A stretch of DNA of 64,000 nucleotides from Hypericibacter terrae. Its GTDB lineage: Bacteria; Pseudomonadota; Alphaproteobacteria; Dongiales; Dongiaceae. Under the pieces are notes generated by a model. That model had not been told where the DNA came from, did no database searches, and saw only the letters and a program-made list of their open reading frames with translations. The position numbers and the translations under genes were made by a program. Below, piece by piece: positions 1-64,000 of the stretch. Position 1 is the first letter of the stretch. The number at the start of each line of letters is the position of its first letter. The stretch spans positions 2,542,001-2,606,000 of the forward strand of contig NZ_CP042906.1 of NCBI RefSeq assembly GCF_008728855.1, written 5' to 3'.

Positions 1-54
1 CCGTTGGCCGACCTGGTGAAGGTCGGCCCGGTCGTGCGCCGAGTGGCGGAGTAG
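1..54 (+). CDS. C-terminal end of an upstream gene (partial)
   Basis: An open frame enters at base 1 and ends at TAG (52-54). It encodes 17 residues ending VVRRVAE. The codons are GC-rich in the third position, as in neighbouring genes. It is too short to identify, and it could be a chance open frame. The next start codon lies 80 bases further on. Confidence 0.35.
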   Translation, partial: PLADLVKVGPVVRRVAE

Positions 55-134
55 GGATTCCGCTTTCTGCAGCCTTGTCGGTTTCCGGTGCCACGGGTAA
101 GACTGCTCCCGCCTGGTTAGAGGGGGAGAGCTCC

Positions 135-2195
135 ATGGCGCGCGATCCGCGTTACGACATTCTGTTCGAGCCGATCAAGATCGGTCCGGTCACGGCCAAG
201 AACCGATTCTACCAGGTGCCGCATTGCAACGGCATGGGCCATCCCAACCCGCGCGCGGTCGCCGGCATGCGCGGCATGAAGGCGGAGGGCGGCTGGGCGG
301 TGATTTGCACCGAGGAATGCGAGATCCATCCGACCAGCGATATATCGCCCTACAAGGAAGCGCGGCTCTGGGACGATCACGACATTCCAGCCCTCGCGAT
401 GATGTGCGAGGCCGTCCATGAACATGGCGCGCTCGCGGGATGCGAGCTGACCCATCACGGCCCCTCATGCGCCAATCATTACAGCCGTGAGATGCCGATC
501 GGGCCCTCGCATCAGCCGATCAACGGTTACGACCCGATGCAGGCGCGGGCCATGGACCGCGAGGACATCCGCAATTACCGGCGCTGGCATCGCGAAGCGG
601 CGGTCCGCGCCGAGCGCGCCGGGTTCGACGTGATCTATGTCTATGCCGGCCACGATATTGCGATGCCGATGCATTTCCTGCAGCGCCGGCGCAACAACCG
701 GACCGACGAATATGGCGGCAGCCTGCAGAACCGCGTGCGGCTGTTCCGCGAACTGATCGAGGAGACCAAGGACGCCGTCGGCCACCGTTGCGCCGTGGTC
801 GTGCGCTATGCGACCGACGAGCTGATCGGGCCGGAAGGGCTGACGCTCGAGGAGTCCCAGGACATCGTCGGCATGCTGGCCGAGTTGCCGGACCTCTGGG
901 ATGTCAATGTCAGTTCCTGGTACAACGATTCCACCACCTCGCGCTTCAAGCCCGAGGGCAACCAGGAGCCCTTCATCGCCTTCGTCAAGAAGATGACGAG
1001 CAAGCCGGTGGTGGGCGTCGGACGTTTCACCTCGCCCGACACGATGGTCTCGCAGATCCGCCGCGGCGTGCTCGACATGATCGGCGCCGCGCGTCCCTCG
1101 ATCGCCGATCCCTTCCTGCCGAAGAAGATCGAGGAGGGGCGGCCCGACGACATCCGGGAATGCATCGGCTGCAACATCTGCGTCTCGGGCGACTTCACCA
1201 TGAGCCATTTCCGCTGCACCCAGAACCCGACCATGGGCGAGGAATGGCGCAAGGGCTGGCATCCGGAGATCGTGCCGGCGCGCAAATCCGAGGACGAGGT
1301 GCTGGTGGTCGGGGCGGGGCCCGCCGGCCTCGAATGCGCCCGCACGCTGGGCCAGCGCGGCTATCGGGTGCATCTGGCGGAAGCCTCCGACGAGCTGGGG
1401 GGACGCGTCGCCCGCGAAGCGAAGCTGCCCAGCCTGTCGGAATGGGGACGGGTGCGCGATTACCGGACTTATCAGCTGGGCAAACTCGCCAATGTCGAGA
1501 TCTATCGCGGCAGCAGGCTCGATCCGGCGCATATCCTCGAGATGGGGGCAAGCCGGGTCGTCCTCGCCACGGGTGCCGAGTGGCGGCGCGACGGGGTGGG
1601 CCGCATGCATGGTTTCGCGGTGCCGGGATTCCAGGGCATCAACGTCTTCACGCCCGACGACATCATGGCGGGCAAGGCGGTCCAGGGACCGGTCATCGTC
1701 TATGACGACGACCATTACTATATGGGCGGCGTCATCGCGGAGAAGCTGCGGCGTCAGGGGCATGACGTCGCCATCGTGACGCCAGCCGACCTGGTCTCGA
1801 GCTGGACCCAGAAGACGCTCGAGTCCACGCATATCCAGCGCCGCCTCCTGGAGCTCGGGATCGAACTGCTGGTGAAGCAGGATGTCGTCGCGTTCAAGGG
1901 CGATCATGTGGATCTCGCCTGCGTCTTCACCGGCCGCGTGACGCAACGCGCCTGCGCCAGCCTCGTGACCGTGACCGCGCGGCTACCGAACGATGCGCTT
2001 CACCAGAAACTGATGGCGAACCCCGGCGCACTGCTCGAGGCAGGCATCAAGTCGGTGACGGTGATCGGGGACGCGCTGGCGCCGGGCACGATCGCGGCCG
2101 CGGTCTATCAAGGGCACCGCTTTGGCCGTGAGCTCGACGAGCCGGCCATGGGCGAGGTGGCCTTCAAGCGCGAGATCCCGAATTTGGCCGTTTGA
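135..2195 (+). CDS. Trimethylamine/dimethylamine dehydrogenase-family flavoprotein
   Basis: A 686-residue protein with the layout of trimethylamine dehydrogenase (TMADH): an N-terminal old-yellow-enzyme FMN barrel, a 4Fe-4S cluster, then a nucleotide-binding disulfide-oxidoreductase-like half (GAGPAG near residue 396). Such enzymes oxidatively N-demethylate small amines and pass electrons to electron-transferring flavoprotein. The Cys that carries covalent FMN in TMADH is present (Cys31 in QVPHC), as are the catalytic Tyr170, His173 and Asp265 and the cluster cysteines 343, 346, 349 and 361. Of the three aromatic residues that hold the trimethylammonium group, only Trp262 is kept; Tyr60 is replaced by Glu61 and Trp355 by a non-aromatic residue. 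The substrate may therefore be dimethylamine or another amine. The start at 135 is chosen because it gives the family N-terminus MARDPRYDILFEP and follows a GGGGAGA ribosome site; an upstream ATG at 75 adds an unrelated tail. Confidence 0.88.
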   Translation: MARDPRYDILFEPIKIGPVTAKNRFYQVPHCNGMGHPNPRAVAGMRGMKAEGGWAVICTEECEIHPTSDISPYKEARLWDDHDIPALAMMCEAVHEHGALAGCELTHHGPSCANHYSREMPIGPSHQPINGYDPMQARAMDREDIRNYRRWHREAAVRAERAGFDVIYVYAGHDIAMPMHFLQRRRNNRTDEYGGSLQNRVRLFRELIEETKDAVGHRCAVVVRYATDELIGPEGLTLEESQDIVGMLAELPDLWDVNVSSWYNDSTTSRFKPEGNQEPFIAFVKKMTSKPVVGVGRFTSPDTMVSQIRRGVLDMIGAARPSIADPFLPKKIEEGRPDDIRECIGCNICVSGDFTMSHFRCTQNPTMGEEWRKGWHPEIVPARKSEDEVLVVGAGPAGLECARTLGQRGYRVHLAEASDELGGRVAREAKLPSLSEWGRVRDYRTYQLGKLANVEIYRGSRLDPAHILEMGASRVVLATGAEWRRDGVGRMHGFAVPGFQGINVFTPDDIMAGKAVQGPVIVYDDDHYYMGGVIAEKLRRQGHDVAIVTPADLVSSWTQKTLESTHIQRRLLELGIELLVKQDVVAFKGDHVDLACVFTGRVTQRACASLVTVTARLPNDALHQKLMANPGALLEAGIKSVTVIGDALAPGTIAAAVYQGHRFGRELDEPAMGEVAFKREIPNLAV

Positions 2196-2362
2196 TCGGG
2201 TTAAAACGGAACTGACTCGCGGGAAAGCGCTTATTCCTATTTGAACACGGGGCCCGGCGGGACCGGCGCTTGCCAAGGGCGGGTGGCAGGGGCAATCTCG
2301 GTTCGACACGCCCGTCCTTCGCCGCTTTCCGGCAGGGGGCGCGGCATCAGGGAGCAATTGCC

Positions 2363-3283
2363 ATGCGGTGGCGCGACGGTCGGCGCAGCGACAATATCGA
2401 GGATCAGCGCGGCCAGGGCATGCCCGGCGGCGGCAGTGGCGGCTTCGGTTTCCCGGGTGGCGGTGGTGGCGGCGGCTTACGGCGCGCCGGCCTCGGGGGC
2501 TTCGGCCTCGTGGTCGTGGTCGTGGTGGCCTTGTTCTTCGGCGTCGATCCCTCGCAGATCCTGCAGCAGATCACCGAGCCCGGCGGCTACACGCAGGACG
2601 CCTCGTCGACCTCCTCGACCGGCACGCCCAGCACCGCGGATGCCGACCTGCGCGACTTCGTCTCGGTCGTGCTCGCCGACACCGAGGACACCTGGACCGA
2701 GCAGTTCAAGCAGATGAACCTGACCTATCGCGATCCGAAGCTCGTGCTGTTCAATGGCGGGGTGCAGTCCGCCTGCGGCTTCGCGGAGACCGCGACCGGG
2801 CCGTTCTACTGTCCGGGCGACCAGAAGGTTTATCTCGATCTCGACTTCTTCCAGGAGCTCAGCGACCGCTTCAAGGCGCCCGGCGATTTCGCCCAGGCCT
2901 ATGTCATCGCCCATGAGGTCGGTCATCACGTGCAGACCCTTTTGGGCATCATGGACAAGGTGGATACGCTGCGCGGCAAGCTCAACAAGGCCGACGCCAA
3001 TGGTCTTTCCGTCATGGTCGAGCTGCAGGCCGATTGCTTCGCCGGCGTCTGGGCCAATCACGCGAACCAGGAGCGCCAGATTCTCGAAGCCGGCGATGCC
3101 GATGAGGGGCTGGCCGCCGCCGCGGCCGTGGGCGACGATCGCCTGCAGCGGGAAGGGCAGGGCTATGTCGTTCCCGAGACCTTCACGCACGGCACCTCCG
3201 CACAGCGCACGCGCTGGTTCAAACAGGGCCTTCAATCCGGCCTGATCAAGGACTGCGATACCTTCAGCGCCAAGCAGCTCTAG
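2363..3283 (+). CDS. ypfJ: YpfJ-type neutral zinc metallopeptidase
   Basis: A 306-residue protein of the putative neutral zinc metallopeptidase family (YpfJ). Order: a basic and glycine-rich N-terminus (about 1-40), one transmembrane helix of repeated valines (about 44-60), then the peptidase domain. The zinc motif HEVGHH begins at His184, with His184, Glu185 and His188 forming HExxH; a downstream ELQADCF segment is the usual third-ligand region. It is probably anchored in the inner membrane with the catalytic domain in the periplasm. The start at 2363 follows GGAG at 2351 and gives the typical MRWRD start; longer in-frame starts upstream add unconserved sequence. The physiological substrate of this family is not known. 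Confidence 0.85.
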   Translation: MRWRDGRRSDNIEDQRGQGMPGGGSGGFGFPGGGGGGGLRRAGLGGFGLVVVVVVALFFGVDPSQILQQITEPGGYTQDASSTSSTGTPSTADADLRDFVSVVLADTEDTWTEQFKQMNLTYRDPKLVLFNGGVQSACGFAETATGPFYCPGDQKVYLDLDFFQELSDRFKAPGDFAQAYVIAHEVGHHVQTLLGIMDKVDTLRGKLNKADANGLSVMVELQADCFAGVWANHANQERQILEAGDADEGLAAAAAVGDDRLQREGQGYVVPETFTHGTSAQRTRWFKQGLQSGLIKDCDTFSAKQL

Positions 3284-3597
3284 CCCGGCGCCTTCGGCGT
3301 CGGGGCGACGAACGGCCGCAGCGGCCGGCGCCTGTTGCATCCGTGCTGCATTTGGACGGTTCCGCGCGCATCGCTCGCGGCGCCGCTTGTTATCGCCTTT
3401 CCTCATCTTAATTTACCGGGATGTTGCAACGCACCATGTGGTGATTTGCGGGCGAGAAGCGCTTGTGGCGCCTCCGCCAAGGCTACCGGTGCCGTGAGGC
3501 GGGAATCGCGTCGCGATGCCGTCTGGGGGTTTGCCTATTTCAGTGGCGAAGGCGCGGTTGTCGGTTTCGCCATTGGACCGTTTTGGGAACCCCGCCG
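3284..3597. other. Intergenic region before the RND operon
   Basis: This stretch of 314 bases has no convincing gene. Just after the ypfJ stop there is a 9-bp stem with one G-T pair (3284-3292 with 3296-3304, loop TTC) without a T run, a weak terminator candidate. The rest presumably holds the promoter of the efflux operon, but I see no clear -35/-10 pair. Confidence 0.4.
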
Positions 3598-6500
3598 ATG
3601 GGAATTGTCCGCTTCGCGCTGAAATTTCCCCACACCTTCTATGTGCTGGCGGGGCTGATGCTGTTCCTCGGCGTCAGCGCGATCCTGGTGACGCCGAAAG
3701 ACATCTTTCCCGCCATCAATATCCCCGTGGTCACCGTGATCTGGCAGTTCACGGGCTTGACCCCGGAGGAAATGGAGCAGCGCGTCACCACCTACAGCGA
3801 ATACTCGATCAGCACGAATGTCAGCGACATCCGTAACATGGAGAGCCAAACGCTTTCGGGAATTTCCGTTACGAAGATCTTTTTTCAGCCCAACGTCAAT
3901 GTCGATCTCGCCATCAGCCAGATCGTCTCGGCCACCAATGCCATCCGTTCGCTGATGCCCCCGGGCATCCAGCCGCCCATCATCGTCCAATACAGCGCTT
4001 CCTCCGTGCCGGTGCTGCAGCTCAGCCTCAGCTCCGACACCTTGAACGAACAGCAGCTCTACGATTACGGCATCTACCAGATCCGCCAGGCCTTGGCGCC
4101 GATCCCCGGCATCACCCTGCCCACGCCCTATGGCGGCAAATACCGGCAGATCATGGTGGATCTCGATCCGGACGCGTTGCGCGCCCGCGGCCTCACGCCG
4201 AACGACGTGCTGAATGCGGTGAATGCCCAGAGCCTGACGCTCCCCTCTGGCGACGCCAAGCTCGGCGATCAGCAGATGATCGTGCGGATCAACGCGATGC
4301 CCCAGACCGTCGAGGCGCTCAACCATATTCCGATCAAGCAGGTCGGTCCCACGACGGTCTATCTCTCGGATGTGGCGCATGTGCGCGACGGCTGGGCTGT
4401 GCAGCAGAATATCGTGCATTCCGGCGGGAAACGGTCGGTGCTGCTCACGATCATCAAGAATGGCGACGCCTCGACATTGGACGTGGTGAACCGGGTGAAG
4501 GCAGCGATGCCTGCCATTCGGAAAGCAGCACCTCCCGGCATGCAAATCGACCTGCTGTTCGACCAGTCGGTGTTCGTGACGCAAGCCATCTCCAGCGTCC
4601 TGCGCGAGGGCTCCATCGCCGCCGGTCTCACGGCGGCCATGATCCTGCTCTTCCTCGGCTCCTGGCGGTCGACCCTGGTGGTGATGGTCTCCATCCCCCT
4701 CTCGATCCTGACCTCGCTGGCGGTGATGTCCGCGCTGGGCGAGACCATCAACATCATGACCCTGGGCGGCTTGGCGCTCGCCATCGGTATCCTGGTGGAC
4801 GATTCGACGGTCACCATCGAGAACACCCACCGGCTGCTGGAAAAGGGCGAACCGTTCGACAATGCCGTGTTGGAAGGGGCCGCCGGCATCGCGGTGCCAA
4901 CGCTGATTTCGACGCTCGCCATCTGCTGCGTGTTCGTTTCGGTCTTTTTCCTGCAAGGGGCGGCCCGCTACCTGTTCACGCCCATGGCGATGGCGGTGGT
5001 CTTCGCGATGCTGGCCTCCTATGGCATCTCGCGCACGCTCACGCCCATCGTCATCCGCCTTCTGATCCGCAAAGAGCACGAGAATCACGGTGCGGCGCCA
5101 GGCTGGCTGGGCCGCTTTCATACCCGCTTCAATGCCGGTTTCGACCGGTTCCGGGACTATTACGACTGGTTGCTCACCGGCATCATGCGCCGGCGTGTGC
5201 TGACGCCTCTCGTCGCCTGCGCGATCGTGGGCGCCGCTGCGCTTCTGTCGCAGGACATCGGCGAGGACTTCTTCCCCCAGGTCGATGCCGGGTTGATCCA
5301 GCTCCATGTCCGGGCCCCGGCGCGCACGCGCATCGAGCGGACCGAGCAGATGTTCCAGGAGATCGAGGACAATATCCGCCAGCAGATTCCCGAGAAGGAT
5401 CTGTCGTTCGTGCTGGACAATATCGGCCTGCCGCAGCGCGTCTATAACCTGGCCTTCACCGACGGCACCACGATCGGCGTCAACGACGGCCAGATCCTGC
5501 TGCAGTTGAAGGACGGCCACGCGCCGACCGCGGACTATGTCAAGAAGCTCCGGCAGGAGCTGCCGATCGCCTTTCCCGACGTGCAGTTCTACTTCCAGCC
5601 CGCCGACCTGGCGACCCAGGTTCTCAATTTCGGCGTTCCCTCGCAGATCGATGTGCAGGTGCAGGGTCGCGATCGGGCTGCCAACGAGGAAATTGCAAAG
5701 ACGCTGCAGCAGCGCCTGGCCGCCATCCCGGGCGTGGTGGATGCGCATCTGCAGCAGGAGCTGGATGCGCCGGAACTGTTCTACACGATCGATCGGACGC
5801 GCGCGCAGGAGCTCGGGCTGAACGTCAATCAGATCGCCAGCAACCTGAACATCACCCTCAGCTCCTCCGAGCAGGTCTCGCCGAACTTCTGGACCGACCC
5901 GGCCACCGGCATCCCCTATTTCTTCGCCGTGCAGACGCCGGAATATAAGGTTGCCAGCAAGAACGATCTCGACAACACGCCGATTGCCGGCAACCTGGCC
6001 GGCGCCGCCGTGGTGCCGGATGTGTTCGGCAATGTGGCCAGCGCCCAGCGGGAGTCGGTGGAGTCCGTTTACAACCAGTCGAATATCCAGCCGGTTTATG
6101 ACGTCTATGCCAGCCTGCAGGAGCGGGACCTCGGCAGCACCGCCAGCGCCATCCAGAAGGTCGCTCAGGAGATGCGGGGCAAGCTCGGCCCGGCCGACAG
6201 CATCGTGGTCCGCGGTCAGATCGAGAGCATGAATGGCGCCTTCGCGGACCTGACCATCGGCCTGTTGGTCGCGGCCGTGTTCGTCTATGCGCTGATGGTG
6301 GTGAACTATCAGAGCTTCATCGATCCGCTCGCGGTGATCCTGGCCCTTCCGGGGGCGGGCAGCGGCATCATCCTGATGCTGTTCGTCACGGGCACGACCT
6401 TCAGCGTGCCGTCGATGATGGGCGCCATCATGGCGGTCGGCGTCGCTTCTGCCAACTCGATCCTGCTCGTCACCTTCGCCCGGGAACAACGCGAAGCCGG

Positions 6501-6771
6501 CATGAGCGCGATGCAGGCGGCACTGTCCGCCGGGACCACTCGATTGCGGCCGGTGCTGATGACGGCCGCGGCGATGATCGTCGGCATGGTGCCGATGGCG
6601 ATCGGCGGTCCGGGTGAGGAGCAAAACGCGGTTCTGGCCAGGGCCGTGATCGGCGGCGTGATCGTGGGAACCATGACCACGCTGCTCTTCGTCCCTTATC
6701 TCTATTCGGTCTTTGGGAAGTATGAGCGCCGGCGCCTGGATGTACCCCAAGCCCTGAGGCAATCGCATTGA
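3598..6771 (+). CDS. RND-family efflux pump, inner-membrane permease
   Basis: A 1057-residue resistance-nodulation-division transporter of the AcrB/HAE-1-like type that uses the proton gradient to expel hydrophobic compounds. It starts with a cytoplasmic helix and TM1 (residues about 1-30), has two large periplasmic loops and about 12 membrane helices. The TM4 motif GILVDDSTVTIEN keeps the two aspartates of the proton relay. In TM10 the usual Lys of AcrB (in GLSAKNAI) is not present; the sequence reads GVASANSIL. The start at 3598 is chosen because MGIVRFALKFP begins right at TM1; an upstream start at 3463 adds 45 residues of unconserved sequence. The membrane-fusion protein follows after 10 bases, and no outer-membrane channel gene is adjacent. 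Substrate unknown. Confidence 0.9.
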   Translation: MGIVRFALKFPHTFYVLAGLMLFLGVSAILVTPKDIFPAINIPVVTVIWQFTGLTPEEMEQRVTTYSEYSISTNVSDIRNMESQTLSGISVTKIFFQPNVNVDLAISQIVSATNAIRSLMPPGIQPPIIVQYSASSVPVLQLSLSSDTLNEQQLYDYGIYQIRQALAPIPGITLPTPYGGKYRQIMVDLDPDALRARGLTPNDVLNAVNAQSLTLPSGDAKLGDQQMIVRINAMPQTVEALNHIPIKQVGPTTVYLSDVAHVRDGWAVQQNIVHSGGKRSVLLTIIKNGDASTLDVVNRVKAAMPAIRKAAPPGMQIDLLFDQSVFVTQAISSVLREGSIAAGLTAAMILLFLGSWRSTLVVMVSIPLSILTSLAVMSALGETINIMTLGGLALAIGILVDDSTVTIENTHRLLEKGEPFDNAVLEGAAGIAVPTLISTLAICCVFVSVFFLQGAARYLFTPMAMAVVFAMLASYGISRTLTPIVIRLLIRKEHENHGAAPGWLGRFHTRFNAGFDRFRDYYDWLLTGIMRRRVLTPLVACAIVGAAALLSQDIGEDFFPQVDAGLIQLHVRAPARTRIERTEQMFQEIEDNIRQQIPEKDLSFVLDNIGLPQRVYNLAFTDGTTIGVNDGQILLQLKDGHAPTADYVKKLRQELPIAFPDVQFYFQPADLATQVLNFGVPSQIDVQVQGRDRAANEEIAKTLQQRLAAIPGVVDAHLQQELDAPELFYTIDRTRAQELGLNVNQIASNLNITLSSSEQVSPNFWTDPATGIPYFFAVQTPEYKVASKNDLDNTPIAGNLAGAAVVPDVFGNVASAQRESVESVYNQSNIQPVYDVYASLQERDLGSTASAIQKVAQEMRGKLGPADSIVVRGQIESMNGAFADLTIGLLVAAVFVYALMVVNYQSFIDPLAVILALPGAGSGIILMLFVTGTTFSVPSMMGAIMAVGVASANSILLVTFAREQREAGMSAMQAALSAGTTRLRPVLMTAAAMIVGMVPMAIGGPGEEQNAVLARAVIGGVIVGTMTTLLFVPYLYSVFGKYERRRLDVPQALRQSH

Positions 6772-6781
6772 GGAGTGCCCC

Positions 6782-8065
6782 ATGAATCACATTCCTTCTC
6801 CGGAGCAGGAGGTCGGACCACGCGGGCAGGAGACGCCGTCCGATCCGGGACTCGACCGACGGCGGCGGCGCATGGCCCTGCTGCTCGGGCTGGGGGCGCT
6901 CGCGGTGCTGGGTATTCTGGTCGCGATCGGCGCTTCGGGACATGCGGCGCGGCGTGCCGCAACCATCGCCACGCTCGAAGCCCAGCAGGCCGCTGTGCCG
7001 GCAGTGCATGTCGTGGCGGTAAAGCCGGTGGATTCGGCGCGTCAGGTCGACTTGCCCGGTACTCTTCAGGCCTTCGACAGCGCGACGCTGTTTGCCCGTG
7101 CCACTGGCTATATCAGCAAAAGAAACGTCGATATCGGCAGTCAGGTGCGTGCCGGCGACGTGCTTGCTGTCATCTCCGCCCCCGATCTGGATCAGCAGCT
7201 CGCCCAGGCTCGTGGCCAACTGGCGCAAATGCAGGCGTCGCTGGTCCAGGCGCAAGCCAACCAGGATCTGGCTCATGTCACCAACAACCGCACGTCGGAG
7301 CTGGTGAAGGATGGATGGGACACGCGCCAGCAGGGCGACAACGACCGCTTGACGCTTGCGGCCAACACGGCGGCCGTCGGCGTTGCGCGCGCCAACATCG
7401 AGGCGCAGCAGGCGGTGGTGGCCCGGTTGGAGCAGCTCGTCGGCTTCGAGAACGTGGTCGCGCCCTTCACCGGCGTGATCACCAGCCGGCTCGTTGATGT
7501 CGGGAGCCTGGTCTCAGCCGATGGCGCCAACAACGCGACAGCGCTTTTCTCGATCGTTCGCAGCGACGTGCTTCGGGTTCAGATCTACGTGCCGCAGGAA
7601 GCGTTCTTCGGCCTGAAGGTCGGGGACCCGGCCGAGGTCACGGTGCCGGAGCTTCCCGGCCAGGTCTTCCACGGCACGGTGGCCCGTGACGCCAGCCAGC
7701 TCGACCAGCAAACCCGTACCATCCTGACCGAGGTGGATGTGGACAATGCCGATGGCAAGCTGACCGCGGGCCTCTATGGCGTCGTGCATCTGAAGGAGCC
7801 GCGCCCGGAGCCGGTCGTGCTGGTGCCATCTCAGGCGGTGATTTTCAACAAGAACGGGCTCAGTGCGGCGGTGTACGAGAATGGCGTGGCACGCCTGCGC
7901 CATCTCGATCTCGAGGCGGATGACGGCGCCCAGGTGGAGGTCCGCGCCGGTCTTAAACCCGGCGACCAGCTCATCCTGAACCCGCCGGTCGGCGTCTCCG
8001 ACGGCATGAAGGTCAAGATCGCGCCCGAGGTGGTGGCGGACGAGGCCACGAAACCTGGAAATTAA
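6782..8065 (+). CDS. RND efflux membrane-fusion (periplasmic adaptor) protein
   Basis: A 427-residue HlyD/AcrA-type adaptor. A short cytoplasmic segment with an Arg run is followed by one membrane helix (about 31-51). Then come a beta-barrel/lipoyl half (PGTLQAFDSATLFARATGY), an alpha-helical hairpin rich in Gln/Ala (about 130-210), the second lipoyl half (VVAPFTGVITSRLVDVGS) and the membrane-proximal domain. It joins the RND permease to an outer-membrane channel. The permease gene ends 10 bases upstream, and a GGAG ribosome site directly follows its stop, so both form one operon. The order permease-then-adaptor is the reverse of acrAB. Confidence 0.88.
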   Translation: MNHIPSPEQEVGPRGQETPSDPGLDRRRRRMALLLGLGALAVLGILVAIGASGHAARRAATIATLEAQQAAVPAVHVVAVKPVDSARQVDLPGTLQAFDSATLFARATGYISKRNVDIGSQVRAGDVLAVISAPDLDQQLAQARGQLAQMQASLVQAQANQDLAHVTNNRTSELVKDGWDTRQQGDNDRLTLAANTAAVGVARANIEAQQAVVARLEQLVGFENVVAPFTGVITSRLVDVGSLVSADGANNATALFSIVRSDVLRVQIYVPQEAFFGLKVGDPAEVTVPELPGQVFHGTVARDASQLDQQTRTILTEVDVDNADGKLTAGLYGVVHLKEPRPEPVVLVPSQAVIFNKNGLSAAVYENGVARLRHLDLEADDGAQVEVRAGLKPGDQLILNPPVGVSDGMKVKIAPEVVADEATKPGN

Positions 8066-8139
8066 TCCGCGCGCCGGCGATCGTTACACGGCTTGGTGCA
8101 GGCCGAGCCGGTCTCGTTCGCCGTTCCGACGCCGTCAGA

Positions 8140-9411
8140 TCAGCCGCGGATCCAGTCCTTGAACTGCGCCTGCCAATAGACAAGCTGGCCATAGACCGTG
8201 CCGGGGAAACCGCCGGTCCATTGCAGGCCGTAGGGCCGCAGCAGCTCCCAGCGCTTGTCGCCCTCGACGATGGCGCTCGCCACCAGCTCGCCGGTCATGG
8301 CGGTGGTGCCCATGCCATGGCCGCCATAGCCCATGCAGTACCAGACATTGGTCTCGATCTCGCCGAGCTGCGGCATCTTGTGGGCCGGATAACCCATGAG
8401 CCCGCCCCAGGCGAGCTCGACCTTGACGTCGGCCAGCTGCGGGTAGACCGCGAGCATGCGCTTGCGCAGCCAGCGCGCGAGGCGCGGCGGGTCCTCGCCG
8501 AACATGGTGACGCCGCCGCCCCAGAGAATTCGCGTGTCGGGCAGGGGCCGGTAGTAGTCGAAATCGAAGCGCGAATCATAGACCGCATAGTTGCAATTGA
8601 TCGCGGTCTTGAGCCGCTCGCCCAGCGGCTCCGTCACCATCACATAGGTCGCGACCGGCTTCAGCGCGCGCGAGAGGCGCGGCTCGAGATCGCGGATATA
8701 GCCGCCGCAGCAGATCAGCACCGTCTTGGCCACGACCTCGCCGCCCTCGGTCTTGACGCGCTTCACGGCGCCCTTGAGCTCGAGGCCGGTGACGCGCGAC
8801 TGCTCGAACAGTTTGCCGCCCTTCCCGGCGAGGGTCTTGGCGACGCCGCGCGCATAATTGAGCGGATGGAAATGGAAGCCCTCATTGCGGTAGAGACCGC
8901 CGTGATAGCGATCTGTGATCAGGAACTGGCGAAGTTTCTCCTTCGGCCACCATTCCAGCTCGACGCCGAAATTCTCGGTCATGAATTTCATCTCGGCTCT
9001 CGCCTCGGCTGGATCGTCGCGCCACCAGCCGCCGACCATGCCGGAATCGACCGGTTGGGCCGGAATGGCGTAGCGATCGATGCGGCTCCGGATGAGCTTC
9101 ACGGCGTCGCGGGTCAGGTCCCAGAGAGCCCGCGCGTCTCTCGGGCCGCTGGTCTTGAGAACGCGCTCGGCGCCGCCGGAGAAGCCGGGGCTGACGAAGC
9201 CGCCATTGCGGCCCGAGGCGCCCCAGCCGACCTTGTTGGCCTCGACGACGACGACCGAGCGGCCGCGCTCGGCGAGGCTCAGGCCCGCCGAGAGCCCCGC
9301 CAGGCCGCCGCCGACGATGCAGATGTCGGTCTCGATCTTGCCGGCGAGGGCGGGGTAGTCGATGCCGGGCGTCGCGGTCTGGGCGTAGTAGCTGTTGATA
9401 TGTTGGGCCAT
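8140..9411 (-). CDS. FAD-dependent amine oxidoreductase (gamma-glutamylputrescine oxidase-like)
   Basis: A 423-residue DAO-family flavoprotein (OrdL/PuuB type). The N-terminus HINSYYAQTA followed by the dinucleotide-binding motif VGGGLAGLSAG (about 33-43) is characteristic of gamma-glutamylputrescine oxidase-like enzymes, which oxidise an amine with FAD. The C-terminal region carries GYGGHGMGTTAMTG, the usual FAD-closing segment. The start at 9411 is preferred over an upstream in-frame start at 9480 because MAQHINSYY matches the family. The ATG lies one base beyond the stop of the preceding MFS gene, so translation is probably coupled. Together with the polyamine transporter and aminotransferase elsewhere in the window it suggests polyamine or amine use, but the true substrate is unproven. 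Confidence 0.85.
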   Translation of the reverse strand: MAQHINSYYAQTATPGIDYPALAGKIETDICIVGGGLAGLSAGLSLAERGRSVVVVEANKVGWGASGRNGGFVSPGFSGGAERVLKTSGPRDARALWDLTRDAVKLIRSRIDRYAIPAQPVDSGMVGGWWRDDPAEARAEMKFMTENFGVELEWWPKEKLRQFLITDRYHGGLYRNEGFHFHPLNYARGVAKTLAGKGGKLFEQSRVTGLELKGAVKRVKTEGGEVVAKTVLICCGGYIRDLEPRLSRALKPVATYVMVTEPLGERLKTAINCNYAVYDSRFDFDYYRPLPDTRILWGGGVTMFGEDPPRLARWLRKRMLAVYPQLADVKVELAWGGLMGYPAHKMPQLGEIETNVWYCMGYGGHGMGTTAMTGELVASAIVEGDKRWELLRPYGLQWTGGFPGTVYGQLVYWQAQFKDWIRG

Positions 9412-9412
9412 G

Positions 9413-10678
9413 TCACATGTCTGGAATTTTTTGCGGATGATGGTGCGGAGCGGCGCGCGGGTCGAGTTCCGGGGCACCATAGGTGCCGGCGGTCATCGGG
9501 ACGGCCACGTAATTGCTCTGTTCGCGGGCTGAAAGTGCACGCCGCACCAGGATACGCAGCGTGACGAAAGTGGCAATCAGGGAAAGTCCGCCGACCATGA
9601 ACCAGAACAGGCCGAAGGGCCCGAGCCAGCCCATGACGAAACCGGCGACCGTCGGACCGATCGCCGAGCCGAGGCCCCAGGCGAAGAGCAGGCCCGCGCT
9701 GGCGGCGACGAAATCCTGCTTGGCGGTGTAGTCGTTGGTCTGGCCGACGCCCAGGGCATAGAGCGGCGCGGTGGCGCCATCCAGCAGGAACAGCACGACC
9801 AGGAGCGTGAGGAAGGCGGGCGTGTCGAGCGAGGCGACCAGCGCCGCCAGGGCCGCGGCCGAGATCAGCGAGATCAGCATCAGCGGCCGCCGGCCAAAAT
9901 GGTCCGACAGGAATCCGATCGGAAACTGGATGATGAGACCGGCGATGGTCGAGGCGCTGAAGAGGATGGCGAGCTCGCCCGTGCTCAGGCCCACGCGCTC
10001 GGCATAGGCGGGCAAAAGGCCGTAATAGGCCGAGTTGAGCAACCCCGAACCGAAGCAGACCACGACGCCGGTGGGCGAGATGGTGAAGAGCTTGCGGATG
10101 CCGAAATGCACGCGGTCGCCGATCTCGGGATTGCCGACGCGGGTAAGCGCCATCGGGATCAGCGCCGTCGCGAACAGCATGGCGATGATGCAGAACAGGA
10201 TGACCGAGCCGATCCGGTCGTGGAAATTGAGGGCGAGGGGGCTGACGCCGCTCGCGGCCCAGGAGACCGCCATATAGTAGGAAAAGATCCGGCCGCGATT
10301 GTCGTCGGTCGCCTTGTCGTTGAGCCAACTCTCGATCACCACGAACTGGCCCGCGAAGGCGTAGCCCAGCAATCCGCGAAGCGCGATCCAGGCGTAGGGC
10401 TCGTTGAAGATGATATGGCCCAGCGTGGCGTTGCCGGCGACGGCGGCAAAGACCGCGAAGGCGCGGATATGTCCGACGCGATCGATGACCCAGTGGCAGC
10501 TCAACGTGCCCAGCAGAAATCCGGTGAAATAGCCGGAGGTGACGAGGCCGATGAGGCTGGTCGAGACGTTCTTCTGCGCCAGATCGAGGCTGATGAGAGG
10601 CGACAGGACGCCGAGGCCCGCTTCCATGAAAGCGACCGCCAGCAGCACCTGCGTCACCGGTCGGACGCCTTTGAGCAT
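9413..10678 (-). CDS. MFS transporter (YcaD-like)
   Basis: A 421-residue major-facilitator protein with 12 predicted membrane helices. It begins MLKGVRPVTQVLLAVAFM and has the loop motif GFLSDHFGRRPLM between helices of the second quarter (about 230). It resembles the YcaD/TsgA-type carriers that often neighbour amine oxidases. The start at 10678 is preceded by AGGGGAA; an upstream start at 10732 has no such support. It ends one base before the start of the FAD oxidoreductase, so the pair is co-translated and the carrier may import that enzyme's substrate. Confidence 0.8.
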   Translation of the reverse strand: MLKGVRPVTQVLLAVAFMEAGLGVLSPLISLDLAQKNVSTSLIGLVTSGYFTGFLLGTLSCHWVIDRVGHIRAFAVFAAVAGNATLGHIIFNEPYAWIALRGLLGYAFAGQFVVIESWLNDKATDDNRGRIFSYYMAVSWAASGVSPLALNFHDRIGSVILFCIIAMLFATALIPMALTRVGNPEIGDRVHFGIRKLFTISPTGVVVCFGSGLLNSAYYGLLPAYAERVGLSTGELAILFSASTIAGLIIQFPIGFLSDHFGRRPLMLISLISAAALAALVASLDTPAFLTLLVVLFLLDGATAPLYALGVGQTNDYTAKQDFVAASAGLLFAWGLGSAIGPTVAGFVMGWLGPFGLFWFMVGGLSLIATFVTLRILVRRALSAREQSNYVAVPMTAGTYGAPELDPRAAPHHHPQKIPDM

Positions 10679-10781
10679 GGGAATTCCCCTGTATCCGTCG
10701 CCGCAACCTGCCGGCACCGTTCCCGCCGCCATGCTCGCCCGGCGGGCCAGGGCTTGGCAACGGAAAGCGGTTGCACGAACT

Positions 10782-10831
10782 GGCGAGAAATATTCTCGCC
10801 CCCTCCCGCAAGGGGAGGGGGCGAGATTTTT
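10782..10831. terminator. Strong GC-rich hairpin with overlapping alternative hairpin
   Basis: A perfect 14-bp stem pairs 10794-10807 with 10813-10826 (loop GCAAG) and is followed on the plus strand by TTTTT. An 8-bp stem GGCGAGAA/TTCTCGCC (10782-10789 with 10793-10800) uses the same left arm, so the two cannot form together. It lies 16 bases after the stop of the minus-strand acyl-CoA dehydrogenase gene. It may end or protect that transcript, although the T run is on the other strand. Confidence 0.6.
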
Positions 10832-10841
10832 ATCTGATGTG

Positions 10842-12017
10842 CTATTCGATCAATGCCGTCTGGCCGCGCTTGTAGAGGCCGTTGGCGATGATGAGACGCT
10901 GGATCTCGGAGGTTCCCTCCCAGATCCGGTCGACGCGGAGCTCGCGGAAGAAGCGTTCGGCCACGTTCTCGCGCATATAGCCGCGCCCGCCGAAGATCTG
11001 GACCGCGCGGTCGGCGACCCGGTTCGCCATCTCGGAGGCATAGAGCTTGGCGACGGCGCATTGGGCATGGCTCACCTTGACGTCCACGCCGGCGTCGATC
11101 TCCTCGGCCGTGCGATAGGTGATGAGGCGGGCCGCCCAGAGCTCGGTGACGCTGTCCGCCAGCATGAACTGGATTGCCTGGTAATTGGCGATCGGCTGGC
11201 CGTTGGCGTAACGCTCCTTGGCGAAGGCGGTGGCCTCTTCGATGAGGCGCGCCGCGGCCCCGCAGCATCGCGCTGCAATGCCGATGCGCTCATAGCGGAA
11301 CCAGTCATAGGTGAAGCCCATCCCGTCGCCTTCCTCGCCGATGCGATGGGTCACGGGCACCCGCACATCGTTGAACCGATAGATCGGGTGGTGGGCGGCG
11401 TAGTTGTGGGTATAGGCGGGGGTGCGGACCAGCTCGATGCCGGGCGCATCCATGTCGATGAAGAACAGGCAGTGCGCGCCCTTGTGCGATCCCTCGGCCA
11501 GCTTGGCCTGGAAGATGAAGTGATCGGCATGGTTGGCCGAGGTCACATGCCATTTCTCGCCACTGAGGACATAGTGATCGCCCTCGCGCCGCGCCGTGGC
11601 CTTGATGCCGTCGACGTCGGAGCCGGCATCGGCCTCGGTGATAGCGTAGCATTCATGCCGCTCGCCGCGGATGTTGGGCTTTACCCATTTTTCCATCTGG
11701 AAGGGGGAGCAGGCGGCGACCATCCAGGGCGGCGTCGAGCTGTAGCACCAGCCGAGCGCATTGGTGACCTTGCCGATCTCCTCCTGGATCACCGTCTGCT
11801 CCAGCATGGTGAGTTCCTGGCCGCCGAGCGCGCGCGGGATCGCCAGCGCGTGCAGGCCGATCTCGCGCGCCTTCTGCTTGTGGCGCTTGCGGATCTCGGG
11901 CGGCAGCTCGCCGCCATTCATCTCCGCCTGGACCTCATAGGGAATGAGCTCGTCGGTCACGAAGCGGCGGGTCTTTTCCTGCCAGGCGCGGGCGCTGGGC
12001 GGCAGCGGATAGGACAT
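10842..12017 (-). CDS. Acyl-CoA dehydrogenase
   Basis: A 391-residue FAD acyl-CoA dehydrogenase, which oxidises an acyl-CoA at C2-C3 and passes electrons to electron-transferring flavoprotein. The FAD/substrate motifs YAITEADAGSDVDG (about 127-140) and a W-x-V-T-S segment are present. The C-terminus has QIFGGRGYMRE and RIWEGTSEIQR, where Glu367 sits at the catalytic-base position of medium-chain enzymes. The gene starts 22 bases after the Rieske oxygenase stop, with GGAG before the ATG, so the two share an operon. The context suggests breakdown of a CoA ester made from a quaternary amine or fatty acid; the substrate cannot be read from sequence. Confidence 0.9.
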   Translation of the reverse strand: MSYPLPPSARAWQEKTRRFVTDELIPYEVQAEMNGGELPPEIRKRHKQKAREIGLHALAIPRALGGQELTMLEQTVIQEEIGKVTNALGWCYSSTPPWMVAACSPFQMEKWVKPNIRGERHECYAITEADAGSDVDGIKATARREGDHYVLSGEKWHVTSANHADHFIFQAKLAEGSHKGAHCLFFIDMDAPGIELVRTPAYTHNYAAHHPIYRFNDVRVPVTHRIGEEGDGMGFTYDWFRYERIGIAARCCGAAARLIEEATAFAKERYANGQPIANYQAIQFMLADSVTELWAARLITYRTAEEIDAGVDVKVSHAQCAVAKLYASEMANRVADRAVQIFGGRGYMRENVAERFFRELRVDRIWEGTSEIQRLIIANGLYKRGQTALIE

Positions 12018-12039
12018 CGAAGTCTCCAGATCAGAAGGG

Positions 12040-13290
12040 CTAGGGTGCGGGCGATGCGGCTAGCATCGCGCTGTTGGTCGCGGCGATCGTGCCCGGCGCG
12101 GGCGCGCGGCGCAGCTTCGCGACGGGAAAGTGGCGCCGAACCTGGTCATGCAGCTGACGCACGCAGATCTCTTTCTCCGATAGGACTCCCACCTCATAGC
12201 TGCTGCTCTCGAGACCGCGCTGGACGGATTCGATCAGGAAATTGTCCTCGTTGAACACCGGCCAGTTGACGCGCCAGCTGAGATAGCGACAAGCCTTGAG
12301 CCGGCGCTCGAGATCGGTCGGCAGCCCCGCCAGCTTGTAGGACCGTCCGCGCAGGGCGCAGCGTCCCGGCCCCAACGGGACGGCATGGAAATAGTCGATC
12401 TGGTCCGGATAGATGTCGAACCCGATATTCGGCAGCAAGCCATAGAAGGTCCAGGCGCGTTGGCGTTCCGGCGTCAGGTAATCGAGGTCCGGCAGCAGGC
12501 GCTGATAATGCCGCTCGCTCCAGTTGGGGGAGGGCCGGTCGCGGAGCTGGGCCACGGCGCGCGAGACATCGCCGGGCTTCACGTCGAGATCGTAGCTGTT
12601 GCCGAACAGGCGATAGAGTCCGGGGTGGCCGACCGGGACATGATAACCCTCGAGAAAGTTATCCATCATGTTCTTCCAGTCGACCGGGACCTCGATGAAA
12701 TAGAGCTTGTCGCGCGGCTCCATCTCGGGGATGCGGTATTGGTCGAGCTCGGCGGCATAGGGCGCCATGCGCTCGGCGATGCTGGGCCCGCCCTCACGGA
12801 ACTTCACGAACACGAAGCCCTGCCAGATCTCGAACGGCAAGGGGTGAAGCCCGTGGGTCGCCTTGTCGAGACCCGGAAACTGCTTCTCGCCCGGCACGGC
12901 CTTGAGCCGGCCATCGAGCCCGTAGGTCCAGCCATGATAGAAGCAGCGCAGCGCAGCGCCCTCGCAGCGGCCGAAATCGCCACGCGCGACCGCCGCGGCG
13001 CGGTGCCGGCAGACATTGTGGAAGGCGCGGATCTCGCCATCCTCGCCGCGCACCACAAGCGCGCGCTCGCCCAGGAAGTCGAACGTGGCATAGCTGCCGG
13101 CGTCGCGGATCTCGCTCTGATGGCAGACCAGCTGCCATTGATTCAGCAGCAGATGCTCTCGCTCGAGCGCGAAGAACTCCGCGTTGTTATAGGTCCAGGC
13201 GGGAAGGGTCTCGGGCGGCCCGAAGCGCTTGTCCTGCCGAACGACCGGCGCTGGGACGGGGCGATCCTGCGTGGAAACAATGAGGGTCAT
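12040..13290 (-). CDS. Rieske non-heme iron oxygenase, quaternary-ammonium type
   Basis: A 416-residue oxygenase alpha subunit. The Rieske 2Fe-2S ligands are Cys94, His96, Cys116 and His119 (C-x-H ... C-x-x-H). The catalytic iron ligands are His217, His222 and Asp349. The residue that bridges the two centres is Glu214 (NFLEGYHVPVGH) instead of the usual Asp; Glu here is typical of carnitine, choline and betaine oxygenases (CntA, CMO, GbcA). A quaternary-amine substrate is therefore likely. The start at 13290 gives a normal family length; the frame stays open to 14016, but that part overlaps the TetR gene and is noncoding in this frame. A reductase partner is not adjacent. It lies between the TetR regulator (62 bases upstream) and the acyl-CoA dehydrogenase. 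Confidence 0.88.
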   Translation of the reverse strand: MTLIVSTQDRPVPAPVVRQDKRFGPPETLPAWTYNNAEFFALEREHLLLNQWQLVCHQSEIRDAGSYATFDFLGERALVVRGEDGEIRAFHNVCRHRAAAVARGDFGRCEGAALRCFYHGWTYGLDGRLKAVPGEKQFPGLDKATHGLHPLPFEIWQGFVFVKFREGGPSIAERMAPYAAELDQYRIPEMEPRDKLYFIEVPVDWKNMMDNFLEGYHVPVGHPGLYRLFGNSYDLDVKPGDVSRAVAQLRDRPSPNWSERHYQRLLPDLDYLTPERQRAWTFYGLLPNIGFDIYPDQIDYFHAVPLGPGRCALRGRSYKLAGLPTDLERRLKACRYLSWRVNWPVFNEDNFLIESVQRGLESSSYEVGVLSEKEICVRQLHDQVRRHFPVAKLRRAPAPGTIAATNSAMLAASPAP

Positions 13291-13352
13291 GACGGAAGAT
13301 CCTCTGATGTGTTCTGCGAAAGGGGACGACAGGGGGCGCCTGTCGGGCGGCT

Positions 13353-14000
13353 TCAGGCGGTCGCGGCCTGCGCCGGTTGGGGCGGGCGGGCATGAAGCGC
13401 GAACTCGCGGGGAAAGACGCTGGCCAGATAGACGAAGGAGACCCGCTTGAGATCGTCGCGGCTGACCGTCTTGGGATTGGTCAGGAGGTCGAGCCAGAGT
13501 CCGTCGCTCATGGCATTGAAACCCCGCGCGATGGCATCCAGATCGAGCCCGCGATAGCCGCCCCGCTCGGCGATGGCGGCGCAGAGCCCGCGGGTCTGGG
13601 CGAAGAAGCGGGCCGAGATGTCGGCGCAGATCTCCAGATATTCCGGCCGCCAGCGCGCCTCGCCCCAGAAGGCGTACCAGACGGTGAGATGCTTGCGGCT
13701 GGCGATGCGGGGGTTGAAGTCCGCCTCGATGATGGCGGCGAATTGCTCGGCCGGTTCGTCGCCGGCCTGCGCGATGGCCTGCTCGATGAAGCGCTCGTAG
13801 GTGGCCGCCAGATGGCGCAGCGTCGCGACCAGCAGCTCTTCCTTGCTGCGGAAATAGAAGTTCACGATGCCGCTGGAGAGATGCGCCGCCTTGGCGATGT
13901 CGGCGAGTGTGAGGGCGGCAAAACCGTGGCGCGCGATCATGTCGATCGTCGCCTCGATCAGCTGCGTGCGGCGGATTTCCTTGATTTCGGCGCGTCCCAT
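13353..14000 (-). CDS. BetI-like TetR-family transcriptional regulator
   Basis: A 215-residue repressor. An N-terminal helix-turn-helix (about 10-57: TLADIAKAAHLSSGIVNFYF) is followed by a BetI-like ligand-binding domain with LTVWYAFWGEA. BetI proteins sense choline-type compounds. The start at 14000 (MGRAEIKEIRR) is an ATG that aligns with the paralogue at 52691; a TTG at 14036 could add 12 residues. It heads the Rieske/acyl-CoA dehydrogenase operon and is divergent from the crotonase operon. An inverted repeat in the gap is a likely operator. It is clearly homologous to the first 200 residues of the TetR protein at 52691-53800. Confidence 0.87.
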   Translation of the reverse strand: MGRAEIKEIRRTQLIEATIDMIARHGFAALTLADIAKAAHLSSGIVNFYFRSKEELLVATLRHLAATYERFIEQAIAQAGDEPAEQFAAIIEADFNPRIASRKHLTVWYAFWGEARWRPEYLEICADISARFFAQTRGLCAAIAERGGYRGLDLDAIARGFNAMSDGLWLDLLTNPKTVSRDDLKRVSFVYLASVFPREFALHARPPQPAQAATA

Positions 14001-14049
14001 GAAATGAAGTATGCATTTATATATTCCATAATGCAATGAAAATACTGTA

Positions 14050-14081
14050 GATTATGTAATTTATTGAATGATCACATAATC
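14050..14081. promoter_or_regulatory. Candidate TetR operator, inverted repeat GATTATGT/ACATAATC
   Basis: In the AT-rich gap between the TetR gene and the crotonase operon, 8-bp arms (14050-14057 and 14074-14081) form an inverted repeat with 16 bases between. The right half includes TGAATGATCACATAAT (14065-14080), which recurs with one change at 52589-52604, beside the second BetI-like gene. An operator role is inferred. Confidence 0.5.
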
Positions 14082-14223
14082 AATATCTCCAGAAATGGGG
14101 AACCTGGCGGTGTGAAAGGGCAAAGACAAGGCAGAGCCTGCTTGCCTTGCTGCGCCCGGAGCCCACGGTTAGGCTGCGCCGCCCTGGCCCCCCGCGGCCC
14201 CGCTGAGCGGAAAGGATCCTGCC

Positions 14224-14994
14224 TTGCTCGAGATCGTGAATGACGGTGCGGTGCGCACCCTGGCGCTCGATCGGCCCGACGCGCGCAATGCGCTGAGCCT
14301 CTCCTTGCTGAAGGCCCTGCGCGCCGCCTTGGCGGAGGCGGTCGAGGACAATGTGCGCTGCCTCGTATTGACCGGGCGCGGACGCGCCTTCTGCGCCGGC
14401 GCCGACGTCATGGAGTGGTCCGAGGAGGTGGCGCGCGGCGCGACCGATTACGATTGGGTGCCCCAGTCGCATGCGCTGATCCAGGAGATGGCGGCCTTTC
14501 CGGCGCCGACGATCGCGCTGCTGAACGGGGCTGCCGTGGGCGGCGGCCTCGATCTGGCGCTCGCCTGCGATTTCCGCTTCGCCGCCGACAGCGCCAAATT
14601 CATCTGTTCCTATACCAAGGTGGGCTACTCGCCCGATCTCGGCGGGACCTGGCTGATGCCGCGCCTGATTGGCATCGAGGCCGCCAAGCGCTTCGCCTTC
14701 ACCGGCGAGACCTGGCTGGCGCCGGAAGCGCTGCGCCGCGGCCTGATCACGGAAATGCATGGCAGCGATACGCTGCAGACGGCGACCTATGAGTTCGCGA
14801 AGAAGCTCGCGAACGGACCGACGGTCGCGCAGCGCCACACCAAGCGGCTGATGGACAGCGCCGGGGAACGGACGCTGGAGCAGCAGCTTGAAGAGGAGCT
14901 GGCCGCGGGCCGTCTCTGCGCCCAGACCGAGGACCACAAGGAAGGCCTGGCCGCGGCCGTCGAACGCCGCGACCCTAACTTCGTGGGGCGCTGA
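14224..14994 (+). CDS. Crotonase-superfamily protein (enoyl-CoA hydratase/isomerase family)
   Basis: A 256-residue crotonase-fold enzyme acting on a CoA thioester. The oxyanion-hole segments GRAFCAGADV (about 54-62) and NGAAVGGGLDLALACDF (101-117) are intact. The two glutamates of true enoyl-CoA hydratases are changed: Asp110 stands for the first and Tyr130 for the second. Asp138 in SPDLGGTWLMPR matches the acid of isomerases such as PaaG. It is more likely an isomerase or another crotonase than a classic hydratase. The start is TTG, supported by GGAAAGGA at 14209-14216; no ATG fits. First gene of a three-gene operon (5 bases to the next). Confidence 0.85.
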   Translation: MLEIVNDGAVRTLALDRPDARNALSLSLLKALRAALAEAVEDNVRCLVLTGRGRAFCAGADVMEWSEEVARGATDYDWVPQSHALIQEMAAFPAPTIALLNGAAVGGGLDLALACDFRFAADSAKFICSYTKVGYSPDLGGTWLMPRLIGIEAAKRFAFTGETWLAPEALRRGLITEMHGSDTLQTATYEFAKKLANGPTVAQRHTKRLMDSAGERTLEQQLEEELAAGRLCAQTEDHKEGLAAAVERRDPNFVGR

Positions 14995-14999
14995 CACCG

Positions 15000-16166
15000 A
15001 TGCCGCTCGATTTCACGCCGACCGACGAGCAGCGGATGCTGGTCGAGACCGTCCGCACTTTCATGGAGAGGGAGATCTTCCCCCATGAGCGCGAGACCGA
15101 AAGGCTGGGCGAGGTGCCGCCCGAGCTGGGCGAGCAGATCAAGCAGCGCTCGAAGGAATATGGCCTCTATGCCGCCAACATGCCGGCCGAGATCGGCGGC
15201 GGCGGGCTCGATTTCCTGTCGATCGCGATGATGGATCGCGAGATCGGCAAATCGACCTGGGGCCTCTGCGGCTGGATCGGGCGCCCCTCGCAGATCCTCA
15301 ATGCCTGCGAGGGCGAGCAGCGCGAACGCTATCTGCTGCCGTCGATCCGGGGCGAGATCAAGGAAGGCTTCGGCCTGACCGAGCCCAATGCCGGCTCCGA
15401 TGCCATGGGAATCCAGACCCGCGCCGTGCGCGACGGCGACGACTGGATCATTAATGGCAGCAAGCATTTCATCAGCGCGGTGCGGAAGCCGGACTTCATC
15501 ATCCTCTTCGTCGTGACGGGAATGGACGAGACGCCGAAGGGCCCGCGCAAGCGCATCACCTGCTTCCTGGTCGATGTCGGCACGCCGGGCTTCGAGATCA
15601 CGCGCGGGCCCCGTCCGGTCAGCCATCGCACCTATCACAATTACCAGCTGAGCTTCAGCGATGTGCGGGTGCATAAGCGCCAGATCATGGGCGAGGAGGG
15701 CAAGGGTTTCGACCTCGCCGGCTCCTGGCTCGCCAATACGCGCCTGCTGGTGGCTTCCAATTGCTGCGGCAAGGCCGAGCGCGCACTGCAGATCGCCACC
15801 CAGTGGGCCGCCACGCGCAAGCAGTTCGGCCAGACCATCGGCAAGTTCCAGGGCGTCTCCTTCAAGCTCGCCGACATGGCGACCGAGCTCGCGGCCGGCG
15901 ATATGCTGACCCTCCATATCGCCTGGAAATACATGAACGGCACCATGACCAATGGCGATGCCGCCATGGCCAAGGTGTTCTGCTCGGAGATGGCGCAGCG
16001 CGTGACCGATCACGCGATCCAGATCCTGGGCGGCATGGGCCTCATGGACGAGGTGCCGCTCGAGATGCTGTGGCGCGACACCCGCATCGAGCGGATCTGG
16101 GACGGCACCAACGAGATCCAGCGGCATATCCTCTCGCGCGAGCTGCTGCGGCCCTACGAAGCCTGA
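15000..16166 (+). CDS. Acyl-CoA dehydrogenase
   Basis: A 388-residue FAD acyl-CoA dehydrogenase. It has the N-terminal helical domain, the FAD/substrate motif GLTEPNAGSDAMG (about 123-135), the middle beta domain, and the C-terminal helices with RKQFGQTIGKFQGV and QILGGMGLMDE. At the usual catalytic-base position the sequence reads RIWDGTNEIQR, so Asp368 replaces Glu. The paralogue at 10842-12017 keeps Glu there. The gene begins 5 bases after the crotonase stop and is followed by the dienoyl-CoA reductase, consistent with oxidation of an unsaturated or unusual acyl-CoA. Confidence 0.9.
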   Translation: MPLDFTPTDEQRMLVETVRTFMEREIFPHERETERLGEVPPELGEQIKQRSKEYGLYAANMPAEIGGGGLDFLSIAMMDREIGKSTWGLCGWIGRPSQILNACEGEQRERYLLPSIRGEIKEGFGLTEPNAGSDAMGIQTRAVRDGDDWIINGSKHFISAVRKPDFIILFVVTGMDETPKGPRKRITCFLVDVGTPGFEITRGPRPVSHRTYHNYQLSFSDVRVHKRQIMGEEGKGFDLAGSWLANTRLLVASNCCGKAERALQIATQWAATRKQFGQTIGKFQGVSFKLADMATELAAGDMLTLHIAWKYMNGTMTNGDAAMAKVFCSEMAQRVTDHAIQILGGMGLMDEVPLEMLWRDTRIERIWDGTNEIQRHILSRELLRPYEA

Positions 16167-16213
16167 GCCGCGAACGACCGCTGCCAACCGACAACCAAGG
16201 ACTTAGTCTCCCG

Positions 16214-17056
16214 ATGTTTCAGAGCGATCTCCTCAAGGGCAAGCGCATCCTCATCACCGGTGGCGGCACCGGGCTCGGCTATTCGATGGGGCAGCGCTAT
16301 CTGGAGCTGGGCGCGGAGCTGGTGATCTGCGGCCGGCGCACGGAGGTCCTGGCCGAGGCCAAGGCCAAGCTAGAAGCCGAGACCGGCGGCAAGGTCGAGA
16401 CCCATGGCTGCGACATCCGCGATTCCGCGGCGGTCGAGCAGATGCTGGACGCGATCTGGGCGGTGCGTGCGCCCGACGTGCTGGTGAACAACGCCGCCGG
16501 CAATTTCATCGCGCGCAGCGAGGAGCTGTCGCCGCGGGCCGTTGATGCGGTGCTGGGGATCGTGCTCCATGGCAGCGCCTATGCGACGCTCGGCTGCGGC
16601 CGGCGCTGGCTCGCCGGAGGCCACAAGGCCACGGTGCTCAGCATCATCACCACCTATGCCTGGACCGGATCGGCCTATGTCGTGCCCTCGGCCATGGCCA
16701 AGGCCGGGGTCATGGCGATGACCCGCAGCCTGGCGGTGGAGTGGGGTGGGCGGGGCATCCGGCTCAATGCGATCGCCCCCGGGCCGTTCCCGACGCCGGG
16801 CGCCTGGGAGCGTCTGGTTCCCCGGGCGGACCTGGCCGAGGGCTTCGGCACCAAAAATCCTTTGGGCCGGGTCGGAAATCACAGGGAACTCGCGGACCTC
16901 GCGAGCTTTCTTGTCTGTGATGGATCGGGCTATATAAATGGCGAGGTCGTGACCATCGATGGCGGCGAATGGCTGATGGGCGCAGGGCAGTTCAACTTCC
17001 TCAGCGCACTCACCGATCGGGATTGGCAGGCGCTGAAGCCGAAGAAAAAGAGCTAA
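16214..17056 (+). CDS. 2,4-dienoyl-CoA reductase (DECR1-like short-chain dehydrogenase)
   Basis: A 280-residue short-chain dehydrogenase. The NADP-binding motif TGGGTGLG (15-22) and NNAAGNF are present. The active-site segment TTYAWTGSAYVVPSAMAKAG closely matches animal mitochondrial 2,4-dienoyl-CoA reductase; Tyr148 and Lys163 align with the catalytic Tyr and Lys of that enzyme, and Ser stands at the normal SDR tyrosine position, as in DECR. The C-terminal IDGGEWLMGAGQFN also matches. The enzyme would reduce 2,4-dienoyl-CoA with NADPH during breakdown of unsaturated fatty acids. This differs from the usual bacterial FadH iron-sulfur flavoenzyme. The start at 16214 gives MFQSDLLKGKRILIT; third gene of the operon. 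Confidence 0.88.
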   Translation: MFQSDLLKGKRILITGGGTGLGYSMGQRYLELGAELVICGRRTEVLAEAKAKLEAETGGKVETHGCDIRDSAAVEQMLDAIWAVRAPDVLVNNAAGNFIARSEELSPRAVDAVLGIVLHGSAYATLGCGRRWLAGGHKATVLSIITTYAWTGSAYVVPSAMAKAGVMAMTRSLAVEWGGRGIRLNAIAPGPFPTPGAWERLVPRADLAEGFGTKNPLGRVGNHRELADLASFLVCDGSGYINGEVVTIDGGEWLMGAGQFNFLSALTDRDWQALKPKKKS

Positions 17057-17178
17057 ACGCTTATCGATATTGGATTAATTTGGCTTTCCCGAGGCCCACG
17101 GGCTGGCCGATGAAGGATAGACTGCCGCTGCGCCGCGAGGGATCGACCCGCGGTTGCGACAGCGGACAGAGGAGGGCC

Positions 17179-17805
17179 ATGTTTCAACGCATTTCCTTGG
17201 CGGCCGCACTCACGGGAGCCCTGCTGCTCGGCGCTTGCGCCAGGCAGTACGAGGATCCGCCCGCGCGCCAGACCAGCCTGATTCACCCGCCGCCGGTGGT
17301 CGTGGCGGAGCCCTCGCCGCCGGAGCCGGTGCCGATGCCGGCGCCGGCCTTCCCCATTCCGCTGCAGAAGCCGGGCTCCGAGGTCGATCTGGCCTCGACC
17401 ACCGGAACGACGACAACCGCGAGCGACACGACGGCAACGGAGCCTCCGGACGGAACCCCGAATGCGATGCCCGACGGCAGCACCACTGTCGCGCCCGAGG
17501 CCGCCGACCAGACAGCAACGGCCGGCACCGCACCGCTGGTCGACCGGGACGATCCCAAGCGCCTGGTGGGCCTGAACGAGGCGCAGACCATCGGGCTGCT
17601 GGGCGATCCCTTCATCGCCGAGGAGCGGCCGCCGGCAAGGATCTGGACCTTCTCGGAAGGTGGCTGCCGGCTGCAGGTCTTCTTCTATCCCGATCTGAGC
17701 GACCAGCATTTCGAGGCGCTCACGGTGGCCTTCTCCGGTATCGACGATACCGACATGGCGCGCCGGGCTTGTTTTGAGGCTTTATTGGAGAAACACGGTG
17801 CCTGA
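17179..17805 (+). CDS. Lipoprotein of unknown function with Pro/Thr-rich linker
   Basis: A 208-residue protein with a lipoprotein signal (MFQRISLAAALTGALLLGAC, lipobox LLGAC with Cys20). A low-complexity Pro-rich then Thr-rich region (about 35-115) acts as a linker. A C-terminal domain of about 85 residues (GLNEAQTIGLLGDPF ... CRLQVFFYP) recalls small BamE/SmpA-like folds. GGAGG precedes the ATG. The last 8 bases overlap the response-regulator gene, so the three genes lipoprotein, regulator and kinase form one unit. It may monitor the envelope for this two-component system; that is inference from position. Confidence 0.78.
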   Translation: MFQRISLAAALTGALLLGACARQYEDPPARQTSLIHPPPVVVAEPSPPEPVPMPAPAFPIPLQKPGSEVDLASTTGTTTTASDTTATEPPDGTPNAMPDGSTTVAPEAADQTATAGTAPLVDRDDPKRLVGLNEAQTIGLLGDPFIAEERPPARIWTFSEGGCRLQVFFYPDLSDQHFEALTVAFSGIDDTDMARRACFEALLEKHGA

Positions 17806-18550
17806 AGGTAGCGATCTGAAACTTCGAGGCCGCGTTGCGGTCGTGGACGACGACGCGATGTTCCGCGAATCCCTGGGATTGAATCTCGGGGAGAGCGGGT
17901 TCGAGGTGATGGAGTTCAATGGTGGGCGGCCGTTCCTCGACTGGCTGGGTGCCGGCAACGGCGTCGACGCCATCCTGCTCGATTGGCGCATGCCGGGCAT
18001 GGACGGGCTCGCGGTGCTCCGCTCGCTGCGCGAGCGCGGCGTTCGCGTGCCGGTGATCTTCCTGACCGCCCTCAGCGACGACATCTACGAAGAGGCGGCC
18101 TTGCGCTTCGGCGCGGTCGATTTCATCGAAAAATCGCGCAGCCTCGCGATCATCCTGCAGCGGCTGCGCCTGATCACGGATGGCGCCAAGCCAAACGCCA
18201 CCGGTGCCGCGGCACCTGGCGCGGGCCCCACGCTGAAACGCGGCAAGCTCGAGCTCAAGACCGACATCGCACGTGCCTTCTACGACAACAAACCCGTCGA
18301 CCTTACCGTGACCGAGTTCAACATCGTCTGCGCGCTCGCAGCAGCGATCGACGCGGATGTCTCCTATCGACAGATCTACGATCTTGCCCGGGGCGCCGAC
18401 TTCGTCGCCGGGCAGGGCGAGGAAGGCTATCGAGTCAATGTCCGTTCTTTCATCAAGCGGATCCGGCAGAAGTTCCGAACCGTCCATCCCGAGTTCAACG
18501 GGATCGCGAACTACCCCGGATTCGGCTATCGCTGGGTCGATCCCGAATAG
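17798..18550 (+). CDS. OmpR-type response regulator
   Basis: A 250-residue two-component regulator. The receiver domain (about 12-125) has the acidic pair Asp17/Asp18, phospho-acceptor Asp62 (LLDWRMPGMDG) and Lys112. A winged-helix DNA-binding domain follows (about 150-248: LTVTEFNIVCALA ... VNVRSFIKRIRQKF ... GFGYRW), resembling ChvI/OmpR-type regulators. The start is GTG at 17798, because GGAG (17786-17789) is well spaced; it overlaps the lipoprotein stop. The kinase gene starts 10 bases downstream. ChvI-type systems respond to acid and envelope stress, but the similarity is only partial. Confidence 0.88.
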   Translation: MPEGSDLKLRGRVAVVDDDAMFRESLGLNLGESGFEVMEFNGGRPFLDWLGAGNGVDAILLDWRMPGMDGLAVLRSLRERGVRVPVIFLTALSDDIYEEAALRFGAVDFIEKSRSLAIILQRLRLITDGAKPNATGAAAPGAGPTLKRGKLELKTDIARAFYDNKPVDLTVTEFNIVCALAAAIDADVSYRQIYDLARGADFVAGQGEEGYRVNVRSFIKRIRQKFRTVHPEFNGIANYPGFGYRWVDPE

Positions 18551-18560
18551 GGAGATCCCG

Positions 18561-20066
18561 GTGGCGACGACCGCTCTACCTCCCTTACGGGCTCATTCGC
18601 TGGTCCGTCGCGTCGTCCTGTTGGCCGGGGCCTTCATCGCCGTGCCGCTGGTGCTCTACATCACCCTGCGCGACGTCTATAGCGAGCGCCAATTGTTGCT
18701 GCTGGAGGGCGTGCGGGAGCAGGGGCGGCTGGTGGCCACGGCGCTCACGCCGCTTCTGCAGGAAGAGGACGTCTCGGCGCTGCCCAAGATCGCCGGCGAG
18801 CTGGATCGTTTCGGCGGTCCCGAGACGCGGCTCAAGGTGCTGTTCAGGAAGAGCGGCGATGCCGGCGCCTCGAGCTTCTATTTCGTGGCCGCGGCTCCCG
18901 CGGTGGATACCAATCAGCTCGACGACGAGCGCCAGACTTTGTTGAAACAGGGGATCCTCGAGAAGGTCGCCGCCACCTGTAACGACCGCGTGGCGCTCGC
19001 GGATCGCTATCATGCGCCGGACGGAAGCGAGGAGCTGCTGACCTCGATCACGCCGGTGCTGTCGCCGACCGGTTGTTGGGCGATCGTCATGTCGCATCCG
19101 CTCGACAGCATCATCGGCACGCAGCTCGGCCGGGCCTATTGGACGCGGCCCGAGGTCCAGATCGCCGGCGCCATCTATCTGCTGCTGGCGGCGCTCACCT
19201 TCGGCGTGCTGGTGAGCATCCGGCGCAGCGTGATCCGGTTCCGCGACCTGGCGCAGGAGATCCGCGTCGATGGCAAGGACGGCGCCACCTTCGCCGAGCG
19301 CAACGAGGTCGCGGAGCTCGGCGGCGTGGCGCGCGAGTTCGATCGCATGATCGGCCGGCTGCGGGCGTCGGCCCGCCATCTGCGCCAGGCCGCGCAGGAC
19401 AATGCCCATGCCTTCAAGACCCCGATCGCGATCATGCGCCAGGCCATCGAGCCGCTGCGCCGGCTGGCCACCACCGGCGACGACCGCGCCAACCGCGCGC
19501 TGCAGATCCTGGAATCCTCCGTCGACCGGCTGGATTCGCTGGTGGCGGCGTCGCGGCGCATGGACGAGACCATGGCCGAGCTGGTCGATCCGCCGCGCGA
19601 GCGCGTCCATCTCTCGGCGCTCGTCGGGCGCATCGCGGCCGGCTATCGGCCGCTGATCGAGGGCCGCCGGATTGCGCTCTATGCCGATATCGAGGCCGGT
19701 CTCACGGCGCTCGGCGGCGAAGAGCTGATCGAGACGATTGTCGAGAATATTCTCGACAATGCGGTGGGCTTTTCGCCCGAGGGCGGCCGGATCGATCTGG
19801 GCCTCAAGCGCAACGGCGCGCGGGTGATCCTGAAAGTCTCCGATCAGGGGCCGGGCGTGCCCGAAGGCGACCTCGAGCGCATCTTCGAACGCCAATATTC
19901 GCAGCGTCCGACCGAGGGCGCGGGGGCCGACGATCATCGCTGGCATTCGGGCCTCGGATTATGGATCGTTCGCCGTAATGTCGAGGCGATGGGCGGCGAT
20001 GTTAAGGCTTTGAATGCCCCCAAAGGGGGCCTAATTCTCTCGGTATCTCTGCCAGTTGCGCGATAA
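18561..20066 (+). CDS. Sensor histidine kinase
   Basis: A 501-residue membrane kinase paired with the upstream regulator. One membrane helix lies at about 13-34, followed by a periplasmic sensor domain (about 35-200), a second helix (about 204-220), a HAMP linker and the kinase core. The H box is DNAHAFKTPIAIMRQ with His283 as phospho-site, closer in style to PhoQ than to ChvG. N box ETIVENILDNAVGFSP, G1 SDQGPGVPEGDLERIF and G2 GLGLWIV are all present, so the ATPase domain is intact. The start is GTG at 18561 after GGGAGA. The signal is unknown; the periplasmic sensor and the linked lipoprotein point to the envelope. Confidence 0.88.
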   Translation: MATTALPPLRAHSLVRRVVLLAGAFIAVPLVLYITLRDVYSERQLLLLEGVREQGRLVATALTPLLQEEDVSALPKIAGELDRFGGPETRLKVLFRKSGDAGASSFYFVAAAPAVDTNQLDDERQTLLKQGILEKVAATCNDRVALADRYHAPDGSEELLTSITPVLSPTGCWAIVMSHPLDSIIGTQLGRAYWTRPEVQIAGAIYLLLAALTFGVLVSIRRSVIRFRDLAQEIRVDGKDGATFAERNEVAELGGVAREFDRMIGRLRASARHLRQAAQDNAHAFKTPIAIMRQAIEPLRRLATTGDDRANRALQILESSVDRLDSLVAASRRMDETMAELVDPPRERVHLSALVGRIAAGYRPLIEGRRIALYADIEAGLTALGGEELIETIVENILDNAVGFSPEGGRIDLGLKRNGARVILKVSDQGPGVPEGDLERIFERQYSQRPTEGAGADDHRWHSGLGLWIVRRNVEAMGGDVKALNAPKGGLILSVSLPVAR

Positions 20067-20103
20067 ACTTAGCATAAAGGGAGATTAACCACTTACCACA
20101 ACA

Positions 20104-20670
20104 ATGCCTCATCGGGCCCGCATGCGATTCGGCTACCTTGTCCCTCGCATGATGAGTTTGATCCCCACACAAGTCGCCGCGGCGACCCGGTCTCGCAAGT
20201 CGATCACGACGCGCGATACCTTCACCGACGAGCCTCTGAGCGAGGCCCGCGCGAGCTTCAGCGCGGAGCTCGATTGGACGCTGCGCCGCATCGGCGCGGT
20301 GCGTCTGCGCGTGACTGTCGCCTGCCTGACCATGCCCCGCGACGGGAAGCAGGGGCAGCGTCTGGCGGAGGTCATCGCGGCGATGGTCGCCCGTCATTCG
20401 GCCTTGGCCGGTGTGGATACGGACGGCGCCGTTCTGGCGGCGAGCTTCGGGCCGCGCCGCTTCGGCGCGGCGGGCGACATGGAAGAGGCACGGCGTCTGA
20501 TCGGCTGGTTCCGTGAAGCCGTTGCCGAGGTCGCGCCCGCCCTCGAAGGCCGCGCGATGATTTCGGTCGCTCATCTCTGGAGTGACGAATGGGTCGGCCT
20601 CGCACCCTATACGCGGCGCGTCATGTTCGCGGCGCCCTTGCCGCTGGCAGGGCTGGCCGAAGCGGTCTGA
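20104..20670 (+). CDS. Hypothetical protein
   Basis: A 188-residue soluble protein that I do not recognise. It begins 37 bases after the kinase gene, on the same strand. The central part (ELDWTLRRIGAVRLRVTVACLTMPRD ...) looks like an alternating helix/strand fold, and there is no signal peptide or membrane helix. Codon use matches its neighbours. The start is uncertain: ATGs at 20104, 20122 and 20149 are possible and none has a good ribosome site. A strong terminator follows the stop at 20701. Confidence 0.6.
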   Translation: MPHRARMRFGYLVPRMMSLIPTQVAAATRSRKSITTRDTFTDEPLSEARASFSAELDWTLRRIGAVRLRVTVACLTMPRDGKQGQRLAEVIAAMVARHSALAGVDTDGAVLAASFGPRRFGAAGDMEEARRLIGWFREAVAEVAPALEGRAMISVAHLWSDEWVGLAPYTRRVMFAAPLPLAGLAEAV

Positions 20671-20700
20671 TCCGCTCTCAAGAGTTCTGAGCCGAAGACT

Positions 20701-20731
20701 GGGCCCCGTTTCAGCCGGGGCCCTTTCTATT
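20701..20731 (+). terminator. Rho-independent terminator
   Basis: A 7-bp stem GGGCCCC (20701-20707) pairs with GGGGCCC (20717-20723), loop of 9 bases, followed by TTTCTATTT. It ends the lipoprotein/two-component/unknown operon. Confidence 0.75.
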
Positions 20732-20744
20732 TCGGGTGCGACCC

Positions 20745-21209
20745 TTACTCGGGCCGCAGACCGCGGAGCGTGAGGTCGCCCTCCGCCAGCGCCGCCTTCA
20801 CCGAAGTCAGGCCCAGCTCCAGCTCCTCGAAGCGTTCGCGCACGCGCCGGATCTCGGCGATCTCGAGCTCGCCCGGCAGCGTCTCGGTGTTGTTGCCGAG
20901 GTCGATCAGCTTGGCGAGATAGCGGCCGCGCAGGCGCGCCACCAGGCGCGCCAGCTTCTCGACCTCGCCGGGAGCGACGTCGATCACGGCATTGAGGGCT
21001 TCCTTGCGCGCGAGCTTGCGCTCCTGGGCGCCGAGCTGCGACAGGAACTGGCGCACGGTCGGCGCCGTGTCGATGGCGGGGCCGGGCAGGCTCGATTTCG
21101 TCTCGGCGGGCTTGGGCGCGGCGGTGCGGGCGAAGACCGGCTCGCGCGGGCCGTCAGCGGCTTCGGCGCGGGCCCGGCGGTCGGCGCGGGTCAAAATGGC
21201 AAGGCTCAT
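20745..21209 (-). CDS. Hypothetical protein
   Basis: A 154-residue soluble protein, unknown to me. The N-terminal third is Ala/Pro/Arg-rich and looks disordered. The rest is predicted helical with many charged residues (RKLARKEALNAVIDV ... ELEIAEIRRVRERFEELELG), perhaps a coiled-coil or helical bundle. The start at 21209 is strongly supported by AGGAAGGAGG; an in-frame ATG at 21236 lies before this site. It converges with the gene ending at 20670. Confidence 0.65.
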   Translation of the reverse strand: MSLAILTRADRRARAEAADGPREPVFARTAAPKPAETKSSLPGPAIDTAPTVRQFLSQLGAQERKLARKEALNAVIDVAPGEVEKLARLVARLRGRYLAKLIDLGNNTETLPGELEIAEIRRVRERFEELELGLTSVKAALAEGDLTLRGLRPE

Positions 21210-21497
21210 GGGTGGCCTCCTTCCTGGTGGGCGCAAGAACGGCCGGCTGGGCAGATTCGTCCCCTCTCCGGCCTTGGCTGCCCACAGTCTTGCAAACCAT
21301 AAGCCAAGCCCGTGCGACGGCAGATCAAGACGTTAGCGCTCCGCGGCAGGGGCAGAGGGTAAAGATTGCCGGGTCGTTTCGGCCGGATTGCCGAATGCCA
21401 ATTGATCCAGCCGGGCCGCTTACCGGACCCATCGGGGTCGCGATGTGCTTCAGATACCGGTCCTGAGCATCACGCGCTCCGCGATTGATTTAAATGT

Positions 21498-22487
21498 CTA
21501 CTGCCGCGACCGATCCGGCATCGGCAGAATCGCTCTGACGACGATGTTGTTGTTTCCACCAATGACGCTGAGCGGAGGGGGCGCAAAAGGCGCGCTGCGC
21601 TGGATCGCCGTTGCGGCGGCGTTATCGAGAACTTGGTAATTGGTGCTCTGGATGAGCTTCATGTCCACCAATCTACCCTGACGATCGATGACAAGCCGAA
21701 ATATCGCGACGCCGCTCAGATTGAACATCTCGGCTGTCGGCGGGTAGTAGCTGTGGCTGAGAATCGTCGCCAGCATGGCATTGAGGTACTGATCGCCGCT
21801 GCCTTCATCGAGCAGCAAATTCAAACTGTCAGGTGACGTAGCAGCTTCCGATTGCGTGGGCGGTGTGATGACGGTCTTCCGTTGATCCGGCACCGGCGGC
21901 TTTTTGGGGGGCACGGGTGCCGGGATCGCGGCCTGTTGTGTCTCGCGCGGCGCGGATTGGGGCGGCACCGGAACAGCCTGCGGCGACGGCGCGTCTGGCA
22001 ACACCGGGGCCGCGGTCGCAGCCGGTGGCTCCGGCAGGGGAGGCGTGGGGGCAGTCGCCGGTGGCGGCGGCGCTGCCTCCGCAGCATGAGCGGGCGCGCC
22101 ACCCGGCGGCTTATCAGCTTGATCGCCTCCCGACGCGGCTGGCGGAACCTGTTGTGGGGGTGCCGGCGGCACCTTTGGCTCCGGCGGTTTCTCGACGGGC
22201 TTTTCTACTGGAGGCGCTGGCGGCGGCTTGGGCTGCTCCATGACAATGTCGACCGGGATCGGGTCGGGTTTGTCTGGTTTGCTCAGGATGAATCCATCGT
22301 CGATCGTGGTGACCACGGCGATGTGCAACAGAATCGCCGCGATGATCGCCACGCCCCACCGCCACCGGAGATCGCGGTCGGGCAGGGGCGGCGACAGGGG
22401 AATGCGTTCCTCGTGATAGGAACGCGCGGCGCGCTCGAGCGAGAAGCTCGGCGCGGCGCTGTCCATTATCGCGAGATGATCGGTCAT
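21498..22487 (-). CDS. TonB-family energy-transducing protein
   Basis: A 329-residue protein with a short cytoplasmic N-terminus, one membrane helix (about 44-62: WGVAIIAAILLHIAVV) and a very long Pro/Ala-rich periplasmic spacer (about 75-215). The C-terminal TonB domain (about 225-320) includes YYPPTAEMFNLSGVAIFRLVIDRQGRL. It would couple the inner-membrane proton gradient, through ExbB/ExbD, to outer-membrane receptors. No exbB, exbD or receptor gene is nearby. The C-terminal domain has the YP-x-x-A-x-x-x-x-x-x-G-x-V/A pattern of TonB boxes in alphaproteobacteria. The histidine in the membrane helix (ILLHIAVV) is kept. Confidence 0.85.
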   Translation of the reverse strand: MTDHLAIMDSAAPSFSLERAARSYHEERIPLSPPLPDRDLRWRWGVAIIAAILLHIAVVTTIDDGFILSKPDKPDPIPVDIVMEQPKPPPAPPVEKPVEKPPEPKVPPAPPQQVPPAASGGDQADKPPGGAPAHAAEAAPPPPATAPTPPLPEPPAATAAPVLPDAPSPQAVPVPPQSAPRETQQAAIPAPVPPKKPPVPDQRKTVITPPTQSEAATSPDSLNLLLDEGSGDQYLNAMLATILSHSYYPPTAEMFNLSGVAIFRLVIDRQGRLVDMKLIQSTNYQVLDNAAATAIQRSAPFAPPPLSVIGGNNNIVVRAILPMPDRSRQ

Positions 22488-22755
22488 GCCCGCCCGTCAG
22501 TTTCGCTCAAGGGCCTGTCGGCCCGCTGTCCGGAGCGGACCGATCGCCGGCGCTCACGGCTGTAGATGTAGGCGAGGTTCTGCGGATGGCCAGGAATGAG
22601 CGCGGACCTTACCGATTTGCGAGAGTTGCCCGGACCGATGCCGGGACGGGCGCATCGGCCTCCACGCTTGCCTGCGGGCTTCTGAAACGCCCCGACGGCG
22701 TCCTGGGTTTCCTCGGCGAGGATCCCTGACCTTGCCGAGCCCTGATTCCGGAACG
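22488..22755. other. Gap between tonB-like gene and tRNA terminator
   Basis: No supported gene. Short open frames here have no ribosome site and look like chance. It should hold the promoter of the minus-strand TonB-family gene. Confidence 0.4.
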
Positions 22756-22791
22756 AACAAGGGGTTGAGAACACTGCCTCAACCCCTTGTT
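22756..22791 (-). terminator. Terminator of tRNA-Asn (possibly bidirectional)
   Basis: A perfect 14-bp stem, 22756-22769 (AACAAGGGGTTGAG) with 22778-22791, loop of 8 bases. It sits 5 bases beyond the tRNA 3' end. T-rich sequence follows on both strands, better on the plus strand (TTTTAAAT). Confidence 0.8.
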
Positions 22792-22796
22792 TTAAA

Positions 22797-22871
22797 TGGC
22801 TCCCCGGGCCGGATTCGAACCAGCGACCAAGCGGTTAACAGCCGCTTGCTCTACCACTGAGCTACCGGGGA
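22797..22871 (-). tRNA. tRNA-Asn (anticodon GTT)
   Basis: The minus strand folds into a full cloverleaf: acceptor TCCCCGG/CCGGGGA, D arm with AGCTCAGTGGTAGAGC, anticodon stem AAGCGG/CCGCTT with loop CTGTTAA (anticodon GTT), and T arm GGTTCGAATCC. Discriminator base G and an encoded CCA end at 22797. A terminator follows. Confidence 0.97.
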
Positions 22872-23031
22872 TCAGAGGCGGCCGGGGTTATAGCAAAAGC
22901 CCCCCTGGCCTGCAAAGTTTCTTTCCGGGCCGTGACAGGGGGCTAAAGCATTTGGCCGACGCGGATTTTTGCCGCGGGGCACCGGCCTGCAAACGCCTGC
23001 TTCCGGCCCCGATTCGGGCCCCCGGCCCGGG

Positions 23032-24210
23032 TCAGGCGATAGGTTTGTCGTACACCCGATAGGTCTTGTAGACCCGCCCGCCGACCTTCTCGATGATCTT
23101 CCGCATCGGGATGTTGTCCTCGAGGATCCAGGAGAGCTCCGCCCGGTTGGCGCGGAGTTCCTTGGTCCCCTGCCGCAGCTCCTCGAGCACCCGCAAGATG
23201 ATGCCCGACCCCACCATGGTCCGGTGATAGGGCTTGCTCAGGCCGAACAGCAGGACGCGGCCGGTCCTGAGTTTGGACACCTTGAGCCGCCAGAGCAGCT
23301 TGGCCCAGCCGAACGGGAAGAGGCGTCCGTCCAATCCAGCGATCGCCTCATAGATGTTGGGAAGCGAGACGATCATGCTGACCGGCTCGCCATTGACCGA
23401 AGCAATGATGACCACCTTGGGCTCCACCACCGCCTTCATGGTCTTGGCCGCATGCGCGATCTCGGCCTCGGTCAGCGGCACATAGCCCCAATTGTCGGCC
23501 CAGGCGTCGTTGAAGATGTCGAGGATGATGCGCAGGTCGCGGTCGAAGTTCTTCATGTCGACATTGCGCACCGTGACCGCGGCGGGATCCATGCCGGCGC
23601 GCCGCAGGATCGCCTCATGCGTGATCGGGTTGTTCTTGTCGACATCGTAGTCGTAGGCGATCAGGTCCTTGACCTTGGCATAGCCCGCCGCCTCCACGAG
23701 CGCGCCGGCGAAGGGCGGGCTGTAGGGCATCATCATCATCGGCGGCGCGTCGAAGCCGTCGATCAGGAGCCCGACCTCCTCGTTGGTCGAGAAGTTGAGG
23801 GGGCCCATGGCGCGCTTCATGCCCTTGGCCTTGAGCCAGCCCTCGGCCGTGGCCAGCAGTGCGCGGAACAGGGCGGGATCGTCTACCGCGTCGAGGAAGC
23901 CGAAATGGCCGGTGGCGTCCTTGTAGCGCTCCAGATACAGGCGATCGATCTGGGCGCTGACGCGGCCGACTACCTCGCCGCCGCGCCGGGCGAGGAAGAG
24001 CTGCGCCTCGGCATGCTCGAAATAGGGGTTCTTGCCGGGCGTCAGCGCCTCGCGCCGCTCGAACCGCAGGGGCTGCACGAAGCCGGGGTGACCCTGGCTG
24101 TAGAGCCGGCTCGGCAGGCCGATGAAGGCGTCGAGATCGCGCCGGTTGGCGACCGGCGTGATCTCGATGGCGTCGGAACGGCCGCTCCCGCGGTCAGCGG
24201 CTGCAGACAT
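23032..24210 (-). CDS. bcerS: GNAT-fold acyltransferase, probable bacterial ceramide synthase
   Basis: A 392-residue cytoplasmic protein of a GNAT-superfamily group normally annotated as N-acetyltransferase or hypothetical. Visible features: PYFEHAEAQLFLARRGGEVVGRV (GNAT beta core, about 61-84), GPLNFSTNEEVGLLIDGFD, the Met run PPMMMMPY, and a C-terminal half with a second GNAT-like segment (NGEPVSMIVSLPN). From memory, the ceramide synthase of Caulobacter belongs to this group. It would N-acylate 3-ketosphinganine or sphinganine with acyl-CoA. The identification rests on family resemblance plus the neighbouring serine palmitoyltransferase, ACP, reductase and ligase genes. Last gene of the cluster, 11 bases after the hydroxylase stop. 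Confidence 0.75.
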   Translation of the reverse strand: MSAAADRGSGRSDAIEITPVANRRDLDAFIGLPSRLYSQGHPGFVQPLRFERREALTPGKNPYFEHAEAQLFLARRGGEVVGRVSAQIDRLYLERYKDATGHFGFLDAVDDPALFRALLATAEGWLKAKGMKRAMGPLNFSTNEEVGLLIDGFDAPPMMMMPYSPPFAGALVEAAGYAKVKDLIAYDYDVDKNNPITHEAILRRAGMDPAAVTVRNVDMKNFDRDLRIILDIFNDAWADNWGYVPLTEAEIAHAAKTMKAVVEPKVVIIASVNGEPVSMIVSLPNIYEAIAGLDGRLFPFGWAKLLWRLKVSKLRTGRVLLFGLSKPYHRTMVGSGIILRVLEELRQGTKELRANRAELSWILEDNIPMRKIIEKVGGRVYKTYRVYDKPIA

Positions 24211-24221
24211 GGAGGACCGTT

Positions 24222-24980
24222 TCAGTTCTCGCTGGATGCCACGCGAAAGCGGCGGGGATTGCCGTCGCCGCGCGTGCCGTGGGAAAGCGCGGCGACCCAG
24301 GGATAGCGCAGGGCTTCGTCCTCGGTATAGCCGAGATTGAAGACCGTCGCGCTCTTCTGCCGCTCGCGCGCGGCGCCGTAATAGGTGCCGAACAGCTTGT
24401 CCCAGGCATAGTTCGTGATGCCGTAATTGCCCTGCTCGTTATGGAAGTGGTGCTGGAGATGCAGCCGCTTGATGCGCTGCAGGAACTTCGATTTCGGCGC
24501 GAAGTTCAGATGCTGCACGCAGTGGCAGAACTCGTAGAAGATCGTGGTGACCAGGCCGGTGGCGAAAGCAGCGGCGGCGCCGGCGGGCCCCGCGATCAGG
24601 TAGCCGACCGGAAGCGTGATCGCGCCGATGGTGGGCAGCGTGGTGTAGAGCGCGCCGAACAGGACGCGCAGATTGTGCGGATCCTGGTGGTGGTCGAAAT
24701 GGATGCGCTTCCAGCCCGCCGCCGTGAAGCGGCTCTTGTAGAGGTAGCGCCCATGCAGCACGAAGCGGTGCAGCAGGTACCAGACCAGCGGATAGACCAG
24801 GATCGACACCGCCACCGCCGGGATCAGCGGCAGGGGCGATTCCATCCAGCGCCAGACCAGCCCGATGGAGACGATCGACAGCGCGATATAGGTGAGCACC
24901 GGCGGATAGGTGAAGAAGGCCCTCACCAGTTCCGGCAGCGTCATCCGGTCGAGATTATGGGTGCGATTCCAAAGGCTCAT
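24222..24980 (-). CDS. Membrane fatty-acid hydroxylase (sterol-desaturase superfamily)
   Basis: A 252-residue integral membrane di-iron enzyme with about four helices. The histidine clusters HRFVLHG, HFDHHQDPH, HCVQHLNF and HLQHHFHNEQGNYG fit the fatty-acid hydroxylase family. Related eukaryotic enzymes hydroxylate the sphingoid base or the amide-linked fatty acid of ceramide. Because it lies between lptG and the ceramide-synthase-like gene, it probably adds a hydroxyl group to ceramide. Which carbon is modified cannot be read from sequence. Confidence 0.85.
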   Translation of the reverse strand: MSLWNRTHNLDRMTLPELVRAFFTYPPVLTYIALSIVSIGLVWRWMESPLPLIPAVAVSILVYPLVWYLLHRFVLHGRYLYKSRFTAAGWKRIHFDHHQDPHNLRVLFGALYTTLPTIGAITLPVGYLIAGPAGAAAAFATGLVTTIFYEFCHCVQHLNFAPKSKFLQRIKRLHLQHHFHNEQGNYGITNYAWDKLFGTYYGAARERQKSATVFNLGYTEDEALRYPWVAALSHGTRGDGNPRRFRVASSEN

Positions 24981-25119
24981 AGCCGCCTAAATCCTTGTCC
25001 GCCAATAATCTAGAGGGGGTGCCCCGCCGCGGCAACCCCTGGGGACGGCATCGTCCCTGAAGGCCCGCCGATTGCGACCTTAGGCCGCGTGGGGAGGGCG
25101 GGAGAGAGGGCCGGAACGC

Positions 25120-26205
25120 TCAATATCCCTCGATTTTGATCAGGGCCGTGATGCCGATCGCGGCAAATAGGATCACGGAACTCCAGGCGGCCAGCAGCGG
25201 CGGCAGCATCCCCGACTCGCCCAGCGATTGGAGGATGCCGTCGGCGATGAAATAGAGGAAACCCATCCCGACCCCGACCATGAAGCCCAACCCGGCGCCA
25301 CTCTGCCGGCGCAGCGACTGCGCCACGGGGGCCGCCAGCAGCAGCATGATCAGCGTCATGATCGGCAAGGCGAGGCGCTTGTTGAACCAGGTCTCGTAAT
25401 AATAGACCGGCCGGCTGCCGACATTCTCGTTGGCGGCGAAGTTGTGCAGCTCGCGCAGGCTCAGGCTCGCGGGCGTCGCCGCCAGGTCGGAGAAATGCTG
25501 CGGGCTGAGATTGGTCTGCCACCGCCACTGGTCCTGCCGGACGATCTCGGTCGCCCCGCTGCCGCCGATCACGGTGCGCTCGACCTGAAAGAGGTCCCAG
25601 CCGCCATCGCGGAACTCGGCGCGGCCGGCGACGATGCGCTCCTGGAACTGGCTGGCGGAATCGCGCTCGAAGATGGTGATGCCGCTCAGGCTCCGGCCGC
25701 GATCCAGCACCACCACAACCCGCACCAGCGTGTAGCCGTCGCGCGCCCAGACGGCGCTGGGCGTGTCCTTGTCGTTGTCGGCGCTGAAGTCGACCGCCTC
25801 CGCGTTCCAATCCTCCATCGCGCGCGCTGCGACCGGCGCGATCTGGTCGGCGACCAGGAAATGCAGGCCGGCGATCAGGAATGCGGCGGGGAGGAAGCAG
25901 GCGAGGATGCGCCAATAGGAAAGGCCGGCCGCCTTCATCGCCATGACCTCGGCCGACTGCGCCAGGCGCGACAGCACCAGGAGGGCCGCGATCAGCACGG
26001 AGAAGGGGAACAGGAAGGCCGCCAGATCGGGCAGCCGCAGCCAGACATAATGCAGGATGCTGCCCAGGCTGAGGCCATGGCGCGCGAACAGCTTGCTGGT
26101 GTTGTTCAGCAGATCGAGCAGCTGCAGCAGGGCCGTGAACCCGAACAGCATCAGCGCGAACTGCATCAGCAACATGCGCGACACATAGCCGACGAGCGTG
26201 CGCAT
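25120..26205 (-). CDS. lptG: LptG-like permease (YjgP/YjgQ family)
   Basis: A 361-residue LptF/LptG-family inner-membrane protein: three N-terminal helices (about 10-120), a periplasmic beta-jellyroll domain (about 125-265) and three C-terminal helices (about 270-360). In the canonical system LptB2FG extracts lipopolysaccharide and delivers it to LptC. Its ATG overlaps the lptF stop by one base, so both are co-translated. The pair lies inside the ceramide cluster, not beside lptD or surA as is common in related bacteria, so it could serve sphingolipid export instead. No ATPase or LptC gene is adjacent. Confidence 0.88.
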   Translation of the reverse strand: MRTLVGYVSRMLLMQFALMLFGFTALLQLLDLLNNTSKLFARHGLSLGSILHYVWLRLPDLAAFLFPFSVLIAALLVLSRLAQSAEVMAMKAAGLSYWRILACFLPAAFLIAGLHFLVADQIAPVAARAMEDWNAEAVDFSADNDKDTPSAVWARDGYTLVRVVVVLDRGRSLSGITIFERDSASQFQERIVAGRAEFRDGGWDLFQVERTVIGGSGATEIVRQDQWRWQTNLSPQHFSDLAATPASLSLRELHNFAANENVGSRPVYYYETWFNKRLALPIMTLIMLLLAAPVAQSLRRQSGAGLGFMVGVGMGFLYFIADGILQSLGESGMLPPLLAAWSSVILFAAIGITALIKIEGY

Positions 26206-27398
26206 CAGGCCGGCGCCTTTCTGCGGCGACCGATCTGCCGAACGTTGTCGAACAGGCTCTCGATCCGGGCGAGAACGGTTTCGACGAAGTTATGGCCCGG
26301 CGACACGTTCGCTTCCCAGAACGCCCAGCTGCTGAACCCGGCATAGACGAAGAAGGGGAGCCAGAGGCTGATCCAGGGCGATAGTCGGCCGTTGGCGGAG
26401 ACGTCGTGCCCGAACTGCAGCAGGTAATAGAAGATCACGATCAGCACGATGCCGACCGCGATGCCGGTTCCTCGTCGCGTTCGTCGGGTCGAGGAGCCGA
26501 GCGGGAAGGCCAACAGCGGCAGGAAGAGATAGGTGGCGATCCGCACCAGCCGTTCATGCAGCTCGGCATGGACCGCGTAATACATCGGGTCGGTCTTGGG
26601 CAGGGTCCAGACATTGTGCCAAAGTTCCGGCAGCGTCTGCTCGCGCTCGGAGGCGCCTCTTATTCGATAGGGTTCCGGCGCCAGCGCGATGTCGAGCGGC
26701 AGCTCGAACCGGGCGAAGGTCAGGGCGTTGATCTTCTTGTTGGGCCCGTCGGTATCGATGCGGGCGCCCTGTTCCAGCTTCAGCACCAGCTGGTCGTCGG
26801 TCTGGGAGCGGACCACATAGCCGGTCTGGGCGGTGGTCGTGACCGAACCGCCCGTGCTCTTGTCCTGATAGACGAAGATGCCGGTCAGCCGTCGCCCGCC
26901 CTCGGAGATATCGTCGACCAGGATGGTCGAATTGCCGAAGCCGCTGAAGAAGGCGCCCTTCTCCAGGGCCGAGTACCAGGCGGTCTCGGTGACGAGATAG
27001 ATGAGGGCGCGATAGCCGTAGCGCGTATAGGGCTGGAGAAATCCGACGATGATGGTGCCGAAGATGACGAGCAGGACCGCGAACATCATCAAAGGCGCGA
27101 TCATGCGATGGAGCGGCACGCCGCTCGCATGCATCGCGTCGAGCTCGCTCTCGCTGCTGAGGCGGGAAACCGCCAGAAGCACGCCGATGAAGAAGGCCGC
27201 CGGCAAGGCGATCCCCAGATAATGCGGAATCAGATTGGCCAGCATGCGCAGGATCAGCGACAGCGGACCGCCCTTGTTCACCACCAGATCCAGCAACCGG
27301 ACCGTCTGTTCCATCAGCAAGGCGACCAGCGCGATGGAGACCGTGGCGATCAGGGGCCACAGGGTCTTTGCCAGGATGTAACGGTCGAGCAATTTCAT
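26205..27398 (-). CDS. lptF: LptF-like permease (YjgP/YjgQ family)
   Basis: A 397-residue partner of the LptG-like protein with the same plan: helices at about 10-120, a periplasmic domain (about 130-285) and three C-terminal helices. The N-terminus MKLLDRYILAKTLWP and the segment ESELDAMHASGVPLHRM (coupling helix, about 90-106) are typical. The start at 27398 is chosen because it opens directly on this family N-terminus; the frame runs 36 codons further to 27506 without conserved sequence. A 345-base gap separates it from the metallophosphoesterase gene, so lptF-lptG-hydroxylase-ceramide synthase may form their own transcript. Confidence 0.87.
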   Translation of the reverse strand: MKLLDRYILAKTLWPLIATVSIALVALLMEQTVRLLDLVVNKGGPLSLILRMLANLIPHYLGIALPAAFFIGVLLAVSRLSSESELDAMHASGVPLHRMIAPLMMFAVLLVIFGTIIVGFLQPYTRYGYRALIYLVTETAWYSALEKGAFFSGFGNSTILVDDISEGGRRLTGIFVYQDKSTGGSVTTTAQTGYVVRSQTDDQLVLKLEQGARIDTDGPNKKINALTFARFELPLDIALAPEPYRIRGASEREQTLPELWHNVWTLPKTDPMYYAVHAELHERLVRIATYLFLPLLAFPLGSSTRRTRRGTGIAVGIVLIVIFYYLLQFGHDVSANGRLSPWISLWLPFFVYAGFSSWAFWEANVSPGHNFVETVLARIESLFDNVRQIGRRRKAPA

Positions 27399-27743
27399 CG
27401 ATGATCTTGCAGGTGGGGCGCCATGTGAAATGCCGGTCTCAAGGCCGGCAAGGGGCCAGGCGCTCTTCAATGAGTCGTGCAGTCGGTGAAGCGGCTCAGA
27501 AGGCAATAGGGGGCGATCCGCCAGTCATCGCTCCGTCAGCCCACCGCCGAGTCTCGCTCTGGGCCGCGCCGTCCGATCGTTTCGTTCTCGCTCTCCCAGG
27601 TCGATGAACGGCAGAAATCTCTCGATTCCCCAACGCCATAGGGGCGGCCGGCGAATGCCTCCGCCCCGGCGGCGGCACAGCATAGGCGGCTCTGGCGATC
27701 GGTTAAAGCCGGGAGATGGCGGCCGGCGAGGGGCAGGGTGGCG
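27399..27743. other. Intergenic region upstream of lptF
   Basis: This 345-base stretch contains no supported gene on either strand. It is the only long gap inside the ceramide cluster and should hold a promoter for the lptFG-hydroxylase-ceramide synthase genes. I cannot name a clear -35/-10 pair. Confidence 0.4.
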
Positions 27744-28649
27744 TCAGGAAAGCTGGCCGGCCAGGCGGAAACGGCCCGTGATCTCCAGGCCGGCGCCCTT
27801 CTGCGGCAACGCCCGGGTCTCGATCTCGATGTCCCATCCCGAACCCGCGCGCGTCACGCGATAGAGGTGATAGCCGCCGGCGGGCTTGCCGCCGTGAGGC
27901 ATCGCCGAGGCGGAGGGCACGCCCAGCACCGGGATGCGTCCCTGCGGGCCGGCGAGGTGATCCAGGTGGGCGCGATGGGTATGGCCATGCAGAACCAGCT
28001 CGGCGCCCTTCTGCGCCAGCAGGCCGCGAAACGCCGCCGCGTCGATCAGCGCCTTCCGGTCGTGGGTCGCCCGGGCCTGCGGGGGATGATGGATCAGCAC
28101 CACGCGAAACAGCCCCTCGGCCTCGAGCGCCGGCAGCATCGCCGCCAGCCGGGCCAGCTGCTCGGGGCCGAGATGGCCGGCCGCGCTGTTATAGGGCATG
28201 GGCTCCGCGGAGGAGAGGCCGATCAGGGCGAGGGGGCCGCGCCGGCGCAAATAAGGAAACCGCTCCGCCTCCCCGGTTTGAACGTCGCCCGTCATGTAGG
28301 CGTCCCAGAGCGCCAGATGCTTCGACCAGGGCAGTTCGACATAACGGTCATGATTGCCGGGAATGACGCTGACGCGGTCCGGCGGGCCGATCCGCTGCAG
28401 CCAGGCGGCGGCATTCTCGAATTCCCGCGGCAGGGAGATGTTGGTGATGTCGCCGGTGACGGCGACATGATCGGCGCGGCTCTGCGCCAGATCGGCGACG
28501 ACGCGATCGAGCACCGCCCGGCGGTGAATGAAGCGCCGGCGCAACTGCCAGGACAGAAACCCGAGGACGCGCTTGGAGAGCAGCGCGCCCGGCGCCGGCA
28601 TCGGCCACTCGGAAAGATGCGGATCGGACAGATGCGCCAGGGTGAACAT
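27744..28649 (-). CDS. Metallophosphoesterase
   Basis: A 301-residue calcineurin-type phosphoesterase. All metal motifs are present: D-x-H (Asp9, His11), GDITN, GNHD, the single His in LIHHPP, and GHTHRAH. There is no signal peptide, so it is probably cytoplasmic. It resembles the cAMP phosphodiesterase/UDP-diacylglucosamine hydrolase-like branch only in general. It lies 60 bases downstream of serine palmitoyltransferase and may hydrolyse a phospholipid or nucleotide-linked head group in sphingolipid metabolism; that is inference. AAGGGG precedes the ATG. Confidence 0.82.
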   Translation of the reverse strand: MFTLAHLSDPHLSEWPMPAPGALLSKRVLGFLSWQLRRRFIHRRAVLDRVVADLAQSRADHVAVTGDITNISLPREFENAAAWLQRIGPPDRVSVIPGNHDRYVELPWSKHLALWDAYMTGDVQTGEAERFPYLRRRGPLALIGLSSAEPMPYNSAAGHLGPEQLARLAAMLPALEAEGLFRVVLIHHPPQARATHDRKALIDAAAFRGLLAQKGAELVLHGHTHRAHLDHLAGPQGRIPVLGVPSASAMPHGGKPAGGYHLYRVTRAGSGWDIEIETRALPQKGAGLEITGRFRLAGQLS

Positions 28650-28709
28650 GCGCCCCTTCTGTCCCGGAACGGGAGTCAGGTCAAGCCGGGCGGGCTGGCG
28701 GCGATGCGG

Positions 28710-29927
28710 TCAGCCGGCGGCGCGCAGATCGGCCGCGCCGATGACGCCGAATTCGCGGCCGATCGCGGCCGTGACCGCGACCACCTTGTCGAGCTGGGCC
28801 CGCGTGTGCGCGGCGCAGACGCTGCAGCGCAGGAGCGCGGTACCTTGCGGCGTCGCCGGCGGCAGCGCCAGATTCACATAGATGCCCCGATCGAGCAGCG
28901 CGCGCCAGAAACCGACCGCGAGGTCGGGGCTCGGCAGCTTGATCGCCACCACCGGCCCCATCTGGGGCCCGAGCGAGAAGCCATGCCGCGCGAAGCCGTT
29001 ATAAAGCGTGGCGACATTTTCCCAGAGCTGCGTGCGCAGCTCCGGCCGCTTGCGGATCTGCCGCAGCGCCTCGGTCGCCGACGCGACCACGGAAGGCGGC
29101 AGCGAGGCGGTGAACATGTAGGGGCGGCAGACGATGCGCAGCAGATCGAACTGCGGATGATCCGACACGCAGAAGCCGCCGACCGCGCCGAGGCTCTTGC
29201 TGAAGGTGCCGACGATGAAATCCATGTCGGCCTCGACGCCCTGTTCCTCAGCGAGCCCGCGGCCCGTCGCGCCCAGCACGCCCATCGAGTGGGCCTCGTC
29301 GAGCACCATCCAGGCGCCATGCTTGCGCTTGACCTCGGCCATCTCCTTGAGCGGGGCCTGGTCGCCCAGCATGCTGTAGATGCCTTCGGTGACGACCACC
29401 TTGTTGCCGGGTTCGTCGGCCAGGCGCCGCAGCCGCTTGTCGAGATCCTCGGCGTCGTTGTGCTTGAAGCGCACGACCGTGGCCGTGCCCAGGCGGCAGG
29501 CGTCGTAGATCGAGGCGTGGCTGTCGGCATCGATCAGCAGGAAGTCTTGCGGGCCGGCCAGGGTCGAGATGATGCCCAGATTGGCCTGGTAGCCGGTGGT
29601 GAACACCATGCAATGCCGGCGGCCGTAGAAATCGGCCAACTCGGTCTCGAGGTCGCGATGGGGCGCGTAGGAGCCGTTGGCGATCCGCGAGCCGGTCGTG
29701 CCGGTGCCGTAAGCGTCCAGCGCCTTGTGGGCGGCCTCGACGCAAGCCGGATCGAAGGTCAGGCCGAGATAATTGTTGGTGCCGACCAGGATGGTGGGGC
29801 GATTGCCGATGACGGCTTCGGTCGCCGAAAGCATCCGGTCCATGCGGACGCCGAACGGATCGTCGACCCGGGCTTTGACGTCGGTGTGCGCTTGCTCAAT
29901 GCTGGCGAAACGATCGAATAGACCCAT
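28710..29927 (-). CDS. spt: Serine palmitoyltransferase
   Basis: A 405-residue PLP enzyme of the alpha-oxoamine synthase family, soluble and homodimeric in bacteria. It condenses serine with a long-chain acyl thioester to give 3-ketosphinganine, the first step of sphingolipid synthesis. Expected residues are present: His137 stacking on PLP, Asp210 and His213, and the PLP lysine Lys244 in GTFSKSLGAVGG. The N-terminal DPFGVRMDRMLSATEAVI and GTNNYLGL segments favour serine palmitoyltransferase over 5-aminolevulinate synthase or KBL. An ACP gene lies 24 bases upstream, suggesting that acyl-ACP is the donor. GGAGA precedes the ATG. Confidence 0.92.
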   Translation of the reverse strand: MGLFDRFASIEQAHTDVKARVDDPFGVRMDRMLSATEAVIGNRPTILVGTNNYLGLTFDPACVEAAHKALDAYGTGTTGSRIANGSYAPHRDLETELADFYGRRHCMVFTTGYQANLGIISTLAGPQDFLLIDADSHASIYDACRLGTATVVRFKHNDAEDLDKRLRRLADEPGNKVVVTEGIYSMLGDQAPLKEMAEVKRKHGAWMVLDEAHSMGVLGATGRGLAEEQGVEADMDFIVGTFSKSLGAVGGFCVSDHPQFDLLRIVCRPYMFTASLPPSVVASATEALRQIRKRPELRTQLWENVATLYNGFARHGFSLGPQMGPVVAIKLPSPDLAVGFWRALLDRGIYVNLALPPATPQGTALLRCSVCAAHTRAQLDKVVAVTAAIGREFGVIGAADLRAAG

Positions 29928-29951
29928 TTCGGGGGGATCTCCGTCGGCGGT

Positions 29952-30200
29952 TTAACGACGACGGATGGCCTCGGCGAGGTCGCCGACGGTCCGGATCTCC
30001 GCCACCAGATTGAGCGGGATCGTCACGTCGAACTTCTCCTCCAGCTCCATCATGAGGTCCATGACAGCGAGGGAATCGAGCTTCAAGTCCTGGGAGATGT
30101 CGGTCTCCCGGTTAATGACATTGTCCGCCTTACGGAACGGCTCCAACAGGTTAACCACCTGTTCGAACACCGCCACGTCTTCGCGTTCCATCAAGCCCAT
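29952..30200 (-). CDS. Acyl carrier protein of the ceramide cluster
   Basis: An 82-residue acyl carrier protein. The phosphopantetheine site is Ser43 in LDSLAVMDLMMELEEKF. It is acidic and helical and of normal ACP length. It sits directly before serine palmitoyltransferase, and downstream of an acyl-AMP ligase that could load it. It is therefore probably a dedicated carrier that feeds acyl chains into sphingolipid synthesis instead of the housekeeping ACP. An internal ATG at 30191 is an alternative start. Confidence 0.9.
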   Translation of the reverse strand: MGLMEREDVAVFEQVVNLLEPFRKADNVINRETDISQDLKLDSLAVMDLMMELEEKFDVTIPLNLVAEIRTVGDLAEAIRRR

Positions 30201-30342
30201 GGCTCTGCGCCTCTTATGCTGTGTTCGCTCTATGGCGGATTAACGTTGGAAAGCCCCAATCGCGCCGGGACCGTGCCCCAATTCGGTTAATATCTCTCGC
30301 TGACGGGCATGATTCTGTGAAATAACAAATTGTTGCGCATTG

Positions 30343-31293
30343 TTACAGCCAGCCTTCCTGCCGGTACCAGCGCACGGTCTCCGCGAAGCCCGGACCAATG
30401 GCCCATTGCGGTTGCCACTCCGTTCCTGCGTCCGCCGGCGGCCCGTGATGGCACAGCCAGTCCGCATGCAACACCTCAGGCAGCTTATGGGGCACCAGCA
30501 TCTGGGGCTTTCCGGTCCAAGCGGCCTTCAGCGCGTTGCCTCTGGCCATGACGGTCAGGAAGGCCTTCGGGATGGTCAGGGCTCTTGCATGCGTTCCCAG
30601 GGCGCGGGCGGCAGCGGCTGTGAGGTCGTTCCAGCTGTGCCCTTCGGTCGCACCGTCGTCCAGCTCCCAGGTCTGGCCTCGTGCCACCGCCGAGCCGGCG
30701 GACGCTGCGGCAAATCGACCGAGATCCTCCACATGGATCAAAGATAGGCGTCGGATCGCCCCGGGCGGTCGCGGCGCGATACCCCGCTTCACTGTCTTGA
30801 AGAAGGGGAGGAACTCCCGATCGCCGGGTCCATAGACCGCGGTTGGCCGGAGAATGGTCCAGGGCATGGGCCCGGCCACGGCCTTGAGCAAGTCCTCCGC
30901 GGCGCGCTTGCTGGCGCAATAGGGCGACAGTGCCGGCTCGCGGGCGGCGAGCGACGACATCAGGACGAAATGGGGCGGTGTGGGTTGCCGCGCGGCGATC
31001 CCGGCGAGGCGGCCGGTCGGTTCGGCATTGCCGCGCATGAAGCCCTCGCGGTCATGCGCTTTCACCACGCCCGCGATATGCAGCACCGCATCGGCCCCGG
31101 TCACCAGCTGGTTCAGCGCAATATTGTCCGCGAGATCGCCGATGACGACTTCCGGTGTCTGGTTCGGCAGGATCAGGCGCGGCGGCTGGCGGCGGATCAG
31201 CAGGCGCAAGCGCCAGCCCCTCCGGTCCAGCTCGGAAACCACGGCGCCGCCGACAAAGCCGCTGGCCCCGGTGACGGCGGCAAGCCGGCCCAT
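30343..31293 (-). CDS. cerR: NAD(P)-dependent epimerase-fold reductase, probable 3-ketosphinganine/ceramide reductase
   Basis: A 316-residue extended short-chain dehydrogenase. The nucleotide motif TGASGFVGG is at 8-16, and the active-site Tyr125/Lys129 are in SPYCASKRA. General annotation would be NAD-dependent epimerase, but its place between an acyl-AMP ligase and ACP-serine palmitoyltransferase matches CerR, the ceramide reductase of Caulobacter. It would reduce the 3-keto group. The start at 31293 lies 11 bases after the ligase stop; the frame remains open upstream inside that gene, which is coincidental. A 142-base gap separates it from the ACP gene. Confidence 0.8.
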   Translation of the reverse strand: MGRLAAVTGASGFVGGAVVSELDRRGWRLRLLIRRQPPRLILPNQTPEVVIGDLADNIALNQLVTGADAVLHIAGVVKAHDREGFMRGNAEPTGRLAGIAARQPTPPHFVLMSSLAAREPALSPYCASKRAAEDLLKAVAGPMPWTILRPTAVYGPGDREFLPFFKTVKRGIAPRPPGAIRRLSLIHVEDLGRFAAASAGSAVARGQTWELDDGATEGHSWNDLTAAAARALGTHARALTIPKAFLTVMARGNALKAAWTGKPQMLVPHKLPEVLHADWLCHHGPPADAGTEWQPQWAIGPGFAETVRWYRQEGWL

Positions 31294-31304
31294 CGGCAGC
31301 TGGG

Positions 31305-33053
31305 TCAGCGGGACGGAGCGGCGTCGGCACCGCCCTCCTGGAAATGGCCGGCGAGATAGGCGGCCTTGGCGCGTGCCCGCGCGATCTTGCCCGACGAGGT
31401 GTGGGGGATGTCGCGCGGTCCGACCAGCGCGATCCGGGCCTCGATACCATGGGCCCGCTGCAGCAGGCTCTGCGCGCCCTGCCGCAGGGTTTCGCGCTCG
31501 GCGGCGTCGGTCTGACGCGAGACCACCAGCATCACCACCTGCTCCTGGCCCTCGGGTCCCTCGATCGAGAAGGCGCAGGCATCGTTGCGCTTGAGATCGA
31601 GGCTCTCCTCGACGCTCCATTCCAGATCCTGCGGCCAGATGTTCCGGCCGGCGATGATGATGAGATCCTTGGCGCGGCCGGTGATGACCAGCGCGCCGTC
31701 GAGGCTGTAGCCGAGATCGCCGGTATCGAGCCAGCCATCGGCGGAGAGCACGCGTGCCGTTTCCTCGGGCTGGCCGTAATAGCCGGCCATCAGGCTGGGG
31801 CCCTTGACGAAGAGACGGCCGATCATGCGGTCGGGCAGGACTTCGCCGTCCTCGCCGCGAATCTCGGCGACATGGCCCGTCAGAGGCCGGCCGCAGAGCA
31901 CGAAGCGCCGGCTGTCATCGGAGCGCGGATCGGCCGGAACGGCACGGCCTTCCTCGGCCAGGCGGCCGCGATCGACCGCGTCGGTCAGCATGCCCTGATT
32001 GCGCGGCGAGAAGCTGATTGCCAGCACGGCCTCGGCCATGCCGTAGCTCGGCAGGAAGGCCTTGGGATCGAAGCGGCAGCTGGCGAAGGCGGCGCCGAAG
32101 CGTTCCAGCACATGCGGCTGGATCATGTCGCCGCCGATGCCGGCAATGCGCCAGCAGGAGAGATCGAGATCGGGCGTCGCGAGCCGGCCTTCGCTGACGC
32201 GCCGGCTGCAGAGATCGTAGCCGAAGGTGGGGCTGTAGGAGAGCGTGGCGCGGTTCTGCGAGATCAGGGTCGGCCACATCAGCGGGCGGCGGGCGAAGTC
32301 GCGCGTCGCCAGATAGTCCACAGTCACCTGCGACAGCAGCGGGGACAGCATGAAGCCGACCAGCCCCATATCGTGATAGAGCGGCAGCCAGGAGACAGCC
32401 CGATCGCCCGGAACGAGGCCGAGCCCGTCGATCGCGATCGCATGGGCGTTCGCCATCAGCGCGCGTTGCGGCACGTCGATGCCCTTGGGAAAGCGCGTGC
32501 TGCCGGACGAAAACTGGAGGTAGCAGGATTCGTCGGCTGCGAACGGGCGGAGCTCGGCGCCGTCGTCCGGCAAGGCCAGGAACTCGGCGGCGCTGCCGAC
32601 GACCGTGGCGCTGGTGCCGGCTGCGGCTTCCTTCAGATAGTCGAGCAGCTCCGCCGGCGCCATGGCCGCCGCCGCGCCGCAGCTTTGAATCTGCCGGCGC
32701 AAGGTCGCGATATAGCTGTCGCGCCCGCCCAGGCCTGTCGGCAGGGCGACCGGCACCGGCAGGAGCCCGGCATATTGGCAGGCGGCGAACAGCACCATGA
32801 AGTCGGGCACCGTGTCGGCGATCAGCACCATGCGAGCGCCGCGTGCCAGGCCCGACCGGATCAGGCCGCGGGCGGCGGCGATCGCGCGTTCGCGCAGCTC
32901 GCGATAGGGCAGGACCGCGGTCAACTCGCCGCGTGCCGAATAGAAGTTGAAACCGGTGTCGCCACGGGCCGCATAGTCCAGGCCTTCGGTGAAGGTGCCG
33001 AACGGACCGGGATGGAATGGCAGATCGCGGCTGATGCTGGGGGTGGGATGCAT
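31305..33053 (-). CDS. Fatty acyl-AMP ligase / acyl-ACP synthetase
   Basis: A 582-residue adenylate-forming enzyme of the FAAL type. The ATP motif YLQFSSGSTRFPKG is at 178-191 (the SGSTR variant is typical of FAALs), PSYGMAEAVLAIS and WLDTGDLGY follow, and the C-terminal catalytic Lys is in HTSSGKIARAR. It would activate a fatty acid as acyl-AMP and load it on the nearby ACP, giving the substrate of serine palmitoyltransferase. The start at 33053 gives family length; an in-frame start at 33287 would overlap the divergent gene's start and adds 78 Pro/Arg-rich residues of no known domain. First gene of the cluster. Confidence 0.87.
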   Translation of the reverse strand: MHPTPSISRDLPFHPGPFGTFTEGLDYAARGDTGFNFYSARGELTAVLPYRELRERAIAAARGLIRSGLARGARMVLIADTVPDFMVLFAACQYAGLLPVPVALPTGLGGRDSYIATLRRQIQSCGAAAAMAPAELLDYLKEAAAGTSATVVGSAAEFLALPDDGAELRPFAADESCYLQFSSGSTRFPKGIDVPQRALMANAHAIAIDGLGLVPGDRAVSWLPLYHDMGLVGFMLSPLLSQVTVDYLATRDFARRPLMWPTLISQNRATLSYSPTFGYDLCSRRVSEGRLATPDLDLSCWRIAGIGGDMIQPHVLERFGAAFASCRFDPKAFLPSYGMAEAVLAISFSPRNQGMLTDAVDRGRLAEEGRAVPADPRSDDSRRFVLCGRPLTGHVAEIRGEDGEVLPDRMIGRLFVKGPSLMAGYYGQPEETARVLSADGWLDTGDLGYSLDGALVITGRAKDLIIIAGRNIWPQDLEWSVEESLDLKRNDACAFSIEGPEGQEQVVMLVVSRQTDAAERETLRQGAQSLLQRAHGIEARIALVGPRDIPHTSSGKIARARAKAAYLAGHFQEGGADAAPSR

Positions 33054-33285
33054 CTCTGACGGAAAAGCGATGGGGCGCGCTGAACGCTTAGGGTCGGTCC
33101 GGATGACGGGCGGCGACCGGGCGCGGGCGCTGGCTCTTAGCAAATCGGCCGGGTGGGAACAAGGCCGGCCGCCTCCAGCCCCAGCCCTCTGTCTCACAGG
33201 GGCCAGCTTGACGGGCGGGGGCGGCGCGCGCAAGAAAGCGCCGCCGCTCGGGATTTCATTGCCGATCGGTTCGGAAGGACAAGGC

Positions 33286-34326
33286 ATGATCTCGGTGGGG
33301 CTGGTCGGCTATGGCCATTGGGGGCCGAACCTGCTGCGCAATCTGGCGGCCCACCCGGCCTTCCATGTTGTCGCAGCATCGGACCATCGCGCCGAAAGAC
33401 GCGCCGCCGCGCTCCAGGCCGCGGCCGGCATCGCGCTTTACCAGGACGGCGCGGCCTTGATCGACCATCACCGGGGGCTGGATGCGGTCGCGATCGCGAG
33501 CCCGGTCTCCACTCATTTCGACCTGGCCCGGCGCGCGCTCGAACGCGGCCTCCATGTGCTGGTGGAAAAGCCGCTCTGCACCCGTTCGGAGGAAGGCAAG
33601 GCGCTGGTCGCGATCGCCGCCCGGCAGAATCGCGTCCTCATGGTCGACCACACGCTGCTCTTCACCGGCGCCGGCCGCGCGATCCGCGCCTTGCGGCAGG
33701 GCGACCGGCTGGGGCGCGTGACCTATTACGACGCCCAGCGCCTCAATCTGGGCCTGTTCCAGCCGGATGTGAACGTGCTGTGGGATCTGGGCCCGCATGA
33801 TCTTTCGCTGCTGGCGGATCTGAAGGACGAGATCCCGGTCCATGTCGAGGCCAGCGGGCATAGCCACGTCAATCCGGGCGTTCCCGACATCGTCCATGCC
33901 TCGCTGCGTTTCGCCTCGGGCTGGATGGCGCATTTCCACTGGAGCTGGATGTCGCCGGAGAAGGTACGCCGCACCGTCATCGGCGGCAGCGACCGGATGC
34001 TGGTCTGGGACGAGTTTGCGACCGACGGCGCGCTCAAGCTCTATGATCGCGGCATCGACCTGCCGGCCGGACGCGGAGATCGTGCGATTCTCCCGGGCTA
34101 CCGGACCGGAGGATGGGAAACGCCGGCGACGGAACCCGGCGAGGCCCTGCAACGCCTCGTCGGTCATTTCGCCGACGTGATCCACGGCCGCGTCGCCTCG
34201 ATCGCGGATGGACCCCGCGGCGTTCGCGTTCTGCAATTGCTGGAGCGGATCCAGGCGGCGCTCGCCCGCAACGGGGTTGCGCAGAACAACCGCAGCGGTT
34301 CTCAGAAAAATCATTTAACATATTGA
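33286..34326 (+). CDS. Gfo/Idh/MocA-family oxidoreductase
   Basis: A 346-residue NAD(P)-dependent sugar or cyclitol dehydrogenase. The Rossmann motif VGLVGYGHWGPNLLRN is at the N-terminus and the family EKPLC motif at about 92 carries the catalytic Lys. The second conserved motif, with WDLGPHDL (about 165-172), supplies the catalytic His. Typical substrates are inositol, glucose derivatives or UDP-sugars. GGAAGG is 9 bases before the ATG. It is divergent from the ceramide cluster (232-base gap) and could make or alter a sphingolipid head-group sugar, but this is only positional. The C-terminal tail after about 330 is polar. Confidence 0.85.
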   Translation: MISVGLVGYGHWGPNLLRNLAAHPAFHVVAASDHRAERRAAALQAAAGIALYQDGAALIDHHRGLDAVAIASPVSTHFDLARRALERGLHVLVEKPLCTRSEEGKALVAIAARQNRVLMVDHTLLFTGAGRAIRALRQGDRLGRVTYYDAQRLNLGLFQPDVNVLWDLGPHDLSLLADLKDEIPVHVEASGHSHVNPGVPDIVHASLRFASGWMAHFHWSWMSPEKVRRTVIGGSDRMLVWDEFATDGALKLYDRGIDLPAGRGDRAILPGYRTGGWETPATEPGEALQRLVGHFADVIHGRVASIADGPRGVRVLQLLERIQAALARNGVAQNNRSGSQKNHLTY

Positions 34327-34600
34327 AATATAATGCTATTAATTCGCTCCCTCCGCTTCCGCAGGAAGTTGAGGTTCGGCGGCGGAGCGGATCCTGTGAC
34401 GCCGTTGCGGTTCGGCGCAACCGAAGGCGCCGCGCCGTCGCCACCACGCCGACATCCCATGACCGCGTTCCTATCGGAATCGGGCGATAAAAATCACGAG
34501 CACTACCCACACGGCCATGCAGCGGTCACAATTTCATGGTGGCCTGCGCAGCAGAGGGCGCTTCGCGGTCGCGAATGACGCCGTTCATCACGAGGGGATC

Positions 34601-37600
34601 ATGAATTTCGTTCGTTGCCTTGCACTCGGCCTCGCGCTCGCGCTGCCGGCGCTGTCCGCATGGGCTCAAGACATGCCGATCGCCACCCAGGCGGCCGACC
34701 GCTATCAGTCGGACATCCAGCAGCGCTACAAGAGCGGCTCGGACCCCGACAAGGCCGATGCGCTGCGGATCGCGGGCGAAACGGCCGAGCAGGCGGGGCA
34801 GACCGGCGTCGCCATCTCCAATTACGAGCAGGCGGTGGCCTTCGGCGGCGCCGACTATGAGATCTGGCATTCGCTGGCGAAGCTGAACCGCGACCAGCAA
34901 TCCTTCGACCAGGCGGTGGGGGCCGGCTGGCTGGCCTATCAGGCGGCCGAGACGCCCGAGGACCGGGCCGCGGCCCTCGATATCGCGGCGAGCGCGCTGC
35001 GCTCGCTCGATCAGCCCGAAGAGGCGCTGGCGGCCTATCAGCTCGCGCTCGACCAAACCCCGGACGATTCCAACCTCAAGGACCGCGTTGCCGAGCTCAC
35101 CGACCTGATCGGCCTCAAGCTCGACACCGTCGATGTCGAGCGCACCGGCGACAGCCCGAACATCTGCCTGCGCTTTACCGCCAACCTGCTCGACCCCAAG
35201 CAGGTGCATTACAAGGACTATGTGACGGTGACACCGGCCTTCGAGCCGAGCTTCATCGCCTCCGGCAACCAGCTTTGCATCACCGGCGGCGCCTACGGCA
35301 CCGACTATGACGTCGCGCTCAAGACCGGCTTCCCGTCGGCCGAGCGCAAAAGCCTGATGCAGGGCCAGACCGTTTCCGTTCCTGGCGGCGTGCGCGATCC
35401 CTCGCTGGGTTTCGACAGCAACACCTATGTGCTGCCGCGGACCGGCGGGCAGGGCGTGCCGCTGGTCAGCGTCAATTACGAGAGCGCCAAGCTCGAGCTC
35501 CTGCGCATCAACGACCGCAACCTGATCCGCCAGATCACGGACGGGCGGTTTCTGCGCGTCCTCGACGGTTATGACCGCAACGACATCGCCAACAATCTGG
35601 GTGAGACGGTCTGGACGGGCGTGGTGGAGATCGAATCCAAGCCCAACCAGCGGGTGGTGACAGCGGTTCCGATCGACCAGATCCTGCCTTCGACTAAGCC
35701 GGGCGTTTATCTGCTCATGGCGGCACCGCCGGAGCAGACCAACGCCGACGACTGGGCCCAGCAGGCGACCCAGTGGCTCATCGTCACCGACATGGGCATG
35801 ACCTCGATGAGCGGGGCGGACGGGCTCAACCTGTTCGTCCGTTCGCTGCAGGACGGCGAGGCGCTGCGCAAGGTCGAGGTCAATCTGATTGCGCGCAACA
35901 ACGACATCCTGGCCTCGACCGAAACCGACCGCGACGGACTGGCCCATTTCGATTCCGGCCTGCTGCGCGGCGAAGGCGGCCGCGAAGCCGTTGCCGTCGT
36001 GGCCTCGCGCAAGGACGGCGATTTCGCCTTCCTCGACCTGACCCAGGCGGCGTTCGATTTGAGCGATCGCGGCGTTGGCGGGCGCCTGCCGCCGGGCCCG
36101 AGCGACCTGTTCCTCTATTTCGACCGCGGCGTCTATCGCCCGAGCGAGACCGTGCATCTGACCGGCCTGCTGCGCGACGAGGCTGGCAAGGCGATGACCG
36201 GCCTGCCGCTGACCTTGAAGCTCCTGCGTCCCGACGGCAGCGAGGCGGAGACCTTCTCGCTGAAGGATGGCGGCGCCGGCAGCTATCAGCGCGACATCCC
36301 GGTCTCGGGCACGGCGCGCACCGGCGTCTGGACGGTCGAGGCCTATCTCGATCCGGCCGGCAAACCGATCGCGAGTGCCACCTATCTGGTGGAGGAAGTC
36401 GTTCCGGCCCGCATCGAGGCCACGCTCACCTCGGACCAGCCCGCCTATATCCCCGGTGCGGAGACCACGCCTAATCTGGATCTCGCGGTGAAGTATCTCT
36501 ATGGCGCCATGGGCGCGGGGCTGCCGGTCAAGGGCGAGGCCGTGGTGGGCAAGGCCACGGATCCGTTCCCGGCCTATCCGGGATTCCATTTCGACCTGGC
36601 CGACGAGGCTATCGATCCGGTCCGCACCGAGCTCGCCGGCGGCGTGACCGACGAGAATGGCGAGGCGCAGATCCCGCTCTATCTCGACAACATTCCCGAT
36701 ACGGCCCAGCCGTTGTCGGCGACGGTGCGCGTCGAGGTCGCCGATGTCGGCGGCCGCTCGATTTCCGAGGTGCTGGAGCTGCCGATCCGCAACCGGCCGC
36801 TGGCGCTGGGCATCAAGCCGCTCTTCTCCGACGACACCGTCGATCGCGGGGCCAATGCCTCCTTCGAGGCGATCGCGGTGGGCGACGACGGCAGCCGCAA
36901 GGCGCTCGACAAGGTCACCTATCGCCTCGTGCAGGAGGACTGGGACTATCAATGGTTCCTGCGCAACGGCTACTGGGACTACCAGGCCGTGGTGCGCGAC
37001 ATTCCGGGCACGACCGGCGAGATCGCGATCGCCGCCGACGCGCCGGGCAAGATCCAGCTCCCGGTCGATTATGGCCAGTATCGCCTCGAGATTTATGATC
37101 CCGAGAGCGGGGCCGCCGCGAGCTATCGCTTCACCGCCGGCTGGTGGGCCCGCGCCGGGTCCGGCGACACGCCGGACACGCTGCAGGTCACGGCCGACAA
37201 GCCGACCTACGCGCCGGGCGACGAGGCGGAGCTCTTTGTGCGGCCGCCCTTTGCCGGCCAGGTGCTGCTCGCGATCGCGACCGACCGCATCATCGCGACC
37301 CGCGTCGTCGATGCCACGCCCGATGGCGTGTCGGTCAAGTTCGACGTCGATGCCAATTGGGGCGCGGGCGCCTATGTGCTGGCAACCGCGTTCCGGCCCG
37401 GCTCCTCGGAGCAGACCCGCGGTCCCGGTCGCGCCATCGGCGTGGCCTGGCTCGCGATCGATCCGGAGATCCACCGGCTCGGCGTCGCCATGACGGTGCC
37501 CGAGGTGATCAACCCGCGCCAGAAGATCGATGTACCGATCGCGGTCGCGGGCCTCGGCGGCTCGGGCGATGCCTATGTCACCTTGGCCGCGGTCGATGAG

Positions 37601-39793
37601 GGCGTGCTGGAGCTCACCGACTTCAAGACGCCGGATCCCGTGGATTATTTCTTCGGCAAGCGGCGTCTCGGGGTCGAGATCCGCGATCTCTATGGCCGCC
37701 TGATCAATGCCGCCAATGCCAATCGCGGCGTCATCCGCAGCGGCGGCGATGCCGCGATGAGCCGGCGCGCCGCCCCTCCGGGCACGACGCTGGTGGCCCT
37801 GTTCTCGGGGCCGGTCAAGCTCGATGCCGACGGCAAGGCCACCGTCTCGCTCGACGTACCGGATTACAACGGCCGCCTTCGTCTGATGGCGGTCGCCTGG
37901 AGCAACGATAAGGTTGGCGCTTCCGAGACGCCGCTCGTCGTGCGTGATCCGCTGGTGGCGCTGATTGCCACCCCGCGGTTCCTGGCGCCGGGCGACCGGT
38001 CGACCTTGACCGTGAGCCTGCAGAACATGGAGGCGCCGGCCGGGACCTATCATGTTGCCATCACCAGCGACGATGTCTTCCAGCTGGGCGAAGGCGCCAC
38101 GAGCGATCACGATCTGGCGCAAGGAGCCGCGGCCGTTCTGACGATCCCGCTTCTCGGCCATACGGTCGGCACCGGCCATATCACGGTGGCGATCGAAGGG
38201 CCGGAAGGCTTCAAACTCGACCGGCAGATCGTGCTGGGCGTCCGTCCGGCGCAATTGCCGGAGGTGCAGCGCGTTGCGCACCAACTGGCGCCCGGCGATA
38301 GTTTCGAGCTGGGGCCGGATCTGGTGTCGTCCTATCTGCCCGGCACCGGCGAGGTGCTGACCAGCCTCGGCGGCCGTCCCGATTTCGATCTGGCGGGCGT
38401 GCTGCGCGGGCTCGATCGCTACCCCTATGGCTGCATCGAGCAGACCGTCAGCCGGGCGCTGCCGCTGCTCTATGCCGCCGACCTGGAGCGCGATCTCGGC
38501 CTGGTCGAGGACGATGACGGGCTGAAGCGTCGGGTCCAGAGCGCGATCGGGCGCGTGCTCGAGATGCAGCGCTGGGACGGCAGCTTCGCGCTCTGGGATT
38601 CCTATGGCCTGACGGAGCCCTGGCTTTCTTCCTACGCGGTGGATTTCCTCACGCGGGCGCGTGCGAAAGGCTATGTCGTGCCCGACTTCGCCTACAAGGA
38701 AGGGCTCGACTGGCTGCGCTATCACGCGGCCGATCATCAGAACGACAGCCCCTCGGCCTTGTCGTCGCGCTCCTATGCCATCTATGTGCTCGCGAGTGCC
38801 AACGCGGCCGATCCGGGCCTGGTCCGCTACATGTTCGACCGCAACAAGAGGAAGCTGCCGAGCAAGCTCGCGGTGATGCAGCTCGGCGCGGCGCTCGCTC
38901 TCATCGGCGACAATAGCCGCGCCGCCGACGCTGCCCAGATCGCGCTCGACACGCGCCGCCGCTGGAGCGGGGACGCCAACGATTATTATGAATCGGATCT
39001 CCGCGACACGGCGGCGATGCTGGCCTTGTCGACGGAAGCGAAGGTGCCGGGCGTGGATCCCAGTCCGCTGATCGACGATCTGGCGTCGGCCATCGGAACC
39101 GATCCTTGGCTCAGCACGCAGGAGCAAGGCTGGATCGTTCTCGCCGGTGCGGCCCTGGGCAGCAGTCCGCGGATCGCCGTGGCGGTGGGTGACGGCCAGA
39201 CGCAAGACCGCACCGAGCCGCTCTATCTGCGGCCCAAACCGGAGCAGATCGCGGCGGGCTTGCAGATCGCCAACCGCGGCGAGGGCCCGATCTGGGCCAA
39301 CACCACGGTCTTCGGCGTGCCAAGCCAGCCGCGGGGTGCGGTGAAGAACCAGGGCTTCACCATCGAGCGGAAATATTTCACGCTCGCGGGCGAGGCCACG
39401 GATCTGAGCCATGTCGCGCAGAACGACGTGATCGTCACGGTCGTCACCATCCGGGATGACGGGTCGCGCGGCAGCCAGGCGCTGCTGATCGACCTGCTGC
39501 CGGCCGGTTTCGAGCTGGAGAATGTCCGCCTGGCCAACGCCCGGCAGACCGATCAGTTCGCCTGGATGCCGGAACTCTCGGATGCGCTCTATACCGAATA
39601 TCTCGACGATCGCTTTATCACCGCCTTCGAGAGCTACCCCGGTTATGAGTACAGCTTCGCCTATATGATCCGCGCCGTGACGCCGGGCCATTACCGGGTG
39701 CCGGCGGCGTCGGTCGAGGACATGTACCGGCCGACCCGCATCGGCCGCGGCGCGATGGGCCAGGCCGAGATCGAGGCGGCAGGAACGCCGTGA
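34601..39793 (+). CDS. Bacterial alpha-2-macroglobulin
   Basis: A 1730-residue periplasmic protease-trap protein. A Sec signal peptide (residues 1-23, cleavage after AWA) leads into a TPR-like Ala-rich helical region (about 25-160), then many MG beta domains, the bait region, and the thioester domain with Cys1278-Ile-Glu-Gln1281, which forms the internal thioester used to trap attacking proteases. A C-terminal receptor-like domain ends the protein. There is no lipobox, unlike E. coli YfhM, so it should be soluble in the periplasm. pbpC follows after 19 bases; this pairing is widespread and is thought to repair and defend a breached cell wall. GAGGGG precedes the ATG. The AT-rich gap upstream (34310-34340) has TATAAT at 34329-34334. 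Confidence 0.92.
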   Translation: MNFVRCLALGLALALPALSAWAQDMPIATQAADRYQSDIQQRYKSGSDPDKADALRIAGETAEQAGQTGVAISNYEQAVAFGGADYEIWHSLAKLNRDQQSFDQAVGAGWLAYQAAETPEDRAAALDIAASALRSLDQPEEALAAYQLALDQTPDDSNLKDRVAELTDLIGLKLDTVDVERTGDSPNICLRFTANLLDPKQVHYKDYVTVTPAFEPSFIASGNQLCITGGAYGTDYDVALKTGFPSAERKSLMQGQTVSVPGGVRDPSLGFDSNTYVLPRTGGQGVPLVSVNYESAKLELLRINDRNLIRQITDGRFLRVLDGYDRNDIANNLGETVWTGVVEIESKPNQRVVTAVPIDQILPSTKPGVYLLMAAPPEQTNADDWAQQATQWLIVTDMGMTSMSGADGLNLFVRSLQDGEALRKVEVNLIARNNDILASTETDRDGLAHFDSGLLRGEGGREAVAVVASRKDGDFAFLDLTQAAFDLSDRGVGGRLPPGPSDLFLYFDRGVYRPSETVHLTGLLRDEAGKAMTGLPLTLKLLRPDGSEAETFSLKDGGAGSYQRDIPVSGTARTGVWTVEAYLDPAGKPIASATYLVEEVVPARIEATLTSDQPAYIPGAETTPNLDLAVKYLYGAMGAGLPVKGEAVVGKATDPFPAYPGFHFDLADEAIDPVRTELAGGVTDENGEAQIPLYLDNIPDTAQPLSATVRVEVADVGGRSISEVLELPIRNRPLALGIKPLFSDDTVDRGANASFEAIAVGDDGSRKALDKVTYRLVQEDWDYQWFLRNGYWDYQAVVRDIPGTTGEIAIAADAPGKIQLPVDYGQYRLEIYDPESGAAASYRFTAGWWARAGSGDTPDTLQVTADKPTYAPGDEAELFVRPPFAGQVLLAIATDRIIATRVVDATPDGVSVKFDVDANWGAGAYVLATAFRPGSSEQTRGPGRAIGVAWLAIDPEIHRLGVAMTVPEVINPRQKIDVPIAVAGLGGSGDAYVTLAAVDEGVLELTDFKTPDPVDYFFGKRRLGVEIRDLYGRLINAANANRGVIRSGGDAAMSRRAAPPGTTLVALFSGPVKLDADGKATVSLDVPDYNGRLRLMAVAWSNDKVGASETPLVVRDPLVALIATPRFLAPGDRSTLTVSLQNMEAPAGTYHVAITSDDVFQLGEGATSDHDLAQGAAAVLTIPLLGHTVGTGHITVAIEGPEGFKLDRQIVLGVRPAQLPEVQRVAHQLAPGDSFELGPDLVSSYLPGTGEVLTSLGGRPDFDLAGVLRGLDRYPYGCIEQTVSRALPLLYAADLERDLGLVEDDDGLKRRVQSAIGRVLEMQRWDGSFALWDSYGLTEPWLSSYAVDFLTRARAKGYVVPDFAYKEGLDWLRYHAADHQNDSPSALSSRSYAIYVLASANAADPGLVRYMFDRNKRKLPSKLAVMQLGAALALIGDNSRAADAAQIALDTRRRWSGDANDYYESDLRDTAAMLALSTEAKVPGVDPSPLIDDLASAIGTDPWLSTQEQGWIVLAGAALGSSPRIAVAVGDGQTQDRTEPLYLRPKPEQIAAGLQIANRGEGPIWANTTVFGVPSQPRGAVKNQGFTIERKYFTLAGEATDLSHVAQNDVIVTVVTIRDDGSRGSQALLIDLLPAGFELENVRLANARQTDQFAWMPELSDALYTEYLDDRFITAFESYPGYEYSFAYMIRAVTPGHYRVPAASVEDMYRPTRIGRGAMGQAEIEAAGTP

Positions 39794-39812
39794 CGAGGTA
39801 AGGGACGCGATC

Positions 39813-41963
39813 ATGCGCCTGCGCATGACGAGCCAGACCGCGGGGACGCGGCGCGACACCGGCGAGGTTCGCCGGCGTCGGCTGTTCCTCGCTGTCGCGG
39901 GCCCGGTCGTCGCGATGCTGGCACTCGCGATCGGGCTCGACCGGATCTTCCCGCCCCAACTCGACCGGCTGCGCAACGTCTCGGTGCTGGTCGAGGATTC
40001 GGACGGACAGCTGTTGCGGCCCTTTGCGGCGGCCGATGGGGCGTGGCGGCTGCCGGTCACGGCGGATCAAGTCGATCCGCGGTTCCTGCAGATGCTGGTC
40101 GCCTATGAGGATCGACGCTTCTATTGGCATGAAGGCGTCGATCCGCTGGCGCTTGCGCGCGCGGTCGGGCAGTGGGTCCGAAACGGCTCGGTCGTCTCAG
40201 GCGCCTCGACCTTGACCATGCAGACGGTCCGCCTCCTTGAGCCGCGGCCGCGGACGCTGGGCTCGAAGCTGATCGAGATGGCGCGGGCGGTCCAGCTCGA
40301 GGCGCATTTCTCGAAGTCGGAGATTCTGGGGATCTATCTGACGCTCGCTCCCTATGGCGGCAATCTCGAAGGGGTGCGCGCCGCTTCTCTGTTCTATTTC
40401 GGCAAGGAGCCGGCTCACCTGACCGACGGCGAGGCGGCGATGCTGGTGGCCCTGCCGCAGCAGCCCGAGCGGGTCAGGCCCGATCGCAATCCGCTGGCGG
40501 CGCGCGAGGCTCGCGACCATGTGCTGCAACGGCTTGCAAACGCCGGCCTCATCGGCGAGACGGAGTTAGCGGAGCTCGGCAGCGAGGCCGTGCCGCAGGG
40601 ACGTCTCGAGGCGCCGATGGTGGCAGCCCATCTGGCCGAACGGCTGAAAGCCGCCGATCCGGCGTCGACGGAGATCAGGACCACGATCGACGGCAGTCTG
40701 CAGCGCGGCCTCGAAGCCCTGGTCGCGCGCCGGCGGGGCGAGCTCGAGGCCGGCGCCACGATCGCCGTGCTCGCCGTGCGCAACAGCGATCATGCGGTCA
40801 GGGGTTATGTGGGATCGACCGACATCCTCGATTCCAGCCGTCATGGCCCGATCGACATGATCACGGCGGTGCGCTCGCCGGGTTCGACCTTGAAGCCCTT
40901 CATCTATGGCCTGGCTTTCGACGGGCTGCTGATCCATCCCGAGACCATCATGGTCGATCGGCCGATGCGCTTCGGCGGTTACGCGCCGCGCAATTTCGAC
41001 AACCGCTTTCACGGCGAGATGACGGCGCGCGAAGCGCTGCAGATGTCGCTCAACCTGCCCGCCGTGGCGCTGCTGGACCGCATCGGTCCGCTGGAGCTGG
41101 CGCGCCGCTTCGGCCTGAGCGGCGTCGCTTTGCGGCTGCCGGCGGAGACGGAGCAGCCCGGGCTGCCGATCGCGCTGGGCGGCGTCGGCGTCACGCTCCA
41201 GGATCTGGTGACGCTCTATGCCGGCCTGGCGAACAAGGGCACCACGGCGCCGCTGCGCTTCCGCCTCGATCAGGCGGAGGGCGACAAGCAGGCGCTCATG
41301 AGCCCGCTCGCCGCCTGGTACGTCACCCATATCCTCGAGGACATGCCCCCGCCGCCCAACCGGCTGATCGAAAGCGACGGCCGGCGCCAGCGCCAGATCG
41401 CCTACAAGACGGGGACCTCCTACGGTTTCCGCGACGCCTGGGCGATCGGCTATGACCGGGAATGGACCATCGGCGTCTGGGTTGGGCGGCCGGATGGCAG
41501 CTTCTCGCCGGGTCGCATGGGCCGCGACGCGGCGGCGCCGATCCTCTATGAGGCCTTCGACCTGCTGCCGCCGCCTTCGGGCAACGACGCCTTGATGAAG
41601 CCGTCGGGCCCGGCGCCGGCCGGTGCCATCCTCGCCACCAACAGCGAGCTTCCGGCCAGCCTGCGCCGGTTCCAGCCGGCCGCCTATGCCTGGCGATCGA
41701 GCTCGGGCCTCCAGGGACCGAACCTGACATTTCCGCAAGACGGCGCCGTCGTCGAGCTGAAGGCGGGCGATCACCTCGCCAGCCTGCCGCTCGAGGTGAC
41801 GGGCGGCGAGCTGCCTCTGATCTGGCTGGTGAACGGGCGCCCGCTCAGCGCCCAGCCCTGGCGCCGCCAGGCGGAATGGCTGCCCGATGGCATGGGCGAG
41901 GCGCGCATCACCGTGATCGACAAGGCCGGTCGCAGCGCCAGCGCCGAGATCTGGATACAGTAG
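39813..41963 (+). CDS. pbpC: Penicillin-binding protein 1C
   Basis: A 716-residue bifunctional peptidoglycan synthase. A short cytoplasmic basic segment and one membrane helix (about 26-45) are followed by the glycosyltransferase domain, with catalytic Glu99 in AYEDRRFYWHEGVDP and a GASTLTMQ motif. The transpeptidase domain has SxxK at Ser358-Lys361, SLN in MSLNLPAVAL and KTG in YKTGTSYGF. The C-terminal part (about 620-716) is the PBP1C-specific beta domain. All catalytic motifs are intact. It is co-transcribed with the alpha-2-macroglobulin gene. Confidence 0.93.
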   Translation: MRLRMTSQTAGTRRDTGEVRRRRLFLAVAGPVVAMLALAIGLDRIFPPQLDRLRNVSVLVEDSDGQLLRPFAAADGAWRLPVTADQVDPRFLQMLVAYEDRRFYWHEGVDPLALARAVGQWVRNGSVVSGASTLTMQTVRLLEPRPRTLGSKLIEMARAVQLEAHFSKSEILGIYLTLAPYGGNLEGVRAASLFYFGKEPAHLTDGEAAMLVALPQQPERVRPDRNPLAAREARDHVLQRLANAGLIGETELAELGSEAVPQGRLEAPMVAAHLAERLKAADPASTEIRTTIDGSLQRGLEALVARRRGELEAGATIAVLAVRNSDHAVRGYVGSTDILDSSRHGPIDMITAVRSPGSTLKPFIYGLAFDGLLIHPETIMVDRPMRFGGYAPRNFDNRFHGEMTAREALQMSLNLPAVALLDRIGPLELARRFGLSGVALRLPAETEQPGLPIALGGVGVTLQDLVTLYAGLANKGTTAPLRFRLDQAEGDKQALMSPLAAWYVTHILEDMPPPPNRLIESDGRRQRQIAYKTGTSYGFRDAWAIGYDREWTIGVWVGRPDGSFSPGRMGRDAAAPILYEAFDLLPPPSGNDALMKPSGPAPAGAILATNSELPASLRRFQPAAYAWRSSSGLQGPNLTFPQDGAVVELKAGDHLASLPLEVTGGELPLIWLVNGRPLSAQPWRRQAEWLPDGMGEARITVIDKAGRSASAEIWIQ

Positions 41964-41982
41964 CGGCGGAAGATGGGGCGGC

Positions 41983-42081
41983 TCACAGGCCGCCCGCGAG
42001 ATTGGCGAAGGCGGCGACATAGATCACCGCCGCGACGGCCAGCGCCGCCAGCGGCAGCAGCAAATCCTGTTTCAACGTCAT
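41983..42081 (-). CDS. Candidate 32-residue single-helix membrane protein
   Basis: A short frame encodes MTLKQDLLLPLAALAVAAVI followed by YVAAFANLAGGL and a TGA stop. A single continuous hydrophobic helix after a short polar start is what small membrane proteins look like. Codon use is like that of its neighbours. The ribosome site is weak (GGGA about 9 bases before the ATG). It lies downstream of the aminotransferase on the same strand. Function unknown; it may be a chance frame. Confidence 0.4.
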   Translation of the reverse strand: MTLKQDLLLPLAALAVAAVIYVAAFANLAGGL

Positions 42082-42187
42082 GGGGTTATCCCGCGATTCC
42101 GGTGGCGACACAGGCCCGCAGGATCGGGGAGGGAGCGCCGGAACGGAAATGCCGCCGGGCTATCGGTTCGATGCGAGGTGGGCATGG

Positions 42188-42215
42188 AACCCCGGGCCTA
42201 TGACGGCCCGGGGTT
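42188..42215. terminator. GC-rich hairpin after the aminotransferase gene
   Basis: A perfect 11-bp stem pairs AACCCCGGGCC (42188-42198) with 42205-42215, loop of 6 bases. It starts 13 bases beyond the minus-strand aminotransferase stop. There is no T run on that strand, so it may stabilise the transcript 3' end instead of ending it alone. Confidence 0.5.
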
Positions 42216-42227
42216 TCACGGACCCGA

Positions 42228-43637
42228 TCAGGCGGCTTTTTCTTGCCAGAGGCCGTCGCGCATCAGGCTGTCGGTCACGGCCTTGATGGCGCCGCGCAAA
42301 GCGTCGGCGGCCTCGTCGATCTGCGCCTTGGTGATGATGAGCGGCGGCGACAGCACCACGAGATGGCCCATCGGCCGCGCCAGCAACCCGCGCGGCATGG
42401 TTTCGTTGATGATGCGGTTGCCGAAGTTCCATTCGGCCGGCATCGGCTCCTTGGTCTTCTTGTCCTTCACGAACTCGAGACAGAGCATGAGATGGCTGCC
42501 GCGCACATCGCCCACCAGTGGCAGGTCGCTCAGCTCGCGGAACTTCTTCATGAAGTAGGGCCCGATATCCCGCACATGCTGGCAGAGATTCTCGCGCTCG
42601 ATGATGTCGAGATTCTTGAGGCCTGCGGCGCAGGAGACCGGATGGGCGGAGTAGGTGAAGCCGTTGGTGAAATATTTGCCCTTGGCTTCGGGCACGGTTA
42701 CGGCGTCATAGAGCCGGTCCGAGACCAGGAAGGCGCCCAGCGGCACATAGCCCGAAGTCAGGCCCTTGGCGGTGGTGATGATGTCGGGCACCAGATCGAA
42801 GACCGGCTCGGAGGCGAAGATCTCGCCCAGCCGCCCGAAGCCCGTCACCACCTCGTCCGAAATGTAGAGAACGCCATATTTGCGGCAGACCTCGAGCGTC
42901 CGGCGCTGATAGCCCTTCGGCGGCACGATGACTCCGCCCGAGGCCAGCAGCGGCTCGGCGATGAAGCAGGCGACGTTGTCGGGCCCGAGCTCGAGGATCT
43001 TGTTCTCGAGATCGGCGACGCATTTGTCGCAGAACTCGGCCTCGGTCATGCCTTCGGGACGGCGATAGGGATTGGGGACGGGGAGGTGATGCACCGTCTC
43101 GGTCTCGAACTTGAGATAGGCGCGGTCGGCGGGCTTGCCCGAGACCGAGGCCGTCAGATAGGTCGAGCCGTGATAGGCATATTCGCGGGTGATGATGTGC
43201 TGCTTCGAGGGCCTGCCGGTGAAGCCGAAATAGAACTGGACGAAGCGCAGCGCGGAATCGACCGCGGTCGAGCCGCCGGTGGTGAAGAACACATGCTTCA
43301 GGTCGCCCGGCGCATATTTGGCGATGCGCGTGGCGAACTCGATTGCCGGCGGGGTCGAGATCTTGCCGAAGGGTGAGTAATAGGCCATGCGGCGCACCTG
43401 CTCGGCGATCGCCTCGGCCATCTCGTTGCGGCCATAGCCGATCTGCACGCACCACATCCCGCCCATGCCGTCGAGCATCCGATGCCCGTCGGAATCGTAG
43501 ATGTAGGCGCCCTCGCTCTCGGCGACGATCAGGAGATCCTGCGTCTTGGCCTGCCCCAGGTCGATCCAGGGATGGATGATATGGGCATGGTCCTGCTCGG
43601 TGAGCGCGGCGGTGTCGAACTGCAGATTGCGGGTCAT
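42228..43637 (-). CDS. Class III aminotransferase, putrescine/omega-amino acid:pyruvate type
   Basis: A 469-residue fold-type I PLP enzyme of the omega-aminotransferase group (SpuC-like). Typical landmarks: HPWIDLGQAKTQDLLIV near the N-terminus, the glycine loop TTGGSTAVDSALR binding the PLP phosphate, REYAYHGST, the acidic residue in ISDEVVTGFGRLG, and the PLP Lys in ITTAKGLTSGYVPLG. It would move the amino group of a diamine or omega-amino acid to pyruvate. It is on the same strand as and downstream of a polyamine-type binding-protein gene, which supports polyamine catabolism. Confidence 0.88.
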   Translation of the reverse strand: MTRNLQFDTAALTEQDHAHIIHPWIDLGQAKTQDLLIVAESEGAYIYDSDGHRMLDGMGGMWCVQIGYGRNEMAEAIAEQVRRMAYYSPFGKISTPPAIEFATRIAKYAPGDLKHVFFTTGGSTAVDSALRFVQFYFGFTGRPSKQHIITREYAYHGSTYLTASVSGKPADRAYLKFETETVHHLPVPNPYRRPEGMTEAEFCDKCVADLENKILELGPDNVACFIAEPLLASGGVIVPPKGYQRRTLEVCRKYGVLYISDEVVTGFGRLGEIFASEPVFDLVPDIITTAKGLTSGYVPLGAFLVSDRLYDAVTVPEAKGKYFTNGFTYSAHPVSCAAGLKNLDIIERENLCQHVRDIGPYFMKKFRELSDLPLVGDVRGSHLMLCLEFVKDKKTKEPMPAEWNFGNRIINETMPRGLLARPMGHLVVLSPPLIITKAQIDEAADALRGAIKAVTDSLMRDGLWQEKAA

Positions 43638-43775
43638 GGGTGGGTTCCGATGCTTGGCGTCTAGTCGGGTTTCGTCCTTGGGCCCGTAAGCGGGAAGGCG
43701 GACTCAGAAAACAGTTCGCCCGACGGAGCGCTCGGCCTTGTCTTCGAGCGCAGCGCCCCGCCGGGCGAGCCTGAA

Positions 43776-43799
43776 GGCCGGCGCCCGAAAGCGCCGGCC
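43776..43799 (-). terminator. Hairpin downstream of the binding-protein gene
   Basis: A perfect 9-bp stem GGCCGGCGC (43776-43784) pairs with 43791-43799, 6-base loop, 17 bases after the stop of the ABC binding-protein gene. T content after it is low. It probably marks the 3' end of that highly expressed message. Confidence 0.5.
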
Positions 43800-43816
43800 G
43801 GTCTCAGCGGATCGGC

Positions 43817-44923
43817 TTACACGCCGGCCTTCACCTGCTCGAAGATCTGCTGCAGGTCTTCCAGCCGCTTGTTGTCCTGGCTGAAGGTGCCGCGCTTCAG
43901 ATGCTCGCTGGGATCGGCGGGCAGACCAATCTTGGTCAGCGCCGCTTCGCCGGCTTCGGCGAACGCCTTCTTGTTGGAATGGCCGTAGCCATAGGCGATC
44001 AGCCAGAGGCCCGCTTCCTTCGAGATCAGGGCGTTGATCAGGTCATGCGCCTTGTCGACTTCGGTCGCGTTGCTGGTCAGCACGGCGCCGCAGACCCAGG
44101 TCAGCATCCCTTCCTTGGGCGACATCCATTTCACCGGGACGCCCTGGTCGATCATCTTGGCCAGCGTGCCGTTCCAGGCGGAGGCCGCCACGATCTCGCC
44201 CGAGGCGATGCCCTGTTCGAGCACGGTGGCGTCGCTCCAATAGAAGCGGACCAGCGGCTTCTGCGCGGCGAGCTTGTCCTTGACCTTCTTGAGCTCGTCG
44301 TCGGTCATGGCGTAGGGGTTCTTCGCGCCGATCAGCAGGGCCGTGATGATCGCGGTGTCGGTGATGTCGTCACCCATCGAGATCCGGCCCTTGTAGCGCT
44401 CGTCCCAGAGCAGCTCCCAGGAATCTTCCTTGGGCTGCACCAGGTCCGTCCGATAGATGACCGCGGTGTTGCCCCAGTCGACCGGGGAGAACCACTGCTT
44501 GCCGTCCTGGTCGGCGGTGTTGATGTGCTTCAGCGTGTCGAATACATCCGGCCAGTTGGACAGCTTCGAGGTGTCGAAGGGTTGAATGAGCTTGGCATTG
44601 CGCCACTTCTCGATGCGACCGGAGCAGGGATGGGCGACGTCGGTCTTGAAGCCGGCCATCAGCTTCTGGAAGGCTTCCTGCTCGTCCGAGAACACCGGTA
44701 GGTTCGGGCTGGCGCCGTACTTCTTCACATAGCCGGGGAAGAAGTCGGGGGTGTCGTAGCCGGACCAGGTGAAGTAGGTCGCCTGGTTGTCGTCCGCTTG
44801 CGCCAGCTTGCGGGTCACCGGCATGGTGACCAGAGCCACGCCGGCGGCTGTCAGCGCCTGCACCATCTGCCGGCGGGTCATGTCCTGGTTGGCAAGGCGG
44901 CTCTTGAATTCCTTGATATCCAT
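43817..44923 (-). CDS. Polyamine-type ABC transporter substrate-binding protein
   Basis: A 368-residue periplasmic binding protein of the PotD/PotF family. Its N-terminus has a twin-arginine pair (MTRRQMVQALTAAG, about residues 15-28) before a hydrophobic stretch, suggesting Tat or Sec export. The mature part begins TYFTWSGYDTPDFFPGYVKKYG, and the ligand region SPVDWGNTAVIYRTD is typical of spermidine/putrescine-binding proteins. The start at 44923 is chosen for its GGAGGAG site; an upstream ATG at 44950 lies before this site. It is divergent from the two permeases and the ATPase that complete the transporter. Confidence 0.88.
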   Translation of the reverse strand: MDIKEFKSRLANQDMTRRQMVQALTAAGVALVTMPVTRKLAQADDNQATYFTWSGYDTPDFFPGYVKKYGASPNLPVFSDEQEAFQKLMAGFKTDVAHPCSGRIEKWRNAKLIQPFDTSKLSNWPDVFDTLKHINTADQDGKQWFSPVDWGNTAVIYRTDLVQPKEDSWELLWDERYKGRISMGDDITDTAIITALLIGAKNPYAMTDDELKKVKDKLAAQKPLVRFYWSDATVLEQGIASGEIVAASAWNGTLAKMIDQGVPVKWMSPKEGMLTWVCGAVLTSNATEVDKAHDLINALISKEAGLWLIAYGYGHSNKKAFAEAGEAALTKIGLPADPSEHLKRGTFSQDNKRLEDLQQIFEQVKAGV

Positions 44924-45258
44924 GAAGTCTCCTCCCTGAGGAATGGTCATTCTCGACCGTTTTGGTTATGAGGTTCCGTAGCGGTAGCGGCCGAGGACGC
45001 AGGGGAACCGCCCTGCAGCGAGGCCAATGCGGATCGCAACTTACCGTCGCGCTGCATCTCGTCTTCGATGGCCGGACTCTAGCATCCGCGCCAGAATCCG
45101 GGCAAGGCGGCTAACCCTCATTGTCATCTTACAAAAAAGGGCTTGTGGCCCGACCGGGGCCGGTGCCACCATTGCGCCGCAAAAAAGACTGGCTCAAGAA
45201 ATCTTCCGGGAGAGGGGACGTGTAATGGCTGAAGCCGGACGACGCCGGCTGTCGCGTC
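44924..45258. other. Divergent promoter region of the polyamine transporter
   Basis: The gap between the binding-protein gene and the permease operon. It must contain two divergent promoters. The only structure I can name is a short leader frame at its right end (45225-45266). The A-rich run at 45131-45137 and TTGTCA at 45121 may belong to a promoter, but no good -10 fits. Confidence 0.4.
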
Positions 45259-45266
45259 ATGGTTAG
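45225..45266 (+). CDS. Candidate 13-codon Arg-rich leader peptide
   Basis: A frame MAEAGRRRLSRHG follows a strong ribosome site (GGGAGAGGGG, 45208-45217). Its stop (45264-45266) overlaps the first codons of the permease gene (ATG at 45259), which itself has no ribosome site. Translation of the permease may therefore be coupled to this leader. Four of 13 residues are Arg. A chance frame cannot be excluded. Confidence 0.4.
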   Translation: MAEAGRRRLSRHG

Positions 45267-46197
45267 CGTTACCGATCGGGGTCAAGCCCCGGCAACGCAG
45301 GGCGGTCTCTGGACCGCCTTCAAAACCGTGCTTCACAGAAACGAGAGCATGCGCGGCTATCTGCTGCTCTCGCCCACCCTTCTCGTGATGCTTGCACTCA
45401 TGATCATCCCGCTCCTCGGGCTGGTCGTGTTGAGCTTCTGCACGCAAGTCTATTTCGACATCGATTATACCCCGACGCTGAAGAATTATTTCGCGATCTT
45501 CGATCTCGAGAACAACCCGATCTATCTGGTGTTGTTGTTCCGCTCGATCGTGATGTCGCTGACGACGACCTTCTTCGTCGTGATCACCGCCTATCCGATG
45601 GCCTATTTTCTGGCCTTCCGGGTCGGGCGCGGCAAGCTGATCTGGCTCATCCTCATCACGGTGCCGTTCTGGACCAGCTATCTGCTGCGCGTGTTCGCGT
45701 GGAAGATCATCCTGGGCTTCAACGGCGTGATCAATTCCGGTCTGATCAGCCTCGGGATCATCAAGGATCCGCTGCAGTTCCTGCTGTATAACCCGACCGC
45801 CGTGGTCGTCACGCTGACCCATGCCTGGGCGGCGTTCGCCATCCTGCCGATCTACGTCTCGCTGGAGAAGATCGACAAGTCGCTGCTCGAGGCGGCGACC
45901 GACCTGGGGGACACCCCGCGCGAGCGGTTCTGGCGGGTGACGTTCCCGCTGTCGCTGCCGGGGATGATCGCCGCCACCCTGCTCGTCTTCATTCCGACGG
46001 TTGGCGACTATGTGACGCCGTCGCTCGTCGGCGGTACGTCGGGCATCATGATCGGCAACCTGATTCAATCGCTGTTCGGCAAAGCCAACAATGCGCCGCT
46101 GGGCGCCGCTGTCTCCATCGTCATGATGCTTTCGATCACCCTGATCGTCTGCGTCTTCCTCGGCGCCATGGGGCGTCGCCGCTGGAAACAGTCCTAA
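45259..46197 (+). CDS. Polyamine-type ABC transporter permease (PotB-like)
   Basis: A 312-residue inner-membrane permease with six predicted helices. After a polar N-terminus (about 1-30) comes the first helix GYLLLSPTLLVMLALMIIPL. The cytoplasmic EAA loop EAATDLGDTPRERFWRVTFP (about 209-228) contacts the ATPase. It belongs to the PotB/PotH group and forms a heterodimer with the next gene product. Operon order is permease, permease, ATPase; the binding protein is divergent. Confidence 0.9.
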   Translation: MVSVTDRGQAPATQGGLWTAFKTVLHRNESMRGYLLLSPTLLVMLALMIIPLLGLVVLSFCTQVYFDIDYTPTLKNYFAIFDLENNPIYLVLLFRSIVMSLTTTFFVVITAYPMAYFLAFRVGRGKLIWLILITVPFWTSYLLRVFAWKIILGFNGVINSGLISLGIIKDPLQFLLYNPTAVVVTLTHAWAAFAILPIYVSLEKIDKSLLEAATDLGDTPRERFWRVTFPLSLPGMIAATLLVFIPTVGDYVTPSLVGGTSGIMIGNLIQSLFGKANNAPLGAAVSIVMMLSITLIVCVFLGAMGRRRWKQS

Positions 46198-46214
46198 GGT
46201 CGAGGCCCCGCAAT

Positions 46215-47024
46215 ATGGTCGGCAAAGCCAAATACGACGCGCTCTTCATTTACGGCGTCGCCTATCTCATCTTCATCTATGCGCCGGTGCTCCTGATCGT
46301 CCTCTTCTCCTTCAACAACGGGCTCTATGTGGCCTTCCCGTTGAAGGAAATGACGGTCAAATGGTATGCGGAGATGGTCAGCAATCCTGGCCTGACCAAG
46401 GCGCTGGGCGTCAGCCTGCGCATCGCGGCCTTCGTCTCGGTGGTGAGCACGATCCTCGGCGTCCTCGCCGCGAAAGCGGTGACCCGCTATTACCTGCCGG
46501 GGCGCGCGGCGATCACCTTCACCATCATGCTGCCCCTGGTCATCCCGACCATCGTCTTCGCCATCGGCCTCCTGATCATCCTGGCGAAGTTCCTGGGGCT
46601 GCAGCCCTCGACCTGGAGCATCATCGCCGGCCATGTGCTGCTCTGCGTGCCCTTCTCGATGGCGGTGCTGATCTCGCGCCTGCAGGGCTTCGACAAGAAC
46701 CTCGAGGAAGCGTCCCTGGATCTGGGCGAGAACGCCTGGCAGACCTTCTGGCGGGTGACCTTCCCGCTGGCCATGCCCGGCATCGTGGCGAGCTTCCTGC
46801 TCTGCTTCACGACATCGTTCGACGAATATCTGATGGCGGCCTTCCTCTCCGGCAACGACACCACGCTGCCGGTCTATATCTACAGCCAGCTTCGTTTCCC
46901 CCAGAAGCTGCCCGGAACCCTGGCCCTGGGCAGCTGCATCCTCGTCGTGTCCTTCGTGATCGTCACCTTCGCGGAGTATATGCGGCGGCGCGGCGTCAAC
47001 CCCGACCAGGGTTTGGGTATCTGA
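46215..47024 (+). CDS. Polyamine-type ABC transporter permease (PotC-like)
   Basis: A 269-residue permease of the PotC/PotI group with six helices. The EAA loop EASLDLGENAWQTFWRVTFP (about 169-188) is intact. It lies 17 bases after the first permease gene and 4 bases before the ATPase gene, which indicates tight co-expression. Confidence 0.9.
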   Translation: MVGKAKYDALFIYGVAYLIFIYAPVLLIVLFSFNNGLYVAFPLKEMTVKWYAEMVSNPGLTKALGVSLRIAAFVSVVSTILGVLAAKAVTRYYLPGRAAITFTIMLPLVIPTIVFAIGLLIILAKFLGLQPSTWSIIAGHVLLCVPFSMAVLISRLQGFDKNLEEASLDLGENAWQTFWRVTFPLAMPGIVASFLLCFTTSFDEYLMAAFLSGNDTTLPVYIYSQLRFPQKLPGTLALGSCILVVSFVIVTFAEYMRRRGVNPDQGLGI

Positions 47025-47028
47025 CATC

Positions 47029-48132
<1,104 letters not shown>

Positions 48133-48157
48133 TCCCGCAAGGGGGCTCGCCGGCATC

Positions 48158-48517
48158 ATGAGTGTCACGATCTATCACAATCCGCGCTGCGGAAAATCGC
48201 GCGACACGCTGGCGCTGCTGCGCGGCCGCGGGATCGAACCGGCGATCGTCGAATATCTCTCCACGCCGCCCGATGCCAAGCGCCTGAAGCTGCTCCTGAA
48301 GCTTCTGGGCATGGCTCCGCGCGATCTGATGCGCAAGGGCGAACCGGCCTACAAGGAAAAGAGGCTGGCCGACCCCAAGCTCGACGAGGCGGCGCTGATC
48401 GCCGCCATGGTCGCCAATCCGATCCTGATCGAGCGGCCGATCGTCGTCGTCAAGGACGCCAAAGGCGAACGGGCGGCCCTCGGGCGCCCGCCGGAAAACG
48501 TTCTGAAGATCCTCTAG
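48158..48517 (+). CDS. arsC: ArsC-family arsenate reductase (glutaredoxin-dependent type)
   Basis: A 119-residue thioredoxin-fold protein. Catalytic Cys11 lies in HNPRCGKSR, and the three arginines that bind the oxyanion in E. coli ArsC have counterparts at Arg59, Arg93 (IERPIVV) and Arg110 (LGRPPENV). It would reduce arsenate to arsenite with glutathione/glutaredoxin. No arsenite pump or ArsR gene is adjacent, so a housekeeping role is possible. Its stop overlaps head-on with the stop of the convergent DUF488 gene through a shared CTAG. Confidence 0.85.
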   Translation: MSVTIYHNPRCGKSRDTLALLRGRGIEPAIVEYLSTPPDAKRLKLLLKLLGMAPRDLMRKGEPAYKEKRLADPKLDEAALIAAMVANPILIERPIVVVKDAKGERAALGRPPENVLKIL

Positions 48518-49110
48518 AAGAGAGTGGCGGCGGCCGGATAGACCAGCGTTCCCCCGGGACCCGGCACCGCTTCCTTGGTCAAGTGCGCGGGCTCGATATG
48601 GCCCCGCCCCAGGATATGGAACACGGTTTCGCTGGCGGCGATCAGGTGATCGGCGATGATCCGCCGATGGCACCGCCACCAGACGGCTTCCGCGCACATG
48701 ATGGCGCAAGGCCGCTCATGTCCGAGCTCGCGCAATCTCTCCAGGCCCGAGCGAAATCCCTCCGTCGTGGCGTAGTCGGCATAATTGTGGAAGCTCTCGT
48801 TTTGCCAGAAGGCATTGAGCGCTTCGGGAACATCCGGCGATCGCTTGCGCAAGCCGCCCAGGGCCGCGATATGTTCGTAGCCGACCTGCAACTCGTTCAG
48901 AGCCTTCGAGAACGACTCCGTGTTATATTGCGGGTTCGTGCGCGATCGCGGCACGGTCCTGACATCGACGACGAGAGTCACCTCCGCTTCGCTCAACAAA
49001 CCCATGAACTCGTCGAGCGAACGGGTCGAGTGCCCGATGGTGAAGAACGGATGCGTCACGGGCGCTTTGGCAATGCTCACGGATCGTTGGGCGTCATCGC
49101 GCCCGGTCAC
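48514..49110 (-). CDS. DUF488-family protein
   Basis: A 198-residue protein of the DUF488 family. Family landmarks are FFTIGHSTRSLDEF at the N-terminus, VVDVRTVPRSRTNPQYN and the C-terminal CAEAVWWRCHRRIIAD, whose Cys, Trp, Cys, His and Arg are highly conserved. The biochemical function is not established. The four bases ATGA join its start to the stop of the DUF2945 gene, so they are co-translated. Confidence 0.85.
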   Translation of the reverse strand: MTGRDDAQRSVSIAKAPVTHPFFTIGHSTRSLDEFMGLLSEAEVTLVVDVRTVPRSRTNPQYNTESFSKALNELQVGYEHIAALGGLRKRSPDVPEALNAFWQNESFHNYADYATTEGFRSGLERLRELGHERPCAIMCAEAVWWRCHRRIIADHLIAASETVFHILGRGHIEPAHLTKEAVPGPGGTLVYPAAATLF

Positions 49111-49322
49111 CGGCGCACGAGCTTGAGCGCCGTCGCCTTGTGCAAGGCGACATGATCGGTCGTGTCGCTCTTGATTTCATACTGAGGGTCGTCCGCGGTT
49201 GCATGATGGGTGTAGCCCTTGTAGTCCACATCTCTGGTGTGCACTCTGAGAATCCGCCCCCGCACATGCCCCGCTTCCGAGTTCCAGGTGACATGGTCGC
49301 CGATCTTGAATTTCCTGGTCAT
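49107..49322 (-). CDS. DUF2945 (HVA1/TUDOR-like) small protein
   Basis: A 71-residue protein matching the DUF2945 or hypervirulence-associated TUDOR-like domain: KIGDHVTWNSEAGHVRGRI followed by TADDPQYEIKSD. Such small SH3-like barrels are common in soil bacteria and often appear among stress genes. GGAGG precedes the ATG, and the stop overlaps the DUF488 start. Confidence 0.82.
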   Translation of the reverse strand: MTRKFKIGDHVTWNSEAGHVRGRILRVHTRDVDYKGYTHHATADDPQYEIKSDTTDHVALHKATALKLVRR

Positions 49323-49362
49323 GACCGGACCTCCGGAAGCGCCCGCGCTTTGCCTGCGACGT

Positions 49363-50898
49363 TCATCGGCCGGTGCTGCCGGAGGCGTCCTGCTCCATAG
49401 CGGCCTCCGCCTGGAGGCTTTGGATATCGCGGTAGATCGAGGCGACGGCGAGCACGCGCCCCGCGCGTCTAAAGCGAAGCAGGCAGTCTTTGGCCGCGAT
49501 ATCGCCTTCTATCTCGACCTCGTCCCATTTCTCGGCATGGCCGACATAGTTGATCGGGACGTCGTAGTGCTGGCTCCAGAAGAACGGCACGGCAGCGAAT
49601 TTCTCCTGCGCTCCGAGGATGTTGAGCGCAGCTGTCTGACCCTGCCGCTCGGCCACGACCCAATGCTCGACGCGGATCTTCTCGCCGCTGTGCGGATCCG
49701 GCCAGCGGGCAATGTCGCCGGCCGCGAAAATGCCGGCAACGCTGGTCTCAAGATAGGGGTTCACGGAGACGCCGCGATCGATCGCCAGCCCGGCCTGCTC
49801 GGCGAGAGCCAGCCGCGGCTTCACTCCGATGCCGACCACGACGAGATCGGCATCGAGCTTGCCGCCGCTCTTCAGGGTCACGCTGCCGGCATCGATCGAC
49901 GTAACCGAGTCCTCGAGATGAAAGACGACACCATGCTCCTCATGGAGCCGACGGATGAAGTCGCCCAGCTGCGCGCCCATGATCTTCTCCATCGGACGCG
50001 CCTCGGGGGCGACGACACGCACATCGATCTGGCGCGCTCGCAATGACGCCGCGACCTCGAGCCCGATGAAGCTGGCTCCGATGATAACCGCGCGCCGTGC
50101 CGTCTCCGCGGCTTTGATGATGGCGCGGGAGTCATCGAGCGTACGCAGCCGATGGACATGCGGCAAGTCGGCGCCGGGGACCGACAGGCGGACGGGCTCG
50201 GCGCCCGTTGCGAGCAGAAGCCGGTCATAGGGAATTCTCTGGCCGCTCCCGGTCACGACCTCGCGCCGCCCCGTATCGATCGCGGTGACATTGGTCTTCA
50301 GCCGGAGATCGATCCTGTTCTCGGCGTAGAACTCGCCGGGGCGCAACGGCACCCAATCTTCTGGTGCGTTGCCGCCGAGATAATCCTTGGAGAGATTGGG
50401 CCGATCGACGGGCGGCGCGCTGTCGTCGCTCAGCATGACGATGCTGCCGGCGAAATCCCGCCGCCGGAGCATTTCCGCGGCCGCAAATCCTGCCGCACCA
50501 CCGCCGACGATGACGACCCGGTCGGGCGCTCCGGCCGGTGCCTTGCGGGGCGCTGGCGCTTCGCGCCTCTCGCGCACGTAGAATTTCCCGCCGCGCTGCT
50601 CGACCGACCAGCAGGCGAGGGGGCTCAAGGCCGGTGCGCGCAGGGCCTCGCCGGTTCGCAGATCGAAGCAGGCGTGGTGCCAGGGGCAGCGGACGGTGTC
50701 GTCGACGACCAGCCCTTCGGCGAGCGGACCCTGGTAATGCGTGCAGCGGGAGCCGACGGCGAAGACCTCCATCCCACGCTGGACGACCAGCACCTCCTGA
50801 TCGCCGACCCGCCCGACCAGCCTTCCGTCGGCAAGATCGGCGAGCGAGATACCCTGGGTCAGATCGGGGCCGTCGGGGGTCGTCTGTTCCTGCGCCAT
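49363..50898 (-). CDS. Rieske-ferredoxin/FAD-NAD(P)H reductase fusion (AIFM3-like)
   Basis: A 511-residue protein. Residues about 12-110 form a Rieske 2Fe-2S domain with ligands in CTHYQGPL and CPWHHACFD. Residues about 125-420 form an FAD/NAD(P)H disulfide-reductase-like domain (VVIVGGGAAGFAAAEMLRRR; second nucleotide motif VIIGASFIGLEVA; FAD motif IFAAGDIA). The rest is the reductase C-terminal domain. This arrangement resembles AIFM3 and bacterial ferredoxin reductases of oxygenase systems. It could supply electrons to a Rieske oxygenase, such as the one at 12040-13290, which lacks a partner nearby; this is speculative. GGAGAG precedes the ATG at 50898. Confidence 0.88.
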   Translation of the reverse strand: MAQEQTTPDGPDLTQGISLADLADGRLVGRVGDQEVLVVQRGMEVFAVGSRCTHYQGPLAEGLVVDDTVRCPWHHACFDLRTGEALRAPALSPLACWSVEQRGGKFYVRERREAPAPRKAPAGAPDRVVIVGGGAAGFAAAEMLRRRDFAGSIVMLSDDSAPPVDRPNLSKDYLGGNAPEDWVPLRPGEFYAENRIDLRLKTNVTAIDTGRREVVTGSGQRIPYDRLLLATGAEPVRLSVPGADLPHVHRLRTLDDSRAIIKAAETARRAVIIGASFIGLEVAASLRARQIDVRVVAPEARPMEKIMGAQLGDFIRRLHEEHGVVFHLEDSVTSIDAGSVTLKSGGKLDADLVVVGIGVKPRLALAEQAGLAIDRGVSVNPYLETSVAGIFAAGDIARWPDPHSGEKIRVEHWVVAERQGQTAALNILGAQEKFAAVPFFWSQHYDVPINYVGHAEKWDEVEIEGDIAAKDCLLRFRRAGRVLAVASIYRDIQSLQAEAAMEQDASGSTGR

Positions 50899-51005
50899 GG
50901 ATCTCTCCAGCACCCAGCTTCGCCGGCGCGTTCGAAATGCGCCCATCTGCTTAAAGTGGTGTTGCGAGGCCGGGATGACGAGGTCGGCGTCTGGAATATT
51001 CCTGC

Positions 51006-51043
51006 GGCCAAAAAGAAAACGGGCGGCCCCGAGGCCGCCCGTT
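51006..51043 (-). terminator. Rho-independent terminator of the aminotransferase gene
   Basis: A perfect 11-bp stem pairs 51018-51028 (AACGGGCGGCC) with 51033-51043, 4-base loop. On the minus strand it is followed by TTCTTTTT. It lies 70 bases after the aminotransferase stop. Confidence 0.85.
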
Positions 51044-51112
51044 GGATGTTCCGAGGTCTTGCGGCCGGTTTTCCCCGCGACCGCTGTCGCAGGGAAGGGG
51101 CCGGGGTCGCGT

Positions 51113-52504
51113 CTAGGCGGTGATGCCGGTCATGACCGGGGCCGCTTTCTGCTTCGCGGTGCGGGCCAGTTCCTCGATGGTCAGGTCCACGCAATATTCG
51201 AAGGTCGAGAGCGTCTCGTCGAGGCAGGCCTTGTCGTGGGCCGAGGAGATGAACCAGGGCTCGCGCGAATCCGGCTCGCACATGACGCCGTGCGGGATCA
51301 GATGCTGCGCCAGCGTGTCGTAGAAGGTGTAGTCGCTGGTCTTCCAGTCGCGATAGTTGGAAGGCGGCGTCTCGCGGAAGAATAGGCCGCTCATGCTCGG
51401 ATGGCCGGTGAAGCTGTGGGGGATGCCCCGCGCCGTCAGCACCTTGTGCATGCCCGCCTGCATCGCCAGGCCGTAGGCCTCGATGTCTTCCAGCGCATCG
51501 GTGTCGCGCAGGATCGTGAGGGTCTTCTCGGCCGCCGCGAGCGACATGGCCTGGGCCGTGTAGGTGCCGCCATGGGCGACGCCGCGGCCGTAATTGCGCA
51601 TGATGTCCTCGCGCCCGCCGATGCAGGCAATCGGATAGCCATTGCCCACGGCCTTGGCCATCGTGCAGATGTCGGCCTTGATGCCATAGAGTTCCTGGGC
51701 GCCGCCGCGACGCACGCGGAAGCCGGTCTTCACTTCGTCCACGATCATCAGCACGCCGTATTTGGTGCAGAGCTCGCGCACGGCCTTGATGAATTCGGGC
51801 TTGGAGGGAATGCCGCAGCAATTGCCGAGGATCGGCTCGATCAGCACGGCGGCGATGGTGTGGCCGTGCTTTTTCAGCACGTCCTCGAGCCGCCCGGCGT
51901 CGTTATAGGGCACCTGCCAGAACAGGTTCCGGACGGCGCCCGGGATGCCCTTGCCATAGCTGACGATGTCGGGCTCGCGGCCTTCCTGGATGGTGTCGGT
52001 GTCGAGCGTCCACATCGTGGAATCGAACAGTCCGTGATAGGAGCCCTCGAAGGTGACGTAGTGGTCCTTGCCGGTCACGCCGCGCGCCAGGCGCAGCGCG
52101 CCCATGACCGCTTCGGTGCCGGAATTGGAGAACCGCACGAGCTCGGCCGCCGGGACCATCTCGCTGATCAGCTCGGCGACGGTCAGCTCCCGCTCGGTGC
52201 CGAGCGCGAAGACCGTGCCCACCTGCTGGCCATCGCGGGCCGCCGCATCCACCTCGGGATGGCAGTGGCCCAGGATCGCCGGCCCGTAGCCCAGCCGGTA
52301 ATCGATATAGACATTGTCGTCGAGATCGGTGATCCGCGCGCCGCGGCCATGCTTCACATAGACGGTGTTATGATCGCCCCAGTACCGGAAGTTCGAGCTG
52401 ACGCCCAAAGGCAGTTTCTGGACGGCTTTCCGGAAGTGGGCGTTGGACTTGTCGAGGCGGTAGGGGTCGCGCTTGTTGGTCGCTGTTGGGGCGGCCTTGG
52501 TCAT
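51113..52504 (-). CDS. Class III aminotransferase (glutamate-1-semialdehyde aminomutase-like)
   Basis: A 463-residue PLP enzyme of the class III group that resembles glutamate-1-semialdehyde aminomutase, but its regulator partner and neighbours point to catabolism. Landmarks: LPLGVSSNFRYWGDHNTVYV, FSNSGTEAVMGALRLAR for PLP phosphate, TFEGSYHGLFD, IVDEVKTGFRV, and the PLP Lys in CTMAKAVGNGYPIA. It is divergent from the double-HTH TetR gene, with a shared 186-base control region. Substrate unknown. A strong terminator follows. Confidence 0.87.
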   Translation of the reverse strand: MTKAAPTATNKRDPYRLDKSNAHFRKAVQKLPLGVSSNFRYWGDHNTVYVKHGRGARITDLDDNVYIDYRLGYGPAILGHCHPEVDAAARDGQQVGTVFALGTERELTVAELISEMVPAAELVRFSNSGTEAVMGALRLARGVTGKDHYVTFEGSYHGLFDSTMWTLDTDTIQEGREPDIVSYGKGIPGAVRNLFWQVPYNDAGRLEDVLKKHGHTIAAVLIEPILGNCCGIPSKPEFIKAVRELCTKYGVLMIVDEVKTGFRVRRGGAQELYGIKADICTMAKAVGNGYPIACIGGREDIMRNYGRGVAHGGTYTAQAMSLAAAEKTLTILRDTDALEDIEAYGLAMQAGMHKVLTARGIPHSFTGHPSMSGLFFRETPPSNYRDWKTSDYTFYDTLAQHLIPHGVMCEPDSREPWFISSAHDKACLDETLSTFEYCVDLTIEELARTAKQKAAPVMTGITA

Positions 52505-52588
52505 GATGAGCTCCGATCCGATTATGTGCAGCCATTAAATGCGTATATAGTGAAGCTATCAAAACCGCCCCCTGGCTGTCTAGGCGAC

Positions 52589-52604
52589 TGAATGATCATA
52601 TAAT
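52589..52604. promoter_or_regulatory. Candidate TetR operator motif shared with 14065-14080
   Basis: TGAATGATCATATAAT lies between the aminotransferase and TetR genes. It matches 15 of 16 bases with the motif beside the paralogous TetR gene, and both contain the palindrome TGATCA. A GATTATGT copy at 52520-52527 also matches an arm of the first locus. A binding-site role is inferred. Confidence 0.5.
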
Positions 52605-52690
52605 TTCGTGATTTTAAAATCGCCTATATTACAGATGGTTATCTAATTTTTCCTAATTCTTAACGATAACTGGCGACTCTAAGAGGCGAA

Positions 52691-53800
52691 ATGGCTCGGC
52701 TGAATCCGGTAAAGGAAACGCGCCAACTTCAGCTCATCGAGGCGACAATCGCCACGATCGGGCGGCGCGGCTACGCGGCCACGACGCTGAGCCATGTGGC
52801 CAGCGCCGCCGGCATGTCGCCCGGAATCGTGAATTTCTACTTCCGGACCAAGGAGCAACTCCTTGCAGCCACGCTGGAATTCATCGCCGGCGAATATGAG
52901 AGCTCCTGGCGCGCCCAGTTGGCCGCGGCGGGCGAATCACCGGCGGCGCAGCTCGAGGCCATGATCGAGGCCGATTTCAGCCCCGGGATCTTCACCCGCG
53001 AGAAGATGACGGTCTGGTACGCCTTCTGGGCCGAGGCCCCGAACCAGCCGCTCTACGAGACCCTCGTGTCCGAGCTGGAGCAGCGCTACTGGAGCGAAAC
53101 CCGCGGCATCGTCGATCGCCTGATCGCCGAGGGCGGCTATAAGGGGCTCGACCCCGACGCCGTCGCCCACGGCCTCAACGCCATGATCGACGGACTCTGG
53201 TTCGATCTCCTGATCGATCCCAATTCGGTGACGCCGGCCCAGGGCAAGAGCATCTGCCGGCTCTATCTCTCAGGCATCTTTCCGAAGCATTTCGGCCAGT
53301 ATGCGGCCGGCGGCACGCCGGCGGCCGCTGTTTCGGTCGAGGCGGTCGCGCCCCTCGACCGCCCTGTCGAAGAGGCCGTGGAAGGCACCGATGCCTTCGG
53401 GCGCGCCGCTCATCGCAAGCGGCTGTCGGCCGCGCTGCGCCGCCGGCTGCAGCCGCAGGGCCGCCTGACGATGAAGGAGCTGGCCGCGGGCATCGGCGTC
53501 ACGACCGACACCGTGCAGAACTGGCTCAATGAAAGCACCGAGCCGTCCTCCTGGCTGCTGGGTCGGCTGCTGGCCATGCTCGACCCGGCATTCTTCGTTG
53601 AAGCCTTCGGGCCCACGGTCGATGCCATGCGCCGTCGCTTCGAGACGCGATTGACGGCCGAGCGCGAGGCGGCGGAGAAGGATCGCGCCATCCTGACGGA
53701 GATCGATCCGCGGCCTGCGAACACCGATCTGCCCTCCGGCGACCCGGCGCGGCCGGCCGAGCGCGGTCCCGAAGATTCGGGCGGCTCACGCCAGAGCTGA
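52691..53800 (+). CDS. BetI-like TetR regulator with extra C-terminal helix-turn-helix
   Basis: A 369-residue protein, about 150 residues longer than ordinary TetR regulators. Residues 10-58 form the TetR helix-turn-helix (HVASAAGMSPGIVNFYF), and residues about 60-205 the BetI-like sensor (KMTVWYAFWAEAP). After a linker, residues about 258-300 form a second helix-turn-helix of the XRE/Cro style (LTMKELAAGIGVTTDTVQNWL). The tail is polar and probably disordered. The first 205 residues are paralogous to the regulator at 13353-14000. It is divergent from the class III aminotransferase and probably controls it. No frameshift is needed: the whole protein is one frame. Confidence 0.88.
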   Translation: MARLNPVKETRQLQLIEATIATIGRRGYAATTLSHVASAAGMSPGIVNFYFRTKEQLLAATLEFIAGEYESSWRAQLAAAGESPAAQLEAMIEADFSPGIFTREKMTVWYAFWAEAPNQPLYETLVSELEQRYWSETRGIVDRLIAEGGYKGLDPDAVAHGLNAMIDGLWFDLLIDPNSVTPAQGKSICRLYLSGIFPKHFGQYAAGGTPAAAVSVEAVAPLDRPVEEAVEGTDAFGRAAHRKRLSAALRRRLQPQGRLTMKELAAGIGVTTDTVQNWLNESTEPSSWLLGRLLAMLDPAFFVEAFGPTVDAMRRRFETRLTAEREAAEKDRAILTEIDPRPANTDLPSGDPARPAERGPEDSGGSRQS

Positions 53801-53872
53801 GCTATAAAAGTCGCCGGGGCCCTGGCCCTCGCCGGTTGAACCTCCATCGCTCCCATCTCCGCATCCCGCCCT

Positions 53873-55987
53873 ATGAACATCGCGACAAGACTGCATCGCC
53901 TTGCCCCCTTGCTGACGCCCTCATCGGTCGCCCTCATCGGGGCTTCGCCCAAGGCCGGCAGTGTCGGGCAGGGGATGATCCAGACCGTCAAGGGTGGCGG
54001 CTATGCCGGCCGGCTCCATTACGTGAATCCGTCCTATACGGAGATCGACGGCCAGCCCTGTTACCCCTCGATCGCGGATCTGCCGGAAGCGATCGACCTG
54101 ATCGTGCTGGGCGTCGCCAATGCGCGCCTCGAGCGGAGCCTGGGCCAGGCGATCGCGGCGGGCGCGCGTTCCGCCACGATCTTCGCCAGCTGTTATCTGG
54201 AGAACGACACGGCGCCGAGCCTGCCCCTGCGCATCGCCGCAATGGCGCGCGAGGCCGGGATGCCGATCTGCGGCGGCAACGGCATGGGCTTCTATAATTT
54301 CGATCACCGCCTGAGAGTCTGCGGCTTCCCGCCGCCGGCCTGGGTCGAGGGCGGCGGCAACAAGACCCTGATCACCCATTCAGGTTCGGCCTTCAGCGCG
54401 CTGGTCCATCACGACCATCGCTTCGCCTATAACCTGGCAGTATCGCCCGGGCAGGAACTCGGCGCCACCTGCGACGAGTATCTCGACTTCGCCCTCGACA
54501 TGCCGACCACGCGGGTCGTCGGCATCTTCCTCGAGACGGTGCGCAACGCCGACGGTTTCATCGCCGCGCTCGAGAAGGCCCGCGCCAAGCGGATTCCGAT
54601 CGTGGTGCTGAAGGTCGGACGCACGGCCGAGAGCGCCAAGCTCGCCGTCAGCCATTCTGGTGCCGTTGCCGGCGACTATGCCGCCTATGAGGCCGTGTTC
54701 GATCGCTATGGCGTGGTCGTGGTGGACACGCTCACTGAGTTCGCCAACGCGCTGCTGCTGCTGGGCCATGACAGGCGATTGCCGGCGGGCGGGCTTGCGA
54801 CCATGCATGATTCCGGCGGTTTGCGGGAGCTGACGGTGGATCGCGCGGTGACGCGCGGCGTTCCCTTCGCGAAGATCAACGCCGAGACGACGCAAAAACT
54901 GGCGGCAAGGCTCGATTACGGCCTCGACCCGATCAATCCGCTCGATGCCTGGGGCACGGGCAATGACTACGAAGGCATCTTCGAAGACTGCCTGGTCGCG
55001 CTCTGCAACGATCCCGACACGTCGATCGGTGCGCTCTTCGGCGAGACGCGCGACGCCTATTCGCTCCATGAAGGCTATGGCCGCGTCCTGGCCCGGGCCG
55101 CGACGAGAACCACCAAGCCGATCGTGATGGTCAACAACATGGCGGTGATCGGCGAAGCCAAGCTCGCCTCGCATCTGACGCGGGGCGGCTTCCCGGTGCT
55201 GATCGATATCGACGCCACGATGGCGGCGTTCCGCGCCGCGTTCACCTGGCGCGACGCGGCCGACCGGCCGGCCCCCAAACCGGCTGTTGCGCCGGAAGGC
55301 CTGCGCGGCAAATGGAAAGCGCGTCTGGAGAAGGGCGGCCCGCTCGATGAATCCGAGAGCCTCGCGCTGATGGCCGACTACGGTGTCGGCGTGCTCGCGC
55401 ACCGCATTGCCGGGAACGAGGCCGATGCGGTCGCGGCCGCGAGGGCGATCGGCTTTCCCGTGGCGCTCAAGACGGCGACGCCGGGCGTTCTCCATAAATC
55501 CGATGTCGGCGGCGTCAAGCTGGCGCTGGCCGACGAGACGGCGCTGGCCGCCGCTTATCGCGATGTTGCGGGGCGCCTGGGGCCGCGCGTGCTGATCATG
55601 GCCATGGCGGGGAAGGGGGTCGAGCTCTCGTTCGGCGCCGTGGTCGATGCGCAGTTCGGTTCGCTGGTGATGGTGGGAGCCGGCGGCGTCCTGATCGAGA
55701 TGATGAAGGATCGCCGCTTCGCCCTGCCGCCTTTCGACAAGACGGAGGCTCACCGCCTCATCGATGCGCTGGCGCTGCGGCCCTTGCTCGACGGCAAGCG
55801 CGGCCAGAAGCCCGCCGATATCGACGCTCTGGCGCAAAGCCTTGCCGCCTTCTCGGTGCTGGTCGCCGATCTCAAGGGACTGATCGCCGAGATCGACATC
55901 AATCCGGTACTTGCCGGTCCTGGCGATGCGGTGGCGCTCGATGCGCTGGTGGTGCCGAAGGCGCCGGAGAAAGCTTCGGGAGACTGA
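53873..55987 (+). CDS. ADP-forming acyl-CoA synthetase (acetate-CoA ligase family)
   Basis: A 704-residue NDP-forming acyl-CoA synthetase. Domain order: CoA-binding Rossmann domain (about 15-135, [14 protein letters not shown]), succinyl-CoA-ligase-like domains with the phospho-His loop [11 protein letters not shown] (about 259-269), and an ATP-grasp domain (about 480-700, [20 protein letters not shown]). It interconverts acyl-CoA + ADP + phosphate with acid + CoA + ATP. It follows the TetR gene on the same strand after 72 bases. An acyl acid from amine breakdown is a plausible substrate; specificity is unknown. Confidence 0.88.
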
Positions 55988-55989
55988 CG

Positions 55990-56421
55990 ATGCCGATCCT
56001 CGACCTGCTGACCCTGCTGGTGGCATCGGTCTTCGCCGGAGCGGCGATCTACATCAATCTGGTCGAGCAGCCGGCGCGGCTGGGCCTCGACGATCGCGCG
56101 CTGCTGGCGCAGTGGAAGCCGAGCTATGCCCGCGGCTTCGCCATGCAGGCGAGCCTCGCGGTCATCGGCGGGTTACTTGGTATCGCGGCTTTCGTCGAGA
56201 CGGAATTCTGGGGCTGGCTGTTGGCGGCGCTGCTGCTCCTGGCCAATTGGCCCTACACGCTCCTGGCCATCATGCCGACCAATCGGCGGCTCGGCGCCAT
56301 CGTCCCCGAGCAGGCGGGAGCGGAGAGCCGCAGACTGATCGAACACTGGGGCGGCCTGCACGCAGTGCGCAGCGGCCTCGGGCTCGCAGCCGCCCTGGTC
56401 GCGCTCTGGTGCCTGGCCTGA
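55990..56421 (+). CDS. DUF1772-like membrane protein
   Basis: A 143-residue protein with four predicted helices. It resembles the DUF1772 (anthrone-oxygenase-like) family: [16 protein letters not shown] near the N-terminus, [12 protein letters not shown], and [16 protein letters not shown] in the third helix region. It lies 2 bases after the acyl-CoA synthetase stop with GGGAG before it, so it belongs to that operon. Function unknown. Confidence 0.78.
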
Positions 56422-56428
56422 GCGCGAT

Positions 56429-57289
56429 TCAGGCGAGGAACGCGACGAGAGCCGGAATCACCTGATCCGGCGCCTCGTCGATCAGCCAGTGACCGGAACC
56501 CTTGACGATCACGCCCGTGACGTTGCTCGCGACGATTTTCGCCTGGTCGATGAGGAACGTGCCCGAGGCCTTCTCCCCGGTCAGGATGAGGAAGGGCATG
56601 GTGAGCTTCATGACCGAGAGGGCGGCGAAGTCCTTCGCGTCCTGCTCGAAGTTCCGGAAATATTCGAAGCCGGCGCGCATGCCGCCGTCGCGAGCATAGG
56701 CCGCCGCATAGAGCTGACGGTCGGCTTCCGACACGGACTTGGTCCGGTCGGCGGCGAAGTCGTTCCAGAAATGCTCGAAGTAGATGCGCTCGCGCCCGGC
56801 GACCAGGGCAAGCGGGGTCTCGCCGTAGAAGTGAAAATGCCAGAGGTCGCGCATCAGCCAGACATCCTTCCAATCACCGACACCGGGAAGGAAGGCGTCC
56901 ATCAGGGCCACCTTGCTGACCTCGGCGGGGAACTGGGCCGCGTAGGCATAAGCCACCATCAGTCCGATATCGTGACCGACCATCTGCACCCTGTCATGTC
57001 CAAGCTGGCGCACCAGGCCATGAATGTCCCGGGCCATCGTCTTCTTGTCATAACCGTCGGGCGGGCGCTGCGAAGCGCCGGCACCGCGCAGATCGGGGGC
57101 GATCACTGTATGCGTCGTCGCCAGCAGGGGCAGGAGCGGGGTCCACATATGACTGGTCTGGGCATAGCCATGGAGCAACACAACCACGGGGCCGCGACCG
57201 CCGATCTTGTAGTTGATCGAGACAGCATCGACCGTGGCGGTCTTCTCGATGAATCCCTCAGGCAAGGGAGCCGCGGCGATCTGTGTCAT
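56429..57289 (-). CDS. Alpha/beta hydrolase, epoxide hydrolase/dehalogenase type
   Basis: A 286-residue alpha/beta hydrolase. The oxyanion segment is LLHGYAQTSHMW and the nucleophile elbow MVGHDIGLMVAY carries Asp107 as nucleophile. That is the pattern of epoxide hydrolases and haloalkane dehalogenases. His in KGSGHWLIDEAPD completes the active site. Fluoroacetate dehalogenases have Arg after the Asp, which is Ile here, so that activity is unlikely. It converges with the DUF1772 gene (7 bases between). Confidence 0.85.
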   Translation of the reverse strand: MTQIAAAPLPEGFIEKTATVDAVSINYKIGGRGPVVVLLHGYAQTSHMWTPLLPLLATTHTVIAPDLRGAGASQRPPDGYDKKTMARDIHGLVRQLGHDRVQMVGHDIGLMVAYAYAAQFPAEVSKVALMDAFLPGVGDWKDVWLMRDLWHFHFYGETPLALVAGRERIYFEHFWNDFAADRTKSVSEADRQLYAAAYARDGGMRAGFEYFRNFEQDAKDFAALSVMKLTMPFLILTGEKASGTFLIDQAKIVASNVTGVIVKGSGHWLIDEAPDQVIPALVAFLA

Positions 57290-57376
57290 GGAGGTTCCTG
57301 ATAAGAGGGGCGATGCGTTCGGTCGCCGCCGCCGCCGCGGACAATGCGGCCCGGGTCGGACCCGGTCAACCTGGAT

Positions 57377-58540
57377 TCAACTGATCACGCCGCGTTTGCG
57401 CAGCAGCGCGACCAACCGGTCATGCGGCAACGCCGGTGTCCGATGGCCGTCGCGTCCGATCATGGTGGCGTTGGCGACGAGCGCATTGACCACGGCTTCT
57501 TCGATCGCGTGGGCCACGGCGGCGTAGAACGGATCCATGCGGCCCCAGGGCACGAAGCGCAGCTGGTCGAATTCGTCTTTTGCGGGCTCGCCCTCCGAGA
57601 AGCGGCTCTTGAGGGCCCCTTCGTTGCCGGTCGAGAAGGCGAGGAACAGATCGCCCGAGAAATGCGAGCCGGTCGTCCCGGTGCGCGCGAGACCCATGCC
57701 GACGCGCCGCGCCAGCGCCTTGCACTGCGCCGGCAGCAACGGCGCATCGGTGCCGACGATGGCAATCACCGAGCCCGCGCCGGCGGGTGCCGCCTGGCGG
57801 CGCGTTTCCATCGGATTGTCGTCGGCGAGTTCGCGGCCGACCGGCACGCCCGCGATGGTGAGCTCGTGTCGGCTGCCGAAATTCGCCTGCACGAAGGCGC
57901 CGACGGTGTAGCGATGCGGGCCGTAGGGCACGACCCGCGAGGCCGTGCCGCAGCCGCCCTTGAAGGCATAGCAGTTCATGCCGGTGCCGCCGCCCACCGA
58001 TCCTTCTTCGATCGCTCCCGGCCGCGCGGCGTCGATGGCGCGGAGCGCATGCGCGGGCTTCACATGGGCGCCGTTGATGTCGTTGAGATAGCCATCCCAG
58101 GTCTCGCCCACGACCGGCAGGAGCCAGGCTTCGGCGAGCTTCGGGTAATGGCGCACGACCCATTCGATGGCGCCCGTATGGCAGGCGCCCACCGAATGCG
58201 TGTTGGTGATCAGGATCGGGAGATCCAGCGAGCCGGTTTCTTCGATCCAGGCGGTTCCTGTCATCTCGCCATTGCCGTTGAGCGAGACCATCCCGGCGGC
58301 GCAAGGATTGCCGACGCCGTCGCGGCCGCGCGGCAGGATCGCGGTCACGCCGGTGCGCACCGGCCCATGTCCCGTGCGCAGCGCGCCGTCGCCGTGGATC
58401 AGGGTTTCGTAGCCGACCGCCAGCCCAGGCAGGTCGGTGATGGCATTCAAGGCGCCGGGCGTGCCGGCGAAGGGAATGCCGAGCGCACGGGCGCGAGGCT
58501 TTCCGGAGGGTGTCGCCTCGGAGGCGGGGCGGGCGGTCAT
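57377..58540 (-). CDS. DmpA-type (P1/S58) self-cleaving aminopeptidase
   Basis: A 387-residue Ntn-like peptidase of family S58 (DmpA/BapA). The precursor cuts itself before a Ser that becomes the nucleophile; here this is Gly180-Ser181 in EEGSVGGGTGMNCY. Other landmarks are DLPGLAVGYET and ITNTHSVGACHTGAIEW. Members remove N-terminal residues, some with D- or beta-amino acids. There is no signal peptide, so it is cytoplasmic. Divergent from no clear partner; AGGA precedes the ATG. Confidence 0.88.
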   Translation of the reverse strand: MTARPASEATPSGKPRARALGIPFAGTPGALNAITDLPGLAVGYETLIHGDGALRTGHGPVRTGVTAILPRGRDGVGNPCAAGMVSLNGNGEMTGTAWIEETGSLDLPILITNTHSVGACHTGAIEWVVRHYPKLAEAWLLPVVGETWDGYLNDINGAHVKPAHALRAIDAARPGAIEEGSVGGGTGMNCYAFKGGCGTASRVVPYGPHRYTVGAFVQANFGSRHELTIAGVPVGRELADDNPMETRRQAAPAGAGSVIAIVGTDAPLLPAQCKALARRVGMGLARTGTTGSHFSGDLFLAFSTGNEGALKSRFSEGEPAKDEFDQLRFVPWGRMDPFYAAVAHAIEEAVVNALVANATMIGRDGHRTPALPHDRLVALLRKRGVIS

Positions 58541-58613
58541 GTCGCGATCCTGCTGCTTGGGGTCTGGAGCTCACCGACGAGCCCGAAACATGCCGCGCCG
58601 CCGGACAAAGAGA

Positions 58614-58647
58614 AAGGCCCCTTCCGGCGGATGCCGAAAGGGGCCTT
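58614..58647 (-). terminator. Terminator of the RNA helicase gene
   Basis: A 15-bp stem with one mismatch (58614-58628 with 58633-58647, loop GGAT) beginning 27 bases beyond the minus-strand helicase stop, followed on that strand by TCTCTTTG. Confidence 0.75.
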
Positions 58648-58674
58648 GGAACTCGACGCTAAATCCGGGATGGC

Positions 58675-60375
58675 CTAGGCGACGTCGCGCTCGTCGTCGC
58701 GCTCTTCGCTACGGCTGGCCGGACGCTTCACCGGATGGCGCAGGAAGGCCGGCATATGATCGCCGAAGGCCAGCACCGGCGCGTCATCGTCCTCGTCGGA
58801 ACGACGCTCGGCCGGACGGGCCGCTTCCATATGCGAACCGTCATGACGGATCGGCTGGGGCTTGGAACGGCTCTCGCCCGCTTCGGGGCGGGGCTGCCGC
58901 TTGCCGCGGCCGGAACGCTCCTGACGGCCCGACCGCTCTTCGCGGTTGGATTCGCGGGGCGCACGGGCCTCGCGCGCGGGCCGCTCTTCGCGGGCCGGAC
59001 GCTCTTCATGGACCACGGCCGCTTCCGCGACAGGGCTTTCTTCACGCATGACCGGCTCCGTCATCTCGGGCGCCGCGGCTTCGATCAGAGTCTCTTCGGC
59101 CGGCTTCGGCGCGCTGCGGTTGCGATCGCTGCGACCGCGTCCGCCGCGGCTGCGCTTCTCGCCATCCGCGCTGCCGCTGCGACCGGCGCTGCGTCCGCTG
59201 CTGGGACGCCGTCCCCGGCGACGCCCGCCGTCGTCGGCCTCGAAGGCGACGAGGTCGAAGCCCTCGACCACGATCCGCGGCACGGTCTTGCCGAGCATTT
59301 TCTCGATCGCCTCGACGAAGCGGCCGTCATAGGGCGACGCGATCGTATAGGCACGACCCTCGCGGCCCGCGCGGCCGGTGCGGCCGATGCGATGGATGTA
59401 GTCTTCGGCGTGGATCGGCACGTCGAAATTGAAGACGTGGCTCAGGCCCTGGATGTCGAGGCCGCGCGCGGCGACGTCGGAGCAGACCAGCAGCGTGATC
59501 TCGTCGTTCTTGAACTTTTCGAGGGTCTCGGTGCGCTTGGGCTGGGACATGTCGCCATGGAGCTGGCCGGCATTGAAGCCGTGCTTCGCCAGCGAGCGAT
59601 AGAGGATGTCCACGTCCTTCTTGCGATTGCAGAAGATGAGCGCGTTCTTGACCGGCTCGGCGCGCAGGAGGCGGCGCAGCGCCTCGCGCTTGTCCTCTTC
59701 CTGCACGACCACGAGACCCTGGGTCACCAGCGCCGCCGGCGAGGCGGGGGGAGCGACCGAGATTTCCTTCGGGTTCATCAGGAAGGCGTCGGCCAGGCGC
59801 TTGATCTCCGGCGGCATCGTTGCCGAGAAGAACAGGGTCTGGCGGATCTTCGGCAGGAGCGACACGATGCGCTCGACATCGGGGATGAAACCCATATCGA
59901 GCATGCGGTCGGCCTCGTCGATGACGAGGATCTTCACGTCGCTCATCAGGATCTTGCCGCGCTCGAACAGATCGAGCAGGCGGCCCGGCGTGGCGATCAG
60001 CACGTCGACGCCGCGATCGAGCTTCTTCTGCTGGTCGGTGAAGGATTCGCCGCCGATCAGCAGCGCCTGCGAGAGCTTGTGATATTTGCCGTAGATGTCG
60101 AAATTCTCGGCGACCTGCGTGGCAAGCTCACGCGTCGGCTCGAGGATCAAGGATCGGGGCATCCGCGCGCGGGCACGTCCGCTCGCGAGCATGTCGATCA
60201 TCGGCAGCGTGAAGGATGCCGTCTTGCCGGTGCCGGTCTGGGCACAGCCCAGAACGTCTCGTCCCATCTGCACGATGGGAATGGCCTGGGCCTGGATGGG
60301 GGTCGGTTCGCGATAGCCGACTTCGGCAATGGCGCGCAAAACTTCTGGGCTGAGCCCAAGGTCGTCAAAACTCAT
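58675..60375 (-). CDS. DEAD-box RNA helicase (RhlE-like)
   Basis: A 566-residue ATP-dependent RNA helicase. Q motif EPTPIQAQAIP, motif I AQTGTGKT, Ia PTRELATQ, Ib ATPGRLLD, II DEAD, III SATM, V ARGLDI and VI HRIGRTGRAGR are all intact (residues 1-375). The C-terminal 190 residues are disordered, with Arg/Gly/Ser-rich basic stretches and a repeated ERPAREERPARE segment around residue 460, which probably bind RNA. Such helicases remodel ribosomal precursors or mRNA, often in the cold. It has its own terminator and a 204-base upstream gap. Confidence 0.93.
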   Translation of the reverse strand: MSFDDLGLSPEVLRAIAEVGYREPTPIQAQAIPIVQMGRDVLGCAQTGTGKTASFTLPMIDMLASGRARARMPRSLILEPTRELATQVAENFDIYGKYHKLSQALLIGGESFTDQQKKLDRGVDVLIATPGRLLDLFERGKILMSDVKILVIDEADRMLDMGFIPDVERIVSLLPKIRQTLFFSATMPPEIKRLADAFLMNPKEISVAPPASPAALVTQGLVVVQEEDKREALRRLLRAEPVKNALIFCNRKKDVDILYRSLAKHGFNAGQLHGDMSQPKRTETLEKFKNDEITLLVCSDVAARGLDIQGLSHVFNFDVPIHAEDYIHRIGRTGRAGREGRAYTIASPYDGRFVEAIEKMLGKTVPRIVVEGFDLVAFEADDGGRRRGRRPSSGRSAGRSGSADGEKRSRGGRGRSDRNRSAPKPAEETLIEAAAPEMTEPVMREESPVAEAAVVHEERPAREERPAREARAPRESNREERSGRQERSGRGKRQPRPEAGESRSKPQPIRHDGSHMEAARPAERRSDEDDDAPVLAFGDHMPAFLRHPVKRPASRSEERDDERDVA

Positions 60376-60579
60376 TATCTACCGGAGCAAGGGGCCTGAA
60401 CGGGATCTCTGGAATCGGCGAAGGGCCCGAATGTTCGCCGCAAAGCTGCCGGATAAGTAGGCAATTCTCGCGGAAAGTCAAGTGTTTGCGCACATCTCCG
60501 CGACTTTGCCGCCGTCCGGCGATGCCGTAACCTGCCCTGGAATTGACGAAGGAATCATTGCCGCGGGGATGAATTTACC

Positions 60580-61137
60580 ATGTTGATCCAACGCGAACGC
60601 TCCTGCCTCCTGATCGTCGACATGCAGGAACGCCTGCTACCCGCGATGGCCGGCGTCGAGCCGTTGCTGCATCACGCCGGCATCCTGATCCGTGCGGCGA
60701 AACGTCTCGACCTGCCGATCCTGGTCTCGGAGCAGTACCCGAAGGGGCTCGGCCCCACCGATCCGGGCCTGCGGACGCTGCTGGGCAACGAGATCGAGCC
60801 CCTGCCCAAGACCCACTTTTCCTGCACGGAGGACCCGGACATCAGGGCCCGGCTTCACGCGCTGGCCCGGGAGCAGGGCCGGGACCAGGTGATCATCCTG
60901 GGTGTCGAGGCCCATGTCTGCGTGCTGCAGACGGCGCTGGGCCTGCCGAAGCTGGGGCTGGCGCCCTTTGTCGTCGGCGATGCCGTGGCCTCGCGCCAGC
61001 CCGAACGCCGGCAAATGGCGCTCGATCGCATGGCGCGCCACGGGATCGAGATCGTGACCACGGAGATGGCCCTGTTCGAATGGCTGGGCAAGGCCGGCAC
61101 GCCCGAGTTCAAGGAACTCTCGGCCCTCATTCGCTGA
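60580..61137 (+). CDS. Isochorismatase-family cysteine hydrolase
   Basis: A 185-residue hydrolase. The catalytic triad of this family is visible: Asp14 (LIVDMQERLL), Lys77 (PKTHFSC) and Cys114 (GVEAHVCVLQTAL), with the cis-peptide segment before the Cys. It resembles the YcaC/ISOC1-type group. The substrate is unknown; amidases of ureides or nicotinamide belong to the same fold. An alpha/beta hydrolase gene follows after 10 bases. Confidence 0.86.
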   Translation: MLIQRERSCLLIVDMQERLLPAMAGVEPLLHHAGILIRAAKRLDLPILVSEQYPKGLGPTDPGLRTLLGNEIEPLPKTHFSCTEDPDIRARLHALAREQGRDQVIILGVEAHVCVLQTALGLPKLGLAPFVVGDAVASRQPERRQMALDRMARHGIEIVTTEMALFEWLGKAGTPEFKELSALIR

Positions 61138-61147
61138 AGCCCCGATC

Positions 61148-61867
61148 ATGGTGCCCGTTCTGCTGTTGCCGGGATCGCTTTGCGACGAGGCTCTCTGGCG
61201 TCACCAGATCGACGCCATCGGGGACCGGGTAGAACTGCGCGTCGGCGATCTGACCCAGGACGACAATGTCGCCGCCATGGCGGCGCGCGTTCTGACGGAA
61301 CTCGCCGGTCCTTTTGCCGTCGTCGGCCATTCCATGGGCGCCTATGTTGCCTTCGAGCTGCTTCGACAAGCGCCCGAGCGGATCGAGCGCCTGGCCCTGC
61401 TGGGGGCGAGCGCGCGTCCCGATGCGCCGGCTGAAACCTCGCGGCGGCAGGACCTGCTGGCGATGCGCGAGCGCGTCCCCTTTCGCGGGATCACGCCGCC
61501 GCTGATGGCGCTGATGATTCATCGCGATCGCCTGGCCGACACCGCCCTCACGCGCGAGATCGAGGCGATGGCCATGCGGGTGGGGAAGGATGCCTTCCTG
61601 CGCCAGTTCCGGGCCATTGTCGGCCGTCCCGACAGCCGGCCGCTGCTGCCATCGATCCGATGCCGGACCTTGATTCTGGCGGGACGGGAAGACGCGCTGG
61701 CGCCCTTGGCGGAGCAGGAGGCGCTCGCCGCCGCCATCCCCGGCGCGCGGCTCGAACTCCTCGATCGGTGCGGCCACCTGGCACCGCTGGAGCGGCCTGA
61801 AATGGTGACCGCCATGCTCGCTGACTGGCTGACTCTCCCGCCCGGAAAGCTTTCCGCATATTCATAA
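61148..61867 (+). CDS. Alpha/beta hydrolase
   Basis: A 239-residue serine hydrolase. Oxyanion segment LLPGSLCDEALW, nucleophile Ser62 in VVGHSMGAYVAFE, acid in LAGREDALAPL and His in DRCGHLAPLERPE. It is close to small carboxylesterases and BioH/MenH-like proteins. It is co-transcribed with the isochorismatase-family gene. Substrate unknown. Confidence 0.84.
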   Translation: MVPVLLLPGSLCDEALWRHQIDAIGDRVELRVGDLTQDDNVAAMAARVLTELAGPFAVVGHSMGAYVAFELLRQAPERIERLALLGASARPDAPAETSRRQDLLAMRERVPFRGITPPLMALMIHRDRLADTALTREIEAMAMRVGKDAFLRQFRAIVGRPDSRPLLPSIRCRTLILAGREDALAPLAEQEALAAAIPGARLELLDRCGHLAPLERPEMVTAMLADWLTLPPGKLSAYS

Positions 61868-61900
61868 TGACATAAGGATATTTTTATATCATCATGACAT
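61867..61900. promoter_or_regulatory. Candidate operator of the ArsR-methyltransferase/metF operon
   Basis: An AT-rich stretch in a GC-rich region, with direct repeats ATGACAT (61867-61873 and 61894-61900) flanking the inverted repeat GATAT-TTTT-ATATC (61877-61890). It lies 21 bases before the ArsR-type gene and is a natural site for autoregulation. Confidence 0.5.
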
Positions 61901-61921
61901 CTGTCGATTGGGAGAGCCGCC

Positions 61922-62938
61922 ATGGAACAGCTTCTGGGCCCCTTGCGGGCCGCGGGCGATCCGACCCGCCTCAGACTGCTCGCGGTGCTGGCGCGGGCCG
62001 AATTGACCGTGACCGAGCTGACCCAGGTGCTGGGGCAGAGCCAGCCGCGCCTCAGCCGTCACCTCAAGCTCCTCGTCTCCGCCGGCCTGCTCAATCGGTT
62101 CCAGGAAGGAAGCTGGGTGTTCTTCCGCCCGGCCGAGAAGGGGGCGGGCGGCGCGCTCGCGCACTTTCTCACCGAACGCATCCGTTCCGACGATCCGACC
62201 ATCGCGCGTGACCTCGAACGCCTCGCGGTGGTGCGCGAACAGCGCGCCGAGACGGCCGCGGCCTATTTTCGCGGCCGTGCGAACGAATGGAACGAGATCC
62301 GCGCCCTGCATATCCCGGAGAAGGATGTCGACGCCGCGATCCTCGATCTGCTGGGCGATATCGCCGGCAGCGATCTGGTCGATCTCGGCACCGGGACCGG
62401 GCGCGTTTTGGAATTGCTGGCGCCGCGTGCGAAGAGCGGTGTCGGCGTCGATCTCAGCCGCGAGATGCTCGCGATCGCGCGCCACAGCCTCGATCGCCCG
62501 GAGCTGCGCCATGTCCAGATCCGCCAGGGCGATCTCTATGCGTTGCCGCTGGAGAGCGGTTCCGCTGACATCGTCACGCTTCACCTGGTGCTGCATTATC
62601 TGGACGACCCCGCCGCGGCCCTGCTCGAGGCGGCCCGGTTGCTGCGCCCCAAGGGCCGGCTGCTGATCGTCGATTTCGCGCCGCACAATCTCGAATTCCT
62701 GCGCGACGAGCATGCGCATCGCCGTCTGGGCTTCACCCAGGACGAAATCGCCGGCTGGTGTCGCGATGCCGGCCTCAAGATCGAAGCCACGCGCTCGCTT
62801 CAGCCCAAACCGGGCAAGAACGGCGAGCGGTTGACGGTCATGCTCTGGGTCGCGCGCCAGACCGTCGACATCGCGCCGAAGGCGCCACCCGCTTTCGGCA
62901 AATTCCAATCCCGAACCAGGAAGGAACGGACCCGATGA
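61922..62938 (+). CDS. ArsR-family regulator fused to SAM-dependent methyltransferase
   Basis: A 338-residue two-domain protein. Residues about 1-95 are an ArsR winged helix (TELTQVLGQSQPRLSRHLKLL). At the classic metal-binding place (ELCVCDL) the sequence is ELTVTEL, without Cys, so it should not sense metals. Residues about 125-310 are a class I methyltransferase with the SAM motif LVDLGTGTGRVLELL. It overlaps metF by 4 bases. Similar fusions sit beside metF in other alphaproteobacteria, as I recall. A role sensing SAM or SAH to control methionine and folate metabolism is inferred. GGGAGA precedes the ATG. Confidence 0.88.
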   Translation: MEQLLGPLRAAGDPTRLRLLAVLARAELTVTELTQVLGQSQPRLSRHLKLLVSAGLLNRFQEGSWVFFRPAEKGAGGALAHFLTERIRSDDPTIARDLERLAVVREQRAETAAAYFRGRANEWNEIRALHIPEKDVDAAILDLLGDIAGSDLVDLGTGTGRVLELLAPRAKSGVGVDLSREMLAIARHSLDRPELRHVQIRQGDLYALPLESGSADIVTLHLVLHYLDDPAAALLEAARLLRPKGRLLIVDFAPHNLEFLRDEHAHRRLGFTQDEIAGWCRDAGLKIEATRSLQPKPGKNGERLTVMLWVARQTVDIAPKAPPAFGKFQSRTRKERTR

Positions 62939-63867
62939 TTCGCAACCCCGCCCTCATTTCCGATCGCATCAGGGTCTCGTTCGAGTTCTTCCCGCCCAAG
63001 ACGCGCGAGCATGAGGGCGCCCTGTGGCACACCATCGAGCGGCTGACGGCGATGCAGCCCGATTTCGTGTCGGTGACCTACGGCGCCGGCGGTTCCACGC
63101 AGGACCGCACGCTCGCGACCCTGCGCCGCCTGGCGCAACGCACCGAGTTGCCAGCCGCAGGCCATTTGACCTGCGTCGGCAAGAGCAAGGCCGAGGTCGA
63201 TGCCGTCGCGCGCGATTACTGGGCCGCGGGGATCAGGCGCATCGTGGCGCTGCGGGGCGATGCGCCGGCCGCCCAGGGCCGCTATGCGCCGCATCCGGAA
63301 GGGTATCGCGATGCGGCCGACCTGGTGGCCGGCCTGACCCGGATCGGCGATTTCGACATCTCGGTCGCGGCCTATCCCGAGAGCCATCCCGACAGCCCGT
63401 CGCCCGAAGCCGATCTCGACAACCTCAAGCGCAAGCTCGATGCCGGCGCGCGGCGGGCCATCACCCAGTTCTTCTTCGAGCCCGAGACCTATCTGCGCTT
63501 CATGGATCGGGCACGGGCCGCGGGCATCACGGCGCCGATCATCCCCGGCATCCTGCCGGTCACCAACTTCAGGACAGTGCAGGAGTTCGCCAAGCGCTGC
63601 GGCGCCTCGATCCCGGCCTGGCTCGCCCGCACCTTCGAAGGTCTCGACGAAGATCCGGCGACGCGCGAACTAATCGCCGCGACCGTCGCGGTCGATCTAT
63701 GTCTCAAGCTGCAGACCCAGGGCGTGACCGATTTCCATATCTACACGCTCAATCGCGCCGAGCTGACGCTTGCGATCTGCCATATGCTGGGTTTGCGGTC
63801 GGGCTTGCAGCGCCGTCGTCATCGCAGCCATGGCGAGGGCATGGCCGAGCAGGCGACCACCGCTTAG
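62935..63867 (+). CDS. metF: Methylenetetrahydrofolate reductase
   Basis: A 310-residue FAD enzyme that reduces 5,10-methylene-THF to 5-methyl-THF for methionine synthesis. Landmarks: SFEFFPPKTREHEGALW (catalytic Glu in the FEFFPPK motif), SVTYGAGGSTQDRT, HLTCVGKS, ALRGDAP, and ITQFFFEPETYLRF. Length is normal for the bacterial enzyme. ATGA overlaps the preceding stop, with AGGAAGGA upstream. metH is not within the window. Confidence 0.95.
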   Translation: MIRNPALISDRIRVSFEFFPPKTREHEGALWHTIERLTAMQPDFVSVTYGAGGSTQDRTLATLRRLAQRTELPAAGHLTCVGKSKAEVDAVARDYWAAGIRRIVALRGDAPAAQGRYAPHPEGYRDAADLVAGLTRIGDFDISVAAYPESHPDSPSPEADLDNLKRKLDAGARRAITQFFFEPETYLRFMDRARAAGITAPIIPGILPVTNFRTVQEFAKRCGASIPAWLARTFEGLDEDPATRELIAATVAVDLCLKLQTQGVTDFHIYTLNRAELTLAICHMLGLRSGLQRRRHRSHGEGMAEQATTA

Positions 63868-63892
63868 GTTTCGCCCAGCCAGCCCACCACGC

Positions 63893-64000
63893 TCATGGGA
63901 CCGGCGGCTCGACGCCGTGATCGGGGTTGTCTTCGGGATTGTTCGGATTGAACAAGGTCATTCCGATCTCGCGGAGGAACGCCTGGAACTTCGGATCGTT
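63893..64000 (-). CDS. C-terminal end of a gene entering from the right (partial)
   Basis: On the minus strand the frame from the window edge reads NDPKFQAFLREIGMTLFNPN, then a short Pro-rich acidic tail and TGA at 63893-63895. The sequence has coding character, with 35 residues visible. It converges with metF. The family cannot be judged from this piece. Confidence 0.6.
   Translation of the reverse strand, partial: NDPKFQAFLREIGMTLFNPNNPEDNPDHGVEPPVP

Follow-up and report, generated by a model that had tools for sequence, protein, structure and literature searches.

The route by which bacterial sphingolipids reach the outer membrane was described as unknown in two papers of 2024 (PMC11324152, PMC11087976), and according to the latter, in J Biol Chem, neither a flippase nor a lipid transporter had been identified. 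In the literature that we searched, no experiment on sphingolipid transport by the Lpt system was found. The question arises for a stretch of 64,000 nucleotides of the Hypericibacter terrae genome (hereafter called the window), in which genes for two permeases of the LptF/LptG family lie among genes for sphingolipid synthesis. A previous sequence-only reading of the window proposed that, should the genome also code for a canonical pair, the one in the window would likely serve sphingolipid in particular, and suggested a search for a second lptFG and a phylogenetic tree. What, then, is exported by the permeases of the window?

The permease genes and their neighbourhood

The sequence-only reading had placed an LptF/LptG pair at 25120-27398 and reported that the two genes overlap by one base. 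Both ORFs are complete there, on the minus strand, and the junction between them (CTGATGCGC) has the motif TGATG, one base of which is common to both. The products, which we call LptF2 and LptG2 (Table 1), are covered over their full length by PF03739 in Pfam profile searches, and both exceed the NCBIfam equivalog cut-offs (230 bits for LptF, 240 bits for LptG); their assignment is thus not due to chance. Profile comparisons also matched solved LptG and LptF chains over the full length, with E values of 1e-58 and 1e-41, respectively, and on these grounds the predicted LptF/LptG fold can be regarded as settled. As such a pair passes the NCBI cut-offs, it would be annotated as an LPS exporter despite its location in a sphingolipid cluster.

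Table 1. Sphingolipid cluster of the window, in order of transcription
Product	Position in the window	Strand	Evidence
Fatty acyl-AMP ligase (AasR-like)	31305..33053	-	NF006624, 799 bits (cut-off 600)
CerR-like NAD-dependent epimerase/reductase	30343..31293	-	PF01370, E 9.1e-19; conserved in SPT clusters
Acyl carrier protein (ACP), likely dedicated to sphingolipid	29952..30200	-	PF00550, E 4.1e-12; adjoins SPT in relatives
Serine palmitoyltransferase (SPT)	28710..29927	-	NF047599, 679.5 bits (cut-off 500)
Metallophosphoesterase (Mpho)	27744..28649	-	PF00149, E 1.8e-12; beside LptF2 in most of 80 relatives
LptF2, SPT-linked LptF-type permease, 397 aa	26205..27398	-	PF03739, E 4.6e-73; TIGR04407, 241 bits (cut-off 230); SPT-linked clade in tree
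LptG2, SPT-linked LptG-type permease, 361 aa	25120..26205	-	PF03739, E 2.3e-74; TIGR04408, 278 bits (cut-off 240); SPT-linked clade in tree
Fatty acid hydroxylase	24222..24980	-	PF04116, E 6.1e-21
Putative ceramide synthase (CerS-like N-acyltransferase), 392 aa	23032..24210	-	Position and conservation beside LptFG2 and hydroxylase in relatives

The order of transcription is AasR-like ligase, CerR-like reductase, ACP, SPT, metallophosphoesterase, a gap of 345 bp, LptF2, LptG2, hydroxylase and CerS-like protein. The pair thus lies between the SPT gene and the hydroxylase and ceramide synthase genes, as had been read from the sequence, with the metallophosphoesterase gene and the gap as further elements between SPT and lptF. 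The CerS-like protein has no match in Pfam or NCBIfam and owes its putative identity to its position and conservation. A promoter scan yielded a single weak match, a number not above that in shuffled sequences.

Two other clusters, those of genomes G037 (from the same family as H. terrae) and G093, encode a DAGK-type kinase, CDP-alcohol transferases and nucleotidyltransferases, a set that resembles the Caulobacter genes for ceramide-phosphoglycerate. All of these are absent from the window. A ceramide kinase of the G037 type was not found in the H. terrae genome, a weak negative that comes from one protein query without a positive control. Even without kinase and transferase genes in its cluster, the window has the metallophosphoesterase gene. 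The presence of this gene here and its usual position directly before LptF2 in relatives suggest a step tied to export or to headgroup chemistry.

A canonical pair in the same genome

The closed genome of H. terrae (5.89 Mb; G000 in our sample) was searched as a whole. It contains four LptF/LptG genes, namely, the pair of the window and a second pair at C1 1.715-1.717 Mb. The latter is part of a pepA-lptF-lptG-lptD-surA locus (C1:1.711-1.719 Mb), which agrees with the earlier observation that the window pair is not next to lptD, surA or pepA. The presence of a canonical pair beside lptD rules out that the window pair is the sole lptFG of the genome. The canonical LptG is encoded at L006:8684-9784, and the canonical pair has lower scores to PF03739 than the sphingolipid-cluster pair.

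One gene each was detected for LptB, LptC, LptA, LptD and LpxC. Extra copies of LptC, LptA, LptB or LptD that might serve the second pair were looked for in the genome, and none was detected. For LptC, there is a single gene with PF06835, and a weak second match falls in LptA; a divergent LptC2 could escape the Pfam profile. Since LptB, LptC, LptA and LptD are each found once, the window pair, if it is an Lpt extractor, most likely has LptB and the periplasmic bridge in common with the LPS system.

Two separate types of LptF/LptG pairs

Trees were built for LptF (43 rows) and LptG (41 rows), including the E. coli proteins and the SPT-linked pairs of 14 genomes. SPT-linked and canonical pairs are split with supports of 100/99 in the LptF tree and 100/100 in the LptG tree, and in both trees all 14 SPT-linked pairs fall on one side and every canonical pair on the other. 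As judged from these trees, the two types are old and separate. The window pair groups with the SPT-linked pairs, apart from the canonical LPS exporters. The outcome that the sequence-only reading regarded as contrary to its proposal, a sole lptFG that groups with LPS exporters, thus differs on both counts from what was found.

Scanning of bacterial genomes with an LptF2 alignment gave 80 nearest relatives that span many alphaproteobacterial orders. Other sphingolipid genes are present in the fetched flanks of 67 of them, where the metallophosphoesterase gene usually immediately precedes LptF2. In the flanks fetched for all 80 relatives, lptD, pepA, surA or a canonical pair was not found once. 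The remaining 13 relatives are mostly on short contigs; they include four loci (L182, L185, L197 and L201) of ~21 kb each without recognised sphingolipid biosynthesis genes.

Retention of the pairs in genomes with and without LpxC

We searched one sample of 142 genomes of the class for LptF/LptG, SPT, LpxC and LptD, with LpxC, the only lipid A gene included, standing in for lipid A synthesis. SPT of this type is encoded in 17 genomes. Seven of these have LpxC (G000, G026, G027, G079, G095, G123 and G124); all seven harbour a canonical pair, and six also have the SPT-linked type, the exception being G079. The other 10 (G012, G037, G039, G058, G066, G071, G076, G080, G093 and G131) are devoid of LpxC, G131 being scored as such on the basis of its absence from the list of all 118 LpxC-positive genomes. 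No canonical pair is present in any of these 10, eight have the SPT-linked pair and nine have LptD.

In six of the eight LpxC-less genomes that keep the SPT-linked pair (G012, G037, G039, G058, G093 and G131), pepA directly adjoins lptD. It is also beside lptD in G071, and the spacing is within a few hundred bp in all seven genomes. Searches by tblastn with canonical LptF and LptG proteins revealed no lptFG remnant in these seven junctions; the intact H. terrae locus, used as a positive control, gave 100 hits. Thus, lptD has been kept, the canonical lptFG lost and the lptFG of the sphingolipid cluster kept. The difference between SPT genomes with and without LpxC has a Fisher p value of 5e-5, computed on genomes that are related to each other. 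The LpxC state changes about four times on the SPT tree, so that the losses are few independent events. Three supported contrasts all agree (sign test, p 0.25), and with three contrasts only, this test cannot reach significance.

Outside the SPT genomes, canonical-type pairs were found in all 55 genomes whose pairs were classified; the SPT-linked type was seen, among the classified pairs of the sample, only in genomes with SPT. Seven genomes have at least four LptFG genes; six of them carry SPT, and the seventh is G022 (see below). For G027 and G095, the pair and the SPT gene were located on different contigs.

The natural experiment offered by the LpxC-less SPT genomes is the strongest evidence for a role in sphingolipid export. 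The proposal of the sequence-only reading is supported by this retention as well as by the canonical pair and by the trees, and we estimate at roughly 80% the probability that LptF2/LptG2 represents a permease dedicated to sphingolipid. That LpxC and the canonical lptFG are missing together, with the sphingolipid-cluster pair and lptD kept, provides a specific, testable answer to the question of sphingolipid delivery and a genetic prediction for laboratory strains.

Another interpretation is that a different or broader range of anionic lipids is exported (a glycerolipid, a glycolipid, or LPS together with sphingolipid) and that the sphingolipid cluster is only co-regulated with the pair. The failure to find a G037-type ceramide kinase in H. 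terrae would be compatible with this, if weakly, as would the report that LptB2FG of P. aeruginosa can also bind cardiolipin (PMC12738788). Against this stand the linkage of such pairs to SPT genes over several alphaproteobacterial orders and their occurrence, within the sample, in SPT genomes only; we regard this interpretation as unlikely.

Genomes that depart from the pattern

Three SPT genomes have no SPT-linked pair. G079 (loci L071 and L109) has an SPT cluster and LpxC with the canonical pair only; its sphingolipid may share the canonical exporter or use another route, and such a route may therefore suffice. The single-contig genome G066 has a full SPT cluster, and no LpxC, LptC, LptD, LptF or LptG was found in it, which indicates that a genome may have an SPT cluster and no Lpt. 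A gene for an MFS_3 transporter follows the CerS gene in G066 (L068, C1:1500000-1519900). G071, whose assembly is 82% complete, has SPT and LptD, and no LptFG was found. Finally, some genomes with neither LpxC nor SPT (G059, G062 and G134) retain the canonical pair, which thus does not always follow LpxC.

Conserved residues

The positions aligned with E84 of E. coli LptF and E88 of E. coli LptG, which we take to be the coupling-helix glutamates, are occupied by glutamate in all 94 SPT-linked proteins, including those of the window. This invariance is in line with the use of an LptB-type ATPase. The glutamates, the family and the two-gene order are common to the window pair and to canonical LptB2FG, as represented by E. 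coli lptF/lptG and by the H. terrae pair at 1.715 Mb. In contrast, the window pair differs from canonical LptB2FG by its separate clade and its neighbourhood, and its SPT-linked type by retention without LpxC and by the absence, in most members, of a pair of basic residues at positions 40/41 of LptG.

In the Shigella structure, LptF R33 contacts an LPS phosphate, and LptG K40 and K41 contact the 4'-phosphate and the inner core of LPS, respectively (PMC6744409). R33 is an arginine in 93 of the 94 SPT-linked LptF proteins. LptG positions 40 and 41 are both basic in 21/26 canonical alphaproteobacterial LptG proteins vs 3/94 SPT-linked ones. The corresponding residues are S37/K38 in LptG2 of the window and T/E in the canonical LptG of the same genome, so the trait fails to separate the two pairs of H. 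terrae. Absence of the basic pair would fit a different headgroup, but it is only suggestive because the canonical LptG of H. terrae does not have it either. We also considered the charge of the cavity as a substrate signature (LptG region 30-45, median -2 in SPT-linked and +1 in canonical proteins); as both H. terrae pairs are exceptions, we do not rely on it.

A further view, on which these residues also bear, is that LPS has a second, redundant exporter in the window pair, retained for dosage or to handle a variant LPS, and that the location of this exporter in a sphingolipid cluster is incidental. The near-invariance of LptF R33 could be read in its favour, as could the scores above both equivalog cut-offs. 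However, eight LpxC-less SPT genomes keep the SPT-linked pair without a canonical one, the type is confined to the SPT genomes of the sample and the frequencies of basic residues at LptG 40/41 point the other way, which makes this view quite improbable. That the pair is kept for some structural or regulatory reason without transporting lipids, as the three SPT genomes devoid of it might suggest, is very hard to reconcile with the preserved coupling glutamates, the full-length similarity to solved LptF/LptG and the retention of both genes together across long evolutionary distances.

Proposed pathway and comparison with Caulobacter

In a dedicated sphingolipid pathway, LptF2/LptG2 would extract sphingolipid out of the inner membrane and pass it into the shared Lpt bridge, and the canonical pair beside lptD would do the same for LPS. 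We infer the substrate, the direction and the sharing of LptB, LptC, LptA and LptD.

A related proposal exists for Caulobacter crescentus. Olea-Ozuna et al. (2024) named CC_1168, CC_1156 and CC_1155 LptC2, LptF2 and LptG2 and proposed, without going beyond a proposal, that they carry phosphosphingolipids to the outer membrane (PMC11324152). As in the window, the second lptF/lptG pair of C. crescentus (CC_1156/CC_1155) lies amid ceramide genes (CC_1165-CC_1162 and CC_1154), and the window pair is placed among aasR, cerR, acp, spt and cerS-type genes in the manner of the Caulobacter layout (PMC11324152). By this comparison of gene layout, the window pair fits the LptF2/LptG2 proposal. In contrast, the Caulobacter region holds the proposed LptC2 (CC_1168) and genes for a flippase and a ceramide kinase, whereas no second LptC was detected for the window pair and no kinase is encoded in its cluster. 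The idea of dedicated export has thus already been published for Caulobacter; the comparative evidence and the G022 pair described below go further. They add the separation of clades over many families, the restriction to SPT genomes within the sample, the replacement of one pair type by the other in genomes without LpxC, and a seemingly independent recruitment in G022.

A divergent pair in another putative lipid cluster

G022 is the only non-SPT genome of the sample with four LptFG copies. Its extra LptF/LptG pair (L257:8728-10997) is very divergent, with 82 and 76 bits to PF03739, and belongs to a cluster at L257:4024-14369 (C2 ~495-505 kb). On one side of the pair are genes for a BioF/SPT-like synthase, an inositol-3-phosphate synthase, an SDR reductase and a CTP transferase; on the other side are those for a glycosyltransferase, a sugar kinase and a PI-phosphate-synthase-like protein. 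The BioF/SPT-like synthase scores below every curated cut-off, and its product is uncertain. Judging from its gene content, the cluster resembles one that makes an inositol-containing (sphingo)lipid; the extra pair is possibly its exporter and would represent a second, independent-looking recruitment of an LptFG module.

We lean slightly towards a more general scheme, in which the Lpt bridge would be a general conveyor of outer-leaflet lipids, with interchangeable LptFG modules that determine what it carries. Alphaproteobacteria would add a sphingolipid-specific LptF2/LptG2 to the LPS module or put it in the place of that module; in several lineages, LPS would have given way to sphingolipid through the loss of LpxC and, among the Lpt components tested, of nothing but the canonical lptFG; and G022 would have a separate divergent module in its inositol-lipid-like cluster. 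The G022 and window loci are alike in that a second LptFG pair is clustered with a BioF/SPT-like synthase and an SDR reductase. They are unlike in the strong divergence of the G022 pair and in its inositol-3-phosphate synthase, CTP transferase and PI-phosphate-synthase-like neighbours.
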